Of a DNA stretch of 64,000 bases, positions 1-64,000 are shown one piece after another. The first letter of the stretch is position 1. The number at the start of each line of letters is the position of its first letter. Where the stretch lies: contig JADFIG010000014.1 of the NCBI GenBank assembly GCA_022566735.1, positions 1 through 64,000 of the forward strand, written 5' to 3'. A program made the position numbers and the translations under genes. Under the pieces are notes generated by a model. The model was not told where the DNA came from, made no database searches, and saw nothing but the letters and a program-made list of their open reading frames with translations. This stretch comes from Pseudomonadota bacterium. Its GTDB lineage: Bacteria > Pseudomonadota > Gammaproteobacteria > Burkholderiales > Burkholderiaceae_C.

Positions 1-99
1 CGCGTGATCGCAGACTGGATCGCCTTTTACAACCACCGGCGCCCACATCAGGCGCTGGGCATGAAGACCCCCGCTGAGGCTTATGCTTTAGCAGCCTGA
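1..99 (+). CDS. IS3-family transposase, C-terminal fragment (integrase core)
   Basis: The window opens inside a gene that reads in frame to a TGA at 97-99. The last 32 residues contain FYNHRRPHQALGMKTPAE, the typical C-terminal tail of DDE (rve-type) transposases of the IS3 family, where this segment follows the final catalytic glutamate. The enzyme would catalyse cut-out and insertion of its IS through a figure-eight/circle intermediate, as known for the family. Only the 3' end is in the window, so the subgroup cannot be given. The gene runs towards the disrupted pilin gene that follows. Confidence 0.85.
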   Translation, partial: RVIADWIAFYNHRRPHQALGMKTPAEAYALAA

Positions 100-122
100 C
101 CTGAGCAGAAACCGCTGGGTCA
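1..122 (+). mobile_element. Right end of an IS3-type insertion sequence
   Basis: The transposase stop is followed by about 23 bases that read, on the opposite strand, TGACCCAGCGGTTTCTGCTC. IS3-family ends normally start with TG and end with CA, so position 122 is the most likely outer base. The reading frame of the truncated pilin stops making sense at exactly this point. The left end and the target duplication lie outside the window. The boundary is inferred from the terminal TG/CA and the break in the pilin; it was not proven by a paired inverted repeat. Confidence 0.65.
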
Positions 123-213
123 ATACAGCGATGCCTGCGGCGACCAGGGCGTATTCGATGGCGACGACACCCTTTTGAGTGCGGGCGGCTTGGGCGATGG
201 ACTTCATGGACAT
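123..213 (-). pseudogene. Flp/Fap-type pilin gene, 3' part removed by the IS
   Basis: Reading leftward from ATG at 213, the first 30 residues are a type IVb (Flp) pilin N-terminus. A short basic leader (MSMKSIAQAARTQKG) is followed by the hydrophobic core VVAIEYALVAAGIAV, which contains the invariant Glu-Tyr pair of Flp pilins. A GGAG Shine-Dalgarno sequence precedes the ATG. From position 122 the frame runs into the insertion sequence and ends at a TAA at 88-90, giving a 41-residue chimera. Flp pilins polymerise into Tad pili, but this copy lacks its C-terminal half and is almost surely non-functional. Other tad genes, if present, lie outside the window. Confidence 0.75.
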
Positions 214-672
214 GACAGGGCTCCAATTGAATGTGTGAAAAATTCGGCGTTCAACGTGACATATTCACATTGGTGGCGCCTCGCAATGCGACCCGAATTA
301 CTTGAGAAACCGAGCCGTTACGTAAAGATACGTGTGGCAAGATCTTCCTGTAAAGCTGAACAGAACCCTGAACCCCACCCATTTGAGGGGCGCCGGGGAA
401 CCAAACATCGGGTTGCGGGGATGTTTCGGTTCTTTTTCTCACAGCCTTTGAAATGCATCGGTGAGGTGCCTCTGTCGGGTCTGGTTCCTGACCCAGGGCA
501 CGTGGCTTCTGCGTTCCAACACCGTGTTTTTACCGGGCTTGCTTGCGCTTGTGGGGGATTTTCCGGCCTCGATCCGTGATGGAATGCTGGAAATTCAGCC
601 TTCTTTTCCGGACATGAGGAAACATGTTCTGAACTACCTTTCGCATATAACGAAACTAATGATGCCGATCCC
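214..672. other. Lower-GC intergenic region between the broken pilin and a small membrane protein
   Basis: About 460 bases have visibly lower GC than the rest of the window. Short open frames occur on both strands, but none has a convincing Shine-Dalgarno sequence, recognisable motif or coding-like codon use. The stretch must hold the minus-strand promoter of the pilin and perhaps a plus-strand promoter near TATAAC at about 650. It also holds a clear stem-loop followed by T residues at 398-440. Nothing else could be assigned. Confidence 0.5.
398..440 (+). terminator. Stem-loop followed by T-run
   Basis: The arms GAACC-AAACATC (398-409) and GATGTTT-C-GGTTC (420-432) pair almost perfectly with one bulged C. 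The loop is about ten bases and TTTTTCTC follows directly. On the plus strand this has the form of an intrinsic terminator. It could stop read-through out of the insertion sequence or act as an attenuator in a leader of the downstream genes. No T-run is present in the other direction. Confidence 0.5.
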
Positions 673-1143
673 ATGTTGACGAACATCGGTGCACCGTTCC
701 GGGGTAATTGGATGCCTGTCTGCGTGCTGTCGTGCGCCGCCTTGGTGCTTTTCCATGACATTTCCGGTGCAATGGTCGAGTACCGTGCGCTGCATCAGGA
801 ATCTGTGTGGCTGGAGGGTTTGCAATACGCCCGAAGCATGCGTCGCCAAATTGAATCGAACATGCGCAAGGCACCCGCGTCGCCCTGTGTCGGCATCGCG
901 CCGGAGGTTTCTCCGCGAGGGCTGGAGGTGCGCTGCGACGCCGGCCGCATCCGCATCTCCGCGGGCGCATCGCCAGGCGTTTCGGTGAGTTCGGTGGGTT
1001 CGGCGGGGCCGGGTGGCCTGCTGCTGGCGCCAAGGCCGCTGACATCGCCCTCGCCCTCGCCCCCGGCTCACGCCACATGGGCCTGGCGATGCCGCGCCGA
1101 AGGCCTGGACCCCAGGAGCGTGCCCCATGTCTGCGTTCGCTGA
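673..1143 (+). CDS. Hypothetical single-pass membrane protein
   Basis: This 156-residue frame is not recognised. It has one hydrophobic segment near the N-terminus (about residues 14-34), then a polar, probably helical stretch (about 35-65), a short region with two cysteines (CVGIAPEV and EVRCDAGRIRI), and a proline/serine/glycine-rich tail. The layout recalls minor pilins or pseudopilins, but no prepilin cleavage site is visible. The start is uncertain: ATG 673 has no Shine-Dalgarno sequence, while ATG 712 is preceded by GGGG. The frame overlaps the next gene by 17 bases, which suggests translational coupling with the glycosyltransferase. Third-position GC is high in the second half, which favours coding. 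Confidence 0.4.
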   Translation: MLTNIGAPFRGNWMPVCVLSCAALVLFHDISGAMVEYRALHQESVWLEGLQYARSMRRQIESNMRKAPASPCVGIAPEVSPRGLEVRCDAGRIRISAGASPGVSVSSVGSAGPGGLLLAPRPLTSPSPSPPAHATWAWRCRAEGLDPRSVPHVCVR

Positions 1144-2482
1144 GCGCCGCATCCTGCGCTGGCTGGCCTTGCCCGTGCTGGGCATGTGGCTGGGCGTGCT
1201 GGCCGTGGCTTATGGCGCCCTGGCGCAGATGCACACCCGGCTGCCCCTGGCCGATGACTTCTACAGCTTCTACGTGTCCGCGCAGCGCGTGACACAGGGC
1301 CAGAGCCCGTACTGGCCCTTGCTGCCGCGGCGACAGGAGGCGGACCCTTGCCACGCGCTGGGCGCCCTGGCCTTCGAGCTGGCCAGCGTCCCGGTGGCCG
1401 AGCTGACGCCCGAGCTGGCCTTGATGTGCCGAGCGCCCAACCTCAATCCACCCATCCTGGCGGTGCTCAGCCAGCCCTTGGCATGGGTCGGGCCCGGACC
1501 GGCGGCGAACCTGTGGATGGCGTTGGGCCTGGTGTCGCTGGCCGGGGCCTTGTGGTCGATGTCGCGGGCGCTGTGGCCGGCATCCCCTGCGCCGGTGAAG
1601 CTCTGCGCTGGCTTGTGGCTGGCGGTCCTGTCCTGGTTCCCATCCTGGCTCAGCGTGCTGGTCGGCCAGGTGACGCTGGTGCTGTCCTGGCCGCTGGTGC
1701 TGTCGTGGCTGGCCTTGCGCCAGGGCCGCTGGGGCCGCGCAGGCGCGCTGATCGGCCTGCTGTGCAGCATCAAGCTGTTCTTCGGCCTGCTGCCCCTGGG
1801 CCTGCTGCTGATGCGCCAGTGGCGTGCCCTGGCGGTGGCGGTCGTCACGGGGCTGCTGCTGGCGGCCTGGGGCGCCTGGGGCTCGTCAGGCTGGGGGGCT
1901 TACCGCGATTACGCCGCGTCGCTGGACGCCGTGATCTGGGTGAGCAACAACTTCAACGCATCCCTGCATGGCTATGTGTCGCGCTTCTTCGTCGACCCGG
2001 ACAAGGTGTTCTGGGCGGCGGTGCCACGCGAGGCGAGGGGCTTGTCCTGGCTGGCTTGCTGCGGGGTGGCGGGGCTGTGGTGGCGGGGGGTGAGCGGAGG
2101 GCGCGCCCGGTTGGACGCGCGGCTCGGGCCGGCCGGGCCGTCTGGCGCCCGCGCGGCCCAGGCCGACCTGCTGTTCACGCTCAGCCTGCCGGCCATGCTG
2201 CTGATCAGTCCGCTGGGCTGGGTCTACTACTTCCCCTGGCTGGTCTTGCCTCTGGCGCTGGTGTGGCAGGCCGCGGCCGCGCACCCGGCGCGCCGGCAGG
2301 TGGGGGCGGTCCTGATCCTGCTGGTGTCGCTGGCCGCGGTGCCGCGCAGCCTCATGAGCCACCCGCCCTTGCGCTGGGAAGAATGGCTGCTCGACTGGGG
2401 CGGCTACACCTACCTGCTGCTGCTGGCGCTGGGGCTGGCGTGGTGGGCCAGGGGGGATGCGGCGAGGAGAGGGGCAGTTTGA
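1127..2482 (+). CDS. GT87-like membrane glycosyltransferase (DUF2029)
   Basis: This 451-residue polytopic protein has about ten hydrophobic helices. The N-terminal helix (about 13-33) is followed by a periplasmic-type loop with the acidic pair in LADDFYSFYVSAQ, the expected place of the catalytic aspartate in GT-C fold enzymes. Further signs of the DUF2029/GT87 family are NLNPPILAVLSQPLAW, the membrane segment around LLCSIKLFFGLLPLGLL, and NNFNASLHGYVSRFF. Family members move mannose or related sugars from polyprenyl-phosphate donors to acceptors outside the cytoplasmic membrane. The acceptor here is unknown. It overlaps the preceding small membrane-protein frame and converges on the CNNM/CBS gene 42 bases away. 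Confidence 0.75.
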   Translation: MSAFAERRILRWLALPVLGMWLGVLAVAYGALAQMHTRLPLADDFYSFYVSAQRVTQGQSPYWPLLPRRQEADPCHALGALAFELASVPVAELTPELALMCRAPNLNPPILAVLSQPLAWVGPGPAANLWMALGLVSLAGALWSMSRALWPASPAPVKLCAGLWLAVLSWFPSWLSVLVGQVTLVLSWPLVLSWLALRQGRWGRAGALIGLLCSIKLFFGLLPLGLLLMRQWRALAVAVVTGLLLAAWGAWGSSGWGAYRDYAASLDAVIWVSNNFNASLHGYVSRFFVDPDKVFWAAVPREARGLSWLACCGVAGLWWRGVSGGRARLDARLGPAGPSGARAAQADLLFTLSLPAMLLISPLGWVYYFPWLVLPLALVWQAAAAHPARRQVGAVLILLVSLAAVPRSLMSHPPLRWEEWLLDWGGYTYLLLLALGLAWWARGDAARRGAV

Positions 2483-2524
2483 GTGGCAGGTGGAGGGGCG
2501 GGCCGGTGTGGCGGTTCGCCCGCC

Positions 2525-3817
2525 TCAGTCGGGCTCGTGCAGCCGGCAGGCCAGCACCTTGTCGATGCGCTTGCCGTCCATGTCCACGACCTCCAGCCGC
2601 CAGCCTTCCCACTCGACCACGTCCGTGGTGCGTGGCAGGCGGCCCAGCAGCAGCATGACCAGGCCGGCCAGGGTGTTGTAGCGGCCGCGGTCCTCGTCGG
2701 GCAGGTTCTTCAGCTCCAGGCGGTCCTTCAACTCGGGCGCGGGGATGAGCCCGTCGATCAGCCACGATCCGTCTTCGCGCTGGATGGCCCAGGCGTCCGA
2801 GGCCTCCGGTGCGGTGAACTCGCCGGTGATGGCTTCCAGCACGTCGCGCAGGGTGATGACGCCTTGCACCTCGCCGTATTCGTCCACCACGAAGACCATC
2901 TGCACGTCGGAGGCGCGGAAGTGCTCCAGCAACTCCATGCCCGACAGCGTTTCCGGCACGAACACGGCGGGTTGCAGCCCGCGTTCGAGGTCGTTGTCCT
3001 GGTGCTGGGTGAGCTGGTGCAGCAGTTGCTGCGCGGTGATCACGCCCATCACATCGTCGAGGCCGCCGCGGCACACCGGGTAGCGCGAGTAGCCATGCTC
3101 GGCGATGGTGGCCAGGTTGTCGGCCATCGGGGACTCGATGTTCAGCCAAGCGATGTCGCTGCGCGGGATCATCATCGAGCCGATCTGGCGCTCGTCCAGA
3201 CGGAACACATTGCGCACCATCTGGTGCTCGTGGGCCTCGATCACGCCCGCATCCAGGCCTTCTTCCAGCTGCGCGGCGATTTCTTCTTCGGTCACGCTTC
3301 GGCCGCCGTTGTCGCGGATGCCCAGCAGCTTGAGCATGCCCACGGTGGTGGCCGACAGCAAGGCCACGAAGGGCCGCGCCAGGCTGGACAGCAGCCGCAT
3401 GGGCTGGGCCACCACGCGGGCCACGTACTCGGGGTGCATCTGGCCGACGCGCTTGGGCACCAGCTCGCCGAAGATGATGGTCACGAAGGTGATGATGACC
3501 ACCACCAGGCCGGTGGCAGAGACGCTGGCCACGCGCTCGTGCAGCTGCAGCTGGGCCTGCAGCCAGTGCGACAGGGGTTCCGCAAAGGCCGCATCACCGA
3601 CGATGCCGTTGAGCACACCGATGGATGTGATGCCGATCTGGACCGTCGAGAGGAACTGCGTCGGGTTGTCGTGCAACTCGATGGCCGTGACGGCGCCGGC
3701 ATCGCCGGTTTCCGCCATCACCTGCAGGCGCGCCTTGCGGCTGGCAGCCAGGGCCATCTCTGACATGGCGAACAGGCCATTGAGCAGGATCAGGAAAATC
3801 AGCAGAGCAAGTTCCAT
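2525..3817 (-). CDS. CNNM/CBS/CorC_HlyC domain membrane protein (UPF0053)
   Basis: The product of about 430 residues has the order typical of the hemolysin-C/CorC-like family. A CNNM membrane domain (about 1-190) begins MELALLIFLILLNGLFAMSE. It is followed by a CBS pair (about 205-330, including MIPRSDIAWL and GEVQGVITLRDVLEAITGEF) and a CorC_HlyC domain to the C-terminus (about 340-430), ending in DKVLACRLHEPD. Relatives take part in Mg2+/Co2+ export or membrane ion homeostasis; no haemolytic role is implied. ATG 3817 is preferred because membrane helix 1 starts there. A longer frame begins at 3844. The gene is divergent from apaH with only about 60 bases between them. Confidence 0.85.
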   Translation of the reverse strand: MELALLIFLILLNGLFAMSEMALAASRKARLQVMAETGDAGAVTAIELHDNPTQFLSTVQIGITSIGVLNGIVGDAAFAEPLSHWLQAQLQLHERVASVSATGLVVVIITFVTIIFGELVPKRVGQMHPEYVARVVAQPMRLLSSLARPFVALLSATTVGMLKLLGIRDNGGRSVTEEEIAAQLEEGLDAGVIEAHEHQMVRNVFRLDERQIGSMMIPRSDIAWLNIESPMADNLATIAEHGYSRYPVCRGGLDDVMGVITAQQLLHQLTQHQDNDLERGLQPAVFVPETLSGMELLEHFRASDVQMVFVVDEYGEVQGVITLRDVLEAITGEFTAPEASDAWAIQREDGSWLIDGLIPAPELKDRLELKNLPDEDRGRYNTLAGLVMLLLGRLPRTTDVVEWEGWRLEVVDMDGKRIDKVLACRLHEPD

Positions 3818-3880
3818 GGAAGGCGCCGGGCACGGCCGGGCCATCGGTCAAGACGCTTCAAGCGTAGCAGAATCCCTGCC

Positions 3881-4723
3881 ATGATCTACCTTGTTGGCGA
3901 CCTGCAGGGCTGCTGCGACCCGCTGGAGCGGCTGTTGCAGACCCTCGATTTCTCCCCCTCGCGGGACCACCTCTTCCTGCTCGGCGACCTGGTCAACCGC
4001 GGCCCCGACAGCCTGGGCGTGCTGCGCCGCCTGCGCGGTCTGGAGGGCGCCGTGACCTGCCTGCTCGGCAACCACGACCTGCACCTGCTGGCCGTGGCCC
4101 ATGGCGTGCGCAAGCCGCACCGCAGCGACACGCTCGACGCCATCCTCCATGCCCCCGACCGCGACGACTGGCTGGACTGGTTGCGCCAGCAGCGCCTGGC
4201 CGTGCACGCCCATGGCTGGCTGATGGTGCATGCCGGCGTGCTGCCTCAGTGGGATGCGGCCGAGACCGTGGCCCTGGCCGCCGAGGTCGAGGCGATGCTG
4301 CGCAGCCCCTCGCTGGGCGAGTTCCTCACACAGATGTACGGCAACGAGCCGGCCCGCTGGGACGAGGGCCTGCGTGGTGTCGAACGCTGGCGTTGCGTGG
4401 TCAACAGCCTCACGCGGCTGCGCTTTTGCAGCGCCGACGGCACCATGGAGTTCGCCACCAAGGAAGGCGCGGGCGGCGCCCCCGAGGGCTTCATGCCCTG
4501 GTTCGATGTGCCGGGGCGGCGCACGGCCGGCACGCCGGTGGCTTTCGGGCATTGGTCCACGCTGGGCCTCATCGACCGCGACGACCTGCTGGCGCTGGAC
4601 ACCGGCTGCATCTGGGGGGGGCAGCTGACGGCGGCGCGCATCGATGGCGCCTCGCGCGAGCTCATCCAGATCGATTGCCCGCAGGCGCAGCAGCCCGGTC
4701 TGCCAGGCCGTGTCCAGGGCTGA
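3881..4723 (+). CDS. apaH: Symmetrical diadenosine tetraphosphatase
   Basis: This is a 280-residue protein of the calcineurin-like phosphoesterase fold. The metal-binding motifs are intact: GDLQGC near residue 6, GDLVNRGPDS near 38, GNHDLHLLA near 66, and a histidine-containing segment VHAGVLPQWD near 112. It hydrolyses Ap4A symmetrically to two ADP, controlling alarmone-like dinucleotides in the cytoplasm. The length matches E. coli ApaH. It stands alone here rather than in a ksgA-apaG-apaH operon and lies just upstream of the tRNA-Ser gene. Confidence 0.95.
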   Translation: MIYLVGDLQGCCDPLERLLQTLDFSPSRDHLFLLGDLVNRGPDSLGVLRRLRGLEGAVTCLLGNHDLHLLAVAHGVRKPHRSDTLDAILHAPDRDDWLDWLRQQRLAVHAHGWLMVHAGVLPQWDAAETVALAAEVEAMLRSPSLGEFLTQMYGNEPARWDEGLRGVERWRCVVNSLTRLRFCSADGTMEFATKEGAGGAPEGFMPWFDVPGRRTAGTPVAFGHWSTLGLIDRDDLLALDTGCIWGGQLTAARIDGASRELIQIDCPQAQQPGLPGRVQG

Positions 4724-4762
4724 GCCCGCAGCCACTACAATGCGTGCCTGATCTGGATACCA

Positions 4763-4852
4763 GGGTGTGTGGCCGAGCGGTTGAAGGCACCGGTCTTGAA
4801 AACCGGCGAGGGTTTGCGCCCTTCGTGAGTTCGAATCTCACCGCACCCGCCA
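4763..4852 (+). tRNA. tRNA-Ser (anticodon UGA)
   Basis: A 90-base tRNA with a class II long variable arm. The acceptor stem GGGTGTG (4763-4769) pairs with CGCACCC (4842-4848), with one G-T pair. The D-arm contains the serine-type GGCCGAGCGG. The anticodon stem CCGGT/ACCGG encloses CTTGAAA with anticodon TGA. The variable arm contains GAGGGTTTGCGCCCTTC, and the T-arm is GTGAGTTCGAATCTCAC. The CCA end is encoded (4850-4852). A possible -10 box, TACAAT, lies at 4736-4741. Confidence 0.95.
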
Positions 4853-4872
4853 GTGGCCGAGCGCCGCTGGAC

Positions 4873-5583
4873 TCAGAACAGCTCGTTCGGCGTCAGCCGC
4901 AGCCCCAGCGAAACCCACCGGCTCGCACCAGGGCCTGCCATCTGCTGGCCGACCGTGAGGTCCACCTGCACGCGATCGGGCACGATGGCCAGCCGGCCGC
5001 CCAGTTGCCAATAGGGGTTGTGGCGGTGGTCGCCGAAGGTTTCGGCGATCAGCAGGGTGCGTCCGGTCAGCTGGAACTCGCCGCCCACGCCCCAGGTCAG
5101 GTTGTTGCGGCCGGTGCCGCGTTCCTTGAGCCAGCCCGCGTTGGCATGCACCACGACGCGGTCGTCCATGAAGGAAAACGACATGGGCACATAGGCGTAG
5201 GTGTTGCCCAGCAGGTTGGGCCCGGGGGTGATTTCCGGGTGGCGCACCGTGCCCACGCCCAGGCCCCAGCCCCAGCCATTGGTGCTCAGCGGGCGAAACA
5301 GGGTCTTGAGCTGGAAGACGTAGTCGTTGCTGCCGGGCTCGCCATCGGCCTTGGCCCGGCCTGCGCCCACGGTGAACTCCAGGTTGCCGCCGGGGTTGCA
5401 GGCGGGCAGGGCCCAGAACTCGTGGCTGTCGCGGTAGACGCGCGTCCACGTTTCGAGCTGGCAACTGCCTGCGGTGGTCAGGCGGGCATCGTCGGTGACG
5501 AAGGGGCGGGCGGCCCATGCGGGGCTGCACTGGGCGGTGGCAAGCAGGCCGAGCAGGCCAGGCAGGGCGATGCGGGTCAGCAT
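4873..5583 (-). CDS. Putative outer-membrane beta-barrel protein (MetA-pathway/transporter-like)
   Basis: This is a 236-residue secreted protein. The N-terminus (MLTRIALPGLLGLLATAQCSPAWA) is a signal peptide with a likely cut after AWA. The mature part starts RPFVTDDARLTTAGSCQLET, a pattern seen in outer-membrane proteins grouped with the phenol-degradation MetA-pathway family. Two cysteines (SCQLE and PACNPGG) may form a disulphide. Alternating hydrophobic residues and glycine-rich turns, ending in an aromatic C-terminal residue (LRLTPNELF), fit a small beta-barrel. The substrate is unknown. Start ATG 5583 is chosen at the signal peptide; the frame extends further upstream, but that part overlaps nnr in antisense. 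Confidence 0.65.
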   Translation of the reverse strand: MLTRIALPGLLGLLATAQCSPAWAARPFVTDDARLTTAGSCQLETWTRVYRDSHEFWALPACNPGGNLEFTVGAGRAKADGEPGSNDYVFQLKTLFRPLSTNGWGWGLGVGTVRHPEITPGPNLLGNTYAYVPMSFSFMDDRVVVHANAGWLKERGTGRNNLTWGVGGEFQLTGRTLLIAETFGDHRHNPYWQLGGRLAIVPDRVQVDLTVGQQMAGPGASRWVSLGLRLTPNELF

Positions 5584-5728
5584 GGTCGGGTGCGGGCAGG
5601 TGATGCGGATGGTGCGAGATGATAGGCGGGCCGCGTGACCGGTCGCTCGATCCGGCGGGCACAGACTGTGCGACAGTCGATGCCATGGGCCAGCAGCCTG
5701 GGCCCCCGACCACCCGCAACCCGATCCC

Positions 5729-7267
5729 ATGACGGCAGAACTCCTCACCGTGGCGCAGATGTCGCGAGCCGACGCCACCACCATCGCCGCCGGCACCCCC
5801 GGCATCACCTTGATGCAAGCCGCAGGCCGCGCGGTGGCGCTGGCGATCACGCAGCGCTGGTCGCCTCGCGCCGTGACCGTGCTGTGCGGGCCGGGCAACA
5901 ACGGGGGCGATGGCTGGGTGTTGGCGCAGGGACTGAGGCAGGCGGGATGGCCGGTGCGCGTGGCCAGCCTGTGCGCGCCCGAGGCCCTGCACGGCGATGC
6001 GGCCCTGGCCGCGCAAGCTTGCCTGCAGGACGACCCGCTGTGGCTGCCCCTGCGCTCCGGCGAACAGGCGGGGGCCTGCGCCGAGGTGCTGGAGGGCGCG
6101 GAACTGGTGGTCGATGCCTTGTTCGGCGCCGGGCTCAGCCGCGCGCTGGAGGGGGTGGCCCGCGAGGTGCTCGCCGAGGTGCAGGCGCGCGGCCTGCCCG
6201 TGGTGGCCGTCGACGTGCCCAGCGGCGTCTGGGGTGACAGCGGTGCGGCCGACGGCGCCATCGCCTGCGCCCTGACGGTGACCTTCTTCCGCCTCAAGCC
6301 TGCCCATGTCCTGATGCCCGCGCGGGCCTTGTGTGGCGAGGTGGTGCTGGCCGACATCGGCATCCCCGACGCGGTGTTGCAAGGGCAGGGCGTGCAGGCC
6401 TGGGACAACCAACCCGCGCTGTGGCGCAGCCTGTGGCCCGAGGTCGATGCCGCCGGGCACAAGTACCACCGCGGACACGCCCTGGTGTGGGGCGGCCCCA
6501 GCATGACGGGGGCGGCGCGCCTGGCGGCCCTGGCGAGCGCGCGTGCAGGGGCCGGTCTGACCACGGTGTGCGTGCCGCAGTCAGCCTGGGGCGTCTATGC
6601 CGCGGCCCTGATGTGCGTGATGGTGCACCCGGTGGCCGGGGAAGGCGCCACCCAATGGCAGGCCGGCCTGGAAACCCTGCTGGAGGACCACCGCCTCAGT
6701 GCCGTGCTGATCGGGCCGGGCGCCCTGGGGGGCACGCAGCCCACCGGCCTCAAGGGCCTGGTGCTCACGGTGCTGGCCAGTGGCCGCCCGGTGGTGCTGG
6801 ACGCCGACGCCCTGACCGTGTTCGCCGACGACCCGGCCTTGCTGTTCGCGGCCATCGCCGGGCACAGCCGCCCGGTGGTGATGACCCCGCACGAGGGCGA
6901 GTTCGCCCGCCTGTTCCGCGAGGCCGCGGTCAGCCTGACGGGGGACAAGCTCTCGCGGGCGCGTGCCGCGGCCCGCCTCAGTGGCGCCGTCGTGCTGCTC
7001 AAAGGTGCGGACACCGTGGTGGCCGCGCCGGATGGCCGGGCCGCCATCAACCGCCATGCGCCGCCCTGGCTGGCCACGGCCGGCGCGGGCGATGTGCTGG
7101 CTGGGCTGATCCTGGGCTTGCTGGCGCAGGGGATGCCGGCGTGGCAGGCCGCGTGTGCGGCCGTGTGGCTGCATGGCGAGGCGGCGCTGGCGTCGGGGCC
7201 GGGCCTCATCGCCGATGACCTGCCGGGGCTGATCCCGCAAGCCCTGCGGCGACTGAACCCGGCCTGA
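5729..7267 (+). CDS. nnr: Bifunctional NAD(P)HX epimerase / ADP-dependent NAD(P)HX dehydratase
   Basis: This is a 512-residue fusion for nicotinamide cofactor repair. The YjeF_N epimerase domain (about 1-215) shows GPGNNGGDGWV, GAGLSR and VAVDVPSGVWGD. The ribokinase-like dehydratase domain (about 225-510) shows KYHRGHALVWGG, GPGALGG, LDADALTVF, MTPHEGEFARLF and TAGAGDVLAG. The N-domain interconverts R- and S-NAD(P)HX; the C-domain dehydrates the S form, restoring NAD(P)H. Length and domain order match bacterial Nnr (NnrE-NnrD). It is convergent with the diguanylate cyclase gene. Confidence 0.95.
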   Translation: MTAELLTVAQMSRADATTIAAGTPGITLMQAAGRAVALAITQRWSPRAVTVLCGPGNNGGDGWVLAQGLRQAGWPVRVASLCAPEALHGDAALAAQACLQDDPLWLPLRSGEQAGACAEVLEGAELVVDALFGAGLSRALEGVAREVLAEVQARGLPVVAVDVPSGVWGDSGAADGAIACALTVTFFRLKPAHVLMPARALCGEVVLADIGIPDAVLQGQGVQAWDNQPALWRSLWPEVDAAGHKYHRGHALVWGGPSMTGAARLAALASARAGAGLTTVCVPQSAWGVYAAALMCVMVHPVAGEGATQWQAGLETLLEDHRLSAVLIGPGALGGTQPTGLKGLVLTVLASGRPVVLDADALTVFADDPALLFAAIAGHSRPVVMTPHEGEFARLFREAAVSLTGDKLSRARAAARLSGAVVLLKGADTVVAAPDGRAAINRHAPPWLATAGAGDVLAGLILGLLAQGMPAWQAACAAVWLHGEAALASGPGLIADDLPGLIPQALRRLNPA

Positions 7268-7293
7268 ACCTGAAGAACCTGCGATCGGCGCGC

Positions 7294-9027
7294 TCAGTTG
7301 ATGCAGGTGCGGTTCTTGCCGGTGCGCTTGGCCTCGTACAAGGCCACGTCGGCGCGTTCCAGCGCGGCGCCAATGGCCTCGCCCGGGCGGTAGGTGGTCA
7401 CGCCCGCCGAGAAGGTGATGAAGACCTTCTTGTCCTCGTGCGTGAAGAACTCTGCGCTGAGCGTGCGCTGCAGGCGGGTCAGCACCTGCTGGCCTTCGGC
7501 GTCGGGGGTGTCGGGCAGCATCACGACGAACTCTTCGCCGCCATAGCGGGCCACGACGTCCACCGGGCGCAGGCATTCGCTGACCCGGCGGGCGAGGAAC
7601 TTCAGGGCTTCGTCGCCGGTCTGGTGGCCCATCTGGTCGTTGAGCTTCTTGAAGTTGTCGACGTCCAGCAGGCCGATGGCCAGGGGCGTGCCCTGGCGGT
7701 CGACGCGGGCTTGCTCGGCCTCGAAGGCGCGCATCATGCCGCGGCGGTTGGCGATCTGCGTGAGCGGGTCGGTCGAGACCTCGTCGGAGAGCTTGCGGAT
7801 CTCGTCTTCCAGCGTGCGCACGCGTTCGGTCAGGGCGTTGGCCTTGGCATGTTCGTCGTGCAGGCGCACTTGCGTTTGCGCCACGACCGACTGCACGGTG
7901 CGGCTTTCTTCGACCATCTCGCGCACCACGCCGGTCAGGCTCTCCAGCGTGTCGGCCTGGCCGATGGTGTCGGCGTAGCGGCCCAGGTTGGACTGGAAGC
8001 GGTCGGTGGTGCTGCCCAGTTCGCCGATTTCCTGCAGCATCTGGTGGATGAGTTGCTTGAGCGCATCGCGCGCGGCGGTGCGCTCCACCTTGAGCTGCTT
8101 CTGGCGTTCGCGGGCATCGCCCAGCAATTGCTGCACGTGGCGGACGGCGCGGTTGTTCAGGCCGTCTTCGAGCTGGTGGCGCATGGCCTGGCACTGCCCC
8201 TGCACCCAGCTGTCGTCCTCGGACAGGTCGACCAGGCTGTCGGTCAGCGACTGGCACAGGCCGGTCAGCTGCTCGACCAGGTGCTGGCGGTGCTCGATGA
8301 CGCGGCGTGCCTGGTCGCAGGCCTCCGTCAGGGCCTGGCGGGCGGCGTCGGCCGGGAGGGCATCGGCTTGCCGCGCGTTGCCGAGGGCCTGGCGCAAGGC
8401 TTCACCGGCTTCGGAGCCCGTGGCCGGCACAGGCGGCAAGGCGGCATGCACGGTGTGGCACAGCAGTTCGGCGGCGTGCTCGGCCAGCGGCGGCCAGGCC
8501 AGCGAGGGGGCGGCGGCCGAGGCCTCCAGCGGCATGGTGGCGCTGGCCGGGGCATCGGCGGACGCCTCCGCCACATCGTCCAGCAGGGTGTTGTCCAGGG
8601 TGTCGCTGTCCCAGCTCTGCACCAGCTGGCTCAGGCGCTGGTGCAGGCGCTGGCCGGAGTTCTTGCTGCCTTCGAGCACGCGCTGCAGGCTGTCTTTCTT
8701 GCGCGCCGCGGTCCACTGGCGCCCACCACGCTCGGCGCCACGCAGGATGCGGCCAATCAGGCGGGACCAGCGCTCGCCTTCTTCGGCCTGGCTGTCGGCC
8801 TGGCTGGGCGCTGTATCGCCGGCGGGCGCGCGCTCGGGGGCCGACGGCGGGGTGCCGGCTTCGGCTTCGTAGGCCTTGCGGAAGTTGTCGGGGGTGGGCT
8901 CCAGCCTTTGCTCGGCCAGGCGGCGCAGCGCGGCTTTGGCGAGGTTGGCCGGTGAGGCCGCGGGGCTGGCGGACGCCGTGGCTGACGGCTGGTTCGGGGC
9001 GGACGGGGAAGTCGGGGTCGGGGGCAT
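7294..9027 (-). CDS. Diguanylate cyclase with intact GGEEF and I-site
   Basis: This 577-residue cytoplasmic protein has no membrane segment. The N-terminal part (about 25-60, LAKAALRRLAEQRLEPTPDNF) begins a long, mostly helical region, with a probable coiled coil around 290-410 (QTQVRLHDEHAKANALTERV). The C-terminal GGDEF domain (about 415-577) starts DEVSTDPLTQIANRRG and has the catalytic signature GGEEF. RPVD sits five residues upstream, matching the RxxD inhibitory site for product feedback. It should make c-di-GMP from two GTP. It follows the GGDEF-EAL gene by only three bases and is the last gene of the operon that starts with the hybrid kinase. Confidence 0.9.
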   Translation of the reverse strand: MPPTPTSPSAPNQPSATASASPAASPANLAKAALRRLAEQRLEPTPDNFRKAYEAEAGTPPSAPERAPAGDTAPSQADSQAEEGERWSRLIGRILRGAERGGRQWTAARKKDSLQRVLEGSKNSGQRLHQRLSQLVQSWDSDTLDNTLLDDVAEASADAPASATMPLEASAAAPSLAWPPLAEHAAELLCHTVHAALPPVPATGSEAGEALRQALGNARQADALPADAARQALTEACDQARRVIEHRQHLVEQLTGLCQSLTDSLVDLSEDDSWVQGQCQAMRHQLEDGLNNRAVRHVQQLLGDARERQKQLKVERTAARDALKQLIHQMLQEIGELGSTTDRFQSNLGRYADTIGQADTLESLTGVVREMVEESRTVQSVVAQTQVRLHDEHAKANALTERVRTLEDEIRKLSDEVSTDPLTQIANRRGMMRAFEAEQARVDRQGTPLAIGLLDVDNFKKLNDQMGHQTGDEALKFLARRVSECLRPVDVVARYGGEEFVVMLPDTPDAEGQQVLTRLQRTLSAEFFTHEDKKVFITFSAGVTTYRPGEAIGAALERADVALYEAKRTGKNRTCIN

Positions 9028-9030
9028 GGT

Positions 9031-11259
9031 TCAGCGATGAGCGCCGATCAGCTGGGTGTGCACATCGGCTGGCGCACCGCCCGGGAGGGCCGCGGCCGAC
9101 ATGCCGATCTGCGTGTCCTGCAGCCACTGCACCACCTGCGCTGCAGGCATGGGCCGAGCGTACAGGAAGCCCTGGCAGATGTGGCAGCCCAGGTTGTAGA
9201 GCACTTCCATCTGCGATGCTTTTTCCACGCCTTCGGCGATCACGCGCAGGCCCAGGGCCCGGGCCAGCGCGATGATGGCCGAAACCACCGCCGAGCTCTG
9301 CGGCGTGTCGCCCAGGTCGCGCACGAAGGAGCGGTCGATCTTGAGCTCGCTGATGGGCAGCGAGGTCAGGTAGGCCAGCGACGAGTAGCCAGTGCCAAAG
9401 TCGTCGATGGAGATCTCGGTGCCCAGCTGGTTGAGGCGGTGCAGCGAGGGCACGACGCCCTGCAGGTCCTTCATCAGGCCGGTTTCGGTGATTTCCAGCT
9501 CGATGCTGCGCGGCGAGACGCCGCGTGCGGCCAGGATGGCCTCGATCTTCTCGACCAGGTCGTTCTGTTCGAACAGGCGCGAGGGCAGGTTGACCGCGAT
9601 GGACGCATCGAAGCCGAACTGGCGCTGCCATTCCGCGGCCTGGCGCGCGGCCTCGTCGATGGCCCACAGGCTCATCTGGTTGATCAGGCCGGTGGCCTCG
9701 GCCAGGGGGATGAAGTCGCCCGGCGGCACCAGCTCGCCATTGCGCTGCCAGCGCATCAAGGCCTCGGCGCCGACCATGCGCTGGGTGCGCACGTCGATCT
9801 TGGGCTGGTAGTACAGCACCAGCTCCTTGCGCTCCATGGCCTTGTGCAAGGCGGTGTCGAGGTCCAGGCGCACGCGGGCCTTGCTGGCCAGTTGCGGGTC
9901 GTGCAGCTGGGCGGTGTTGCGGCCCTGGCTCTTGGCCAGGTCCATGGCCACGTCGGCATTGCGCAGCAGGTCGGCCACGTTGAGGCCATGGGCCGGGAAC
10001 ACGGCCACGCCCACGCTGGCAGTGATGAAGCATTCCTGGCCGGCCACCATCATGGGCTCGCGCAGGGCGTTGAGCAGCACATGGGCCGTGTCCATGGCCT
10101 CGCGCTCATTGGCGACTTCGGGCAACAGCACGACGAACTCGTCGGCGCCCAGCCGGCCCACGGCCTCCAGGGTGCGGTGCACGCGCTGGCCGTTCATGTC
10201 CACGCTGCCTTCGAGGATCTGTTCGCAGTGGCGCACGCAGCCGCGCAGGCGCCGCGACACCTCGATGAGCAGTTCGTCGCCGGCGTGGTGGCCCAGGTTC
10301 TCGTTGATGATCTTGAAGCGGTCCAGGCCCACCTGCAGCAGCGCCACGCAGTGGTTCAGGCGCTTGGCATGCTCGATGGCGCGCTCGCTGCGCCAGAAGA
10401 TCTGGCGGCGGTTGGGCAGGCCGGTGAGCGTGTCGAAGTTGGCCAGGTGCTTGATCTTGTCTTCGGCCACGCGGCGGTCGGTGACGTCCTGCACGATGCC
10501 GGTGTAGCCGACCAGGCTGGCCAGTTCATTGAACTCCGGCTCGGCCTCGATGTGCAGGATGCGCAGGCGGCCGTCGGCCAGCTTGATCTGGATGTCGTTG
10601 CACAGGATGGTGCCGCGGTCCAGCACCTCGTGGAGGATGCGCAGGAAGCCGCGGCGCTCTTCGGCGGGCATCATGCGGACGAAGTCGCGCAGGCCCAGGC
10701 GGTCATGGGCGCCCAGACCGAAGACGCGCAGGCCTTCCACCGAGAAGGCGATGTCGCCCTGGCCCTTGTGCCAGTCGAAGCTGCCCATGCGGGCCAGGTC
10801 CTGGGCGCGGGCCAGCTTGGACTTGCTGCGCTCCAGTTCGTGGCGGGTGCGCGAGGCGCGCAGCAGGTAGCGCAATCGGCCGGCCAGCAGGCTCCATTGC
10901 GTGCTCTTGACGAAGAAGTCGGTGGCGCCGGCCTCGTAGGCACGGGTGATGGAGGCATCGTCGTCCAGGCCGGTGAGCATCAGCACGGGCACGGACTCGT
11001 AGCCGGGCATCTGGCGCAGTTCCTGGCAGGTGGCAAAGCCGTCCAGGCCGGGCATGACGGCGTCCAGCACAACCACATCGGGCAGCCAGTCGGCCATCAT
11101 GTGCAGGGCCTGCTCGCCGGAGCTGGCTTCGGTGATGGCGAAGCCGCGGTCTCGCAACGCGATCGACGTCAACAGCAGGTTGACTTCGTCGTCATCGACC
11201 AGCAGCACCTTGGGCTGCTCTTCGTGGTCGTGCGGTGCGATGGCCGAGCCCAGCGTCAT
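9031..11259 (-). CDS. Response regulator REC-PAS-GGDEF-EAL, probable c-di-GMP phosphodiesterase
   Basis: This is a 742-residue regulator. The REC domain (about 18-135) has KVLLVDDDEVN and the phospho-acceptor Asp in VVVLDAVMPG. A PAS segment (about 170-265) ends GYTGIVQDVTDRR. The GGDEF domain (about 275-450) begins NFDTLTGLPNRR but its signature is GADEF, so synthase activity is doubtful. The EAL domain (about 455-710) looks complete: GAEALMRW, AVNLPSRLF, ELEITET, DDFGTGYSS, KIDRSFV and AEGVEKASQ. The gene starts inside the stop of the hybrid kinase (ATGA, 11256-11259). This makes it the natural phosphorelay output of that kinase and links its signal to c-di-GMP breakdown. Confidence 0.9.
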   Translation of the reverse strand: MTLGSAIAPHDHEEQPKVLLVDDDEVNLLLTSIALRDRGFAITEASSGEQALHMMADWLPDVVVLDAVMPGLDGFATCQELRQMPGYESVPVLMLTGLDDDASITRAYEAGATDFFVKSTQWSLLAGRLRYLLRASRTRHELERSKSKLARAQDLARMGSFDWHKGQGDIAFSVEGLRVFGLGAHDRLGLRDFVRMMPAEERRGFLRILHEVLDRGTILCNDIQIKLADGRLRILHIEAEPEFNELASLVGYTGIVQDVTDRRVAEDKIKHLANFDTLTGLPNRRQIFWRSERAIEHAKRLNHCVALLQVGLDRFKIINENLGHHAGDELLIEVSRRLRGCVRHCEQILEGSVDMNGQRVHRTLEAVGRLGADEFVVLLPEVANEREAMDTAHVLLNALREPMMVAGQECFITASVGVAVFPAHGLNVADLLRNADVAMDLAKSQGRNTAQLHDPQLASKARVRLDLDTALHKAMERKELVLYYQPKIDVRTQRMVGAEALMRWQRNGELVPPGDFIPLAEATGLINQMSLWAIDEAARQAAEWQRQFGFDASIAVNLPSRLFEQNDLVEKIEAILAARGVSPRSIELEITETGLMKDLQGVVPSLHRLNQLGTEISIDDFGTGYSSLAYLTSLPISELKIDRSFVRDLGDTPQSSAVVSAIIALARALGLRVIAEGVEKASQMEVLYNLGCHICQGFLYARPMPAAQVVQWLQDTQIGMSAAALPGGAPADVHTQLIGAHR

Positions 11260-14200
11260 GGTTGAGACTCCAGCAACAGGCGCAACCCCGCGAGCACCCG
11301 CTGTGCTTCACGGGGGATCTCCTGGATGCGAGGGCTCAAGTCTTCACCGGTCTGGCGCCTGATCATGGTTTCGATTTCGGCACACAGATGTGACAACTTG
11401 AGTGCGCCAATGCTTGCCGACGAAGACTTGAGTGTATGCGCGACATGCACGATCGCGGCCATGTCATTGACACGGAATGCATCTTCCAGTTGCGGCAACA
11501 GTCGGCCCACCGAGGTTTCGAAGGCCTTGCCCACGCGCTCGAACAGGCGGTTGTCGCCCTTGGGGTCGAGTTCGCGCAGGCGGCGCAGGGCTTCGGCGTC
11601 GAAGATGTCTTCGGGGCGGGGCGCGGGCATGGCCGCCGGTGCGGGCTGCAGGGCAGGCGAGGGCGGCTGCGGTGCGGGCACGGCGGCCCGGGCATCGAAG
11701 GCAAAGTCGGCGGGGGCGGGGGGTGTGCGGACCATCGTGGCGGTCGTGGTCGGTGGCAGCGGGGCCAGGGTCAGGCCGGAGGCCGGTGTGGCGTCGATCG
11801 GGCGGGGCACCTCCAGCAGGCCCATGGGCACGGCGGCGGAGGGTGAGGGCTGGGCGGCGGTCGGGTCCACGTCGACCGGGGTGGCGCTCGGTGCCGCGAC
11901 CGGCGGCAAGCCCGAGTCCGCGAATTCGGACGACATCCCCTCGGCCTGGGTGTGCTCGGCCAGCACCTTGTGCAACTGGCTCTGGCGGAAGGGCTTGGAG
12001 AGGTAGTCGTCGAAGCCGACGTCGAGGAAGCGTTGCTCGTCGCCCTCCAGGGCGTTGGCCGTCACGGCGATCACCGGCGTGTCGGAGGGCGTCACGAAGG
12101 TGAAGCGGTTGTTCGAGCCGCGGCGGAACCAGCTCAGGGCTTCCACGCCGTCCATGCCGGGCATCTGGATGTCCATCAGCACCAGGTCGAAGCGCTGCTC
12201 GCCCAGGCGGCGCAGGCCCTCCAGGGCGGAGGAGGCCACGCGCACCTCGCAGCCCAGGCGCTTGAGCATCTGGCTGCAGACTTCCTGGTTCACCGGGTTG
12301 TCCTCGACCACGAGCACGGCCTTGTTCAGGCGGGGCACGTCGTGGTGGTGGTCGCCTCCCAGTTCGGCCGAGATGCCCAGGATGGCCTGGCGCAGTTCGG
12401 CCTTGCGCAGCGGCTTGGGCACGAAGCGCTGGAAGCCGACCTCCTGGGCGCGGCGCACGTCGTCCGGCGAGGACACCGACGACAGCAGCACCATCTTCAG
12501 GTGGCGGTAGCGGCCGCTGCTGCGCAGGGCTTCGGCCAGTCCCAGGCCGTCGAGCTCGGGCATGTTCATGTCCACCAGGGCCAGGTCGAAGTCGGCGTCC
12601 TGCGTGGGGTGGGCCATCAGGATGGCCAGGGCTTCGCGGCCATTGGCGGCCTGTGTCACGTTCATGCCCCAGGCATTGAGCATGTTCTCGATGACGGTGC
12701 GGTTGGTGTCGTTGTCGTCGACCACCAGCACATTGAAGGAAGGCATCTCGGGCTCTTCCAGCATGGCCATGTCGATCTGGGTGTCGCCGATGCGCACAGG
12801 CACGCGGAAGACGAACTCCGAGCCCACGCCCGGCGCGCTGTGCGCCTCGATGCGTCCGCCCATCAGCTCCACCAGCTGCTTGGAAATCGCCAGGCCCAGT
12901 CCGGTGCCGCCGTAGCGACGTGCCATGCCCACATTGGCCTGCACGAAGGCGCTGAACAGGCGCGGGATGACGTCGCTGGGGATGCCGATGCCGGTGTCGC
13001 GCACCATGAACTCCAGCTCGATCGGGGCCTTGGGGTCGGCTTCGTTGGCGACGACGTTGCCGCCGATGGCGCGGCGGATGTCGACCACGACCTCGCCGTG
13101 CTCGGTGAACTTGATGGCGTTGGCCACCAGGTTGGTGATGATCTGGCGCAGGCGCAGCGGGTCGCCGTGGATGACGCTGGGCAGGCCGGGCTGCTCGCGG
13201 AAGCTCAGCTCCAGGCCCTTCTCGTGGGCGCGCGGCGCCATCAGCTCCAGGGTGTCTTCCACCAGGGTGCGCAGCACGAAGTCGCTGGTGGCCAGCTCCA
13301 GCCGACCGGCTTCGATCTTGGCGAAGTCCAGGATGTCGTTGATGATCTCCAGCAGGCTCTCGCCGGAGCGGTAGACGGCCTGGGCGAAGCGGCGCTGCTT
13401 GTCGTTGAGCGGCGTGCCCAGCAGCAGCTCCGTCATGCCCAGGATGCCGTTCATGGGCGTGCGGATCTCATGGCTCATGTTGGCCATGAACTGGCTCTTG
13501 GCCTGGCTGGCGGCCTCGGCCATGTCGCGGGCGCGCTCCAGCTCCAGGGCCTGGTTGTGCTCGTCGGTGACGTCCGACACCAGGCCGTAGATGCGGGCCT
13601 GGCCGCTGGGCAGGCGGCGCGTGCGGGTGCGGTGGCGCACCCAGCGCAGGCCCTTGCCGGGCACCTGCAGGCGCAGCAGCGCGTCGGTGGGCTCGCCTTG
13701 CTGCTCGTGCTGCTCCTGCTGCGCCATGAGCTCGACGTCCTCGGGCACCACCAGCGCGCGCACGCGGCTGGGCTCGTTCAGGATGTCGTCGTTGGGCAGG
13801 CCCAGCAGGTCCTGGGTGCGCGGGCTCAGGTAGATGTAGTGCTCGCGGTCTTCCGTGGCCACGTAGACGGCATCGTCCATGGATTCGACCAGCTCGCGGA
13901 AGCGGCGCTCGGACTCTTCCAGGTCGGCGCGGGCCTGGCGGGCGGCCGTGATGTCGCGCACCAGCGAGATCAGCAGGCGCGGGCGGCCATTGCTGTGGCG
14001 CAGCGCGAAATGGCGGGCGTTGACCACGCGTTCGCCGTCTTCGCCGACCCAGGTGAAGTCGTGCTCCACCGTCTGGCCGGTCTCGACGGCTTCCTGCATG
14101 AAAGGCTGGGCCACGCCCAGCACCGACTTGCCCAGCGCCTGCTCGATGGAGCGGCCCACCACGCGGTCGCGCTGCAGCTTGAATTCGATCTCGGTGTAGC

Positions 14201-15722
14201 GGTTGATGGCCACCACATTGAGGTTGACCGGGTCCAGCACGAACAGGCTCACGGGCAGGTTGCCCAGCAGGGCCTCCAGGAACTCGCGCTCCTGGTCGCG
14301 CACGTGCTCCTGGCCCTTGCGCCTGGTGATGTCGTTGAACAGGCAGACGTACTGACCGCGCCCGCCCGACTCGTCGAGCATGTGGATGGCGTCGATCTCG
14401 CCCCAGTAGCGCGACGACGCGGCGCCAGGGCGGCCGGCCTCGTAGGACAGGCGGAAGGGCACGCCACGGGAGAGGTGCCCATCCAGCTCCGCGACCACCT
14501 CGCCGTCGGAAACCTCCTGGGCCAGCAGCTCGCTGAGGCGGCGGCCGACTGCGCGGGCCTCGTCCCAACCCGTGAGGGCGACGAAAGCCGAGTTGACCCA
14601 CTCGATGGTGCCGAGGCGGTCGGTGATGGCCACGCCCGCACTGATGCGCGAAGCCACCAGGGCGAGCCGGCCCAGGTGCTCGGCGTGGCTGGCCATGCGC
14701 GCGAGGTGCGCCTCGCGCTGGGCCACGAAGCCCAGCTGGATGGCCGCCACGTCCAGCACCGCTTCCATGTCGGCGTGGGCGTGGGTGGGGTCGTCGAACT
14801 CCAGCAAGGCCAGCGGCGCGCCATCGACGGTGACGGGCAGGGCCAGGGCGCGGCGCGTGCCGGCATCCCGCCAGGGCGTGGCCGGGGTGTGGGCGGAGGG
14901 GGGGGTCTGAGGGGCGGCGCCAGCAACGGCGGTGCCGGCACGCTGGCCGGCAGGGGTGAGGTCGGACAGCACCGCGCGCAGCGTCACCAGGGCCTGGCCC
15001 AGCGGACGCTCATCGCGCTGCGTGGCGGCGATGTGGCTGACGTCGATGTGCTCGGCCATGCCCGGCCCGCCATCGCTCCAGGGGCGCAGCAGGGCGGACT
15101 CCCCGTTCCAGCCTTCCACGCGCAAGGCGCTCCAGGCCCGCGAACCCAGGGCGCCGTGCAGGGCCTCGCCGATCCGCTGGAGGGCCTGGGCCAGTGTGCC
15201 GGCGGCGCGGGCGTCTTCGGCGATGCGGTGCAGCAGGGCCAGCAGTTGCGCCTGGCGCTCGGCGCGTTGCAGGATGGCGACCTCGTCGCCCCCTTCGACC
15301 TGGGGCACGGTGGTGGGGTTGGCCGCCGGGGCAGGGTGCAGCGCCGGCAGGCTGGCGGGGGTCGCGGAGGAGGCGGGCGGCTGCGTGACCGCCATGCGGA
15401 TCTCCGGGGCCGGCGGCACGCGCAGCGAGGCCTGCTCGGCCACCTGCTCGGCCAGGCGCTGGGCGGCCGACGATGCACTGCCCGGGCGGCTGCTGGCGGA
15501 GGGGAACTGCGACGAGGTGGGCGACGACAGCGTGGACGGCGCCGCCGTGCGCGGAGACCGGCCCTCGGGCGTGGTCGGCCGGCGGCTGGCCAGGTAAGCG
15601 ATGCCCAGCGACGCCAGCACCGCCAGGGCCAGGCCTGCGCCGGACGGACCCCAGACGAAGCCCGCGGCCGACAAGGCGACCAGGGCCAACATCAAGGTCA
15701 AGGCTTTCCAGGGTGTGCGCAT
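11256..15722 (-). CDS. Hybrid sensor histidine kinase (GAF-PAS3-HisKA-HATPase-REC2-Hpt)
   Basis: This is a kinase of about 1488 residues. Two N-terminal membrane helices (about 8-25 and 28-45) are followed by a proline/serine-rich linker and a GAF-like domain (about 150-355). Three PAS domains follow (about 360-730). The HisKA H-box [17 protein letters not shown] lies near 748 and the HATPase domain spans about 860-980. REC1 lies near 995 ([11 protein letters not shown], Asp in [11 protein letters not shown]) and REC2 near 1137 ([11 protein letters not shown], Asp in [11 protein letters not shown]). The Hpt domain lies near 1427 ([14 protein letters not shown]). The layout is of the BarA/ArcB phosphorelay type. 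ATG 15722 is preferred because the membrane helices start there; the frame stays open to 15833. It heads the operon with the two c-di-GMP genes. Confidence 0.9.
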
Positions 15723-15905
15723 GGGATGCGTGAGGTGACAAGGCCGATCGAATGCACCGGCTACAGCAGGTAAAACAGTGCTTCCCGGGGGGAAATCTTC
15801 CCGGAATGCAGTGACAATCGTCAGAAAACTCACGAACTTTAACGTGCGCCTGAAAAACGGTGCCTGCGGAAGAAACCCCTTTCATCCGTCCTTACAATCT
15901 TTTGA

Positions 15906-16973
15906 ATGCACAGCCCCCAAGATTTGTCATCCGGTCTGAGCGCTCCTGCGCGGCAGATTCACGCCGGGTTCAGGTTCTGGCTGTTCGCGGGCATCGCCTT
16001 CCTGGGCGGCCTGATCTGGACCGACGCGCCCGCCTGGGGCTGCGTGCTGGCCATGGGGGTCTGGTTGCAGGCGGGCTGGCTGGCCCTGGCCTGGTTGCGG
16101 CAGTCCGGACACCGGGACGAGGCGCAGGTGCCCCAGCCCCCGACCCTTCCCCAGCCCCCGGCAGACCTGGGGGAAGCGAGCGCCCCCACGCCCGCGGCGG
16201 CTCTGGCTGAGTGCGCGGCCGACCGCGACACTGAACGCGAACCGGAGCGCGACCCGGAGCGCGATGTCGAGCAGGACGTCCTGCGCTATGCCCTGTCGCA
16301 CGACCTGCGCGCGCCGCTGCGCGTCATCGACGGCTTCACCCGCATCGTCAAGGAAGATTACGGCCGCCACCTCGACCGCCTGGGCAACGACCACCTGGAG
16401 CGCGTCCTGGCGGCCTCGGTCCGCATGAACGGCATGATCGATGCCATCCTGGCCCAGGCGCAACTCTCCGGTGCGGCGCTGGCGCGACAGGACATCGACC
16501 TCAGCGGGCTGGCGCGGGAGGTGGCCGACGAACTGCTGGCCGTCCACACCGAGGCCTGCCACGTGCAGATGCAGATCGCCGAGGGCCTGCGCGCCCAGGC
16601 CGACGCCCTGCTGCTGCGCCGGGTGCTGGAAAACCTGCTGGGCAATGCCCTGAAATACAGCGCCAAGGTGGCCTCGCCGCGGGTGGAGCTGGGCTGCATG
16701 CCTGCCACCAACCCGCCGGTGTATTTCGTGCGGGACAACGGCGCGGGTTTCGACATGCAGCACGCCGACAAGCTGTTCGGCTTGTTCCAGCGCCTGCACA
16801 GCACCAAGGACTTCCCCGGCACCGGGGTGGGGCTGGCGGGTGTGCGCAACATCGTGCGCCGCCATGGCGGGCGCGTGTGGGCCGAGGCCCAGCCCGGCGC
16901 GGGCGCGTGTTTCTATTTCACCCTGATCGGCTCGGCCGAGGCCCAGCGCGCAGGCGCCGTGGCCTCAGAGTGA
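15906..16973 (+). CDS. Small membrane-bound sensor histidine kinase
   Basis: This 355-residue protein has two adjacent N-terminal helices (about 22-40 and 46-66) and a charged linker rich in Glu/Arg pairs (about 90-120). The HisKA domain follows with the H-box YALSHDLRAPLRVIDGF near residue 125-140. The HATPase domain has NLLGNALKYS (N box), DNGAGFDMQHADKLFGLFQR (G1/F boxes) and GTGVGLAGV (G2). The kinase core resembles those of bacteriophytochrome-type kinases, but no chromophore-binding module is present. It is divergent from the hybrid kinase, and its 3' end overlaps the converging ANTAR regulator by nine bases. TACAAT at 15893-15898 would leave only a very short leader. Its partner regulator cannot be named. 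Confidence 0.85.
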   Translation: MHSPQDLSSGLSAPARQIHAGFRFWLFAGIAFLGGLIWTDAPAWGCVLAMGVWLQAGWLALAWLRQSGHRDEAQVPQPPTLPQPPADLGEASAPTPAAALAECAADRDTEREPERDPERDVEQDVLRYALSHDLRAPLRVIDGFTRIVKEDYGRHLDRLGNDHLERVLAASVRMNGMIDAILAQAQLSGAALARQDIDLSGLAREVADELLAVHTEACHVQMQIAEGLRAQADALLLRRVLENLLGNALKYSAKVASPRVELGCMPATNPPVYFVRDNGAGFDMQHADKLFGLFQRLHSTKDFPGTGVGLAGVRNIVRRHGGRVWAEAQPGAGACFYFTLIGSAEAQRAGAVASE

Positions 16974-17702
16974 ACCCAGACCGGCCAGCACTTCCTGGGC
17001 GTTGATCAGGCGCTCGCACAGCGCGCTCAGCGAGCGTTGCTCCTGGCCGGCCTGCTGGCTGAGCTTGTCCAGGGCCTGGCGGCGCGTCAGCGAGTAGCGG
17101 TGCATCACGATGCCCACGGCCAGGGCCACGGTGTCGTCGAGCGGGTCCTGGGCCGGGGCGGCCTGGGCTGGCGAGCTTGGGGCTGAGGTTGGGGCTGAGG
17201 GGGGTGGTGCGTACGGCGGCTCGGCAAAAGCGGGCAGGGCGGCTGCGGTGGGCACCTGGCCACCCTGCGCGGAACCCTGAGTGGCGCCCGGTGCCGCCGC
17301 GCCTTGTGCGCCTGCGCCTTGGGCCGAGCCATGAGGCCGGTTGGCGAAAGCGGCCTCGACCGCCGGCACGATCTGCTGGATGTCCAGGGGTTTGACCAGG
17401 TAGGTCAGCGCGCCCAGTTCCTTGACCTGCCGGATGGTGCCCTCGTCGGCGAAGGCCGACAGGAACATGAACGGCGTCTGCAGGTACTCGCGCAGGTAGG
17501 CGGCCACGTCGAAGCCGGACTTGCCTTCCATGCGGATGTCCAGCAGGGCCAGCTCGGGCCGGTGCTCGCGTGCCAGCAGGATGGCGTCATCGCCGTTGTC
17601 GGCATCGATGACCTCGAAGCCGGCTTGCGACAGCCCGTGCGTCAACGTCGCCAGCACCAGCCGGTCGTCGTCCACCACGAGGATTTTGCCTTTTTGATTC
17701 AC
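16965..17702 (-). CDS. ANTAR-domain response regulator (transcription antiterminator type)
   Basis: The REC domain starts almost at the N-terminus (NQKGKILVVDDDRL, acceptor Asp in LALLDIRMEGKSG) and spans about 5-122. A proline/alanine-rich linker follows. The C-terminal ANTAR domain (about 185-240) is AVGIVMHRYSLTRRQALDKL. ANTAR regulators bind paired RNA hairpins and prevent transcription termination. The gene lies just downstream of a HisKA_2 kinase, the usual partner type. GTG 17702 is chosen because the REC domain starts there and AGCAGG precedes it. ATG 17786 or TTG 17828 would add a basic QKHR repeat region encoded by tandem 12-base repeats. Confidence 0.85.
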   Translation of the reverse strand: MNQKGKILVVDDDRLVLATLTHGLSQAGFEVIDADNGDDAILLAREHRPELALLDIRMEGKSGFDVAAYLREYLQTPFMFLSAFADEGTIRQVKELGALTYLVKPLDIQQIVPAVEAAFANRPHGSAQGAGAQGAAAPGATQGSAQGGQVPTAAALPAFAEPPYAPPPSAPTSAPSSPAQAAPAQDPLDDTVALAVGIVMHRYSLTRRQALDKLSQQAGQEQRSLSALCERLINAQEVLAGLGSL

Positions 17703-17742
17703 GCGGGGCCTGCTTTGCTGCGTTTTTTGGCTACGTTTTTGG

Positions 17743-17790
17743 CGATGCTTCTGCCGATGTTTCTGCCGGTGCTTCTGCCAGTGCATTTGC
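17743..17790. repeat. Four tandem copies of a 12-base repeat
   Basis: The copies are CGATGCTTCTGC, CGATGTTTCTGC, CGGTGCTTCTGC and CAGTGCATTTGC, end to end. They lie at the 5' end of the ANTAR regulator. If the upstream ATG at 17786 (inside the last copy) is used, they encode repeated Gln-Lys-His-Arg. Otherwise they form part of the spacer between the kinase and regulator genes. A change in copy number would keep the frame. Confidence 0.8.
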
Positions 17791-17869
17791 CCGCATCCGG
17801 CAGGGGCGGATCTTGACGGATCCACCAAAGGATCAAGTCTACTGCGAGACGTTCAGGTGCGTCACCCCC

Positions 17870-20497
17870 TCATTGGGGCCACAGCGTGATCTGGTGCCCG
17901 GTCGGTTCGCCGACCGGGGGGGCGGCCGGGGGCAGCAGGTGGATGGCGGGCGGGGTGAGGTCCAGGCGGGTGAGCACGTCCTCGCCGTCCTGCACGATGG
18001 CCAGCCTGGCACTTCGGCGGGGCAGCAGGGCGCGCACCAGGCCCAGGCCGGACACACCGCCGGGCACGCGGTCGACGTTGAAGCCCTCGGGCAGGCGGCC
18101 GCTGCCGCGGATGTCGATGCGCACCCCAGGCTCGCCGGCCGTCATCACGCAGCGCAGGGCCTGCATGCCCGGGCCGTGCTTGTGGGCGTTGGTCAGCAAC
18201 TCGTTGAGGCTCAGCGCGATGGGGATGGACTCGGCCTCGGGCAGCTGCCAGTCGCCAGCCAGCGGGCCCTCGACGGCGAGCTGGATGGTGCGGCCGAAGG
18301 TGCGCTGCACCGACTGCGAAATGGCTTCGACCACGGCCTTGAGGCGCAAGGGCCCGCCTGCGCCCACCTGCAGGCCGTACACCTGGGCGATGGCCTGGAC
18401 CTGGCCGACCACCTCGGCGATGGCCGAGGCGACCTCGGGCTTGCGTGCGGCGATCTGCTGCAGCAGGCCCGCCACGCCCTGGAGGTTGTTCTTGATGCGG
18501 TGGTGGACCTCGCGCACCAGCATCTCGCGCTGGGCGATGGCGGCTTCCAGGCGGGCCTGTTCGGCGGCGCGCTGCTCGGTGACGTCGGAGGCCACCAGCA
18601 GCAACTGGTCGGCGACCTCGCCCTCGGCGGCCAGCGGCAGGTAGTTGATGTCCCAGATCTGGGCGCTGCCGTTGCGGCCGGGCACGCTGTGCTCGCGGTG
18701 CAGGGGCTTGCCGTTGTCCAGGGCGCTTTGCATGTCGGCGCGCATCAGGCGCGCGCGCTCGGCGGGGTAGATGCCTTCGGGCGGCTGGTGCAGCGCGCGG
18801 GCCATGTCGATGCCGAAGAACTGCTCGGCGGCCTCGTTGGCCTGCAGCAGGGTGAGTTCGTGGGCGTCGATCAGCTGGATGGCCATGGGCGCCATCTTGA
18901 TGATGCGCTGCAGCGTGGCCTGGGCCTCGGCGGAGTCGGCCTCGGCCTGGCGGCGGCGATCGATGTCCAGCAAGGCGTAGGTGGCCTGGCGCTGGCCGAG
19001 CTCGTCGAGCGTGACCACGGCGTTGCCCACCACCCAGAAGACGCGGCCGTCGCGGCCCAGCACCTGGCACTCGAAGGTGTGGGACTGGCCGTCTTCCAGC
19101 TCGTCGAGGTAGTCGGTGAGGCGGAAGGGGTGGTCCAGGTCCGGCGTGGCCACGGTGTTGAGCGGCTGGCCGACGAAATCGGCGAGGTCGCCTGCGAACA
19201 TGCGGCGGGCCGAGCGGTTCATCCAGGCGATGCCATGGGCGTCCAGGGTGACGATGCCCACGAAGACCGAATCGAGGATGGCGCGGGTGCGGTCGGCCTG
19301 CAGGGTCAGGTTCGATTCGGCGCGGTGGCGGGCATCGACGTTGACGAAGGAGGCGATGAAGCCTTCTTCGGGGCGCATGGGGTTGACCAGGCGCATGGCG
19401 ACCTCGGTCCACAGGGCCTGGCCGGTGGCGGCGGTGCGCAGGGCCCGCTCGCCTTGCCAGTGGCCCAGGCTGCGCAGCACGCTGGTGACGTCGGCCTCGG
19501 TGTTGAGGTCCACCTCGGGGGCGTAGAGGGTGTGCAGCGGGCGGCCGCCCAGGTCGGCATCGGGCTCGCCGATGAGGTCGGACAGCGCCGGGTTGGCGCT
19601 CTGGATGTGACCGTCGCGCACGAAGGCGATGCCCACGCCCGACAGCGAGAACATCAGGTTGCGGTCGCGGCCCAGGGCGTCGAGCTCGGCTTGCTGGGAG
19701 CGGATGCGGGTGATGTCCGACAGCACCGCGATGACCTCCAGCGGATCGAGCGAGCTGCCGATGCGCCGCACCGACAGCGCGTACCAGCGCGTGGCATGGC
19801 CGGGCAGGACGATTTCCAGCTCGGTCTCGAACTGGCCGGCCCGCTGCACGGCGAAGGCGGCCTCGGTGACGGTGCGGTCGATGCGGGCATCCACCGTGAG
19901 CAACTCCGACAGCTTCTGGCCGACCATGCTGCCGGGGGTGAGGCCCAGCATCCGCTCGAAGCGGCGGTTGCAACGCACCAGCACGTCGTCGCGCAGGTAG
20001 GCGATGCCCGAGGGCGTGCTCTCCAGGATGGTCGACAGCTCGTGCAGCAGTTGCGGCGGTGCCGGCACGGGGGAGGCATCGGCGTCCGAGCGGATGCCCT
20101 GGGCGTGGGCGAGGGAGCCCGTCTCCTGGGTGGCCTGGATGGCGCACAGGAAGCGGCGCGGGTGCTCCGGGTGAACGACGGGGGCGTGGGCCCAGACCTG
20201 GCTGTGCAGGCTGGCCGCGGCCTGCCCGGGGCGCACCTGGGGCACATGGGCTTGCAGCGGGCGGTCTTCCGGGCCCAGGGCCAGCAGGGTGAGGGGGGCG
20301 TCCCAGCCGCACAGGCGCTGCAGCGCCTGGGGGCAGCCCGACAGCTTGCTGCCGGCCGGGATGGCATAGCCCAGCAAGGCGCTGAGCGCGGAGTTGGCGC
20401 GCAGCACGCGGCCATGTTCGTTGAATTCGATCAGCGCCAGGGGCACCAGGTCGAACCAGGCGTCGTCGGCGTGCAGCTGCGAGGGGATGGCGACCAT
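17870..20497 (-). CDS. Multi-PAS sensor histidine kinase of the HisKA_2 type
   Basis: This 875-residue protein has no clear membrane helix. About five PAS-like modules fill residues 1-660. The kinase region begins with the HisKA_2 H-box LVREVHHRIKNNLQGVAGLL (about 668-687). The HATPase part includes IALSLNELLTNAHKHG (N box) and GVSGLGLVRALL (G box). HisKA_2/HWE kinases often pair with ANTAR regulators (EutW-EutV is the known example), and the gene directly downstream encodes one. The many PAS domains imply a cytoplasmic or redox/ligand signal; which one cannot be read from sequence. The start at ATG 20497 fits the first PAS module. Confidence 0.88.
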   Translation of the reverse strand: MVAIPSQLHADDAWFDLVPLALIEFNEHGRVLRANSALSALLGYAIPAGSKLSGCPQALQRLCGWDAPLTLLALGPEDRPLQAHVPQVRPGQAAASLHSQVWAHAPVVHPEHPRRFLCAIQATQETGSLAHAQGIRSDADASPVPAPPQLLHELSTILESTPSGIAYLRDDVLVRCNRRFERMLGLTPGSMVGQKLSELLTVDARIDRTVTEAAFAVQRAGQFETELEIVLPGHATRWYALSVRRIGSSLDPLEVIAVLSDITRIRSQQAELDALGRDRNLMFSLSGVGIAFVRDGHIQSANPALSDLIGEPDADLGGRPLHTLYAPEVDLNTEADVTSVLRSLGHWQGERALRTAATGQALWTEVAMRLVNPMRPEEGFIASFVNVDARHRAESNLTLQADRTRAILDSVFVGIVTLDAHGIAWMNRSARRMFAGDLADFVGQPLNTVATPDLDHPFRLTDYLDELEDGQSHTFECQVLGRDGRVFWVVGNAVVTLDELGQRQATYALLDIDRRRQAEADSAEAQATLQRIIKMAPMAIQLIDAHELTLLQANEAAEQFFGIDMARALHQPPEGIYPAERARLMRADMQSALDNGKPLHREHSVPGRNGSAQIWDINYLPLAAEGEVADQLLLVASDVTEQRAAEQARLEAAIAQREMLVREVHHRIKNNLQGVAGLLQQIAARKPEVASAIAEVVGQVQAIAQVYGLQVGAGGPLRLKAVVEAISQSVQRTFGRTIQLAVEGPLAGDWQLPEAESIPIALSLNELLTNAHKHGPGMQALRCVMTAGEPGVRIDIRGSGRLPEGFNVDRVPGGVSGLGLVRALLPRRSARLAIVQDGEDVLTRLDLTPPAIHLLPPAAPPVGEPTGHQITLWPQ

Positions 20498-20536
20498 GGC
20501 GTTGCGGGTTCTGCGTTCGGCGGGCAGGGGGTGGCT

Positions 20537-21670
20537 TCAGCCCTGGGGCTTGGCTTCAACGCTCACGCCGGGCAGCTTGCCGCTGTAGTCCTTGGGCAGC
20601 AGCGACAGGCCGGCGGCCAGCTTGCGGGCCATCTCGCGGTAGAGGCCGGCGACCTTGCCTTCGGGCTCGGCCACCAGGGTGGGGCGGCCGCTGTCGGCCT
20701 GCTCGCGGATGCCCAGGTCCAGCGGCATCGAGCCCAGCAGCGGCACGCCGCAGGCCTGGGCCAGGCGCTGGCCGCCTTCCTGACCGAAGATGTGGGCCTC
20801 GTGGCCGCAGTTCGGGCAGCAGTAGACGGCCATGTTCTCGACGATGCCCAGCACCGGCACGGAGACCTTCTCGAACATCTGCAGGCCCTTCCTGGCGTCG
20901 AGCAGGGCGATGTCTTGCGGCGTGGTGACGATGACGGCCGCCGTCAGTGGCGCACGCTGGCTGATGCTCAGGTGGATGTCGCCGGTGCCCGGGGGCATGT
21001 CGACCACCAGGTAGTCCAGGGGCCGGCCGGGGGCACCCCAGTTGCTCAGGCGCAGCATCTGGTCGAAGGCCTGGGTGGCCATGGGGCCGCGCCAGATGGC
21101 CGGGGCCTCGCCCTCGATGAGCAGGCCGATCGACATCATCTGCAGCCCGTGGTTGACCGGCGGGGTGATGGTCTTGCCGTCGGGGCTGTCGGGTTTGCCG
21201 GACAGCCCCAGCATCAGTGGCTGGCTGGGGCCGTAGATGTCGGCGTCGAGCAGGCCGACCGCGGCGCCCTCGGCCGCCAGGGCCAGGGCCAGGTTGACCG
21301 CGGTGGTGCTTTTGCCCACGCCGCCCTTGCCGGAGGCCACGGCCACGATGTTCTTGACACCGGGCAGCAGGGCCTGGCCGCGCATGGCCTGGTGGGCGAT
21401 GACCTCGGTGGCAAACGCCACCTCGACGCGCCCGATGCCCGGCACGGCGGCCAGGGCCTGCTCGACCAGGGCGGTGAAGGCCGGCCATTGGGAGCGCGCC
21501 GGGTAGCCCAGGGCGATGGCCACCCGGGCGACGCCGCCATCCACCGTCAGCTGCTTGAGTTGCCGCGTCGACACCCAGTCCCGCCCGGTGAAGGGGTCGA
21601 GGACGGCGCCGAGGGCCTGCCTGGCGGCGGATTCAATGGCAGAAGCGGGGGCGGGGGACGAAGCGGTCAT
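20537..21670 (-). CDS. apbC: Mrp/ApbC family Fe-S cluster carrier ATPase
   Basis: This is a 377-residue protein. The N-terminal MIP18/DUF59-like domain (about 10-95) is followed by a ParA/MinD-type P-loop ATPase with the deviant Walker [20 protein letters not shown] near 112. Walker B-type elements are [12 protein letters not shown] and [12 protein letters not shown]. The CxxC of [11 protein letters not shown] is the conserved site for the bridging Fe-S cluster. Family members assemble and transfer Fe-S clusters to target proteins. ATG 21670 is used because the N-domain begins there. The gene is divergent from metG; in many betaproteobacteria the two lie next to each other. Confidence 0.93.
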
Positions 21671-21858
21671 GCGGTAGGGCGGGGTGCGGCGGGCAAACTG
21701 GCAATGGAACACCAGCCTTTCAGTCTAGCCGGGAACGCCTCGCCGCAGTGCGTTGTCCGCCCCCGGCCCCCACAGGCGTGTGGTGCGGGTGCCGCCAGCC
21801 TAGAATCGCGCTTTGCCCTGCGGCATCCCGCACCGGGCGCCCCGACACGCCATACAAC

Positions 21859-24018
21859 ATGCCCCGCCAGCTCTTCGTCACCACCGCGCTGCCCTACGCC
21901 AATGGTCACTTCCACATCGGCCACATCATGGAATACATCCAGGCCGACATCTGGGTGCGTTTCCAGCGCATGCAGGGCCACCAGGTGCATTTCGTCGGAG
22001 CCGATGACGCCCACGGCGCGCCCATCATGATCGCCGCCGAGAAGGTGGGCAAGACGCCGCAGCAGTTCGTGGCCGACATCGCCGCGGGCCGCAAGCCTTA
22101 CCTGGACGGCTTCCACATCAGCTTCGACCACTGGTCGTCGACGGACAGCCCGGAGAACCATGAGCTGGCCCAGAGCATCTACCTGGCCCTGAAGGCGCAG
22201 GGCCTGATCGACGTCCGCCCCATCGAGCAGTTCTTTGACCCCGACAAAGGCATGTTCCTGGCCGACCGCTTCATCAAGGGCGAGTGCCCCAAGTGCGGTG
22301 CCAAGGACCAGTACGGCGATTCCTGCGAGGTGTGCGGTGCCGTCTACGCCCCCACCGAGCTGAAGCACCCGTACTCGGCGCTGTCGGGCGCCACCCCGGT
22401 GCTCAAGACCTCCGACCACCACTTCTTCAAGCTGTCCGACCCGCGCTGCTTCGAGTTCCTGCAACAGTGGACGCAGGACGGCAAGCTGCAGCCGGCCGTG
22501 AGCAAGAAGATCAAGGAGTGGTTCACCAAGGACGAGAACGGCGAGGGTGGCCTGGGCGACTGGGACATCAGCCGTGACGCACCTTACTTCGGCATCGAGA
22601 TTCCCGACGCGCCGGGGAAGTACTTCTATGTGTGGCTGGACGCCCCCATCGGCTACCTGGCCTCGCTCAAGGGCTACTTCGCGGCCGGCGGACCGAAGGC
22701 CAGACACGGCGAGGCGCGCAGCTTCGACGAGTTCATGGCCGACCCGGCCGTCGAGCAGGTCCACTTCATCGGCAAGGACATCACCTACTTCCACACCCTG
22801 TTCTGGCCCGCGATGCTGAAGTTCAGCGGCCGCAAGCTGCCGAACCAGGTGAACGTGCACGGCTTCATGACCGTCAACAACGGCGAGAAGATGTCCAAGA
22901 GCCGCGGCACCGGCCTGGACCCGCTGAAGTACCTGAGCATCGGCATGAACCCCGAATGGCTGCGCTACTACATCGCGGCCAAGCTCAACGCCAACGTCGA
23001 GGACATCGACTTCAACAAGGACGACTTCACGGCCCGGGTCAACAGCGACCTGGTGGGCAAGTTCGTCAACATCGCCAGCCGCGCGGCGGGCTTCATCGCC
23101 AAGCGTTTCGCCGGCCAGCTCACCGCGGCCGTCGGCGAAGAGGGCCGGGCGCTGCTGGCCACGCTGCAAGCCGGCCGCCAGGGCATCTCGGCGCTGTACG
23201 AGGCCCGCGAGCTGGGCAAGGTGCTGCGCGAGATCATGCTGCTGGCCGACCGCGTCAACGAGTACGTCGATGCCAACAAGCCCTGGGAGCTGGCCAAGCT
23301 CGAAGGCCAGGACGCCCGCCTGCAGGAGGTCTGCACCGTCTGCATCGAGGCCTTCCGCCTGCTGAGCATCTACCTCAAGCCGGTGCTGCCTTCGGTGGTG
23401 GCGCAGGTCGAGGCCTTCCTGAAGGTGGCGCCGATGTCGTTCGCCGACGCCGACCGCCTGCTGGGCGCCCACACCATCGGCGTCTACCAGCACCTGATGC
23501 AGCGCGTGGACCCGAAGATGCTCGACGCCCTGTTCGAGCCGCCTGCGCCGCCGGCCGCCGAAGCACCCAAGGCAGGCGGGGAGAAGGCTGCGGCCCCCGT
23601 GCCCGCCGAGGGGGACGCCTGCGGCTCGGGGCTGCCCGGTGGCGAGGCCGTCGCCCCCACCATCGCCATCGACGACTTCGTCAAGGTGGACCTGCGCATC
23701 GCCAGGATCGTCAACGCCGAGCACGTGGAGGGCAGCACCAAGCTGCTGCGCCTGACGCTGGACGTGGGCGAGGGCTGCGACCCGCAGGGGCGTCCAAAGA
23801 CGCGCAATGTGTTCAGCGGCATCAAGGAGGCCTACCAGCCCGAGCAGCTCATCGGCAAGCTCACCGTGCTGGTGGCCAACCTGGCGCCGCGCAAGATGAA
23901 GTTCGGCGTCAGCGAAGGCATGGTGCTGGCCGCCTCGCACGCCGACGAGAAGGCCAACCCGGGCGTCTACGTGCTCGAACCTTTCCCCGGCGCCGAGCCG
24001 GGCATGCGCATCCGCTGA
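21859..24018 (+). CDS. metG: Methionyl-tRNA synthetase
   Basis: This 719-residue class I synthetase joins methionine to tRNA-Met. The HIGH motif is in [10 protein letters not shown] near residue 15. The zinc knuckle has two CxxC pairs ([10 protein letters not shown] and DSCEVCGA). [12 protein letters not shown] is the KMSKS loop. The anticodon-binding helical domain follows. A C-terminal tRNA-binding/dimerisation domain (about 610-719, [20 protein letters not shown]) is present, separated by an alanine/proline-rich linker. Length matches E. coli MetG. TAGAAT at 21801-21806 may be the -10 box, about 50 bases before the start. Confidence 0.97.
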
Positions 24019-24048
24019 GCTGCTTCACCCAGGCCCAGCCCGCGGCCT

Positions 24049-25779
24049 TCACCAGGGCCGCGGCGTCGCCATCCAGCGGCGCAGGGCGCGCTGCGCTTTC
24101 TTGCGCAGGGGCTTGCGCCGCGCCCTCAGCCAGCCGCAGGCGAACTCCGCGCCGACATCGGTGGCGGCCAGAGGCTTGTAGCGGGCCAGGGCCACGGTTT
24201 CGTCCTGCAAGGCGCCCAGGGCGTCCAGTGCCCGGGCGAGGGCGCGGGTCTGGTGTGGCAGGCGGTGAGGGTGCGCTGGTGTGTGCCCTGGTGCGTCCTG
24301 CCACAGCGGGGCGTAGAGCTCCAGCACGTCGCGCAGGCGGCGGGCACGGCGGCGAAGGCGGTGGCTGGCCAGGGCGCTCAGCGCCAGGAAGTGGCGTGAT
24401 GGACGCCGGCAGCGCGCGTGCCAGTCGCCCAGGCCCTGGGCCAGCCAGAGCCGTGCGCTGAGCGCGTGTTGCGAGGCGGGGGGCGCTGCGGGCTGCGTGG
24501 CGGCCTCATCGGGCGCGCTGGCGTGCATCAGGGCCGTGAGCACGTCCAGGCACACCGCGGTGGCCTGCGCACCCTGGGCCAGCACCGCGGGCGAGGCCGG
24601 ACAGCCTTCGGGCGCCGGGCCGGGCGGCAGGGGCGGGCAGTGGATGCCCAGGTCCAGCAGCTTGCGTGGCAGCCAGGCCAGGGCGTCCTGGTCGCGCCAA
24701 TGGCCCAGCAGCCGGGCCAGCGAGGCGGCCTGCACGCAGGCTTCCTGCAGGCTGACGAGCGCGGCGGCGGGCAGGGCGGGGCCGTGGCCGAGCCGCTGGC
24801 CATCCTGCACGAAGCGGCCCAGGGCGCGCAGCCGGCGCAGCCCGCGTCGCCATTGGTAGGCCACCGGGGCCTGCGCTTCCAGCGGGGCCGCGGCCAGGGT
24901 GGCGAGCTCGCTCATGTGGGCGGTGACGTGGGCCAGGCAGGCCTCCAGGCCGAGGCGCCAGGCCGCCACCGCGTCCAGCGTGTCGGGGGAGGCTCCCGCA
25001 GGCAGGCGCACCGGGCGCGGTGGCGTGACTTCGGGGAGGGCCGCGCTGGCGTCGCCATCGACCACGGTGCGTGCCAGGCGGTCGCCGCGGTGCGCCTTGG
25101 TCTGGGTGTCCAGCCACAGCCCGAAGCGTTGCACCCACTCGCGGCCGGTGTCGATGACGGCTTGCGGGTGGCCGCTCAGCAACTCGATTTCCAGCTCGCG
25201 CACGGGCACGCTGCGCAGCGCCTCGCCCTGGCCGGCGGTGATGGCGCCTTCGTCCAGGGCCAGCTCGACCACGCCTTCGTGCAGGGTGCCCACGCCCACA
25301 CGCAACTGCACGCGGGTGCGGCGCATGTCGGTGGCATAGAGCTGCACCAGGCCGCACCGCGTGCCATCGGGGTCGTGCTGGGGGTCCCATCCCAAGGCGT
25401 CACGCAGGGCGGCTTCGGCCGGGTGGCCGGCATGCAGGCTCAGGCGCGGTGCCAGGGCCTGGCCCGCGGGGGGGGGCAGGGCGGGCTGGTTGTCTTCCAC
25501 GCGGACCATGGTGTGGCTGCCCGCCGCCTTGAGCGTCTGCACCCAGTCCTCGCCTTCGCGGCGCACGCGCAGGGCCGAGCGGGCCTGTGCCAGGCGGCGG
25601 TCGGGCGTGTCGAAATAGGCCGCCTGCAGGATCAGCGGGGCGCTGTCCGGGGCGGTGGCGGGGGGGGCGTCCAGCGCGCTGACCGCCACCTGCGCCAGCC
25701 GGACCAACGCCGTGCGCACGGCTTCCAGCGCCTCGGCCGGGATCTGGAATTTCAGCTCGATTTCTTGCATGGCCGACAT
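24049..25779 (-). CDS. CYTH-CHAD domain protein (inorganic triphosphatase-like)
   Basis: This 576-residue protein has a CYTH domain (about 4-225) starting with the signature EIELKFQIP, followed by Arg/Glu-rich strands (YFDTPDRRLAQARSALRVRREG). These line the triphosphate tunnel. The C-terminal CHAD domain (about 265-570) is helical and rich in conserved His/Arg (QWRRGLRRLRALGRF, SHRLRRRARRLRDVLELY). CYTH enzymes hydrolyse inorganic triphosphate; CHAD domains bind polyphosphate. E. coli YgiF is the closest known arrangement. A role in polyphosphate metabolism is likely but inferred. It is convergent with metG. Confidence 0.88.
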   Translation of the reverse strand: MSAMQEIELKFQIPAEALEAVRTALVRLAQVAVSALDAPPATAPDSAPLILQAAYFDTPDRRLAQARSALRVRREGEDWVQTLKAAGSHTMVRVEDNQPALPPPAGQALAPRLSLHAGHPAEAALRDALGWDPQHDPDGTRCGLVQLYATDMRRTRVQLRVGVGTLHEGVVELALDEGAITAGQGEALRSVPVRELEIELLSGHPQAVIDTGREWVQRFGLWLDTQTKAHRGDRLARTVVDGDASAALPEVTPPRPVRLPAGASPDTLDAVAAWRLGLEACLAHVTAHMSELATLAAAPLEAQAPVAYQWRRGLRRLRALGRFVQDGQRLGHGPALPAAALVSLQEACVQAASLARLLGHWRDQDALAWLPRKLLDLGIHCPPLPPGPAPEGCPASPAVLAQGAQATAVCLDVLTALMHASAPDEAATQPAAPPASQHALSARLWLAQGLGDWHARCRRPSRHFLALSALASHRLRRRARRLRDVLELYAPLWQDAPGHTPAHPHRLPHQTRALARALDALGALQDETVALARYKPLAATDVGAEFACGWLRARRKPLRKKAQRALRRWMATPRPW

Positions 25780-25819
25780 TGTCCTGCCTGCGGGGAGCGG
25801 CCAGGCGCTGCTGGCCCGC

Positions 25820-25825
25820 TAAAAT
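25820..25825 (+). promoter_or_regulatory. Probable -10 box of the DUF3460 gene
   Basis: TAAAAT lies 35 bases before the ATG of the DUF3460 gene, in the short gap after the divergent CYTH-CHAD gene. The -35 region is weak. Since scpA follows closely, this promoter may serve both genes. Confidence 0.45.
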
Positions 25826-25860
25826 GGCAGGCTCACCCCTTCTTCACCCTGAGACGCACC

Positions 25861-26061
25861 ATGCCGCTCATCTGGAAACCGTACAAGTCCGACGCGACGC
25901 AGTTCATCGACAGCCTCAAGCAGCGTGACCCTCAACTGGAAGCCCGCCAGCGCGAAGGCCGTGGCCTGCTGTGGGACCGCCCGCAAGACCGCGAAGCCCA
26001 GCAGGAGTTCAGCGAAGCCCGCGTGCCCCAGCAACCCTACGTCTACCACACCAAGGGGTGA
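25861..26061 (+). CDS. DUF3460 family small protein
   Basis: This is a 66-residue cytoplasmic protein, MPLIWKPYKSDATQFIDSLK..., ending VPQQPYVYHTKG. It matches the DUF3460 family by its start (a short WKPY motif), its length and the terminal tyrosine-rich tail. The family is confined largely to betaproteobacteria and has no known function. It sits 30 bases before scpA and is probably co-transcribed with it, as is common in Burkholderiales. Confidence 0.9.
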   Translation: MPLIWKPYKSDATQFIDSLKQRDPQLEARQREGRGLLWDRPQDREAQQEFSEARVPQQPYVYHTKG

Positions 26062-26091
26062 GCAAGGGTTGAGGCCGCCTGAGGCGCTGCG

Positions 26092-26985
26092 ATGAACCCC
26101 CAGGCGCCCGTCGGTCACGACGCTGCACTGGATGCGCTGGACGCCGCCGGTGAGCCGGCGCCCCAGCCGCTGGTCATCGACCACGTGGCGGTGGCGCGGC
26201 TCTATGGCGAGCCGCTGTTCAACCTGCCCACCGACCTCTACATCCCGCCGGATGCGCTGGAGGTCTTCCTGGAAGCCTTCCAGGGCCCGCTGGACTTGCT
26301 GCTCTACCTGATCCGCAAGCAGAACTTCAACATCCTGGACATCCCGCTGGCCGACCTCACGCGCCAGTACCTGGCCTACGTCGACCAGATCCGCAAGCGC
26401 AACCTGGAGCTGGCCTCCGAGTACCTGCTGATGGCGGCCATGCTCATCGAGATCAAGTCTCGCATGCTGCTGCCGCCCAAGAAGACGGACGATGGCCAGG
26501 AAGCGGAGGACCCGCGTGCCGAACTGGTGCGCCGCCTCATCGAGTACGAGCAGATGAAGCTGGCCGCTGCGCAACTCGACCAGCTGCCCGTGCTGGGCCG
26601 CGACTTCCTGCGCGTGGAGGCCCACAGCGACCCGTCCATCGTCGTGCGCCACCCCGAGGTCACGCTGGTCGATCTGCGCGAGGCCTGGATGGACATCCTG
26701 CAGCGCGCCCGCCTGCACACCCACCACACCATCAGCCGCGAAGAGCTGTCCGTGCGCGAGCACATGGGCTTCGTGCTGCGCCACCTGCAGGGCAAGCGCT
26801 TCCTGGAGTTCGAAGGCCTGTTCGATGTCACCCGCGGCACGCCGGTGATGGTGGTCACTTTCATCGCCATGCTCGAACTCGCCCGCGAGCGCCTCATCGA
26901 GATCACCCAGGCCGAGGCCTTTGCGCCCATCTACGTGCGCCTGGCCTACCAGCCTGTTGGCGAATCGGCCGTGCTGGCCGAGTGA
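26092..26985 (+). CDS. scpA: Segregation and condensation protein A
   Basis: This is a 297-residue kleisin subunit of the Smc-ScpAB complex. The N-terminal Smc-binding part contains [21 protein letters not shown] and the helical [18 protein letters not shown]. The C-terminal winged-helix part ends with [20 protein letters not shown], where it contacts the Smc head. The N-terminal extension of about 50 residues is normal for Burkholderiales. scpB is not in this window. It lies between DUF3460 and panB. Confidence 0.95.
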
Positions 26986-27095
26986 CACTGCCGCATCGAC
27001 GCTGCCGGATGGTCGCTGCCGGATGGACGCCGCAGTGCGTGGCATCGGCCACCCAGGGATGGGCGAGGAGCGACGAGGTTGTTGTGGCGCAGCCC

Positions 27096-27123
27096 GACAG
27101 GCGCCGGAACGTGGGCCTAGAAT
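27096..27123 (+). promoter_or_regulatory. Probable promoter of panBC
   Basis: GACAGG (27096-27101) and TAGAAT (27118-27123) are spaced by 16 bases. The start codon of panB lies about 28 bases downstream behind a GAGGAG Shine-Dalgarno sequence. The same CCTAGAATCG context occurs before metG. Confidence 0.5.
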
Positions 27124-27151
27124 CGGCTCCACCTTGTCCGAGGAGCCCCGC

Positions 27152-28868
<1,717 letters not shown>

Positions 28869-28896
28869 GCTGCTCGTCGGGCCGGACCGTTGGCCA

Positions 28897-28935
28897 CGAC
28901 CTTTCGCGTCGACCTTTTGTGCCGACCTTTTGCGC
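28897..28935. repeat. Three tandem 13-base repeats after panC
   Basis: CGACCTTTCGCGT, CGACCTTTTGTGC and CGACCTTTTGCGC follow one another in the 97-base gap between the converging panC and helicase genes. They have no open frame or stem-loop form. No function is evident. Confidence 0.75.
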
Positions 28936-28965
28936 CGAAGGGCCGGCCCCACCGCCCGGGCAGGC

Positions 28966-31116
28966 TCAGAGCGTGGCCAGGAAGGCCACCACCTCGTCTT
29001 GCACGCGGGTGCGCTTCATCGGCGGCAGGCTCTGCCAGATGCGGCGGCCATAGGGTTTGTCGATGAGGCGCATGTCGCAGATCATCAGCACACCGCGGTC
29101 GGTTTCCGAGCGGATGAGCCGGCCCGCGCCCTGCTTGAGCGCGATGATGGCCTGCGGCACCTGGTGCTGCATGAAGGGGTTGCCGCCTGACTGCGTCAGC
29201 AGCTCCAGGCGCTTGGCCAGCACCGGGTCGTCGGGCGGCGCAAAAGGCAGTTTGTCGATGACGACCAGCGTGAGCGCATCGCCCTTGACGTCGATGCCTT
29301 CCCAGAAGCTGTGGCTGCCCACGAGCACGGCATTGCCGGCATGGCGGAAGTCGTCGAGCAGGGTGGGGCGGGGGGCATCGCCCTGCTGCAGCACCGGGTA
29401 GGGGTCTGCGGCGTCCTGGAAGGCTTGCTTGAGCCGCTCGGCCGCGCGGGCCACGGCGCGCAGGCTGGTGCACAGCACGAAGGCCCGGCCGCGGTTGGCG
29501 CGGATCAGGGGCAGGGCGGCATCGACCACGGCGTCGGTGTGGCCCGGGTCGTTGGGCAGCGGCAGGCCTTGCGGCACGTACAGCATGGCCTGGCTCGGGT
29601 AGTCGTAGGGGCTGGACCAGGCCGCGCATGCGGCATCTTCCAGGCCCAGGGCCTCGGTGAAGTGGCGGAAGTCGTTCTTCACGGCCAGGGTGGCCGAGGT
29701 GAAGATCCAGGCCCGCCGGGGCGGGGGCTCGGGCGTGTCGCGGGCTTCGTCCGGGGGGCTGAGGGCATCACCGCCGGCCATCAGAGCCTGCAGGTCATGG
29801 GCCTGCAACTCATCGGCTGGCTGTGCATCGGCTGGCATCGCATCGACCGCGGCGAAGGCCTGCACCAGCTCGGCTTCGTGTTCCGATTCGTGCATGGCGC
29901 CTTCCCGGGCCTCGTCGAGGGGCGTGTCGCCACCCAGGCCCAGGCGCTGCCGGCGGAACACATCGGCCACGGAAATGGGTGTGCGGTGCAGCTGCACCCC
30001 ATGGCTGCCCACGTCCACCCAGCACAGCTCGGGCTCGTCGGCGCGCTCAGGGGCGCCCCAGGCCAGCAGGCGCTGCATCAGTTCGTGGCTGCGACGGTGC
30101 AGGTTGGCCAGGTCGGGGCCGCGCTCGGCCTGGTGCTCCAGCACCTCGCGCACGGCGGCCAGGGCCTCGCGCAGTTGCGCCAGCGTGGCGTACAGCAGGT
30201 GGCCTTCGCCCAGCTGGGCCTGGGCCATGCGCTGCATCTGCGGGCCGAAGCACAGGCGCAGGTCGCGCGCGGCGCGCTCCAGGGGGGCCAGCACATCGTT
30301 CCAGCGCGCGGCGTCGCGGGCCTGGGCCTGTCCGATGGCCAGGGTGTCGCGCACCAGGTCCAGCACCTGGGCCGTCGACACCGATTCGCCGAAGAACAGC
30401 GTGGCGGTGTCGGGCAGCTGGTGGGCTTCGTCGAAGACGATGGTCTGGGCGTTGGGCAGCAGCTCGGGCACGCCTTCTTCGCGCAGCATCAGGTCGGCGA
30501 AGAAGAGGTGGTGGTTGACCACGACGACGTCGGCATCCTGGGCTTCGCGGCGGGCCCGGACGACAAAGCATTCGGCGTAGCGCGGGCAGTCGCTGCCCAG
30601 GCAGTTCTCGCGGGTCGAGGTCACGCGCGCCCAGATGGCGGCATGTTCGGGCACGCTGGGGCACTCGGCCTTGTCGCCCGTGGCGCTCAAGGGCGCGAAG
30701 CGGTTGATGAGGCTGAGGTCGCGCACCTCCTGCTTGCTGGCCAGCAGGGTGGCGTCCTGGTTGGTGCGGTCCAGGTGGTGCCAGCACAGGTAGTTGCTGC
30801 GGCCCTTGAGCAGCGCGACCTTGACGGGCACCCCGAGCGCATCGCGGATGGCGGGCAGGTCGCGGTGGAAGAGCTGGTCTTGCAGGGCTTTGGTGCCGGT
30901 GGAGACGATGACCTTGCCGCCCTCGACCAGCGCGGGCACGAGGTAGGCCGCCGTCTTGCCGACGCCGGTGCCGGCCTCCAGCACGACGGTGCGCGCGTCG
31001 CGGATGGCGCCCTGCACGGCCAGGGCCATCTCGATCTGCTCGCGGCGTTCGCAATAGCCCTCGAAGGCGCGGGCCAGGGGGCCGCTGGCAGAGAACAGAT
31101 CGTTCAGGTCGTTCAA
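28966..31116 (-). CDS. ATP-dependent DNA helicase, DinG/YoaA (XPD-like) family
   Basis: This is a 716-residue superfamily 2 helicase. Walker A is EAGTGVGKTAAYL near 50 and the DEAH box is FDEAHQLPD near 235. Cysteines between these motifs (YLCWHH, ECPS, ENCLGSDCPRYAEC) match the Fe-S cluster domain of XPD/DinG/YoaA enzymes. C-terminal motifs include GSHSFWEGIDVKGDALTLVVIDKLPF and QGAGRLIRSETDRGVL (motif VI). It should unwind damaged or structured DNA 5' to 3'. The length and the lack of an exonuclease domain suit YoaA/DinG rather than the Gram-positive DinG. It is convergent with panC. Confidence 0.92.
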   Translation of the reverse strand: MNDLNDLFSASGPLARAFEGYCERREQIEMALAVQGAIRDARTVVLEAGTGVGKTAAYLVPALVEGGKVIVSTGTKALQDQLFHRDLPAIRDALGVPVKVALLKGRSNYLCWHHLDRTNQDATLLASKQEVRDLSLINRFAPLSATGDKAECPSVPEHAAIWARVTSTRENCLGSDCPRYAECFVVRARREAQDADVVVVNHHLFFADLMLREEGVPELLPNAQTIVFDEAHQLPDTATLFFGESVSTAQVLDLVRDTLAIGQAQARDAARWNDVLAPLERAARDLRLCFGPQMQRMAQAQLGEGHLLYATLAQLREALAAVREVLEHQAERGPDLANLHRRSHELMQRLLAWGAPERADEPELCWVDVGSHGVQLHRTPISVADVFRRQRLGLGGDTPLDEAREGAMHESEHEAELVQAFAAVDAMPADAQPADELQAHDLQALMAGGDALSPPDEARDTPEPPPRRAWIFTSATLAVKNDFRHFTEALGLEDAACAAWSSPYDYPSQAMLYVPQGLPLPNDPGHTDAVVDAALPLIRANRGRAFVLCTSLRAVARAAERLKQAFQDAADPYPVLQQGDAPRPTLLDDFRHAGNAVLVGSHSFWEGIDVKGDALTLVVIDKLPFAPPDDPVLAKRLELLTQSGGNPFMQHQVPQAIIALKQGAGRLIRSETDRGVLMICDMRLIDKPYGRRIWQSLPPMKRTRVQDEVVAFLATL

Positions 31117-31219
31117 GGTGTTCCGGGGAAAGGGGCGTCAAGTGAGCGTCGATCCAGCCCGACATTGTGGGGCCTGTCGCACCCGCATCGCCTCACCCTG
31201 AGTGGGGAGGCGGTGGGGC

Positions 31220-34006
31220 TCAACCGGGGGCGCGCAGCACCTGGCTGCGCAACGCGGACTGCAGCGTCTCCAGGCAGGCCTGCAGGTGCGCGCGGGTGGC
31301 TTCGTCGCGGGTGCGTCGACTGGCGCCCTGCAGCCACTGCTGCAGCTGCCGGCTTTGCTGCCAGACCAGGGCGCGCACATCGGCGCGGGGGCTGGCGGGC
31401 TTGAGCCACATCGCGGCCAGGCGGTTGACGTGCTCGCGCTGCAGGTTGCGGCGGCGCTCGGCCTCGTCCGCTGGCCGGGGCTCGGGGTCCTGCCAGATGG
31501 CTTTCATCAGGCGCTGGTGCACTTCCTGCGGCAGGAGCGGGTGGGCTTCGCGGTCGGCGGTCTTGTCGCGGTTGTCGAGCAGGCGCTCGGCCAGGGCCTC
31601 GCTCATCAGCGGGGCCAGCACGCCGCGTTGCAGGGCCAGTTGCAACTCGGCCACCGACACCTCCAGGCGGCCCAGGGCTTCGGCGTCCTGCAAGGTCTGG
31701 AAGTCCGGGGCGAGGCGGCGCTGCAGTCCGGGCGGCAGGCTCACGGCCTGTGGGCTGAGGTAGCGCCCGACCAGGCGGTCCAGGGCCTCGCGCTGCACGC
31801 TCGCGGGCAAGGGGTCGATCAGGTCGCGTCGGCTGCCCGGAGCATCGCGGCGGGTCACCACGCCACCCACCTGGCGCATCAGCACGCCACCGACGCGCGC
31901 CAGTTCGCGCAGGCCGTAGCCCACGGCACGGCGCGGCAGGTTGGCGTCGTCTCGCGGGGCGGGCACGCGGCGGTCGATGCGCTGGAGCAGGTCCTGCACG
32001 ATGGCGATGCGGCGGTCGGCGAAGGCCACCGGGTCGCGGCCCAGATCGAAGGTCAGGGACTGAGGGTCCACGCCCAGCAGGTTGTCCTCGTCGGTGCCAT
32101 AGGCGAGGGCCTCGGCCTGCTGCGGGTCGGCGCTGCGCTCGGCGATCGCCAGCAGGGTTTGCTCGGCCTGGGTGGCATCGGCGGGCAGCGGGCTGTAGCC
32201 GTACGCGACGGCCCAGAAGTCGTAAGGCCCCAAAGTGGTCTGAAAGGGGGCGCCACCCTGCTCGATGGGCTTGCCCGGCGCGGGCAGGTTCATTGGCGCG
32301 TAGTCCATCACCGAGGCGCTGTTGCCGTGCTGGCGGGTCAACTCGGGGTTGTCCAGTTCGGTGGCGCTGCGCCAGCGCGAGGCGCGGAAGTTGTGGCGCA
32401 GGCCCAGGGTGTGGCCGACCTCGTGCATGGTCGTGTCCTTGAGGTAGGCCAGCACGAAGTCACGCACCTGCGGGCTGTCGGGGTCGAGCACGCCTTGCGC
32501 GGCCAGCACGTCCAGGCCCAGGGTGAGTTGCTCGGCGGCCACGTCGGCGTGCTGGCAGGCCGCCTCGGCGCCGTGCTCGTGGGGCGCTGCGGCGCGCCCG
32601 TTCCCGCCGAGGTCGCCGCTGCCGGACAGCGCCGATGTCGACAGGTACTGGCTGCGCACCGCGCGGATGGATCGCGACGACAGGCTCTCCAGGGCGATGT
32701 GGGCATCGAGGATCTCGCCCGTGCGGGGGTCCACGTGGCTGGGGCCGATGGCACCGAAGGCTGGCTGGGCGTTGGTCATCCAGCGGATCGAGGCGTGGCC
32801 GGTCTGCAGCGTGTCGAAGGGCGTGTCGGCCGGCGGGGTGCGCACCTCGATGGCGTTCTTGAACCCGATCGCCTCGAAGGCCGCGTTCCAGGCCAGCACG
32901 CCTTCGGTGATGGTGGCACGGTAGGCCTGTGGCACGGTGGGGTCCAGCCAGAACACGATGGGCTGCACGGGCGCGGACAGCGCGGCGCTCGGGTCCTTCT
33001 TTTCGAGGCGCCAGCGGTTGATGAACTGCTGGCGGGGCGTGCGGGCCAGGTCGTCGGTGAAGTCCGCCACCGTGCTGGTGAAATAGCCCACGCGCGGGTC
33101 GGCCTTGCGCCGCGCCATGGGCTGGGCAGGCAGGGGTGTCAGGCTGTAGTGCACGTTGACGAACAGGCTGCGCGGGTCCGGCACCGAGGACGGAACCGTG
33201 GCGATGGGGGACCCCGCAGGGGCGCCCGGCACGGGCACGGCGATGCTCGGTGTGGCGAAGTGCTGGCTGACCTCGAACACAGCCACCTGCTCGCTGCTGC
33301 GCGCCTGGCTGAGCAGCGACTGGCGCACGTCGAAGCCGTAGTTCTGGCGGTAGCTGCGCTGCAGCTGCATGGCGATGCCCAGCACGTCGTTGAGCCACAG
33401 CGCCGACGCGTCGATCAGCACCGCGCCGGTCCTGGCGTCCGGTGCGCTGGCCAGGGGCACGGCCGCCAGCAGGCTGGGCGAGAACGCCGACTGCACCGCC
33501 TTGGCTTGCGGGGTGCCGCTGGCCGCCGTGTAGGCCGCGTTCACCGCCACCAGTTGCACCTGCTGCTGGACCTTGCGGAACTCCACCCACTGGGGCCGCC
33601 CCACCTGCGCGAACCGGCTTTGCATCAGGCCGCCCAGCACGCCCGCCTCGCCGATGCCCGTGGCCAGCTTGGGCGACAGGAACAGCGGCTGGCCCAGCAC
33701 CTGCGGCGAGAGCTCGATCCAGACCTTGTCCTGCTTCTTCCACAGGGGCAGGAGGCCGGCCTGGCGTTCCGCCCCGCGTGTGACGACGTCGAAGGCGGGC
33801 GGCTGACCCGGCTGAGGCGCCGCGGCCGCGCCGGCGGGCAGGCCTGCGCCACCCACGCTGGACGGCGGCGAGACGCTGCTGCACGCCTGCAGGATGAGGC
33901 AGCACGTTGCCAGCAGGCTCAGGCGCAGGGACGGGCGCAGAGACGGGCGCAGAGAGGAGGGGAGCGAAAGGTGGAGCGAAGGGTGCATGCGCATGGCAGC
34001 GAACAT
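31220..34006 (-). CDS. Zinc-dependent metalloprotease lipoprotein (DUF5117/DUF4953 type)
   Basis: This is a protein of about 928 residues. The N-terminus has a serine/leucine/arginine repeat, a hydrophobic stretch and the lipobox LQAC, so it is probably an outer-membrane-directed lipoprotein. The central domain (about 70-300) is rich in strands. The catalytic domain has the complete metzincin site HEVGHTLGLRHNF (HExxHxxGxxH) near residue 535, followed by the Met-turn candidate ASVMDYAPMN. The architecture matches large bacterial zinc metalloproteases with DUF5117 and DUF4953 domains, whose substrates are unknown. ATG 34006 is chosen; ATG 33994 and 33988 are also possible. It stands alone, between the helicase and the TRAP locus. 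Confidence 0.85.
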   Translation of the reverse strand: MFAAMRMHPSLHLSLPSSLRPSLRPSLRLSLLATCCLILQACSSVSPPSSVGGAGLPAGAAAAPQPGQPPAFDVVTRGAERQAGLLPLWKKQDKVWIELSPQVLGQPLFLSPKLATGIGEAGVLGGLMQSRFAQVGRPQWVEFRKVQQQVQLVAVNAAYTAASGTPQAKAVQSAFSPSLLAAVPLASAPDARTGAVLIDASALWLNDVLGIAMQLQRSYRQNYGFDVRQSLLSQARSSEQVAVFEVSQHFATPSIAVPVPGAPAGSPIATVPSSVPDPRSLFVNVHYSLTPLPAQPMARRKADPRVGYFTSTVADFTDDLARTPRQQFINRWRLEKKDPSAALSAPVQPIVFWLDPTVPQAYRATITEGVLAWNAAFEAIGFKNAIEVRTPPADTPFDTLQTGHASIRWMTNAQPAFGAIGPSHVDPRTGEILDAHIALESLSSRSIRAVRSQYLSTSALSGSGDLGGNGRAAAPHEHGAEAACQHADVAAEQLTLGLDVLAAQGVLDPDSPQVRDFVLAYLKDTTMHEVGHTLGLRHNFRASRWRSATELDNPELTRQHGNSASVMDYAPMNLPAPGKPIEQGGAPFQTTLGPYDFWAVAYGYSPLPADATQAEQTLLAIAERSADPQQAEALAYGTDEDNLLGVDPQSLTFDLGRDPVAFADRRIAIVQDLLQRIDRRVPAPRDDANLPRRAVGYGLRELARVGGVLMRQVGGVVTRRDAPGSRRDLIDPLPASVQREALDRLVGRYLSPQAVSLPPGLQRRLAPDFQTLQDAEALGRLEVSVAELQLALQRGVLAPLMSEALAERLLDNRDKTADREAHPLLPQEVHQRLMKAIWQDPEPRPADEAERRRNLQREHVNRLAAMWLKPASPRADVRALVWQQSRQLQQWLQGASRRTRDEATRAHLQACLETLQSALRSQVLRAPG

Positions 34007-34045
34007 ACCATCGCGACCACCAGCTTCCGCTGCGGCCTGCCCATG

Positions 34046-34082
34046 AAAAAGCCCGGCTGGCGCTGGGCGCATCAGCCGGGCT
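34046..34082 (-). terminator. Intrinsic terminator of the TRAP locus
   Basis: On the minus strand AGCCCGGCTG pairs with CAGCCGGGCT over ten bases around a 13-base loop, followed by a run of five T. It lies 20 bases after the stop of the TRAP permease gene and ends that transcription unit. Confidence 0.9.
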
Positions 34083-34101
34083 GTCGTGACGGAGGCAGGC
34101 C

Positions 34102-36255
34102 TCACTGGGCTGGCTTGGGGAACCAGTCGGCCACGGCCTTCAGTTCGGGGAAGTCGTGCACCGCCAGCGGCGCGTAAGACACCACCGCCAAACCGATCGT
34201 CATCACCACCAGCGGCAGGATCCAGCGCTCATAGCGACGGTAGAAGCCCAGGTGCTTGACCTCGCTGTCGGCCAGCGTGACCTCTTCCTCGCCGATCACC
34301 TGGCGGGTCAGCAGCTGGTTGATGGCCACCGGAGGCAGCAGGTAGCCCAGCTCGAAGGCCACCAGCACCATCATCCAGAAGTGCAGCGGGTCGATGTTGT
34401 TGGCGTAGGCGATCGGGGCGAGCGTGCCCGACACCAGCACCACGGCACCGAACGGGTCCATGATCATGCCCAGCAGGACCTTGGTGACGACCAGGAAGGT
34501 CATGGCGATCCAGTGGTTGTCAAAGACCTTGGGGAAGTAGCCCATGACTTCGGAGCGCTCGATCACGCCACCCATGGCCAGCGACAGCGTCATCAGGCTC
34601 AGCAGGGCTCCGATGTGGCCGATGGTCTCGTTGGTCGCGTAGCGGATCGACTTCTCCACCCCTTCCTGGCGGTGGCTGGCGTAGTCCGGCGTCAGCTCGG
34701 CCTTGCCCTGGTTGGTCATCTTGTCGTAGACGAGGATGATCAGCAGGATGACCGGCATGATGGTCGGCGCGGTGATCTCGTTGAGCTTGGTCTCCAGCAG
34801 GAACTCGTACAGCCACACCACCACGGCCACCACGATCAGGTAGGGGATGGTGGGCACGATCTGGCGCAGCATCGCGGGGATGGCGACGGACGGCGACTCG
34901 ATGTTGGCGCGCTGGGTGCGCAGCATCTGCGAGGCCAGGAAGAACAGCGTCGAGGTCAGCAGGAAGACGTAGAAGCCCCAGTGGTACAGGCCCGAGGTCG
35001 TCACCTGCTTGTTCAGCGCGGCGATCAGCACCACCAGCAGGCAGGGACGCAGCACCACGCCCAGCGAGCCGGACATGGCGGTGGCGGCCAGCGCGAACTG
35101 GCGCGAGCCACCCGAGGCGCGCACCTCGTGGTAGATGATGCCGCCTGCGGCGATCACGAACACGCCCGAAGCGCCGGTGTAGGCCGTGGCCCAGGCGGCT
35201 GCGATCAGGATGATGTAGGTGAGCATCTGGGGCGACAGGCTCCAGGGGCGCAGGATGTTCATGAACAGGTCGACGATGCGGCTTTGCTTGAGCAGCATGC
35301 CCGACCAGATGAACAGGCCCAGGTTCATGAAGATGCTGGGCAGCTCCATCAGCTGGTTGATGTAGATGGCCAGGCCCGCGTCGTGGCCCTTGATCAGGAA
35401 GTACACGCCCGCGACGGTGGCCATCTGTGCGTACAGCGGGATGGACAGCAGGGCACCCGTCCAGTTGCCCTCGCCGAACGAGGACTTCACCGGCTGGATC
35501 ACGCGCTTGAGGTTGATCAGCAGCAGGATGGTGAACAGACCCATCCAGATGTAGTGGAGCAGCGGGTGCTCGACCGGCACGCCAGAGCCGCTGAGGATCT
35601 GGTAGTAGCGCACGGCCGAGTACAGCAGCAGGCCCGAGGACACCACCTGCGACGCCGATTGCAGCAGGTAATCCTTCGTGTAGTGACCCGGGCGGATGCC
35701 GATGTGGTGGAAGCCCAGGGTGGTGGTCACCGCAGCGATGGCCACCATGATCAGCAGGATCAGCGGGCGGTTGTCCGTGCCGACCTGGAACAGGCCGAAG
35801 AAGCTGGTCTCCAGCGTGCGGTAGGCCTTCACCTGCGGCGTCTGGTGCTGCAGCACCTTGGCGTACAGGTCGTGCTTCATCTGGCAGATCTGCTGCGCCT
35901 GCTCGATGGACTTGCGCACCACGGCCGGGTCGCCGGCCTTCTGTTCGCCGAAGAGGTCGTCGATGTCGTCACCGCCCGACTTGGCCGGGGCCGCCGAGGA
36001 CTGGCGGGCCACTTCGGCCTCGATGTCGATGTTCGGGTTGCAGTCCGGCTTGCTGGGGGTGGCCCGCAGCATGAAGTACTGCACCTGCGCGGGCGGGTCA
36101 CCGAACATGGATTCGCCCAGCTTGAGCAGCTGGCCGTGGACCATCTCGCCCGTGCCGATGATCAGGGTCAGCAGCAGCAGGGCGAAGACGGGGAGACTGG
36201 AGAACCATTCGAGGTAGCTCCGGCCCAGGATCTGGCGGGATTGGGGGGTGTTCAT
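34102..36255 (-). CDS. TRAP transporter large permease (DctM-type, with Q-like N-terminal part)
   Basis: This 717-residue membrane protein has about 16 helices. Residues from about 270 on form the DctM core, with QLMELPSIFMNLGLFIWSGML, AYTGASGVFVIAAGGIIYHE, TAMSGSLGVVLRPCLLVVLIAALNK, GMIMDPFGAVVLVSGTLAPIA and FELGYLLPPVAINQLLTRQ. The first part has a helix (about 18-40), an unusual hydrophilic insert of roughly 100 residues with two cysteines, and further helices (about 150-260) that probably take the role of DctQ. The protein imports an unknown solute, probably an organic acid, by ion symport. The solute-binding gene lies upstream in the same operon. Confidence 0.88.
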   Translation of the reverse strand: MNTPQSRQILGRSYLEWFSSLPVFALLLLTLIIGTGEMVHGQLLKLGESMFGDPPAQVQYFMLRATPSKPDCNPNIDIEAEVARQSSAAPAKSGGDDIDDLFGEQKAGDPAVVRKSIEQAQQICQMKHDLYAKVLQHQTPQVKAYRTLETSFFGLFQVGTDNRPLILLIMVAIAAVTTTLGFHHIGIRPGHYTKDYLLQSASQVVSSGLLLYSAVRYYQILSGSGVPVEHPLLHYIWMGLFTILLLINLKRVIQPVKSSFGEGNWTGALLSIPLYAQMATVAGVYFLIKGHDAGLAIYINQLMELPSIFMNLGLFIWSGMLLKQSRIVDLFMNILRPWSLSPQMLTYIILIAAAWATAYTGASGVFVIAAGGIIYHEVRASGGSRQFALAATAMSGSLGVVLRPCLLVVLIAALNKQVTTSGLYHWGFYVFLLTSTLFFLASQMLRTQRANIESPSVAIPAMLRQIVPTIPYLIVVAVVVWLYEFLLETKLNEITAPTIMPVILLIILVYDKMTNQGKAELTPDYASHRQEGVEKSIRYATNETIGHIGALLSLMTLSLAMGGVIERSEVMGYFPKVFDNHWIAMTFLVVTKVLLGMIMDPFGAVVLVSGTLAPIAYANNIDPLHFWMMVLVAFELGYLLPPVAINQLLTRQVIGEEEVTLADSEVKHLGFYRRYERWILPLVVMTIGLAVVSYAPLAVHDFPELKAVADWFPKPAQ

Positions 36256-36315
36256 GGGGCGTCAGGAAACCGGGATGCCTGGGCAGGCAAGCCTTCGGCA
36301 GGGGAGGGGGGCAGG

Positions 36316-36350
36316 CTGCCGCGCGCACCGTCGTGCACATCGCGCGGCAG
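36316..36350. repeat. Stem-loop between the solute-binding and permease genes
   Basis: CTGCCGCGCG and CGCGCGGCAG form a perfect ten-base stem with a 15-base loop and no T-run. The position suggests an mRNA stabiliser or partial attenuator that keeps solute-binding protein above permease, a common arrangement in uptake operons. That role is inferred. Confidence 0.7.
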
Positions 36351-36394
36351 TCCGGACGAGGGGTGGCAGGCCACGCCCCCGCGTCGTCAATGCA

Positions 36395-37447
36395 TCACTT
36401 CCAGTCTTCTTCAGACTTGGTCGCGCACTCCGGGTCACCCGGGTTCACGTTGCAGCGGATCTTCTTGATGACCTTCAGGCCGCGCTTGTCGTACAGGCCC
36501 TTCTGGGCGATGTCGATGCGCGACTCGCGCAGCATCAGCGTGTACTTGTAGGAGTTCTCGGGGCTGAGCTCCATCCAGGTGGCCGGCGGCACGCTGGCAT
36601 CGGCCTGGCGGATCAGCTGCATGGCACGGTCGAACTGGCCCAGCCAGTACTGGCGCGAGTGTTCGCCAAAGCCTTCGGGGAACTTGGCCTTGTTGAGCAC
36701 GACCTGGTAGGTCAGGATCAGGATGGGGAAGCGCGCGATCGCGCCGTTCTTGCCGATGCCCTTGTACAGCTCCAGCGGCTTGTAGGCCATGGTGGGCGCT
36801 GCGATCATGTCCACCGAGCCGTTGTTGAACTTGGTGGAGAAGTTGGTGATGTCGGCCGACACCGGCTGTGCGCCGATGCGCTGGATCATCACGGCCTGGG
36901 CCTTGTCGTAGTCGAAGGAGGCGATGCGCTTGCCGGCCAGGGCCTCGACCGTGTTGATCTTGCGGTCATTGACCACGGGGTAGGCCGCGCCCAGGGGCAG
37001 GATGCCGCCGATCTCGTAGTTGCCCTCGACCATCAGCTTGGCTGCTTGCGGCGCGGCGTAGGTCTGGATGACCTTGCGCACGACTTCGTAGCTGTCGCCG
37101 ATGTCGATCTTGCCGTCCTTGACGATGGTGGTGGCGCCCAGGGTGTCGAGGGAGCCGGCGACGGCGTTGAACTGGCGGGTGCGGAAGGCCGTGGCGATCA
37201 GGCCGTCGCATTGGCCAGTGCGGAAGTCTTCCGAGGCCACGCGTTCGTCTGTGTAGCCCTTGAGTTCGACCGCGGCACCGTGTTTCTGCATGGCCACCAC
37301 GTAGTCCTTGGCCATGTTGAACAGGTCGCCGGACGTCCCCAGCAAGTCATACACGCAGACCTTCTGGCCGGCATGTGCCGTGGCAGCAAGTCCCGTCGAA
37401 ATCAGCAGCGCAGTGCCGACTTTGCCCATCGTCTTGACCAACTTCAT
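36395..37447 (-). CDS. TRAP-associated periplasmic solute-binding protein
   Basis: This 350-residue protein has a classical signal peptide (MKLVKTMGKVGTALLISTGL, cut after AHA). The mature part starts GQKVCVYDLLGTSGD and has the two-lobe look of a binding protein: GLIATAFRTRQFN, GKRIASFDYDKAQAVMIQRIG and DMIAAPTMAYKPLELYKGIG. Four cysteines lie near the two ends and probably pair. It is not a typical DctP but belongs to the divergent group of putative solute-binding proteins found beside large DctM permeases. The strong GAGGAG Shine-Dalgarno sequence fixes ATG 37447. It precedes the permease by 140 bases. Confidence 0.82.
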   Translation of the reverse strand: MKLVKTMGKVGTALLISTGLAATAHAGQKVCVYDLLGTSGDLFNMAKDYVVAMQKHGAAVELKGYTDERVASEDFRTGQCDGLIATAFRTRQFNAVAGSLDTLGATTIVKDGKIDIGDSYEVVRKVIQTYAAPQAAKLMVEGNYEIGGILPLGAAYPVVNDRKINTVEALAGKRIASFDYDKAQAVMIQRIGAQPVSADITNFSTKFNNGSVDMIAAPTMAYKPLELYKGIGKNGAIARFPILILTYQVVLNKAKFPEGFGEHSRQYWLGQFDRAMQLIRQADASVPPATWMELSPENSYKYTLMLRESRIDIAQKGLYDKRGLKVIKKIRCNVNPGDPECATKSEEDWK

Positions 37448-37562
37448 GAAGTCTCCTCGGTGCAAAAAACACAAGGGCCGTGACATGCCAGGGCCCCCGT
37501 CCATGCCATCTTGTCGTGGCGGTCCTCATGACCGCCGCGGCGATCTGGAACTTGTGGATGTC

Positions 37563-37590
37563 ACTATATCTGGATACAAGTTTTGTCAGC
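37563..37590 (-). promoter_or_regulatory. Possible promoter of the TRAP operon
   Basis: On the minus strand GCTGAC (or CTGACA one base in) is followed after 15-16 bases by TATAGT. The start codon of the solute-binding gene is about 115 bases further on. Confidence 0.4.
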
Positions 37591-37593
37591 TTG

Positions 37594-37620
37594 CCCCTTC
37601 CCACACAAGCGGGGGAAGGG
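37594..37620. repeat. REP-like stem-loop
   Basis: CCCCTTCCC and GGGGAAGGG pair around ACACAAGCG. A second pairing, GCTTG with CAAGC, is also possible. Hairpins with this CTTCCC/GGGAAG composition recur in many Burkholderiales genomes. It lies just after the stop of the upstream lipoprotein gene and has no T-run. Confidence 0.6.
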
Positions 37621-37630
37621 AATTCCCGGA

Positions 37631-38656
37631 TCACTTCAGGAAGCTGTCGGCGTCGATGTCGCTGCCGGCCTTGTCATCCCAGAACTTGCCCAGCGAGCCC
37701 AGGGGGGTGCGGGTGCCCGCGTTCTGGGTCCACATGCGGTCGGAGATGTTCTGCAGTTGGGCCTGGGCGATGGCGTCCAGCAGGCGGTAGTCCTTGCTGG
37801 CCTTGAAGTCCTTGGGGGCGCTGAAGCGCTTGAGCACCTCGCGCAGGCGGGCCTGGTCGTCGGAGGACTGGGCGGCCACGGCGGCCATCACGTGGGCCAG
37901 GCGCACGCCCTTGCTTTCGGCCAGGGTCATGTTGGCGTCGAAGGTGCCTTTGACGTCCTTGCCGTCGGCGGCACCGGGGATGATGCTCCACACCACGGCG
38001 CGTGCGGCCTGCGGGGCACCCCACCATTTCGTGTTATCCAGGCAGTTCATGGCGCGCTCGACCAGCGGGGCCGTGTCGGTGGGCACGCCCACGGTCTGCT
38101 GCGCGGCGATGTCGTTCTGCATGGCCTGCAGGCCGGCCACCGAGCCCAGCAGGTAGACCATTTCGTCGAAGTCACGCTTGAAGGCGGGGCAACTGCTGCC
38201 GTACTTGAAGAAGTACTTCTGCTCCAGCTTGGTCTTCATGCGCGAGAAGGACGTGTATTGGCGGTCGGCGGCCAGGGCCAGCAGGCGTTTCTGGCCGATG
38301 CGGGCGTCCAGGGCCTCGTCGGAGCGCTTGTCGCGCGAGGCGCGCAGGTAGCGCATCTCTTCGCCGATGGCCTGGTTCTCGGCGCACACGCCGGCCGAGG
38401 ACAGCAGCACGGTCTCCATCAGCGAGGGGTCGCCGTGGAAGTTGCGGGCGGCACCCACCAGCGGGGCGTTGACCGTCGAGAAGTTGCACACCATCTCCAC
38501 GTCACCGATCTGCAGCACCGGCGGGGTGAAACCGTCTTCCAGGATGGAAAGGGTGGTTCCGGCCACGTTGGACTCGATCAGGGCGCAACCGCCCATGGCC
38601 AGGGCCGTGGCGGCCATGGCGGTGGCGGTGAGCAGGCGGGTCATCCGAGCGATCAT
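37631..38656 (-). CDS. Helical lipoprotein, possible TatT-like TRAP T-component
   Basis: This 341-residue protein begins with a lipoprotein signal ending MGGCALIES. The rest is almost all alpha-helical, with repeated helix pairs and small conserved acidic/aromatic positions (FHGDPSLMETVLLSSAGVC, MRYLRASRDKRSDEALDARI, VERAMNCLDNTKWWGAPQAA). The size, lipid anchor and position upstream of a TRAP solute-binding gene resemble TatT proteins, which carry TPR-like folds and bind the solute-binding partner. No clear TatT signature was found, so this is inference. SD GGAGA before ATG 38656 sets the start. A TAGAAT at 38720-38725 (minus strand) may be its -10 box. Confidence 0.6.
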   Translation of the reverse strand: MIARMTRLLTATAMAATALAMGGCALIESNVAGTTLSILEDGFTPPVLQIGDVEMVCNFSTVNAPLVGAARNFHGDPSLMETVLLSSAGVCAENQAIGEEMRYLRASRDKRSDEALDARIGQKRLLALAADRQYTSFSRMKTKLEQKYFFKYGSSCPAFKRDFDEMVYLLGSVAGLQAMQNDIAAQQTVGVPTDTAPLVERAMNCLDNTKWWGAPQAARAVVWSIIPGAADGKDVKGTFDANMTLAESKGVRLAHVMAAVAAQSSDDQARLREVLKRFSAPKDFKASKDYRLLDAIAQAQLQNISDRMWTQNAGTRTPLGSLGKFWDDKAGSDIDADSFLK

Positions 38657-38853
38657 CAAGTGTCTCCAGCAAGATTCTGTTGTTGTGTGGCGCGCGGCAT
38701 GCACCCACAGGCTCGGGAAATTCTAGCGGCGCCCCCCTGGGCAACCGGCCCGTCCCGATTAGGGATAGACCCCGATGCCCAGCGGCACTGGTGGCGTCTC
38801 TCCTGGGGACGCAGGTGGGCATGGGCGTGAGGCTGTCACGAAAAAACCCGCAG

Positions 38854-38879
38854 AAAAAAAGCCCGCATGGTGCGGGCTT
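38854..38879 (-). terminator. Intrinsic terminator of ettA
   Basis: AAGCCCGCA and TGCGGGCTT pair around TGG; on the minus strand the stem is followed by at least seven T. It lies about 25 bases after the ettA stop. Confidence 0.92.
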
Positions 38880-38901
38880 GGGGAGAGGGGCGGGGTGGGC
38901 T

Positions 38902-40566
<1,665 letters not shown>

Positions 40567-40614
40567 GGGGTGGTGCTGTGAGGGTGCGTGGCGAGGTTCG
40601 CCAAACCGTGTAGC

Positions 40615-42138
40615 TTAAGGCATGCGGGCCTGCGCGGCCAGACCGCCGCGCGCCTGCGCTCCCCAATGCGTCCGGCCGGTCAGCACCGACCACCAGCCCC
40701 AGGCCGCGGCCGTGTGGCGCAGCAGCTGGAAGGTGAAGGGTTCGGCCAGGGCCGCCAGCAGGGCGCGGGCGGGGCTGGCGCGGCGGGCGTCGCCCACCCA
40801 CTGGCGGTAGAGGCGCACCGACCAGAGGTGGTAGATCAGGTCGATGAAGGTCTTCAGGCCGATGACGCTGAGTGCCGGCAGCACCACCTGGTACTGGCCC
40901 ACCGCCAGGAAACCCAGCAGCAGGCAGAAGGCCGTGATGCCGTAGAGCGGCTGCAGGGTGTCGGCCGCCTTGACGGGCAGCATCCGCGTGCCCAGGGTGC
41001 CCAGCGCGGGGTTGCCGACCATGTCGCGGTACCAGTATTGCGTCTGCAGGAAGCCGCCAAACCAGCGGCGGCGCTGGCGCAGGAAGGCCATCAGCGTGCT
41101 CGGCGCTTCGGTGCGTGCCTGCGCCTGGCCGAGCACGCGCACGGTCCAGCCCAGGCCCCGTCGGTGCGAGTGACGGTGCAGGCGGTGGATGAGTTCGTAG
41201 TCCTCGACCAGGCAGTCGGGGTCGAAGCCGCCCACCTGGATCACGGCCTGGCGGCGGAACGCGGCGAAGGCGCCTGAGACCAGCAGCAGGCTGTTGTGCT
41301 GCGCCCAGGCGTGGCGCGAGAGGAAGTTGCGGATGTACTCGTAGGTCTGAAAGCCTTCCATCACCCGGCCGGTCAGGCCCGGGGCGCAGACGGGGGTGAT
41401 CACGCCCGTGGCAGCGGCCAGCGAGGCTTCCTGGGCGAAAGCCTGGCGCACCGCGGCCACGGCGCCAGGCTCCAACAGGGTGTCGGCATCGACGGTGAGC
41501 ACGATGTCGGTGTCCAGCAGCGGCAGCGCGGCGTTGAGTGCACGTGCCTTGCCGCCGTGTGGCAGGCGCAGCCAGCGCAGGCCGGGGTGGATGGGGCTGT
41601 CGATGCTGAGTTGGCCGGGCTCGGGCGTGCCAAGGCCGCAGTGCTGCCGCAGCCACTGCGCCGTCCCATCGCTGGAGCCGTCGTCGGCGATGAGGATCTG
41701 GTCCGGGCGATCGCCTTGCGTCAGCAGCGCGTGGAGGGTGACGGGCAGCACGGCCGCCTCGTTGTGGGCGGCGATGATCACGCCCAGGCTGGGGCGGCCG
41801 ACGTCCTGATGCCGAGCGTCGGTGGCGTCGGCGCAGCCGGGGGCCGCGTGCCGCGACGGGGTGCTCGGATCGCGCAGCAGGCCACGCCGATCGCGCCACA
41901 GACCGCGCGTCTGCCAGGCCACGAACAGCAGCAGCACGGTGTCGTAGCTGGCATAGACCACCCCCACCGACCAGGCCAGCAGGCTGTTGTCCTGGAAGGC
42001 GGCCCACAGCAGCAGCACCCACAGCAGCAGCACGCCGCCATGCACGGCCAGGCTGTGCCAGGGGGTGACGGCCGGTTGGAAACGCGGGGAGTTGCGGTGC
42101 AGGGCTTCTGCGAGCGCGGCGGGTGGCAGGGCGGTCAT
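40615..42138 (-). CDS. Processive family 2 glycosyltransferase, membrane-bound
   Basis: This protein of about 507 residues has two N-terminal helices (about 30-80), a GT2 domain and three or four C-terminal helices. Catalytic motifs are all visible: GVIIAAHNEAAVLP, ADDGSSDGT, TVDADTLLEPGAV (DxD), VEDYELIHRLHRHSHR (base region) and QRRRWFGGF (QxxRW). This set is shared by PgaC/BcsA-like synthases, which make beta-linked polysaccharide and extrude it. No partner genes are adjacent, so the polymer is unknown. ATG 42138 is used; ATG 42186 would add 16 residues. The gene follows ettA in reverse order with 48 bases between them. Confidence 0.85.
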   Translation of the reverse strand: MTALPPAALAEALHRNSPRFQPAVTPWHSLAVHGGVLLLWVLLLWAAFQDNSLLAWSVGVVYASYDTVLLLFVAWQTRGLWRDRRGLLRDPSTPSRHAAPGCADATDARHQDVGRPSLGVIIAAHNEAAVLPVTLHALLTQGDRPDQILIADDGSSDGTAQWLRQHCGLGTPEPGQLSIDSPIHPGLRWLRLPHGGKARALNAALPLLDTDIVLTVDADTLLEPGAVAAVRQAFAQEASLAAATGVITPVCAPGLTGRVMEGFQTYEYIRNFLSRHAWAQHNSLLLVSGAFAAFRRQAVIQVGGFDPDCLVEDYELIHRLHRHSHRRGLGWTVRVLGQAQARTEAPSTLMAFLRQRRRWFGGFLQTQYWYRDMVGNPALGTLGTRMLPVKAADTLQPLYGITAFCLLLGFLAVGQYQVVLPALSVIGLKTFIDLIYHLWSVRLYRQWVGDARRASPARALLAALAEPFTFQLLRHTAAAWGWWSVLTGRTHWGAQARGGLAAQARMP

Positions 42139-42270
42139 GGCGTCGGGCGCACACCCTGCATGCCCTGGGAGGGGCCTGGGGGCCATGAGGCCGGGTGGGG
42201 CGAGGAAGTTGGTTATGCTGCAAGTCTAGGCAGGCATCGTCATGCTTGCACCGAACAGGGTCTTGTCAGG

Positions 42271-42834
42271 ATGTCATCGCAACCGAGCCATCGTTACAGC
42301 AGCATCGCCATCGTCCTGCACTGGGTCACGGCAGTGCTGATGCTGGGCAACATCGTGCTGATCTGGGTGGTCGATGAACTGCCCGACGAGCGCGTGCGCT
42401 GGGCCATCGACACCCACAAGTCGATCGGCATCACCGTGCTGGGGCTCTTTGTGCTGCGTCTGCTGTGGCGCCTGGGGACCCGCCCGCCTGCGCTCGACGG
42501 GTTGTCGGCCTGGGAGCAGGTCGCGGCCAAGTGGGGGCACATCGGTCTGTACGTCCTGCTGGCGGCTTTGCCGCTGTCAGGCTGGCTGCACGACTCCGCC
42601 TGGAAGGATGCGGCGGCCCACCCGATGAGCCTGTTCGGCCTGGTGCCGTGGCCGCGCATCGGCATCGTCATGGGGCTGGAGCCGGGGCTCAAGGAGCAGC
42701 TGCACGACCTCTTCGGCGAGCTGCACGAGTGGCTGGCCAACGGCTTCTATCTGCTGTTTGCCCTGCATGTGCTGGGGGCCCTGAAGCACCAGTTCCTGGA
42801 CCGGCAGAAGCTGTTGCAGCGCATGTGGTTCTGA
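42271..42834 (+). CDS. Cytochrome b561
   Basis: This 187-residue di-haem membrane protein has four helices. Haem-ligand histidines fit LHWVTAVLML (helix 1), DTHKSIGIT (helix 2), WGHIGLYVLL (helix 3) and ALHVLGALKHQFL (helix 4). Such proteins move electrons from quinol to periplasmic acceptors. It is divergent from the glycosyltransferase gene. Confidence 0.92.
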   Translation: MSSQPSHRYSSIAIVLHWVTAVLMLGNIVLIWVVDELPDERVRWAIDTHKSIGITVLGLFVLRLLWRLGTRPPALDGLSAWEQVAAKWGHIGLYVLLAALPLSGWLHDSAWKDAAAHPMSLFGLVPWPRIGIVMGLEPGLKEQLHDLFGELHEWLANGFYLLFALHVLGALKHQFLDRQKLLQRMWF

Positions 42835-42919
42835 GCCCCGGGCCCCGGGGGGGCGCGGGGATCGTCGCGACACCGCTGTTGCGGTTTGTTGTGCGGGCTG
42901 TTGCGCGATTCGGGTCGGT

Positions 42920-43111
42920 TCAGGCGCGCAGTCGTTGCAACAGGGCCTGGGTTTCTGCGGCAGCGATGCGCTGGCCCTCTTCGTCGGTCATGCTGGCGAG
43001 CTCCATCAGCGACATCTTCAGTCGCATGAGGCCATCACGGAGGTTGAACAGGGCTTCCTGCATCTCGGCCACCTGGGCTGCGGACGGTTCGATGTGGCGT
43101 TCGGTGGACAT
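42920..43111 (-). CDS. Small helical protein of unknown function
   Basis: This 63-residue protein, MSTERHIEPSAAQVAEMQ..., consists of two predicted helices with a heptad-like pattern (LFNLRDGLMRLKMSLMELASM), so a short coiled coil is likely. AGGAGCA lies at a good distance before ATG 43111, which supports this start over a longer open frame. No membrane helix or cysteine is seen. It is not recognised. Confidence 0.65.
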   Translation of the reverse strand: MSTERHIEPSAAQVAEMQEALFNLRDGLMRLKMSLMELASMTDEEGQRIAAAETQALLQRLRA

Positions 43112-43281
43112 GGTCTGCTCCTGGGCCCCTTGTGGGTACTGCGTTCCGGTCGCCGTCGGGGCGATGTGCCAGCGACCTTGCTTTGACTGTAGCGAGGGGG
43201 GGCAGGAGGGGCTAGCGCCCGATTGAGGGGTCTGTGGAGCGGCGGCGGGCTGTCGCTGCGCGGGGTGCCGCGATCCGGCAG

Positions 43282-43626
43282 TCAGTTTCGCAATGCGGCC
43301 TGTCGGGCGAGCCAGGCGGCCACGTCGGCGGCCTCGGTGTCGATGGCCCATTGCTTGCGGCGGCCACTGGCGCCTCGCAGCAACTCGATGTGCGATTGCG
43401 GCAGGCCCAGTTGCTGTGCCAGCCATTTGCGCAGGGCCTCGTTGGCTGCGCCGTCCACCGGCGGGGCGGCCAGGCGCAAGCGCAGCGCGCCGTCATGCCA
43501 GCCGACGATCTCGGTGCGCTTGGCGTTGGGTGAAACGCTCACGTCGAGGATGGCGCGCGAGGCGCCCGCCTTGCGTTCCTCGCGCAGACAGGGCCAGGGT
43601 GAGGCGGCGTCGGAAGGGCTCGTCAT
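43282..43626 (-). CDS. DUF167 (YggU) family protein
   Basis: This 114-residue protein contains the DUF167 core: ILDVSVSPNAKRTEIVGWHD, LRLRLAAPPVDGAANEALRKWLA and IELLRGASGRRKQWAID. The glycine/asparagine-rich loop after AAPPVDG is diagnostic. Function is unknown. ATG 43626 lies just next to the terminator of the H1-like gene. Confidence 0.9.
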   Translation of the reverse strand: MTSPSDAASPWPCLREERKAGASRAILDVSVSPNAKRTEIVGWHDGALRLRLAAPPVDGAANEALRKWLAQQLGLPQSHIELLRGASGRRKQWAIDTEAADVAAWLARQAALRN

Positions 43627-43632
43627 GGGATG

Positions 43633-43657
43633 AAAAAACCCGGCCGAAGCCGGGTTT
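43633..43657 (-). terminator. Intrinsic terminator of the H1-like gene
   Basis: AAACCCGGC pairs perfectly with GCCGGGTTT around CGAA; on the minus strand six T follow. It ends only seven bases before the DUF167 start codon, so that gene needs its own promoter or read-through. Confidence 0.92.
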
Positions 43658-43701
43658 GAGTGCGCTGTGTGCATCAGGCCCACCGAAGCGGGCCATCGGC
43701 A

Positions 43702-44175
43702 TCAGGGCTTGTTGCCCGTCGGGAAGGGCCAGGCAGCCTGGGGGCTCAGCGTGGTCTTCGCAGCGGGAGCAGCCTTTTTCGCAGGGGCAGGCTTGGCGGC
43801 GGGCTTCTTGGCTGCGGCCTTCTTGGCAGCAGGCTTGGCAGCAGGCTTCTTGGCCACGGCCGCCTTCTTCGGGGCGGCCTTCTTGACGGCAGCAGCCTTC
43901 TTGGCGGGTGCAGCCTTCTTCACGGCAACCTTCTTCACCGCGACCTTCTTGGCCGGTGCGGCCTTCTTCACCGCGGCCTTCTTGGCGGGTGCAGCCTTCT
44001 TCACGGCGGCCTTCTTGGCGGGCGCAGCCTTCTTGACGGCAGCCTTCTTGGCCGGAGCGGCCTTCTTCACAGCGACCTTCTTGGCGGGCGCAGCCTTCTT
44101 GACGGCGGCCTTCTTGGCGGGTGCAGCCTTCTTCACGGCGACCTTCTTGGGTGCCACTTTCTTCGCAGTTGCCAT
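43702..44175 (-). CDS. Alanine/lysine-rich histone H1-like DNA-binding protein
   Basis: This 157-residue protein is made of repeated AAPAKKA and VKK units up to about residue 140, then a short non-repeat tail (TLSPQAAWPFPTGNKP). It is like the C-terminal tails of eukaryotic H1 and of bacterial H1-like proteins (AlgP/HctB type). It should bind DNA without sequence preference and condense it. AAGGAG before ATG 44175 fixes the start. The repeat DNA can expand or contract. It is next to nrdB, a common order in Burkholderiales. A perfect stem TGTGCTGCA/TGCAGCACA lies in the upstream gap at 44208-44228. Confidence 0.9.
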   Translation of the reverse strand: MATAKKVAPKKVAVKKAAPAKKAAVKKAAPAKKVAVKKAAPAKKAAVKKAAPAKKAAVKKAAPAKKAAVKKAAPAKKVAVKKVAVKKAAPAKKAAAVKKAAPKKAAVAKKPAAKPAAKKAAAKKPAAKPAPAKKAAPAAKTTLSPQAAWPFPTGNKP

Positions 44176-44336
44176 ACGTTTCTCCTTGATCAAGTTGCAA
44201 AGAGCGCTGTGCTGCAGCATGCAGCACAGGCATCCACCACCCGACGCCCCCTAGGATCTGGACGCGGTGTGGTGAATGGGGTGGGCCGGAGGGGCATGTC
44301 CTGCAATCCCGTCTGCTCTTTGTGGCCGATCAAGGA

Positions 44337-45542
44337 TCAATCCCAGGACAGGGCACCGCCCGACTGGTATTCAATGACGCGGGTTTCGAAGAAGTTGCGT
44401 TCCTTCTTCAGGTCAATCATTTCGCTCATCCAGGGGAAGGGGTTCTCTTCGTTGGGGAAGAGCTCGTCCAGTCCGATCTGGGTGGCGCGGCGGTTGGCGA
44501 TGTAGCGCAGATAGCCCTTGAACATCGAGGCGTTCAGGCCCAGCACGCCACGGGGCATGGTGTCTTCAGCGTAGCGGTACTCCAGCTCGACCGCTTTGAG
44601 GAACAGCGCCTTGATTTCGGCCTTGAACTCGGCCGTCCACAGGTGCGGGTTCTCCAGCTTGAGCTGGTTGATGAGGTCGATGCCGAAGTTGCAGTGCATC
44701 GACTCGTCGCGCAGGATGTACTGGTACTGCTCGGCCGCACCGGTCATCTTGTTCTGGCGGCCCAGCGCGAGGATCTGGGTGAAGCCGACGTAGAAGAACA
44801 GGCCTTCCATCAGGCAGGCGAAGACGATCAGCGACTTCAGCAGCGTCTGGTCGTTCTCTTGCGTGCCGGTCTTGAAGTTCGGATCCATGATCGCCTCGAT
44901 GAAGGGGATCAGGAACTCGTCCTTGTCGCGGATGGACTGGACCTCGTGGTAGGCGTTGAAGATCTCGGACTCGTCCAGGCCCAGGCTCTCAACGATGTAT
45001 TGATAGGCGTGGGTGTGGATGGCTTCTTCAAAGGCCTGGCGCAGCAGGAACTGGCGGCACTCGGGCGCCGTGATGTGGCGGTAGGTGCCCAGGGTGATGT
45101 TGTTGGCGGCCAGCGAGTCGGCGGTCACGAAGAAGCCGAGGTTGCGCTTGATGATGCGGCGCTCGTCTTCGCTCAGGCCATTGGGATCCTTCCAGAGGGC
45201 GATGTCGCGAGACATGTTGACCTCTTGGGGCATCCAGTGGTTGGCGCAGGTGGCGAGGTACTTTTCCCAGGCCCACTTGTACTTGAAGGGGACGAGCTGG
45301 TTGACGTCGGTCTGGCCGTTGATGATGCGCTTGTCGGCGACGTTGACGCGGCGGGCTGCGCCACTGCTCGCATTGGCCGGCGAGCTGGAAGAGGCCGATG
45401 GAGGCAGGCCTTGGGCCGCGCCGGTGCTCATCTGTTCAGCGATGGGTGACGACGGCGTGTTCCGTGCTGCGCTGTTGGCGTTGTGCACGGAAGCAGGAGG
45501 CGTTGAAGAGGAGTTGGACGAGTCGTCTTCCCAGACCAGCAT
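44337..45542 (-). CDS. nrdB: Class Ia ribonucleotide reductase, beta subunit
   Basis: This 401-residue protein has a serine/alanine-rich N-terminal extension (about 1-65), common in Burkholderiales. The di-iron ligands can be placed at Asp in [10 protein letters not shown], Glu and His in [12 protein letters not shown] (with the radical Tyr in the same segment), Glu in LMEGLFFY, and Glu/His in [11 protein letters not shown]. With NrdA it makes dNDPs. The gene is about 6.2 kb downstream of nrdA because of an inserted element. A weak promoter (TTGGTG, 18 bases, CATAAT) lies just before the start. No NrdR box is seen there. Confidence 0.95.
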
Positions 45543-46045
45543 GGTGAACTTCCTATGGAGTCGGATTATGGAAGGGTGTTGTTAAAAACACCAAGCACTT
45601 CTTGACATGGAGAGCCCTTGGTTGTTGCGATGGCGCATCGAATGAAGCGTGAAGGACCGCACTGCGTCGGTCCTTGCTGCATCGCATCGCCACACATGCC
45701 ATCGCCTTGAAAGGCCGATGGCATGCGGGTTTCGGGCTCATGGCCTGCTTGCGGGCCATGTCGGCCGTGTCACTGACAGATAAGTGAAGCTGAGACCTTG
45801 GTGATTTTGGCTTGCGTAGTCATAGATTCTCTCGCTTTCGTATGAGGTTTGGGTCGATGAACAAAGGACGTCCGTAAGTTTGTCGATAACGAGCGCAGTA
45901 AGCGCGCTTACGGACGAAGTGGGTTGGGAGATGGTCCGAGGTTGGCAGCAACGCTCGTTCCGATGAGGGTTTGCTCGAGGCAGGCTGGCGTCGGCGCGGC
46001 GTGCCTTCATTGGGCGCTCGAACGCGAAGAACAGATTGAGCAAGG
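45543..46045. other. Structured intergenic region between the recombinase element and nrdB
   Basis: This 500-base stretch has no convincing gene. It contains several stem-loops: AAGGACCG/CGGTCCTT (45652-45675), a long stem starting TGCCATCG near 45700, and the nested palindrome at 45869-45916. A candidate -10 for nrdB (CATAAT, minus strand, 45565-45570) is at its left end. A 103-codon open frame starts inside the stop of the fourth element gene but has a poorly spaced ribosome site and no recognisable motif. Part of the stretch must be the original nrdA-nrdB gap, and part the end of the element. The junction was not found. Confidence 0.55.
45869..45916. repeat. Nested inverted repeat near the element's left end
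   Basis: CGTCCGTAAG (45869-45878) pairs with CTTACGGACG (45907-45916). Inside, GTAAGCGCGCTTAC (45898-45911) is a perfect 14-base palindrome sharing the right arm, and GGACGTCC (45866-45873) is another palindrome. The right arm can thus pair with two partners. The site lies about 130 bases beyond the last recombinase-operon gene and is a candidate binding or crossover region. Confidence 0.75.
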
Positions 46046-46456
46046 TCATTTCCTCCTCGCAATCTGCGGCAGCGGCGCGTCGAGGCGATCGATCGTCACG
46101 TTGTGAAGCATGGCGTTGTAGCGCCAGCGGTCGAACTTGTCGCGGTACTCGTCGACCAGCTTCTTGAGCGCGCTGATCTCGGCGTCGCGCGCGGCGAGCA
46201 TGCGCGAGGCGTCGGCCAAGCTGCCAGGGCTGGGCATTTTGCCCTCTGGCTGCTGGGCGAGATTCTTCTTGCGCGCCGAGAAGGCGGCCTGGATGTCGGC
46301 GTGCGAGCTGAGGCCTGAGCGGCTCGGCAGGTAGCCCAAGACGGGCTTGGCCAGCTTACAGACGTCGTCCCACGCGATGGCGCCGCGGTCCCAGGTGTGG
46401 ATCGCGTTGACGATGGTCACCACCTGCTCTGGCTTGATGTGTCGGTTGCGAGCCAT
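46046..46456 (-). CDS. Small helical recombination helper (GinD/TnpC-like)
   Basis: This 136-residue protein starts MARNRHIKPEQVVTIVNAIH. The first half looks like a helical DNA-binding domain. The second half has a coiled-coil stretch (about 90-118, SRMLAARDAEISALKKLVDE) and a basic end (PQIARRK). Tn554 TnpC has similar size and helix layout; the small fourth protein of GInt operons is the closest match in context. The start codon shares one base with the stop of the 728-residue recombinase gene (TGATG), so translation is coupled. The DNA-binding role is inferred. Confidence 0.7.
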   Translation of the reverse strand: MARNRHIKPEQVVTIVNAIHTWDRGAIAWDDVCKLAKPVLGYLPSRSGLSSHADIQAAFSARKKNLAQQPEGKMPSPGSLADASRMLAARDAEISALKKLVDEYRDKFDRWRYNAMLHNVTIDRLDAPLPQIARRK

Positions 46457-48642
46457 CAGTTCGCTCCCTCACTTGCACCAAGCAGAGGAAGACCTCTCGA
46501 TTTGGCCAGGCCGGCTTCGAGGGAGTTGAGCAGCTGCTCCATCGCGGCTCCCGAGCCGGCGCCGAGCTCCAAGGCCTTCGTGGCCAAGCCGCGCAGCGCG
46601 CGGTGGACGTGCGTCGGGTTTTCACCTTGAGCGGTACGAATTACCGATCCGTCGGGCACCGAGTCGCTCTGAAGCAGCGAGATCAGCTCTTCAAGTTTGG
46701 CGAGGTAACGCTTCTGAACCTCGAGCCAGTCCATGGCATCGACGTCGTCAGCAGATATCACCTCGGCCTTGGCGACTTCCATGACCACGTTGGCGTGGAG
46801 GGCACGCAGGCGCTCAAGCTTCTCGTCGGCGTCCTGGTCGCCCTTGATGCAGGCGTGCTCGCTGCAGTCCAGGCACTTGACGAAGCCTTCACACGGCGCG
46901 AACGCCCAGTCATGGTGGCACTCGCCGTACAGCGTTTTGAGGCCCGAGAGCTGCGGCTGGACCTCGTCGATATCGACCAGGTTGCGCGGCCGGGGCAGGA
47001 CGTTCACGACCCACTGACCCATGACGTAGCTCTCGCCCTCGGTGGGCAAGGCCACAGCCGACTGGATCGCCTCGACCACTTCACGAGTCTGTTCCACGCG
47101 CTCCTGAGCGGTGCGATGGTCGTAGACCTCGTTCTGGTCGACGCGCCGGCGGCCGGACCAGTGAGCGATCTGCTCGTCCGTGAGGCCCACGCGCTGGGCT
47201 TCCGTGTTGATCAGGTGGCGGATCTGGTGGGAGGTCAGCTTCAACGGCTGGCCTTGCTCGTCCTCGTAGCCGTAGCGCTCGAAGATGCTGGTCTTGGTCC
47301 GGCCGCCCGAGAGTTCGAAGTTGAGGTCGGCGAGATCCGGCATCCAGAGCATCACCGGGCTTGTGGCACCACGGGAGTTGAGCTGGTGGCGTAGCATGCA
47401 AAACAGCGCGTCGCTGAACTTCAGCCCACCCTTTTGGCCAAGCGCCTTGTCGGCCGCGCTGACATATGGGAAGTGGGGATGAAGAGCCTTGTACCGGGGG
47501 AGCAAGAAGGTGTCCCAGAGCGTCTGCAGGGTGTAGGCCCCGTCATCGCGGCTCAGCCCCAGATCGATCAAGGTGGCGGCGTAGTTCTTGTTGGTATAGC
47601 CCAGGGCCTGGCAAACCAGTTGCTTCCCCAGCGGCTGATCGTCCGCAACCTCCGGACAGTTTGCGTGGCGGTAGAAGCGATGCTTGGTCTGAGGGTCCTC
47701 CAGATGGCGGGCGAGCTTTCGGGCGTCTTGGGTGATGGCGCGAACGCGCTCGATGGCCTGTTCGGCGACCGGAACCATGCTCGACCACACCCACTTTACG
47801 TAGGCGCCAAAGCCTTTGGACGCATGCAATCGGAGGCCCATCTGCTCCTTGCCGAACTTGTCGGTGGCCTCGAAGACCAGGTTCTCCGGCAGGCGGAAGA
47901 TCTCCTGGCCGCGCGACGGGGCGCACATGAGCAAGGCCGTCACGCTTGTCGTGACGATGTCCTTGTGGGCCCGCTTGTCCGTCGGATCGAGATCACGGTT
48001 GAAGATCTCGGCCAGCGCGTAGAGCGCCCTGTGGTCCGGGAGCTTTTGCTCCCTGGCGCGGTCCGTCTCGCCATCGACGGAGATGTTGCGGTTCTTGGGC
48101 TGCTTGTTCGGATTGACCCATGTGCCGCAGATCGGCGGGAGGATGCCGGCGCGCACCAGGACGTCGGCGAGTCGCTGTAACTCGGCGCCCACGCGGTGCG
48201 CTCCGCCAGTTGCCAAATGCGTACGAGCAAGGCTCGCGGCCGCGTCAAGTGTTCCGCCGTCGATGCTCAGCGGGCTGGCGTCGCCTCGTAGAGACAAGAG
48301 TCCGGCCTCAAGGAACCGCACTGCCTGGAGGCGCTTGATATGTCCAAATTGACTCTGAGCGGGATTCACCAGATAGCGCTCGACGACGTAGGCTTTCGCA
48401 AAGTCGATGAAGGACTCGTCGAGCCAGGCCTGGAGAGGAATCGAAGCAGCTAGGCTGCCTCGCGGAGCATGCTCTTGCTTCACAAAGTAGCCCACGCCGG
48501 CCCAGTACGGCGCCGCCCAGTCTCCGGTGAGGACCTTGGACTCGGCCTTACCTCTCCGGATGTAGTTGGACAGATTCGATGCGCGAGTCAGGTCGTCCTG
48601 GGAGATCAGGGTTTCGACGGTGGTGCCTACGGGAGGCTTCAT
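46456..48642 (-). CDS. Large tyrosine recombinase (GinC/TnpB-like)
   Basis: This 728-residue protein has a helical N-terminal region (about 1-230) and a catalytic domain. The active-site residues can be read as Arg in CAPSRGQEIFRLP (near 245), the HxxR in LTSHQIRHLINTEAQ (near 480), His/Trp in IAHWSGRRR (near 503) and Tyr in NEVYDHRT (near 517). A Cys/His-rich segment (HHDWAFAPCEGFVKCLDCSE) near 580-600 may bind zinc. A long helical C-terminal tail follows. Its size is roughly twice that of phage integrases. It works with the two other recombinases of the operon. Confidence 0.82.
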   Translation of the reverse strand: MKPPVGTTVETLISQDDLTRASNLSNYIRRGKAESKVLTGDWAAPYWAGVGYFVKQEHAPRGSLAASIPLQAWLDESFIDFAKAYVVERYLVNPAQSQFGHIKRLQAVRFLEAGLLSLRGDASPLSIDGGTLDAAASLARTHLATGGAHRVGAELQRLADVLVRAGILPPICGTWVNPNKQPKNRNISVDGETDRAREQKLPDHRALYALAEIFNRDLDPTDKRAHKDIVTTSVTALLMCAPSRGQEIFRLPENLVFEATDKFGKEQMGLRLHASKGFGAYVKWVWSSMVPVAEQAIERVRAITQDARKLARHLEDPQTKHRFYRHANCPEVADDQPLGKQLVCQALGYTNKNYAATLIDLGLSRDDGAYTLQTLWDTFLLPRYKALHPHFPYVSAADKALGQKGGLKFSDALFCMLRHQLNSRGATSPVMLWMPDLADLNFELSGGRTKTSIFERYGYEDEQGQPLKLTSHQIRHLINTEAQRVGLTDEQIAHWSGRRRVDQNEVYDHRTAQERVEQTREVVEAIQSAVALPTEGESYVMGQWVVNVLPRPRNLVDIDEVQPQLSGLKTLYGECHHDWAFAPCEGFVKCLDCSEHACIKGDQDADEKLERLRALHANVVMEVAKAEVISADDVDAMDWLEVQKRYLAKLEELISLLQSDSVPDGSVIRTAQGENPTHVHRALRGLATKALELGAGSGAAMEQLLNSLEAGLAKSRGLPLLGASEGAN

Positions 48643-50339
48643 GCCTGACCTCCCTCAACTTCGGCGGACTCAAGCTCAGCGCGCCGGGCCTGGCATAACT
48701 GAACTACGTTCTGCACGGCGCCGATCAGTTTGTCGCGGCGCTTGGCCACCGGGCTATCGGTGCCCAGCTGCGCCGTCAGCGCCTCGCGCTCGGCCAGGAG
48801 CTCGCCGAGGAATTCTTCATGGGGGCCGTCCAGCCAGGGCTGGAAGTGGCTGCAGGTGTAGCACGCGTGCGGGATCCCGCCGTCGAGGCCGCACTGCTTC
48901 AGGTGGCCGCAGGTGGCGGTGCCTATTCCGCGATACGCGAGACGGCTTTGGGGATCGTTGCCGCCGACGGCCTCGGTCTCAGAGTTCACCAGATCGCCGC
49001 GGAAGGCCGAAGCGAAGCGCTGCAGCGTCGGTGACTTGGAGATGGCTCGGTCGATTTCAGCCGCGTGCTCCGGGAGGTTGTTGACGTAGAGCTCGGCCGA
49101 GCGAGAGGTCGAGTGGTCCAGTAGCCAGGCGATCAGGTGGGCAGGCAATCCCTCGCGGGCCAGGTCAGTGCCCTTGGAATGGCGTAGCCGGGCAGCCGAG
49201 ACATGCAGCGGCTCACCGTCGCGACCTATCGCACCGACCGAACTGCAAATCACGGTGATCCGACGAGCCTGGTTCGGCGCGGTTGCATGCCAAGCCCGCC
49301 CTGTGACATCGAGACGTAGGGCCTCTAGTGCCTTCCCGTGCTCGCCGCTCTTGCGCAACTCGGTGGCCAACTTCGTCGCTTCTATGATGGCTGACCACAT
49401 GGGGTACAAGGGCAACTCGCTCTGAAGTGCCTGAAGATCCCGTGGCTGAAGTTCCCAGCCCAATCGCTTCAACAATTCTGCGAACGTGGTTTGGACGTCA
49501 TCGCGCTGTGCACGGAAGACCTGGAAGTTAGCTGATGTCAGGTCGATAGCGCGCCTAGTCTCCCGGAAGGTGTGGCCTCTTTGCTTGGCTCGCGGGATAG
49601 CCAACATATATAGAAGCGGACCATCGGGATGCCCAGGCTCCGGGTCTCCACGCGTCTCGATGACGTCCTTGCACTTCATCGACGCGCTCTGCACGGGACG
49701 TCGACCGGTGCAGAGGTGCAAGTAGGCGAGGCTGAAGTCGTGCAGCGTCAGCTTTCCAGACTCGGCTGCATCGCTGAGTCCCTGAAGCAGATGGTGCGAC
49801 TCTTCTTGTGTGAGAGGTCCTTCGTGCGGATCCATTGTCCGCACGGCGCGACCAGGCTCGACTCCCTTAAGCCTCATCTCTTGCAAGTCAGCAACCAGCG
49901 AATTCGTGACGCCAGGGTGTCCGCCGCGGTGCCAAAGAACTAGGAATGACCTTAGGTGTCGCAGATAGTCCTCGTGCCCAAACTCTGCGAGCAAAGCCGT
50001 ACGGTACCGTTTGAAGTCGGCGATTTCCCAGGAAGCGATGAGCGTCGAAGGGAAGAATGACTTGTGGAAGTGTTTTAAAGCAATGCGATGTTGCGCAACG
50101 GTCGACCATGAGTATTTGGTGCAGGCATCTCGTAGAGTCGCTTCAAGGCTAGGCAGCAAGGCTGGTGACATCAGCGCGCGGAGAGAGTCGACTTCAAGGC
50201 CTTGGTTTTCAGTGATAGGCCACCAACCCGCCCGGCTGTCGAACTCGATGCCATCACGCGTGCGCACGGTGAAGCAGGCAAACTTATCCGACCCAGTTCC
50301 GCTGAGATCAATGACATCGTTGGGCGAGTTGGTGCTCAT
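48639..50339 (-). CDS. Tyrosine recombinase, middle gene (GinB-like), atypical active site
   Basis: This is a 566-residue protein. Box I arginine is in LCTGRRPVQSASM (near 210). The second box reads HVSAARLRHSKGTDLA: the arginine is kept, but the usual histidine three residues before it is alanine. The later His is in WLLDHSTSRS and the Tyr in AELYVNN. A four-cysteine region follows (ATCGHLKQC and ACYTCSH), likely a zinc ribbon, then a coiled-coil C-terminus. Overlaps of four bases (ATGA) join it to both neighbours. The changed residue may lower catalysis or make the protein a structural partner. Confidence 0.82.
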   Translation of the reverse strand: MSTNSPNDVIDLSGTGSDKFACFTVRTRDGIEFDSRAGWWPITENQGLEVDSLRALMSPALLPSLEATLRDACTKYSWSTVAQHRIALKHFHKSFFPSTLIASWEIADFKRYRTALLAEFGHEDYLRHLRSFLVLWHRGGHPGVTNSLVADLQEMRLKGVEPGRAVRTMDPHEGPLTQEESHHLLQGLSDAAESGKLTLHDFSLAYLHLCTGRRPVQSASMKCKDVIETRGDPEPGHPDGPLLYMLAIPRAKQRGHTFRETRRAIDLTSANFQVFRAQRDDVQTTFAELLKRLGWELQPRDLQALQSELPLYPMWSAIIEATKLATELRKSGEHGKALEALRLDVTGRAWHATAPNQARRITVICSSVGAIGRDGEPLHVSAARLRHSKGTDLAREGLPAHLIAWLLDHSTSRSAELYVNNLPEHAAEIDRAISKSPTLQRFASAFRGDLVNSETEAVGGNDPQSRLAYRGIGTATCGHLKQCGLDGGIPHACYTCSHFQPWLDGPHEEFLGELLAEREALTAQLGTDSPVAKRRDKLIGAVQNVVQLCQARRAELESAEVEGGQA

Positions 50340-51604
50340 GCCTCACCCCGGGGTTGAGCTTGGCGCGCAGCCATGCGATCTTGAAGCGCGAGCACCGTTG
50401 TACGGGCCAGACGCTTGGTCTCGAGTTCCGTGTACACAGCATCGACTTCGGAGTGCTGCTTGCGACCTGCGAGGTAGTTACGAACCCGCTTGTGGAGTTC
50501 TCTGCTGTTTTCGTCGTCGCCTTGCTCGTGCTGAAGCTTGGCCAGTTCATTGCTGAAGAAGTGGCGCAACAGGTGCGCGCGGATGTGCGAGATCCGCTCA
50601 TCGGCCTCAGCGAGCGTACCGAACACTTCCTTCAGGGCAGCCTTGGTCATCGGCTGGCCCTGGGTCGGTCCGGATTTGTGGGTGACGAAGAGGTAGCGAT
50701 GCTTGGTCGCACCAGGTATGGTACGACGCTGGCTCACGTACTGGACGAGGAGCTCTGTCAGGTAGACAGAGATCGGAATGGTGCGGCCTTCGGTTTTGAC
50801 CACAGGCTGGTCGACGCGAGGATCGTCGCTAGCGTCGTGACGCCGGCGAATGGTGATCTGACGCTTCACGTGGTCGATGTCGCGAACCTGAATGCTCAAT
50901 GCTTCCCCGCGGCGAATGCCGGTCTGGCGATGCAGCTCGACCAAGAGCAGGTTGCGAAGCTGCAACTCCGGGCTGAACGGATTGCGTTCAGAGCCGGGTG
51001 CGATGAGGTCATTGAGGATTTTGTTGTGACGCAGCGTGAACGGCTTGACATCAAAGTCGTCACGCGAAGGGGCGGAGCTGCCCCGGTGCCGAAGGATCTC
51101 TCGGCGCATCTCGGCGATACGAGTCATGCGCTCAGTGCTGACATGGGTCAGGAGGTACTTCGCCATCCATTCGACGAAGTCCGCGATGTGAGTCAGGCGC
51201 TTGAAGTGCGTCTGCCTGGCTACGGCTGGTATGGCATAGGCATAGCCGCGCCTTACCTTGCCAAGGGAGACGATCTTCTGATGTCTCTTGGCTTCCGCTC
51301 CAAAGCTCTGACGTGCGAAGTTGCTCAAGGCCTCACATTCCAAGAATGAAAGGTAGGTTCCCGCTTGGAGGCGGGCAGCCAGATCGATCTGATGGTGACG
51401 GCAAAAACCGCTCAGGACGTTGACAGCATTCAGAGCTGCCTCCTGAGAAGCCACGGACAGTCCCGGGTTGCGAATGGTCGAGACCACGAACAGGGAGGAG
51501 TAGTCGTCTTCCATACCGCTCTCACCAACTAAAAAAGAGCGCCGCTCCCCACCGGGGAGTAGCGCTCTGGATAGTTGGAATGGAAGTGACTGGCTTAGCG
51601 ACAT
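50336..51604 (-). CDS. Tyrosine recombinase, first gene (GinA-like)
   Basis: This 422-residue integrase has an N-terminal SAM-like DNA-binding part (about 20-160) with GERRSFLVGESG and LFVVSTIRN, a pattern known at the start of related integrases. This supports ATG 51604 over ATG 51514. The catalytic domain shows Arg in TGIRRGEALSIQ, a conserved lysine region in VVKTEGRTIPIS, HxxR in IRAHLLRHFFSNELA and Tyr in VDAVYTELETKR. It heads the four-gene operon. A terminator-shaped hairpin falls inside codons 13-25. Its stop overlaps the next start (ATGA). Confidence 0.85.
   Translation of the reverse strand: MSLSQSLPFQLSRALLPGGERRSFLVGESGMEDDYSSLFVVSTIRNPGLSVASQEAALNAVNVLSGFCRHHQIDLAARLQAGTYLSFLECEALSNFARQSFGAEAKRHQKIVSLGKVRRGYAYAIPAVARQTHFKRLTHIADFVEWMAKYLLTHVSTERMTRIAEMRREILRHRGSSAPSRDDFDVKPFTLRHNKILNDLIAPGSERNPFSPELQLRNLLLVELHRQTGIRRGEALSIQVRDIDHVKRQITIRRRHDASDDPRVDQPVVKTEGRTIPISVYLTELLVQYVSQRRTIPGATKHRYLFVTHKSGPTQGQPMTKAALKEVFGTLAEADERISHIRAHLLRHFFSNELAKLQHEQGDDENSRELHKRVRNYLAGRKQHSEVDAVYTELETKRLARTTVLALQDRMAARQAQPRGEA
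51531..51568 (-). terminator. Terminator-shaped hairpin inside the first recombinase gene
   Basis: On the minus strand AGAGCGC-TA-CTCCCC pairs with GGGGAG-CG-GCGCTCT around GGT, and TTTTTT follows directly. The stem has 13 pairs and one 2x2 mismatch. It lies in the first 75 bases of the recombinase coding region and about 160 bases after the nrdA stop. It could end nrdA transcription, silence the recombinase operon, or both. Confidence 0.82.
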
Positions 51605-51682
51605 TTCGCAATTCTCTCAGATACTTCCAATTCCGCGATGTAAAAGACAATAGCTCTAGGAGCCTCTGGCCACCGTTTTTAT

Positions 51683-51717
51683 AGAGGAGGAATGCCAAGT
51701 TAAAGACATTCCCCTCT
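51683..51717. repeat. Inverted repeat between nrdA and the recombinase operon
   Basis: AGAGGAGGAATG (51683-51694) and CATTCCCCTCT (51707-51717) pair over 11 bases with one bulge around a 12-base loop. It begins ten bases after the nrdA stop. It has no T-run and could be a weak nrdA terminator or a recombinase-binding core at the right end of the element. Confidence 0.6.
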
Positions 51718-51726
51718 TAACTCTTG

Positions 51727-54663
<2,937 letters not shown>

Positions 54664-54764
54664 GGGGTTCCCTTCAGGGGGTAGAGGCTTGCGTGCCGGG
54701 CGCGAGGCGATGGCAAACCTGCTGAATGGAGGCATCCGCGGTGCGCGGGTGCCGACTGCTCCGG

Positions 54765-54780
54765 ACACTATATCTGGTGT
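54765..54780 (-). promoter_or_regulatory. NrdR box 1 of nrdA
   Basis: ACACTATATCTGGTGT (plus strand) fits the NrdR palindrome ACACTATATATTGTGT with few changes. It covers the -10 box of nrdA. It is spaced exactly 31 bases, start to start, from the second box, the typical three-turn spacing for NrdR. Confidence 0.85.
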
Positions 54781-54795
54781 TTGGGTGGCTGTGAA
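54767..54795 (-). promoter_or_regulatory. nrdA promoter
   Basis: On the minus strand TTCACA (54795-54790) and TATAGT (54772-54767) are spaced by 17 bases, a good sigma-70 promoter. The -10 lies within NrdR box 1, so NrdR binding should block RNA polymerase. The leader is roughly 95 bases. Confidence 0.7.
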
Positions 54796-54811
54796 GCACT
54801 ACCCGTAGTGT
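54796..54811 (-). promoter_or_regulatory. NrdR box 2 of nrdA
   Basis: GCACTACCCGTAGTGT (plus strand) is a second NrdR-type palindrome, directly upstream of the -35 box. The pair would let ATP/dATP-loaded NrdR bind cooperatively. Confidence 0.85.
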
Positions 54812-54882
54812 CTGGTCGCGACTATAGCGTCCTTTTCGTGGGCGGCGAGCGCGACCCGTCAAAAACTGGGGAAAGCGCTGAC

Positions 54883-55503
54883 TCAGCTGCTGGAATCCAA
54901 CAGCGAGGCAGGCGGGAAACGCTCGGCAGACCAGGCGGTGAGGCGCGCCAGCAGGGCCCAGTCGAAGGCGCGGCCGGGGTCCTGCTTGCGGCCTGGCGCG
55001 ATGTGTTCATGGCCCACGGCCTGGGCGATGGGCCAGGCCAGGGCCAGGTCGTGCAGCAACTGCGCCAGGGCCGTGTATTGCGCGGGCTCGAAAGGGGTGT
55101 GCTCCAGGCCTTCGAGCTCGATGCCGACGCTGTGGTCGTTGCAGTTGTCCCGTCCTTGCCAGTGGGAGCGCCCAGCGTGCCAGGCGCGGTCCAGCACCGA
55201 GACGAACTGCAGCAGCGCGCCATCGCGGCGGATCACGAAATGCGCCGACACCTCCGCGCCGCGGATGAGGTCGAAGTAAGGGTGGGCGTCCCAGTCCAGG
55301 GTGTTGGTGAACAGGCGCTCGATCTCGTCGCCGCCGTACTGGCCTGGGGGCAGGCTGATCGAGTGCACCACCGCCAGGTCGATGGCCACACCAGGGGGGC
55401 GCGGTCCGAAGTTGGGCGAGGGCAGCACCCGGGCCTGGCGGTGCCAGCCGCCCTGCCATGGGCTCTGCGGGTGGCGGGGCGAGGGGGTGGCGTCAATCGA
55501 CAT
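54883..55503 (-). CDS. ampD: 1,6-anhydro-N-acetylmuramyl-L-alanine amidase
   Basis: This 206-residue cytoplasmic zinc amidase of the peptidoglycan recycling pathway cuts the bond between anhydro-muramic acid and the peptide. Zinc ligands fit His in VVHSISLPPGQYGG, His in VGHEHIAPGRK and Asp in KQDPG. The FIRRDGALLQFV and DNCNDHSVGIELEG segments are also typical. No signal peptide is present, as expected. In other bacteria, loss of AmpD raises AmpC beta-lactamase. It overlaps the pilR end by 11 bases and may be co-transcribed with pilSR. Confidence 0.95.
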   Translation of the reverse strand: MSIDATPSPRHPQSPWQGGWHRQARVLPSPNFGPRPPGVAIDLAVVHSISLPPGQYGGDEIERLFTNTLDWDAHPYFDLIRGAEVSAHFVIRRDGALLQFVSVLDRAWHAGRSHWQGRDNCNDHSVGIELEGLEHTPFEPAQYTALAQLLHDLALAWPIAQAVGHEHIAPGRKQDPGRAFDWALLARLTAWSAERFPPASLLDSSS

Positions 55504-57139
55504 CGGCGTCGGGGTCGAAGCGCTCGCCCAGCAGCACGCCTTGCTCGGTCACCTGCACGCCCAGGCGGGCCATGCGGTAGCGCATCTGGCGCAGCGACAG
55601 GCCCAGGCTGGCGCCAGCCGCGGTGCGGTTGAGGCGGTGTTTTTCCAGCGCCTGCACGAGGATGTCGCGCTCGACCTCGTCGAGGTGGGAGACCAGGTCG
55701 CGCGGCAGCGGGGCGGCAGGCTGGGGGCGTTCGGTCTGCGCCGATGCCGGTGTGTCGGGGGCCGCGGTGGCGGCGACCAGCGGTGCATCGGTCGCGCCCA
55801 TGGTGTCCGCGGCAGCCTGGGCGCGCAGGGCGGGCAGGGTCGGCGGCGGGGCCGGCGCCACACCCAGGTCCTGGGGTTCCAGCCGGGCGTGGCCGCTGAG
55901 CGCCACGGCGCGGTGCAGCATGTTCTCCAGCTCGCGCACATTGCCCGCGAAACGCTGGCGCATCAGGGCGGCCAGGGCGTCGGTGCTCAGGCAGGGGGCG
56001 GGTTGCAGGCCGGACTCGTTGGCGATGCGCTCCAGGATGCGCTGGCACAGGATGGGCAAGTCCTCCAGACGCTCGCGCAGCGGCGGCAGCGTGATCTGGA
56101 TGACGTTGAGGCGGTAGTACAAGTCCTGGCGGAAGTGCTGGGCCGCGACCTCGGCCTGGAGGTCCTTGTGGGTGGCGCTGACGATGCGCACATCGACCGG
56201 CACTTCCTGGGTGGCGCCGACCGCGCGCACGCGGCGTTCCTGGATGGCGCGCAGCAGCTTGGACTGCATGGCCAGCGGCAGGTCGCCGATTTCATCGAGG
56301 AAGAGCGTGCCACCGTGGGCTGCCTGGAAGAAGCCCTCGCGGTCTTCCGATGCGCCAGTGAAGGCGCCCTTGCGGTAGCCGAAGAACTCGGCTTCGAGCA
56401 ACTGCTCCGGGATGGCGCCGCAGTTCACGGCGATGAAGGGCCCGCTGTGGCGGCTGCTGACGTCGTGGATGGCCCGCGCCACGAGTTCCTTGCCGGTGCC
56501 GGATTCGCCCCACACCAGCACCGGGGCCATGCTGCGGGCGACCTTGTCGATCAGCACGCGCACCTGCTGCATGGCCGGGCTGTGGCCGGCGAGCTTGACC
56601 AAGGCCGGCGGTGGCAGGTGCGCGGGCGGGGCGGCCTGGCGGGATGCGATCGGATGCGAGGCCGTCGCCCCGGCCGAGCGCGATGGGGTGGCTTGTGTCC
56701 CGGACGAGGTGGGCGGCGCCGGCTGCGGGGCGCCCGCCTCGTGCAGCATCAGGGCTTGCGACTCGGCGTCGCGCAGGGCCGAGGCCACCACGGCACGGAA
56801 CTGCTTGAGGTCCACCGGCTTGGTGAGGTAGTCGTAGGCGCCGGCCTTGAGCGCGCTGACGGCGTTCTCGGCCGAGCCGTACGCCGTGATCACGATGGCC
56901 TTTTCGGTGCGGCCGGCGGACTCCAGGCGCTGCAGCAGCTCCAGGCCGGTGCCATCGGGCAGGCGCATGTCCGTGATGAGCACGCTGTAGCTGTGCTCCT
57001 GCAGTTGCTGCCAGGCGTCTTCGACAGTGGCCGCGGTTTCGATTTCGTAGCCCTCGCGCAGCAGCGTCAGCTCGTAGAGCGTGCGCAGGTCGGGCTCGTC
57101 GTCGACGACCAGCAGTCGGTGGGAGGTGGGAGAGGTCAT
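55493..57139 (-). CDS. pilR: Sigma-54-dependent response regulator for type IV pili
   Basis: This is a 548-residue NtrC-family regulator. The REC domain (about 1-125) has the acceptor Asp in VLITDMRLPDGTG. The AAA+ domain (about 195-430) has Walker A VWGESGTGKELVARAIH, the sigma-54 contact loop GYRKGAFTGASEDR and the Walker B region GGTLFLDEIGDLPL. The C-terminal Fis-type HTH (about 485-535) is ALEKHRLNRTAAGASLGL. The linker before the HTH is long and proline/alanine-rich. PilR activates pilA from a -24/-12 promoter. The pilS gene lies immediately upstream and overlaps by four bases. Confidence 0.93.
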   Translation of the reverse strand: MTSPTSHRLLVVDDEPDLRTLYELTLLREGYEIETAATVEDAWQQLQEHSYSVLITDMRLPDGTGLELLQRLESAGRTEKAIVITAYGSAENAVSALKAGAYDYLTKPVDLKQFRAVVASALRDAESQALMLHEAGAPQPAPPTSSGTQATPSRSAGATASHPIASRQAAPPAHLPPPALVKLAGHSPAMQQVRVLIDKVARSMAPVLVWGESGTGKELVARAIHDVSSRHSGPFIAVNCGAIPEQLLEAEFFGYRKGAFTGASEDREGFFQAAHGGTLFLDEIGDLPLAMQSKLLRAIQERRVRAVGATQEVPVDVRIVSATHKDLQAEVAAQHFRQDLYYRLNVIQITLPPLRERLEDLPILCQRILERIANESGLQPAPCLSTDALAALMRQRFAGNVRELENMLHRAVALSGHARLEPQDLGVAPAPPPTLPALRAQAAADTMGATDAPLVAATAAPDTPASAQTERPQPAAPLPRDLVSHLDEVERDILVQALEKHRLNRTAAGASLGLSLRQMRYRMARLGVQVTEQGVLLGERFDPDADVD

Positions 57140-59004
57140 GGGGCGAGGGCGGCCGTCCCGCTGGGCTCAACGGGCATCGTCACGAAGAACTCGTTGCGGT
57201 GCCTCACGCTCGGCGGATGCTGGCGGTAGTCGATGCTGGCGCCATGGCGTTCGCACAATTCTCGGGAAATATACAACCCCAATCCAGTGCCCCGGCTGCT
57301 GGTGGAGAAGAAGGGCTCGAACAGCGAGCGCTCGGTGTCGGCGGACATCGGCTCGCCGTCGTTGGCCACGGACAGCATGAGCAGGCCGTGCTGGGTGGCC
57401 CCGGGCAGCCAGCGCAGGCCGACATGGAGGGCGCCAGGCTGCCCGGACTGGTAGCGCAGCGCGTTGTCCAGCAGGTTCACCAGCACGCGCTGGAGGTGCT
57501 CGGGCTCGAAGCGGACCTTCGGTGGCGAGGCCTGGCGGGTCACGCTGCCCAGGTCGACGTCCAGCAGGCTGTCCGCGCCCGCGGCCAGGCCCTGGGTGGC
57601 GCGCCATTCATTGCAGGTGGCCATGACGGCCTCGACGGGGTCGATCAGTGGCGCGGGCGGGCGCAGACCCGGGGCCACGGCCAGGATGTCGTCGACGATG
57701 TGCTTGAGGCGCTGCACGTTGTCGCTGACCAGCTGGGTCAGGCGGACTTGCGCGGGGTTGGCGCCAGCGTGGGCGGCATCTTCGGCCATCAGGGCGTTGG
57801 CCTGGGCGATGGCCGCCAGCGGGTTGCGGATCTCGTGGGCGATGCCGGCCGACATCCGTCCCATGGCGGCGAGCTTGTCCTGGCGCTGGCGGGCGCGCAC
57901 GGTGCGCAGGTCTTCGAGCAGCATGACGCACATGTCCTCGCTGGCCTCGGCGGCCTGCCCGCGGGTGAAGCGCACGCGCAGGCGCAGGTCGCGCTCGACG
58001 TGGTCATCGAAGCGCAGCCGCACTTCCTGGCCGCCTTCGGCCTGCAGGGGGCGGCCCAGGGCGCGCTCGACGGCGTGGACCAGCGGGCCCCAGGCCGGCA
58101 CCCCGCGCAGCTGGAACGGTGCGGCGGGCGTCTGGCCCCGTGCCGACAGCAGGCGCCGGGCGGCGGGGTTGGCGGTGCGCACGCGGCCCTGGCGGTCGAC
58201 CACCATCACGCCCTCGCTCATTTCCTCGATGACCAGGCGGTTGAGCTCGGCCTGCTGGCGCGCCAGCTCCATGCTGCCGCGGGCGCTGCGCTCCTCGCGG
58301 GCCAGGCGGGTGGCCAGCTCGTTGGCCAGGATGGCGATGGCGAACAGGCCGAAGCCGGTCAGGCCGGCCTGGGTCATCAAGGTGGTCAGGGCGCCGCTGC
58401 CCAGGGCCTGCACCCAGGCCGAGCCCAGCAGGCTGAGCGTGGCCACCGCGGCCGCACCCAGTGCCAGGATGCGCGGCATCAGCACCGCGGCCATCAGCAC
58501 GGGGAGCACCAGCAGGGCCTGGGTGTTGAAGCTGCTGCCGGTGAACTGGTGCAGCGCGGCGAAGAAGACCAGGTCCACCCCCACGCTGGCCAGGGCCTGC
58601 CGAGGCCGCAGCGTGAGTTGTTGCGGCGAGGCGGGCACCCGTTGGCTGGGCAGCCACCACACGGCCCAGGCCAGGGTCGCGTAGCACAGGGCCATCGTCA
58701 GCATCCATGCCGGAGGGTGGGTGCCCATGGACCACAGCGAGCCCAGCAAGAGCAGCAGCATGAGCGACAGCGTGGCCCGTGCGGTCAGGAACGCCCGGTA
58801 GACGCGGAAGAAATACGGTGCGGGCTCGTGTGCCGACGCGGCGCCGTTGCGGGGCGGCGGCTCGCCTGAGCGCATGCCGGCGGCGGGGCGCTCGTCGAGC
58901 AGCGGCGCACCGAACCAGGAGGCAGTGTCTGCGGACTGGGTGGGCATGGCGCCGTTGCCGGGCAGGGTGGACGAACCGTCCGCGGGGGGCAGGGGGGTGG
59001 GCAT
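57136..59004 (-). CDS. pilS: Sensor histidine kinase of the PilS type
   Basis: This is a 622-residue protein. About six membrane helices lie at residues 70-235, as in PilS. A PAS domain (about 260-365) is followed by the HisKA H-box MSAGIAHEIRNPLAAIAQ (near 390-407). The HATPase domain has VLVNLLDNALRYQ (N box), ANDGEPMS (G1) and GTGLGLYISREL (G2). PilS senses membrane pilin levels in Pseudomonas; here this is inferred from similarity. An alanine/proline-rich N-terminal extension of about 65 residues may mean a later start in places. ATGA coupling joins it to pilR. Confidence 0.92.
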   Translation of the reverse strand: MPTPLPPADGSSTLPGNGAMPTQSADTASWFGAPLLDERPAAGMRSGEPPPRNGAASAHEPAPYFFRVYRAFLTARATLSLMLLLLLGSLWSMGTHPPAWMLTMALCYATLAWAVWWLPSQRVPASPQQLTLRPRQALASVGVDLVFFAALHQFTGSSFNTQALLVLPVLMAAVLMPRILALGAAAVATLSLLGSAWVQALGSGALTTLMTQAGLTGFGLFAIAILANELATRLAREERSARGSMELARQQAELNRLVIEEMSEGVMVVDRQGRVRTANPAARRLLSARGQTPAAPFQLRGVPAWGPLVHAVERALGRPLQAEGGQEVRLRFDDHVERDLRLRVRFTRGQAAEASEDMCVMLLEDLRTVRARQRQDKLAAMGRMSAGIAHEIRNPLAAIAQANALMAEDAAHAGANPAQVRLTQLVSDNVQRLKHIVDDILAVAPGLRPPAPLIDPVEAVMATCNEWRATQGLAAGADSLLDVDLGSVTRQASPPKVRFEPEHLQRVLVNLLDNALRYQSGQPGALHVGLRWLPGATQHGLLMLSVANDGEPMSADTERSLFEPFFSTSSRGTGLGLYISRELCERHGASIDYRQHPPSVRHRNEFFVTMPVEPSGTAALAP

Positions 59005-59007
59005 CGA

Positions 59008-59280
59008 TCAGGGGCGCGGTCCGGCCTGGCGGTGCGCTTCGCTGCAGTAGGTGTGCCCGCTCACGTCGTGGAGCGCGTCGGACAGCGGCAGGTGCACGCC
59101 GCAGTGGGCGCACGGCACGATGCGGCCGGGCGGCGTGGCCGCAGGCGGCGAGGGTGTGGCCGGCGGCCGCTGCGGCTTGCCGCGCCGCGCACCGGGCTTC
59201 AGCAGCCCGCGCACGGCGGGCGAGTACAGCAGCCAGACCACCACCAGGCCCAGCACCAGGAATTTCAACAGGGCTCCCAT
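59008..59280 (-). CDS. PP0621-type small membrane protein with CxxC
   Basis: This 90-residue protein has one N-terminal membrane helix (about 4-20) and a proline-rich linker. A cysteine motif PCAHCGVHLPLSDAL...YCSEAH follows, probably binding zinc. The order helix-linker-CxxC and the place just upstream of pilS match the PP0621 family. Function is unknown. It ends three bases before pilS. Confidence 0.85.
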   Translation of the reverse strand: MGALLKFLVLGLVVVWLLYSPAVRGLLKPGARRGKPQRPPATPSPPAATPPGRIVPCAHCGVHLPLSDALHDVSGHTYCSEAHRQAGPRP

Positions 59281-59301
59281 GTTCGCCTCACCCTCGTGCG
59301 G

Positions 59302-60168
59302 TCATGCCACCACCTGCCGGTGCAGGACGATTTCCAGCACGAAGCGCGACCCCACGTAGGCCAGCAGCAACAGCATGGAGCCCGCCAGCAGCCAGCGGAT
59401 GGCCTGCGGGCCGCGCCAGCCAAAGCGTGCACGGCCCACCAGCAGCGTGGCAAACACCGCCCAGGACAGCACCGAAAACACCGTCTTGTGGTCCCAGCGC
59501 CAGGGCGCGAACGTGGCACCCAGCACCAGCGTCAGGCTGAGCATGACGAAGCCCGCGGCCACGAAGCGCAGCGTGAGCGACTCCAGCCTCAGCAAGGGCA
59601 TGCCCAGGGCGTGGCCGCTGGGCCGTCCGGTCGCGGGGATCTGGCCGGAGCTCACCGCGCCTGCCCGCAGGCGGCGCTCGGCATGGCGCAGCAGCGCCGC
59701 ATGCAGCAGCGCCGCCCCCATCAGGCCGTAGGACGCGAAGCCGGTCAGCCAGTGCAGCGGTGCCCAGGCACTGCCGGCGGTGGCGTGCGCCTGCCCCGGG
59801 AACAGCCAGGCCAGCACGACCGTGCCCAGCGCCAGCACCGACAGGCTGCGGCGCACGCTGGGCAAGGCCAGGCGCCGGCTCTCGACGGCGTAGACGGCCA
59901 GCACCAGCCAGGCCGTCACCGACAGCGCCGGGGCAAAGCCGAAACGGGCGCCAGGCAAGGGGCTGTCCAGCGACAGCGCGTCCAGCGCGATGGCCACGCC
60001 CTGGGCCAGCCAGCCCAGCAGCAGAGCCTGGCGCACCAGCCCTTCGCCCTGGGTGTGTCCGGTGAGGGCGGGGTCCGAGGCATCGGCCGAACGCAGGGGC
60101 CAGACCGTGGCCAGGGCATAGGCCAGCACAGCGACGCAACTGGGCCAGAAGGTGGGCGATAAAATCAT
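59302..60168 (-). CDS. CcsA/YpjD-like inner membrane protein
   Basis: This 288-residue protein has about eight membrane helices. Features shared with the CcsA/YpjD/CcmC family are a Trp/His-rich stretch (SAWAPLHWLTGFASYGLM) and the C-terminal ATFAPWRWDHKTVFSVLSWAVF. It is probably involved in cytochrome c maturation or haem handling. The gene is divergent from ffh; its start codon touches the likely -10 box of ffh. Confidence 0.82.
   Translation of the reverse strand: MILSPTFWPSCVAVLAYALATVWPLRSADASDPALTGHTQGEGLVRQALLLGWLAQGVAIALDALSLDSPLPGARFGFAPALSVTAWLVLAVYAVESRRLALPSVRRSLSVLALGTVVLAWLFPGQAHATAGSAWAPLHWLTGFASYGLMGAALLHAALLRHAERRLRAGAVSSGQIPATGRPSGHALGMPLLRLESLTLRFVAAGFVMLSLTLVLGATFAPWRWDHKTVFSVLSWAVFATLLVGRARFGWRGPQAIRWLLAGSMLLLLAYVGSRFVLEIVLHRQVVA
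60160..60165 (+). promoter_or_regulatory. Probable -10 box of ffh
   Basis: TAAAAT lies 37 bases before the ffh start and abuts the start codon of the divergent CcsA-like gene (60166-60168), so its -35 region would lie in the 5' noncoding or coding end of that gene. Confidence 0.45.
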
Positions 60169-60201
60169 GCGATCAGTTTACGAGAGCTCCGCGCTTCATC
60201 C

Positions 60202-61581
60202 ATGGCCTCCAACCTCACAGAACGCCTCAGTCGCCTGGTCAAGACCATGCGTGGTCAGGCGCGCATCACCGAATCCAACGTGCAGGACATGTTGCGTGAG
60301 GTCCGCATGGCCCTGCTGGAGGCCGACGTGGCCCTGCCGGTCGTGCGCGACTTCATCGCACGCGTCAAGGACAAGGCCCTGGGCGCCGAGGTCGTGTCCT
60401 CGCTCACGCCGGGCCAGGTGCTCGTCAGCATCGTCCAGAAGGAACTCGCCGCCACGATGGGCGAGGGCATCGCCGACATCGACCTGGCCGTGCAGCCGCC
60501 CGCCGTCATCCTGATGGCCGGTCTGCAGGGCGCCGGCAAAACGACGACCACCGCCAAGCTGGCCAAGCACCTGATCGAAAAGCGCAAGAAAAAGGTGCTG
60601 ACGGTCTCCGCCGACGTCTACCGCCCGGCAGCCATCGAGCAGCTCAAGACCGTGACGGCCCAGGCCGGCGCCGAGTGGTTCCCCTCCACGCCCGACCAGA
60701 AGCCGGCCGACATCGCCGCCGCGGCCATCGACCACGCGCGCCGCCATTACTTCGACGTGCTGCTGGTCGACACCGCCGGCCGCCTGGCCATCGACGAAGC
60801 CCTGATGGCCGAGATCAAGGCCCTGCACGCCCAGCTCAAGCCGGTCGAAACGCTCTTCGTGGTGGACGCCATGCAGGGCCAGGACGCGGTCAACACCGCC
60901 AAGGCCTTCAAGGACGCCCTGCCGCTGACCGGCGTGGTGCTGACCAAGCTCGACGGCGACTCCCGCGGTGGCGCGGCCCTGTCGGTGCGCCAGATCACCG
61001 GCGTGCCCATCAAGTTCGCCGGCGTGTCCGAAAAAATCGACGGCCTGGAGGTCTTCGATGCCGAGCGCCATGCCGGCCGCGTGCTGGGCATGGGCGACAT
61101 CGTGGCCCTGGTCGAAGAGGTGCAAAAGGGCGTGGACATCGAGGCCGCGCAGAAGCTGGCCGAGAAGGTCAAGTCCGGCGTCGATTTCGACTTCGAGGAC
61201 TTCCTCGCCCAGATCAGCCAGATGAAGAAGATGGGCGGCCTCTCCGGCCTGATCGACAAGCTGCCCACCGAGATCGCCGCCAAGGCCGGCCAGGCCGACA
61301 TGGACAAGGCCGAGCGCGACATGCGCCGCATGGAAGGCATCATCCGCGCCATGAGCGCCAAGGAGCGCCGCCAGCCCGCGCTGCTGATGGACGGCAAGAC
61401 CAAGGCCAGCCGCAAGCGCCGCATCGCCGCCGGTGCGGGCGTGCAGATCCAGGACGTCAACCGCCTGCTCAACCAGTTCGAGCAGATGCAGACCATGATG
61501 AAGAAGATGCGCGGCGGCGGCCTGATGAAGATGATGAAGCGCATGGGCGGCATGAAGGGCCTGCCCGGCATGGGCCGCTGA
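60202..61581 (+). CDS. ffh: Signal recognition particle protein
   Basis: This 459-residue GTPase has an N domain (about 1-95), a G domain (about 96-295) and a methionine-rich M domain (about 300-459). G1 is GLQGAGKTTTTAKLA, and the SRP insertion box is VSADVYRPAAIEQLK. Other G motifs are DTAGRLAIDE and TKLDGDSRGGAAL. The M domain contains GGLMKMMKRMGGMKG, which binds 4.5S RNA and signal peptides. With FtsY, also in this window, it delivers membrane proteins to the translocon. Confidence 0.97.
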   Translation: MASNLTERLSRLVKTMRGQARITESNVQDMLREVRMALLEADVALPVVRDFIARVKDKALGAEVVSSLTPGQVLVSIVQKELAATMGEGIADIDLAVQPPAVILMAGLQGAGKTTTTAKLAKHLIEKRKKKVLTVSADVYRPAAIEQLKTVTAQAGAEWFPSTPDQKPADIAAAAIDHARRHYFDVLLVDTAGRLAIDEALMAEIKALHAQLKPVETLFVVDAMQGQDAVNTAKAFKDALPLTGVVLTKLDGDSRGGAALSVRQITGVPIKFAGVSEKIDGLEVFDAERHAGRVLGMGDIVALVEEVQKGVDIEAAQKLAEKVKSGVDFDFEDFLAQISQMKKMGGLSGLIDKLPTEIAAKAGQADMDKAERDMRRMEGIIRAMSAKERRQPALLMDGKTKASRKRRIAAGAGVQIQDVNRLLNQFEQMQTMMKKMRGGGLMKMMKRMGGMKGLPGMGR

Positions 61582-61775
61582 TACAGGCGGACACACTTCC
61601 TGCCCGATCGTCACGGGCCCACCTGTTAGCGTGTGTGACTGTTGTAGCGCCTCGATGCAGGCGCTTCAGGGTTGACGGCCGAAGCCGAAAAGGCAGAGGC
61701 AAGCGGGTGGGTTTCAGCGCATGGCCTGTCCGCAACTCCCTGCGGTTCATGCGTTTCGAGCGTCGAAGAGGCCTG

Positions 61776-62627
61776 ATGATGGAAGTGGTATCGAACTGGC
61801 CCGTGTTGCTGGCGGGTCTGAGCACAGCCGGCCTGGCGGGTGCATGGTGGTGGGTGCGTCACCGTCCGGTCAACGCACCGGCGGCACGCACGCCTGCGGG
61901 AGGCAAGGAGTCGGCCCGCCGTGGCGACAGCCGCTCCGAAGTCCGCCGAAAACCCCGCACCGACGAACAACTCGACACCCTGCTCGACTGGGAGCCCACG
62001 GGCACCCGCGTGCTGACCACCGCCGAGCGCGAGGCCTACCAGGTGCTGCGCAAGGCCCTGCCCGAGCACATGGTGCTGGCCCAGGTGCCGGTGGCGCGCT
62101 TCATCAAGGTGCCCAAGCGCAATTCCTACGGCGAATGGCTGCGCCGCGTCGGCTCCCTGTGCGCCGACCTGGTGATCTGCGACATGACCTCGCAGGTGGT
62201 GGCCGTGGTCGAGGTGCGCCAGCCCCATTCCCGCGAGAACGAGCGTGCCCAGCGCCGCCATGCCCGCATGGACCGCGTGCTCAAGGGCGCGCAGGTGCCC
62301 GTGCATGTGTGGCTGGAAGGCGCCTTGCCTGGCGCGGTGGTGGCGCGCGAGGCCATCCTGGGCGCCGCCGCGGGGGACTTCCACCAGGCGCGTCGCGATG
62401 CGGAGGCCGCCGCGGTCGTGGCGTCGCTGCAAGCGGGCGGATCGCTGCGTGGCGTGAAGGTCAACGAGCGGACCATCGACGTGGTGCTCGACGAAGTGGG
62501 CGGCGATGCCTGGGAGACCACCGGCGCCGACCACGAACGCCGCGAGCCCCCGCCGTCGACCTGGTTCGACGACCTCGACACCGAGGGCATGCCGCTGGAC
62601 GCGGTGCGCACCCCCGAGCGGGTCTGA
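61776..62627 (+). CDS. DUF2726 domain protein, membrane-anchored
   Basis: This 283-residue protein has one N-terminal membrane helix (about 5-24). A basic linker is followed by the DUF2726 domain (about 65-200) with LTTAEREAYQVLRKALPEH, VPVARFIKVPKRNSYGEWLR, ADLVICDMTSQVVAVVEV and RMDRVLKGAQVPVHVW. This core resembles restriction-endonuclease-like folds, but no activity is proven. AAGAGG precedes ATG 61776; ATG 61749 is also in frame. Confidence 0.85.
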   Translation: MMEVVSNWPVLLAGLSTAGLAGAWWWVRHRPVNAPAARTPAGGKESARRGDSRSEVRRKPRTDEQLDTLLDWEPTGTRVLTTAEREAYQVLRKALPEHMVLAQVPVARFIKVPKRNSYGEWLRRVGSLCADLVICDMTSQVVAVVEVRQPHSRENERAQRRHARMDRVLKGAQVPVHVWLEGALPGAVVAREAILGAAAGDFHQARRDAEAAAVVASLQAGGSLRGVKVNERTIDVVLDEVGGDAWETTGADHERREPPPSTWFDDLDTEGMPLDAVRTPERV

Positions 62628-62638
62628 GCCGGGTCGCT

Positions 62639-63799
62639 TCAGCTCAGCAGGGCCTGGGCGAACTCGCGGGCCTGGAAGGTCTGCAGGTCTTCCAGCTTTT
62701 CGCCCACGCCGATGAAGTACACCGGCACGGCGCTGTGGCGCTGACGTGACCACAGCGCGATGGCGGCCAGCACGCCCCCCTTGGCGGTGCCGTCCAGCTT
62801 GGTGACGATCAGGCCCGTGAGGCCCAGGGCCTCGTCGAAGGCCTTGACCTGCGACAGCGCGTTCTGGCCGGTGTTGCCATCGACCACCAGCAGCACCTCG
62901 TGCGGGGCGCCGTCCATGGCCTTGCCGATGACGCGCTTGACCTTGCGCAGCTCTTCCATCAGGTGCAATTGCGTGGCCAGGCGGCCGGCGGTGTCGGCGA
63001 TCACGACGTCGCTGCCACGTGCGCGACCGGCCTGCACGGCGTCATAGGTCACCGCGGCCGGATCGCCGCCTTCCTGGCTGACGATCTCCACGTGGTTGCG
63101 GTCGGCCCACACCAGCAGCTGCTCGCGCGCGGCGGCGCGGAAGGTGTCGGCGGCGGCCAGCAGCACGCGCTGACCGGCATCGGAGAGGTGGCGGGTGAGC
63201 TTGCCGATGGTCGTGGTCTTGCCCGCGCCATTGACGCCCGCCACCATGATGACCGTGGGCGTGTGTTCGCCCACGACCAGGCCTTTTTCCAGCGGCTGCA
63301 GCAGCTCGGTGATGGCCTCGACCAGCAGGCCCTTGACCTGGGCCGGGTCGCTGGCCTTGGCCTCCTTGACGCGGCGCTTGAGGTCTTCCAGCAGGAATTC
63401 GGTGGCGGCCACGCCGGCATCGGCCATCAGCAGGGCGGCTTCGAGCTCTTCGTAGAGCGCGTCGTCGATCTGCGTGCCGGTGAACACCTGGGCGATGCTG
63501 GAGCCCGTCTTGCGCAGGCCCGTGCGCAGCTTGTCCAGCCAGGAGCGGCGCTCGACAGGCGCGCTGGACGGCGCAGGCGATGGCACAACCGCGGGCGCCT
63601 CGACGACAGGTGCAACAGCCGGTGCAGCTGCTGCCTGTGCCGCCACGGCCGGCGCATCGGGTGACGCTGCCCTGGTGGCGCGGTTCCCTGCGGCATCGCC
63701 CGAGGGCTGGGCACCTTCCGGCGCGCTGCCTGCTGTGGTGTTCTGGGCTTCGTCCGGGGCGCTGCCCCAGCCGAGCTTTTTCTTGATGAAACTGAACAT
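62639..63799 (-). CDS. ftsY: SRP receptor GTPase FtsY
   Basis: This is a 386-residue protein. An alanine/proline-rich acidic A domain (about 1-85) replaces the longer one of E. coli. The NG domain has GVNGAGKTTTIGKLTRHL, AAADTFRAAAREQLLVW, IADTAGRLATQ, TKLDGTAKGG and IGVGEKLEDLQTF. It docks SRP-ribosome complexes at the membrane. The first residues, MFSFIKKKLGWG, are a typical amphipathic lipid-binding start. It is divergent from rsmD with a 56-base gap. Confidence 0.97.
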   Translation of the reverse strand: MFSFIKKKLGWGSAPDEAQNTTAGSAPEGAQPSGDAAGNRATRAASPDAPAVAAQAAAAPAVAPVVEAPAVVPSPAPSSAPVERRSWLDKLRTGLRKTGSSIAQVFTGTQIDDALYEELEAALLMADAGVAATEFLLEDLKRRVKEAKASDPAQVKGLLVEAITELLQPLEKGLVVGEHTPTVIMVAGVNGAGKTTTIGKLTRHLSDAGQRVLLAAADTFRAAAREQLLVWADRNHVEIVSQEGGDPAAVTYDAVQAGRARGSDVVIADTAGRLATQLHLMEELRKVKRVIGKAMDGAPHEVLLVVDGNTGQNALSQVKAFDEALGLTGLIVTKLDGTAKGGVLAAIALWSRQRHSAVPVYFIGVGEKLEDLQTFQAREFAQALLS

Positions 63800-63855
63800 G
63801 GGGGCGATTGTAGGCGTGGGGCTCCGTACAATGCCGCGCTTCCTGCTGCAGAACC

Positions 63856-64000
63856 ATGTCGTCAGCCAAACGTCCTCCCCCTGGCCAGCCTTCAGGCCGC
63901 CGTCCGGCCGCCCCTGCTGGCGGTGTCCGCGACCGCCAGGAGCGTGCCGCGCAGGCCGTGGCGCGCACGGCCGCGCAGGAAGTGCGCATCATCGGCGGGC
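63856..64000 (+). CDS. rsmD: 16S rRNA (guanine-966-N2)-methyltransferase RsmD, 5' part
   Basis: The frame starts at ATG 63856 and runs off the window after 48 codons. A basic, proline/alanine-rich leader is followed by QEVRIIGG, the conserved first strand of RsmD proteins (RIIGGxWR). In many proteobacteria ftsY and rsmD are neighbours, in divergent or tandem order. The catalytic NPPY motif lies beyond the end. Confidence 0.8.
   Translation, partial: MSSAKRPPPGQPSGRRPAAPAGGVRDRQERAAQAVARTAAQEVRIIGG

Follow-up and report, generated by a model that had tools for sequence, protein, structure and literature searches.

A probable cargo-free element of the GInt kind in the last codons of nrdA in a Burkholderiales genome

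The nrdA and nrdB genes are 6.2 kb apart in the window, i.e. the whole 64,000-nucleotide stretch of DNA analysed here, and four genes lie between them. This raises the question of whether these genes represent an inserted mobile element and, if so, of which type. The explanation that best accounts for the locus, with a probability of roughly 0.87, is a cargo-free element of the GInt kind (Tn6571 family) which integrates site-specifically in the last codons of nrdA. GInts are defined as genomic islands with three integrases in Bardaji et al. 2017 (PMC5385486), and are named Tn6571-family transposons in PMC10121019.

Genes at the nrd locus and their products

The locus comprises the following genes:

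44337-45542, minus strand: nrdB, intact; 700 bits against the NCBIfam NrdB model
46046-46456, minus strand: ginD-like gene, helical protein of 136 aa
46456-48642, minus strand: ginC-like gene, large recombinase-fold protein of 728 aa with a Cys-containing C-terminal part
48639-50339, minus strand: ginB-like gene, tyrosine recombinase of 566 aa; 386.5 bits against NCBIfam NF041502 "site-specific integrase" (cut-off 350)
50336-51604, minus strand: ginA-like gene, tyrosine recombinase of 422 aa; Pfam Phage_integrase, 60.9 bits
51727-54768, minus strand: nrdA, intact, the target gene; 1801 bits against the NCBIfam NrdA model

Positions and lengths of the four overlapping minus-strand ORFs at 46046-51604 (overlaps of 4, 4 and 1 bases) agree with a preliminary description of this DNA. 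That description also placed them inside an essential operon, which holds for the gene order, while neither nrd gene is broken. In the window genome (89% complete), nrdA is the sole full-length match, and a single match was obtained for nrdB. An Rfam search of 44000-56000 gave no match at gathering scores.

The three large products, announced as divergent tyrosine recombinases, are recognized as such by Pfam in the case of GinA, by NF041502 in GinB, and only by a predicted Cre-like fold in GinC. Residues assigned in GinA are R231, K270, H344, R347 and Y391, and in GinB R214, K252, R386, H409 and Y418; His is absent from the HxxR position of GinB in all 7 aligned rows. With GinB as a query, a scan of IMG/VR returned no match. 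The fourth protein, expected to be helical, is predicted to consist of helices only, the C-terminal one (80-117) being long, and no PDB match was found for it at E 0.001.

Profile searches with GinC gave nothing above any cut-off. In Foldseek, the structure predicted for it matches Cre (E 2.8e-5, rmsd 7.5), with TM of 0.58 by target length and 0.29 by query length. The residues R244, K276, H472, R475, W495 and Y507 form an R-K-H-R-W-Y set kept in 47-48 of 48 aligned homologues; published papers describe GinC as catalytically incomplete, i.e. without the catalytic residues. Comparison of GinC and GinA profiles produced no usable full alignment, the only similarity being weak and limited to the HxxRH stretch, and a sequence search of PDB chains found no match to GinC. 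For this reason, the assignment of catalytic residues is based on conserved alignment columns, on the context of the motifs and on the fold resembling Cre, and not on superposition. The conservation of catalytic-type residues makes a possible catalytic role of GinC directly testable.

Empty sites, occupied sites and element ends

The comparison with element-free relatives proposed in the preliminary description revealed a nrdA-nrdB gap shorter than 0.4 kb in 29/29 fetched relatives (27 from the same genus and 2 from the same order), and enabled the element ends to be placed. Close relatives are without the four genes at this site; insertion is supported, and a fixed ancestral part of the locus is not borne out. 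An intact nrdA-ginABCD-nrdB arrangement of ~5.88 kb is present at three further loci, in Betaproteobacterium AAP99 (L067), Roseateles puraquae CCUG 52769 (L068) and a metagenome-assembled genome (MAG) of the R. puraquae genus (L069), with att repeats 5868-5871 bp apart and attR 197 bp past ginD. The occupied loci known are these four only, of which L068 and L069 are close kin, and the gin ORFs are open in all of them. The one genus mate of AAP99 has an empty site, and so do 15 of the 17 assessable loci in the R. puraquae genus.

The element and its small features are:

45768-51736, minus strand: whole element, attR to attL, 5969 bp (5.97 kb); ends determined from empty nrdA-nrdB gaps of relatives and three occupied loci
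45768-45779, minus strand: attR, CTGTCAGTGACA; to its right, homology of the host DNA to empty sites begins again
45770-45823, minus strand: putative open frame of 17 codons ending at attR, MTTQAKITKVSASLICQ, read from the sequences
45869-45916, minus strand: hairpin close to the right end, with CGTCCGTAAG / CTTACGGACG as outer arms; fold z -4.3
51684-51716, minus strand: hairpin just inside attL, past the nrdA stop; RNA fold -20.3 kcal/mol, z -5.4
51725-51736, minus strand: attL, CTGCCAATAACA; overlaps the nrdA stop and the codons just before it

The interval of 46046-51604 in the preliminary description is therefore correct for the genes, and the true span of the element is slightly longer. 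The direct repeat shared by attL and attR is 12 nt long with 3 mismatches (9 matches in 12) and is weak alone, being reached by 23% of shuffles, but the ends were placed by the empty-site comparison. By this comparison, insertion between imperfect direct repeats occurred at one site in the four loci. An initial attR candidate, AAGCAGGCCA near 45740, was dropped, the three occupied relatives putting the break at TGYCARTRA. A search of the element for long terminal inverted repeats gave none; in an inverted-match search the window, L068 and L069 were at chance level.

The attL-side hairpin has counterparts in L067 (z -3.2) and L068 (z -1.4, not significant), and the right-end hairpin is folded in the window and at the matching place in L067 (z -3.7). 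Equal-length counterparts of the 17-codon frame exist in L067-L069. A short ORF ending at attR was rejected as a general GInt device, since no clear start exists for the frame that ends at the ssb stop in the one element checked, L177. The absence of cargo stated previously was corroborated: no cargo lies between ginD and attR in the window, and the three other loci are alike. A 103-aa ORF at 45738-46049 was discarded as cargo; it crosses attR and is without a counterpart in L067-L069.

In the proposed mechanism, GinA, GinB and GinC would act jointly as tyrosine recombinases, with GinD as a helper. Joining of attL to attR would give a circle, and the target for its insertion would be TGCCARTRA in the 3' end of another nrdA. 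By its left end, the element rebuilds the last nrdA codons (CAA TAA) and leaves NrdA unchanged; the C-terminus of the protein, ...CEACQ, is preserved at attL. The stretch upstream of nrdB that is common to empty relatives is retained, and insertion between the nrd genes is probably tolerated because of these two features. Transcription from nrdA may contribute to expression of the gin operon. Two terminator-like sites on the minus strand, 51652-51664 and 51534-51550 (0.4 expected in 51500-51900), count against simple read-through, and a scan of both end regions for sigma-70-like promoters found none. A fuller version of the model is offered tentatively: a 5.9-kb cargo-free, self-moving GInt lineage between two essential genes might be harmless through the rebuilt nrdA codons and a replacement hairpin past the nrdA stop, and its movement might be driven by three tyrosine recombinases that are all catalytically complete, even GinC.

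Mobility, decay or domestication

Divergence of gin and nrd genes was compared by dS, which is saturated above ~1, according to NG86, which ignores codon bias: window-L068 values are 0.43/0.61 for nrdA/nrdB vs 0.92-2.56 for gin, L067-L068 values 0.89-0.98 for nrd vs 0.45-0.82 for gin, and L068-L069 values 0.20-0.21 for nrd vs 0.05-0.11 for gin, while window-L067 is without clear conflict (nrd 0.88-0.92, gin 0.70-1.70). The conflict between these pairs points to more than one entry of the element at the nrdA site. Together with the patchy distribution, it indirectly indicates the horizontal movement characteristic of GInts. In the NrdB tree the window clusters among members of its genus, and L067 pairs with the element-free genus mate; in the GinB tree the window is joined with L067-L069.

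The preliminary description considered either a reduced core or a minimal self-moving unit. A decayed remnant of a larger GInt, which lost its cargo in the window strain and is now immobile, would agree with the empty stretch between ginD and attR, and with R381 of GinA, located in a column with W in 5/7 aligned rows and H in 1/7. We regard it as quite unlikely. R381 is common to L067, L068 and L069 and hence is not fresh decay, dN of gin genes is far below dS in the four loci, and a one-off remnant is disfavoured because the equal cargo-free unit, its ORFs open and both its ends present, recurs in other bacteria at three further loci. The minimal self-moving unit fits better.

Purifying selection, the lack of cargo, the equal location in several Burkholderiales and the window-L067 pair without clear dS conflict would also suit a recombinase operon that has been domesticated, is passed on vertically and serves the host at the nrd locus. 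This is less likely still, given its absence from the 27/27 same-genus and 15/17 R. puraquae-genus loci, conflicting divergence in three pairs, and the disagreement between NrdB and GinB trees. Judged by sequence comparisons, the element probably belongs to a self-mobile, cargo-free GInt lineage specific for the nrdA 3' end.

Comparison with known multi-recombinase systems

The GInt-like nature assumed in the preliminary description is reinforced by matches of the proteins to the mobile gin family in the same order, and a match to a non-mobile family was not borne out. Synteny of four genes and 28-36% protein identity were found with gin-type operons directly behind ssb in three plasmids, pKOX-86d (L064), pPAD8 (L065) and pCuR (L066), two of them with ginD. 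The ginABCD assignment relies on order, overlap and homology of the genes with respect to such ssb-located operons of GInt make-up; the Gin proteins examined by experiment are those of P. stutzeri DSM 4166. These operons, including those in pTROUS1 (L171) and E. coli AR_0369 (L177), share with the window gene order and position relative to the target stop codon, but differ in the target, ssb, and in cargo past ginD where annotated (Avs4, restriction-modification genes). An ssb-end motif precedes ginA in 47 loci; in a crude search, a second one within 700 bp of ginD was found in 0/45 loci, these being the ones among 52 ssb-type loci where ginD is present and followed by 700 bp or more, which does not prove cargo in all 45. 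In a more distant relative on IncN plasmids, L176 (empty) and L177 (ginABCD, avs4 and an AbiGi-family gene) have both flanks in common, and their comparison demonstrates an insertion whose break falls on the ssb stop codon. The target sites encountered in this analysis lie at 3' gene ends, namely those of ssb, nrdA and, in one case, dnaN, which suggests a preference for genes of DNA replication and precursor supply.

The mechanism of the four-gene GInt core is hardly known, and descriptions so far count cargo among the parts of the element. A natural core-only unit provides a small object for movement tests, and suggests that the gin core needs no benefit from cargo in order to persist and spread.

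A Tn554-, RIT- or SE-type element instead of a GInt has the slimmest chance, as the multi-recombinase character of all three and a subterminal inverted match in L067 (GGAGTTGAGACC, 15/20, reached by 1/60 shuffles) are opposed by the lack of a long terminal inverted repeat, by gene number or order, and by 30.2 bits with the GmtY equivalog model (gamma-mobile-trio; cut-off 340). Of the earlier label "Tn554-like", the multi-recombinase, site-specific nature remains; Tn554 has three genes, tnpABC, and no GinC counterpart according to PMC10214605, whereas the window has four, with a GinC homologue. GinD is said to resemble TnpC of Tn554 in PMC5385486. RITs also have three tyrosine recombinases in a row, but consist of three genes, with proteins of 315-410 aa and 34-bp terminal inverted repeats (PMC10214605), in contrast to 422, 566 and 728 aa and a fourth gene in the window. 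Strand-biased circularizing integrative elements (SE) share a four-gene, site-specific recombination core; they are set apart by the described order, intA-tfp-intB-srap, since in the window two recombinases precede the large recombinase-fold protein, which is third and not second. In PMC10214605, SEs are reported from Gammaproteobacteria only, and are separated from GInts by sequence.

With GInts, as presented in PMC5385486, the window element shares the ginABCD order, by which the authors define them, and site-specific insertion, often at a gene 3' end, with imperfect direct repeats (10-17 nt). There, GInts excise as a circle for which all four genes are required, and a synthetic minimal GInt with the vector as its only cargo integrated and excised in Pseudomonas. 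Reported members are tripartite, with 2.5-70 kb of cargo after ginD (defence, resistance and virulence genes, according to PMC5385486 and PMC10121019) and a median size of 34.9 kb (n=20; PMC10214605), whereas in the 5.97-kb window element attR follows ginD at 0.27 kb. Insertion behind nrdA is already known from P. aeruginosa PA_D16, with cargo (PMC5385486), and the cargo-free form is the variant here. As its relatives usually carry extra genes, the window element has the appearance of a naturally occurring minimal version of a familiar jumping-island type.

Insertion between nrdA and nrdB

ORF calls and family models bear out the gene arrangement of the preliminary description: four minus-strand frames overlap head to tail, and nrdA and nrdB are intact on either side. 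The 566-aa protein (GinB) matches NCBIfam NF041502 at 386.5 bits (cut-off 350), and the 422-aa protein (GinA) matches Pfam Phage_integrase at 60.9 bits. For the 728-aa (GinC) and 136-aa (GinD) proteins, nothing above cut-off was found in NCBIfam, Pfam, PHROGs or PADLOC. Just downstream of nrdB, 43702-44220 encodes a repeat protein rich in Lys and Ala whose composition, judged by eye, resembles that of histone H1.

An NrdB search of 61 genomes gave matches in 55, from which 30 loci were taken, one being the window itself. In all 29 comparison loci (27 from the same genus, two from the same order) nrdA ends at most 0.4 kb from nrdB, as compared with 6.18 kb in the window. Thirteen of these element-free gaps were compared by reading with the window flanks, and both flanks agree: the left one matches relatives as far as the last nrdA codons, and on the right the match resumes before nrdB. 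The short gaps and rejoining flanks support the proposed inserted element.

The same organization, nrdA-ginABCD-nrdB, is present in Betaproteobacterium AAP99 (L067), Roseateles puraquae (L068) and a metagenome-assembled genome (L069), with Gin proteins 67-82% identical to those of the window. L069 is labelled Methylotenera; its nrd genes are nearly identical to those of R. puraquae, and the label looks wrong for its content. Among 20 genomes searched in the genus of R. puraquae, 19 matched and 17 could be assessed, 15 with empty and two with occupied sites (L156 and L159, whose coordinates equate them with L068 and L069). The one genus mate of AAP99 among the genomes searched has an empty site.

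GinC matches were obtained in 5 of 42 same-genus genomes, including the window; the other four (27-35% identity) lie elsewhere in genomes whose nrd gaps are empty. At the level of the order, 6 of 399 genomes match, again including the window. GinA matches (E up to 1e-40) occur in 5 of 399 family genomes, among them the window; coordinates identify others as L067, L068 and the Paucibacter operon L070. A RecD2-like helicase gene follows the latter, and no nrdA match was found upstream of it. The window's own genome carries near a contig end (L058:14610-17278, G000:C51) a second, distant stretch with two recombinase-like genes; genome G011 (L055) has a ginA-like gene with identical match values.

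Element ends, hairpins and transcription

Occupied and empty sites concur in placing the crossover within TGCCARTRA, that is, the last nrdA codons and the stop.

Element ends and empty sites
51725-51736, attL (nrdA side), window: CTGCCAATAACA
45768-45779, attR (nrdB side), window: CTGTCAGTGACA
Empty site, relative L011: CTGCCAGTGACA
Empty site, several of the relatives L152-L168 and L175: CTGCCAGTAAGT

The att direct repeat is weak by itself, as an equally good match appeared in 23% of shuffles. The window element measures 5969 bp between outer edges, with attR 267 bp after ginD; in L067-L069 the repeats are 5868-5871 bp apart and attR follows ginD by 197 bp. A search of the window for long terminal inverted repeats gave none, and among the four elements compared a subterminal inverted match exceeding the chance level is seen only in L067. 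At 45770-45823 lies a 17-codon frame that ends at attR; its length is the same in all four elements, and in three (not L069) it closes in CQ-stop like NrdA.

Shuffle folding detected a left hairpin just inside attL (z -5.4 in the window, -3.2 in L067 and a non-significant -1.4 in L068) and a right one near attR (-4.3 in the window, -3.7 in L067). Arm sequences differ between the window and L067 while pairing is kept, which is only suggestive given the few sequences. In empty sites a hairpin follows nrdA, and the left hairpin of the element may take its place. Two terminator-like sites further inside the element (51652-51664 and 51534-51550) argue against free read-through from nrdA.

Probable mobility, related elements and target genes

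Synonymous divergence was estimated by NG86, with saturation and codon bias as caveats. Values for nrd and gin genes, respectively, are 0.43-0.61 and 0.92-2.56 between the window and L068, 0.89-0.98 and 0.45-0.82 between L067 and L068, and 0.20-0.21 and 0.05-0.11 between L068 and L069; the window and L067 show no clear conflict (0.88-0.92 and 0.70-1.70). Because the order of gin and nrd divergence flips between pairs, the values are difficult to reconcile with a single vertical history in which each gene keeps a steady rate. The NrdB tree (49 rows) places the window among members of its genus, and groups L067 with the genus mate that lacks the element. In the GinB tree (85 rows) the window, L067, L068 and L069 form one group (support 100), leaving Paucibacter L070 outside (99).

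Plasmids provided 80 records matching GinB, all below 60% identity, and an annotated ssb gene lies directly upstream of the operon in all five examined. Three plasmid operons share with the window 30-33% identity in GinA, 31-34% in GinB and 28-36% in GinC, and, for two of the three, 28-35% in GinD. In a single scan of GTDB representatives, a GinB motif picked out 121 stretches, of which 107 were confirmed and 80 kept. The 900 bp upstream contain, in the same orientation, ssb in 52 loci, nrdA in three and, in one (L106:7441-8707, Afipia massiliensis), a Pfam-confirmed dnaN directly preceding the operon; 16 loci have none of these genes, seven start too near a contig edge and one lacks a ginA match. 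The 3'-end targets ssb, nrdA and dnaN are all genes of DNA replication or precursor supply.

An IncN plasmid pair, empty (L176) and occupied (L177), breaks at the ssb stop codon; this comparison delimits a GInt-like island with avs4 and an AbiGi-family gene (L177:980-12881). An X. citri plasmid and a Stenotrophomonas chromosome carry operons of 99-100% identity; the ssb genes upstream of them match at 76%. In Tepidimonas fonticaldi, two operons with identical GinB lie ~22 kb apart on one contig (L092 and L093), with a BrxL gene just upstream of the second.

Gin proteins and comparison with known GInts

The AlphaFold2 model of GinC (mean pLDDT 82.2, pTM 0.64) has Cre structures as best Foldseek matches (E 2.8e-5; TM ~0.6 by target, ~0.3 by query). 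All 48 aligned GinC sequences have R244, E247, K276, R475 and Y507; H472 and W495 each occur in 47 of them. K276 falls in a turn between predicted strands 266-274 and 279-284; the catalytic lysine of tyrosine recombinases is placed in such a turn. Sequence and fold, rather than geometry, thus suggest an active-site-like residue set. GinB lacks the HxxR histidine in all seven aligned rows. At R381 of the window GinA, five of seven rows have W and one H, R being common to L067-L069. GinD is predicted to be helical (mean pLDDT 82.2), with no match to PDB structures at E 0.001.

We assign the element to a GInt lineage that lacks cargo and sits at the 3' end of nrdA, in line with the GInt-like, cargo-free unit proposed initially. 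Papers bearing on this comparison are PMC5385486, PMC10214605 and PMC10121019. Among the titles and abstract openings listed from the open-access literature, none describes a cargo-free GInt or one between nrdA and nrdB. A published survey reports that GInts are often inserted at ssb, and that two cargo-bearing GInts lie at the end of an nrdA in P. aeruginosa PA_D16 (PMC5385486). The GInt kind, and nrdA as a target gene for other GInts, are already known, while natural lack of cargo, recurrence in several bacteria and the conserved active-site-like set in GinC are, as far as we have seen, new.
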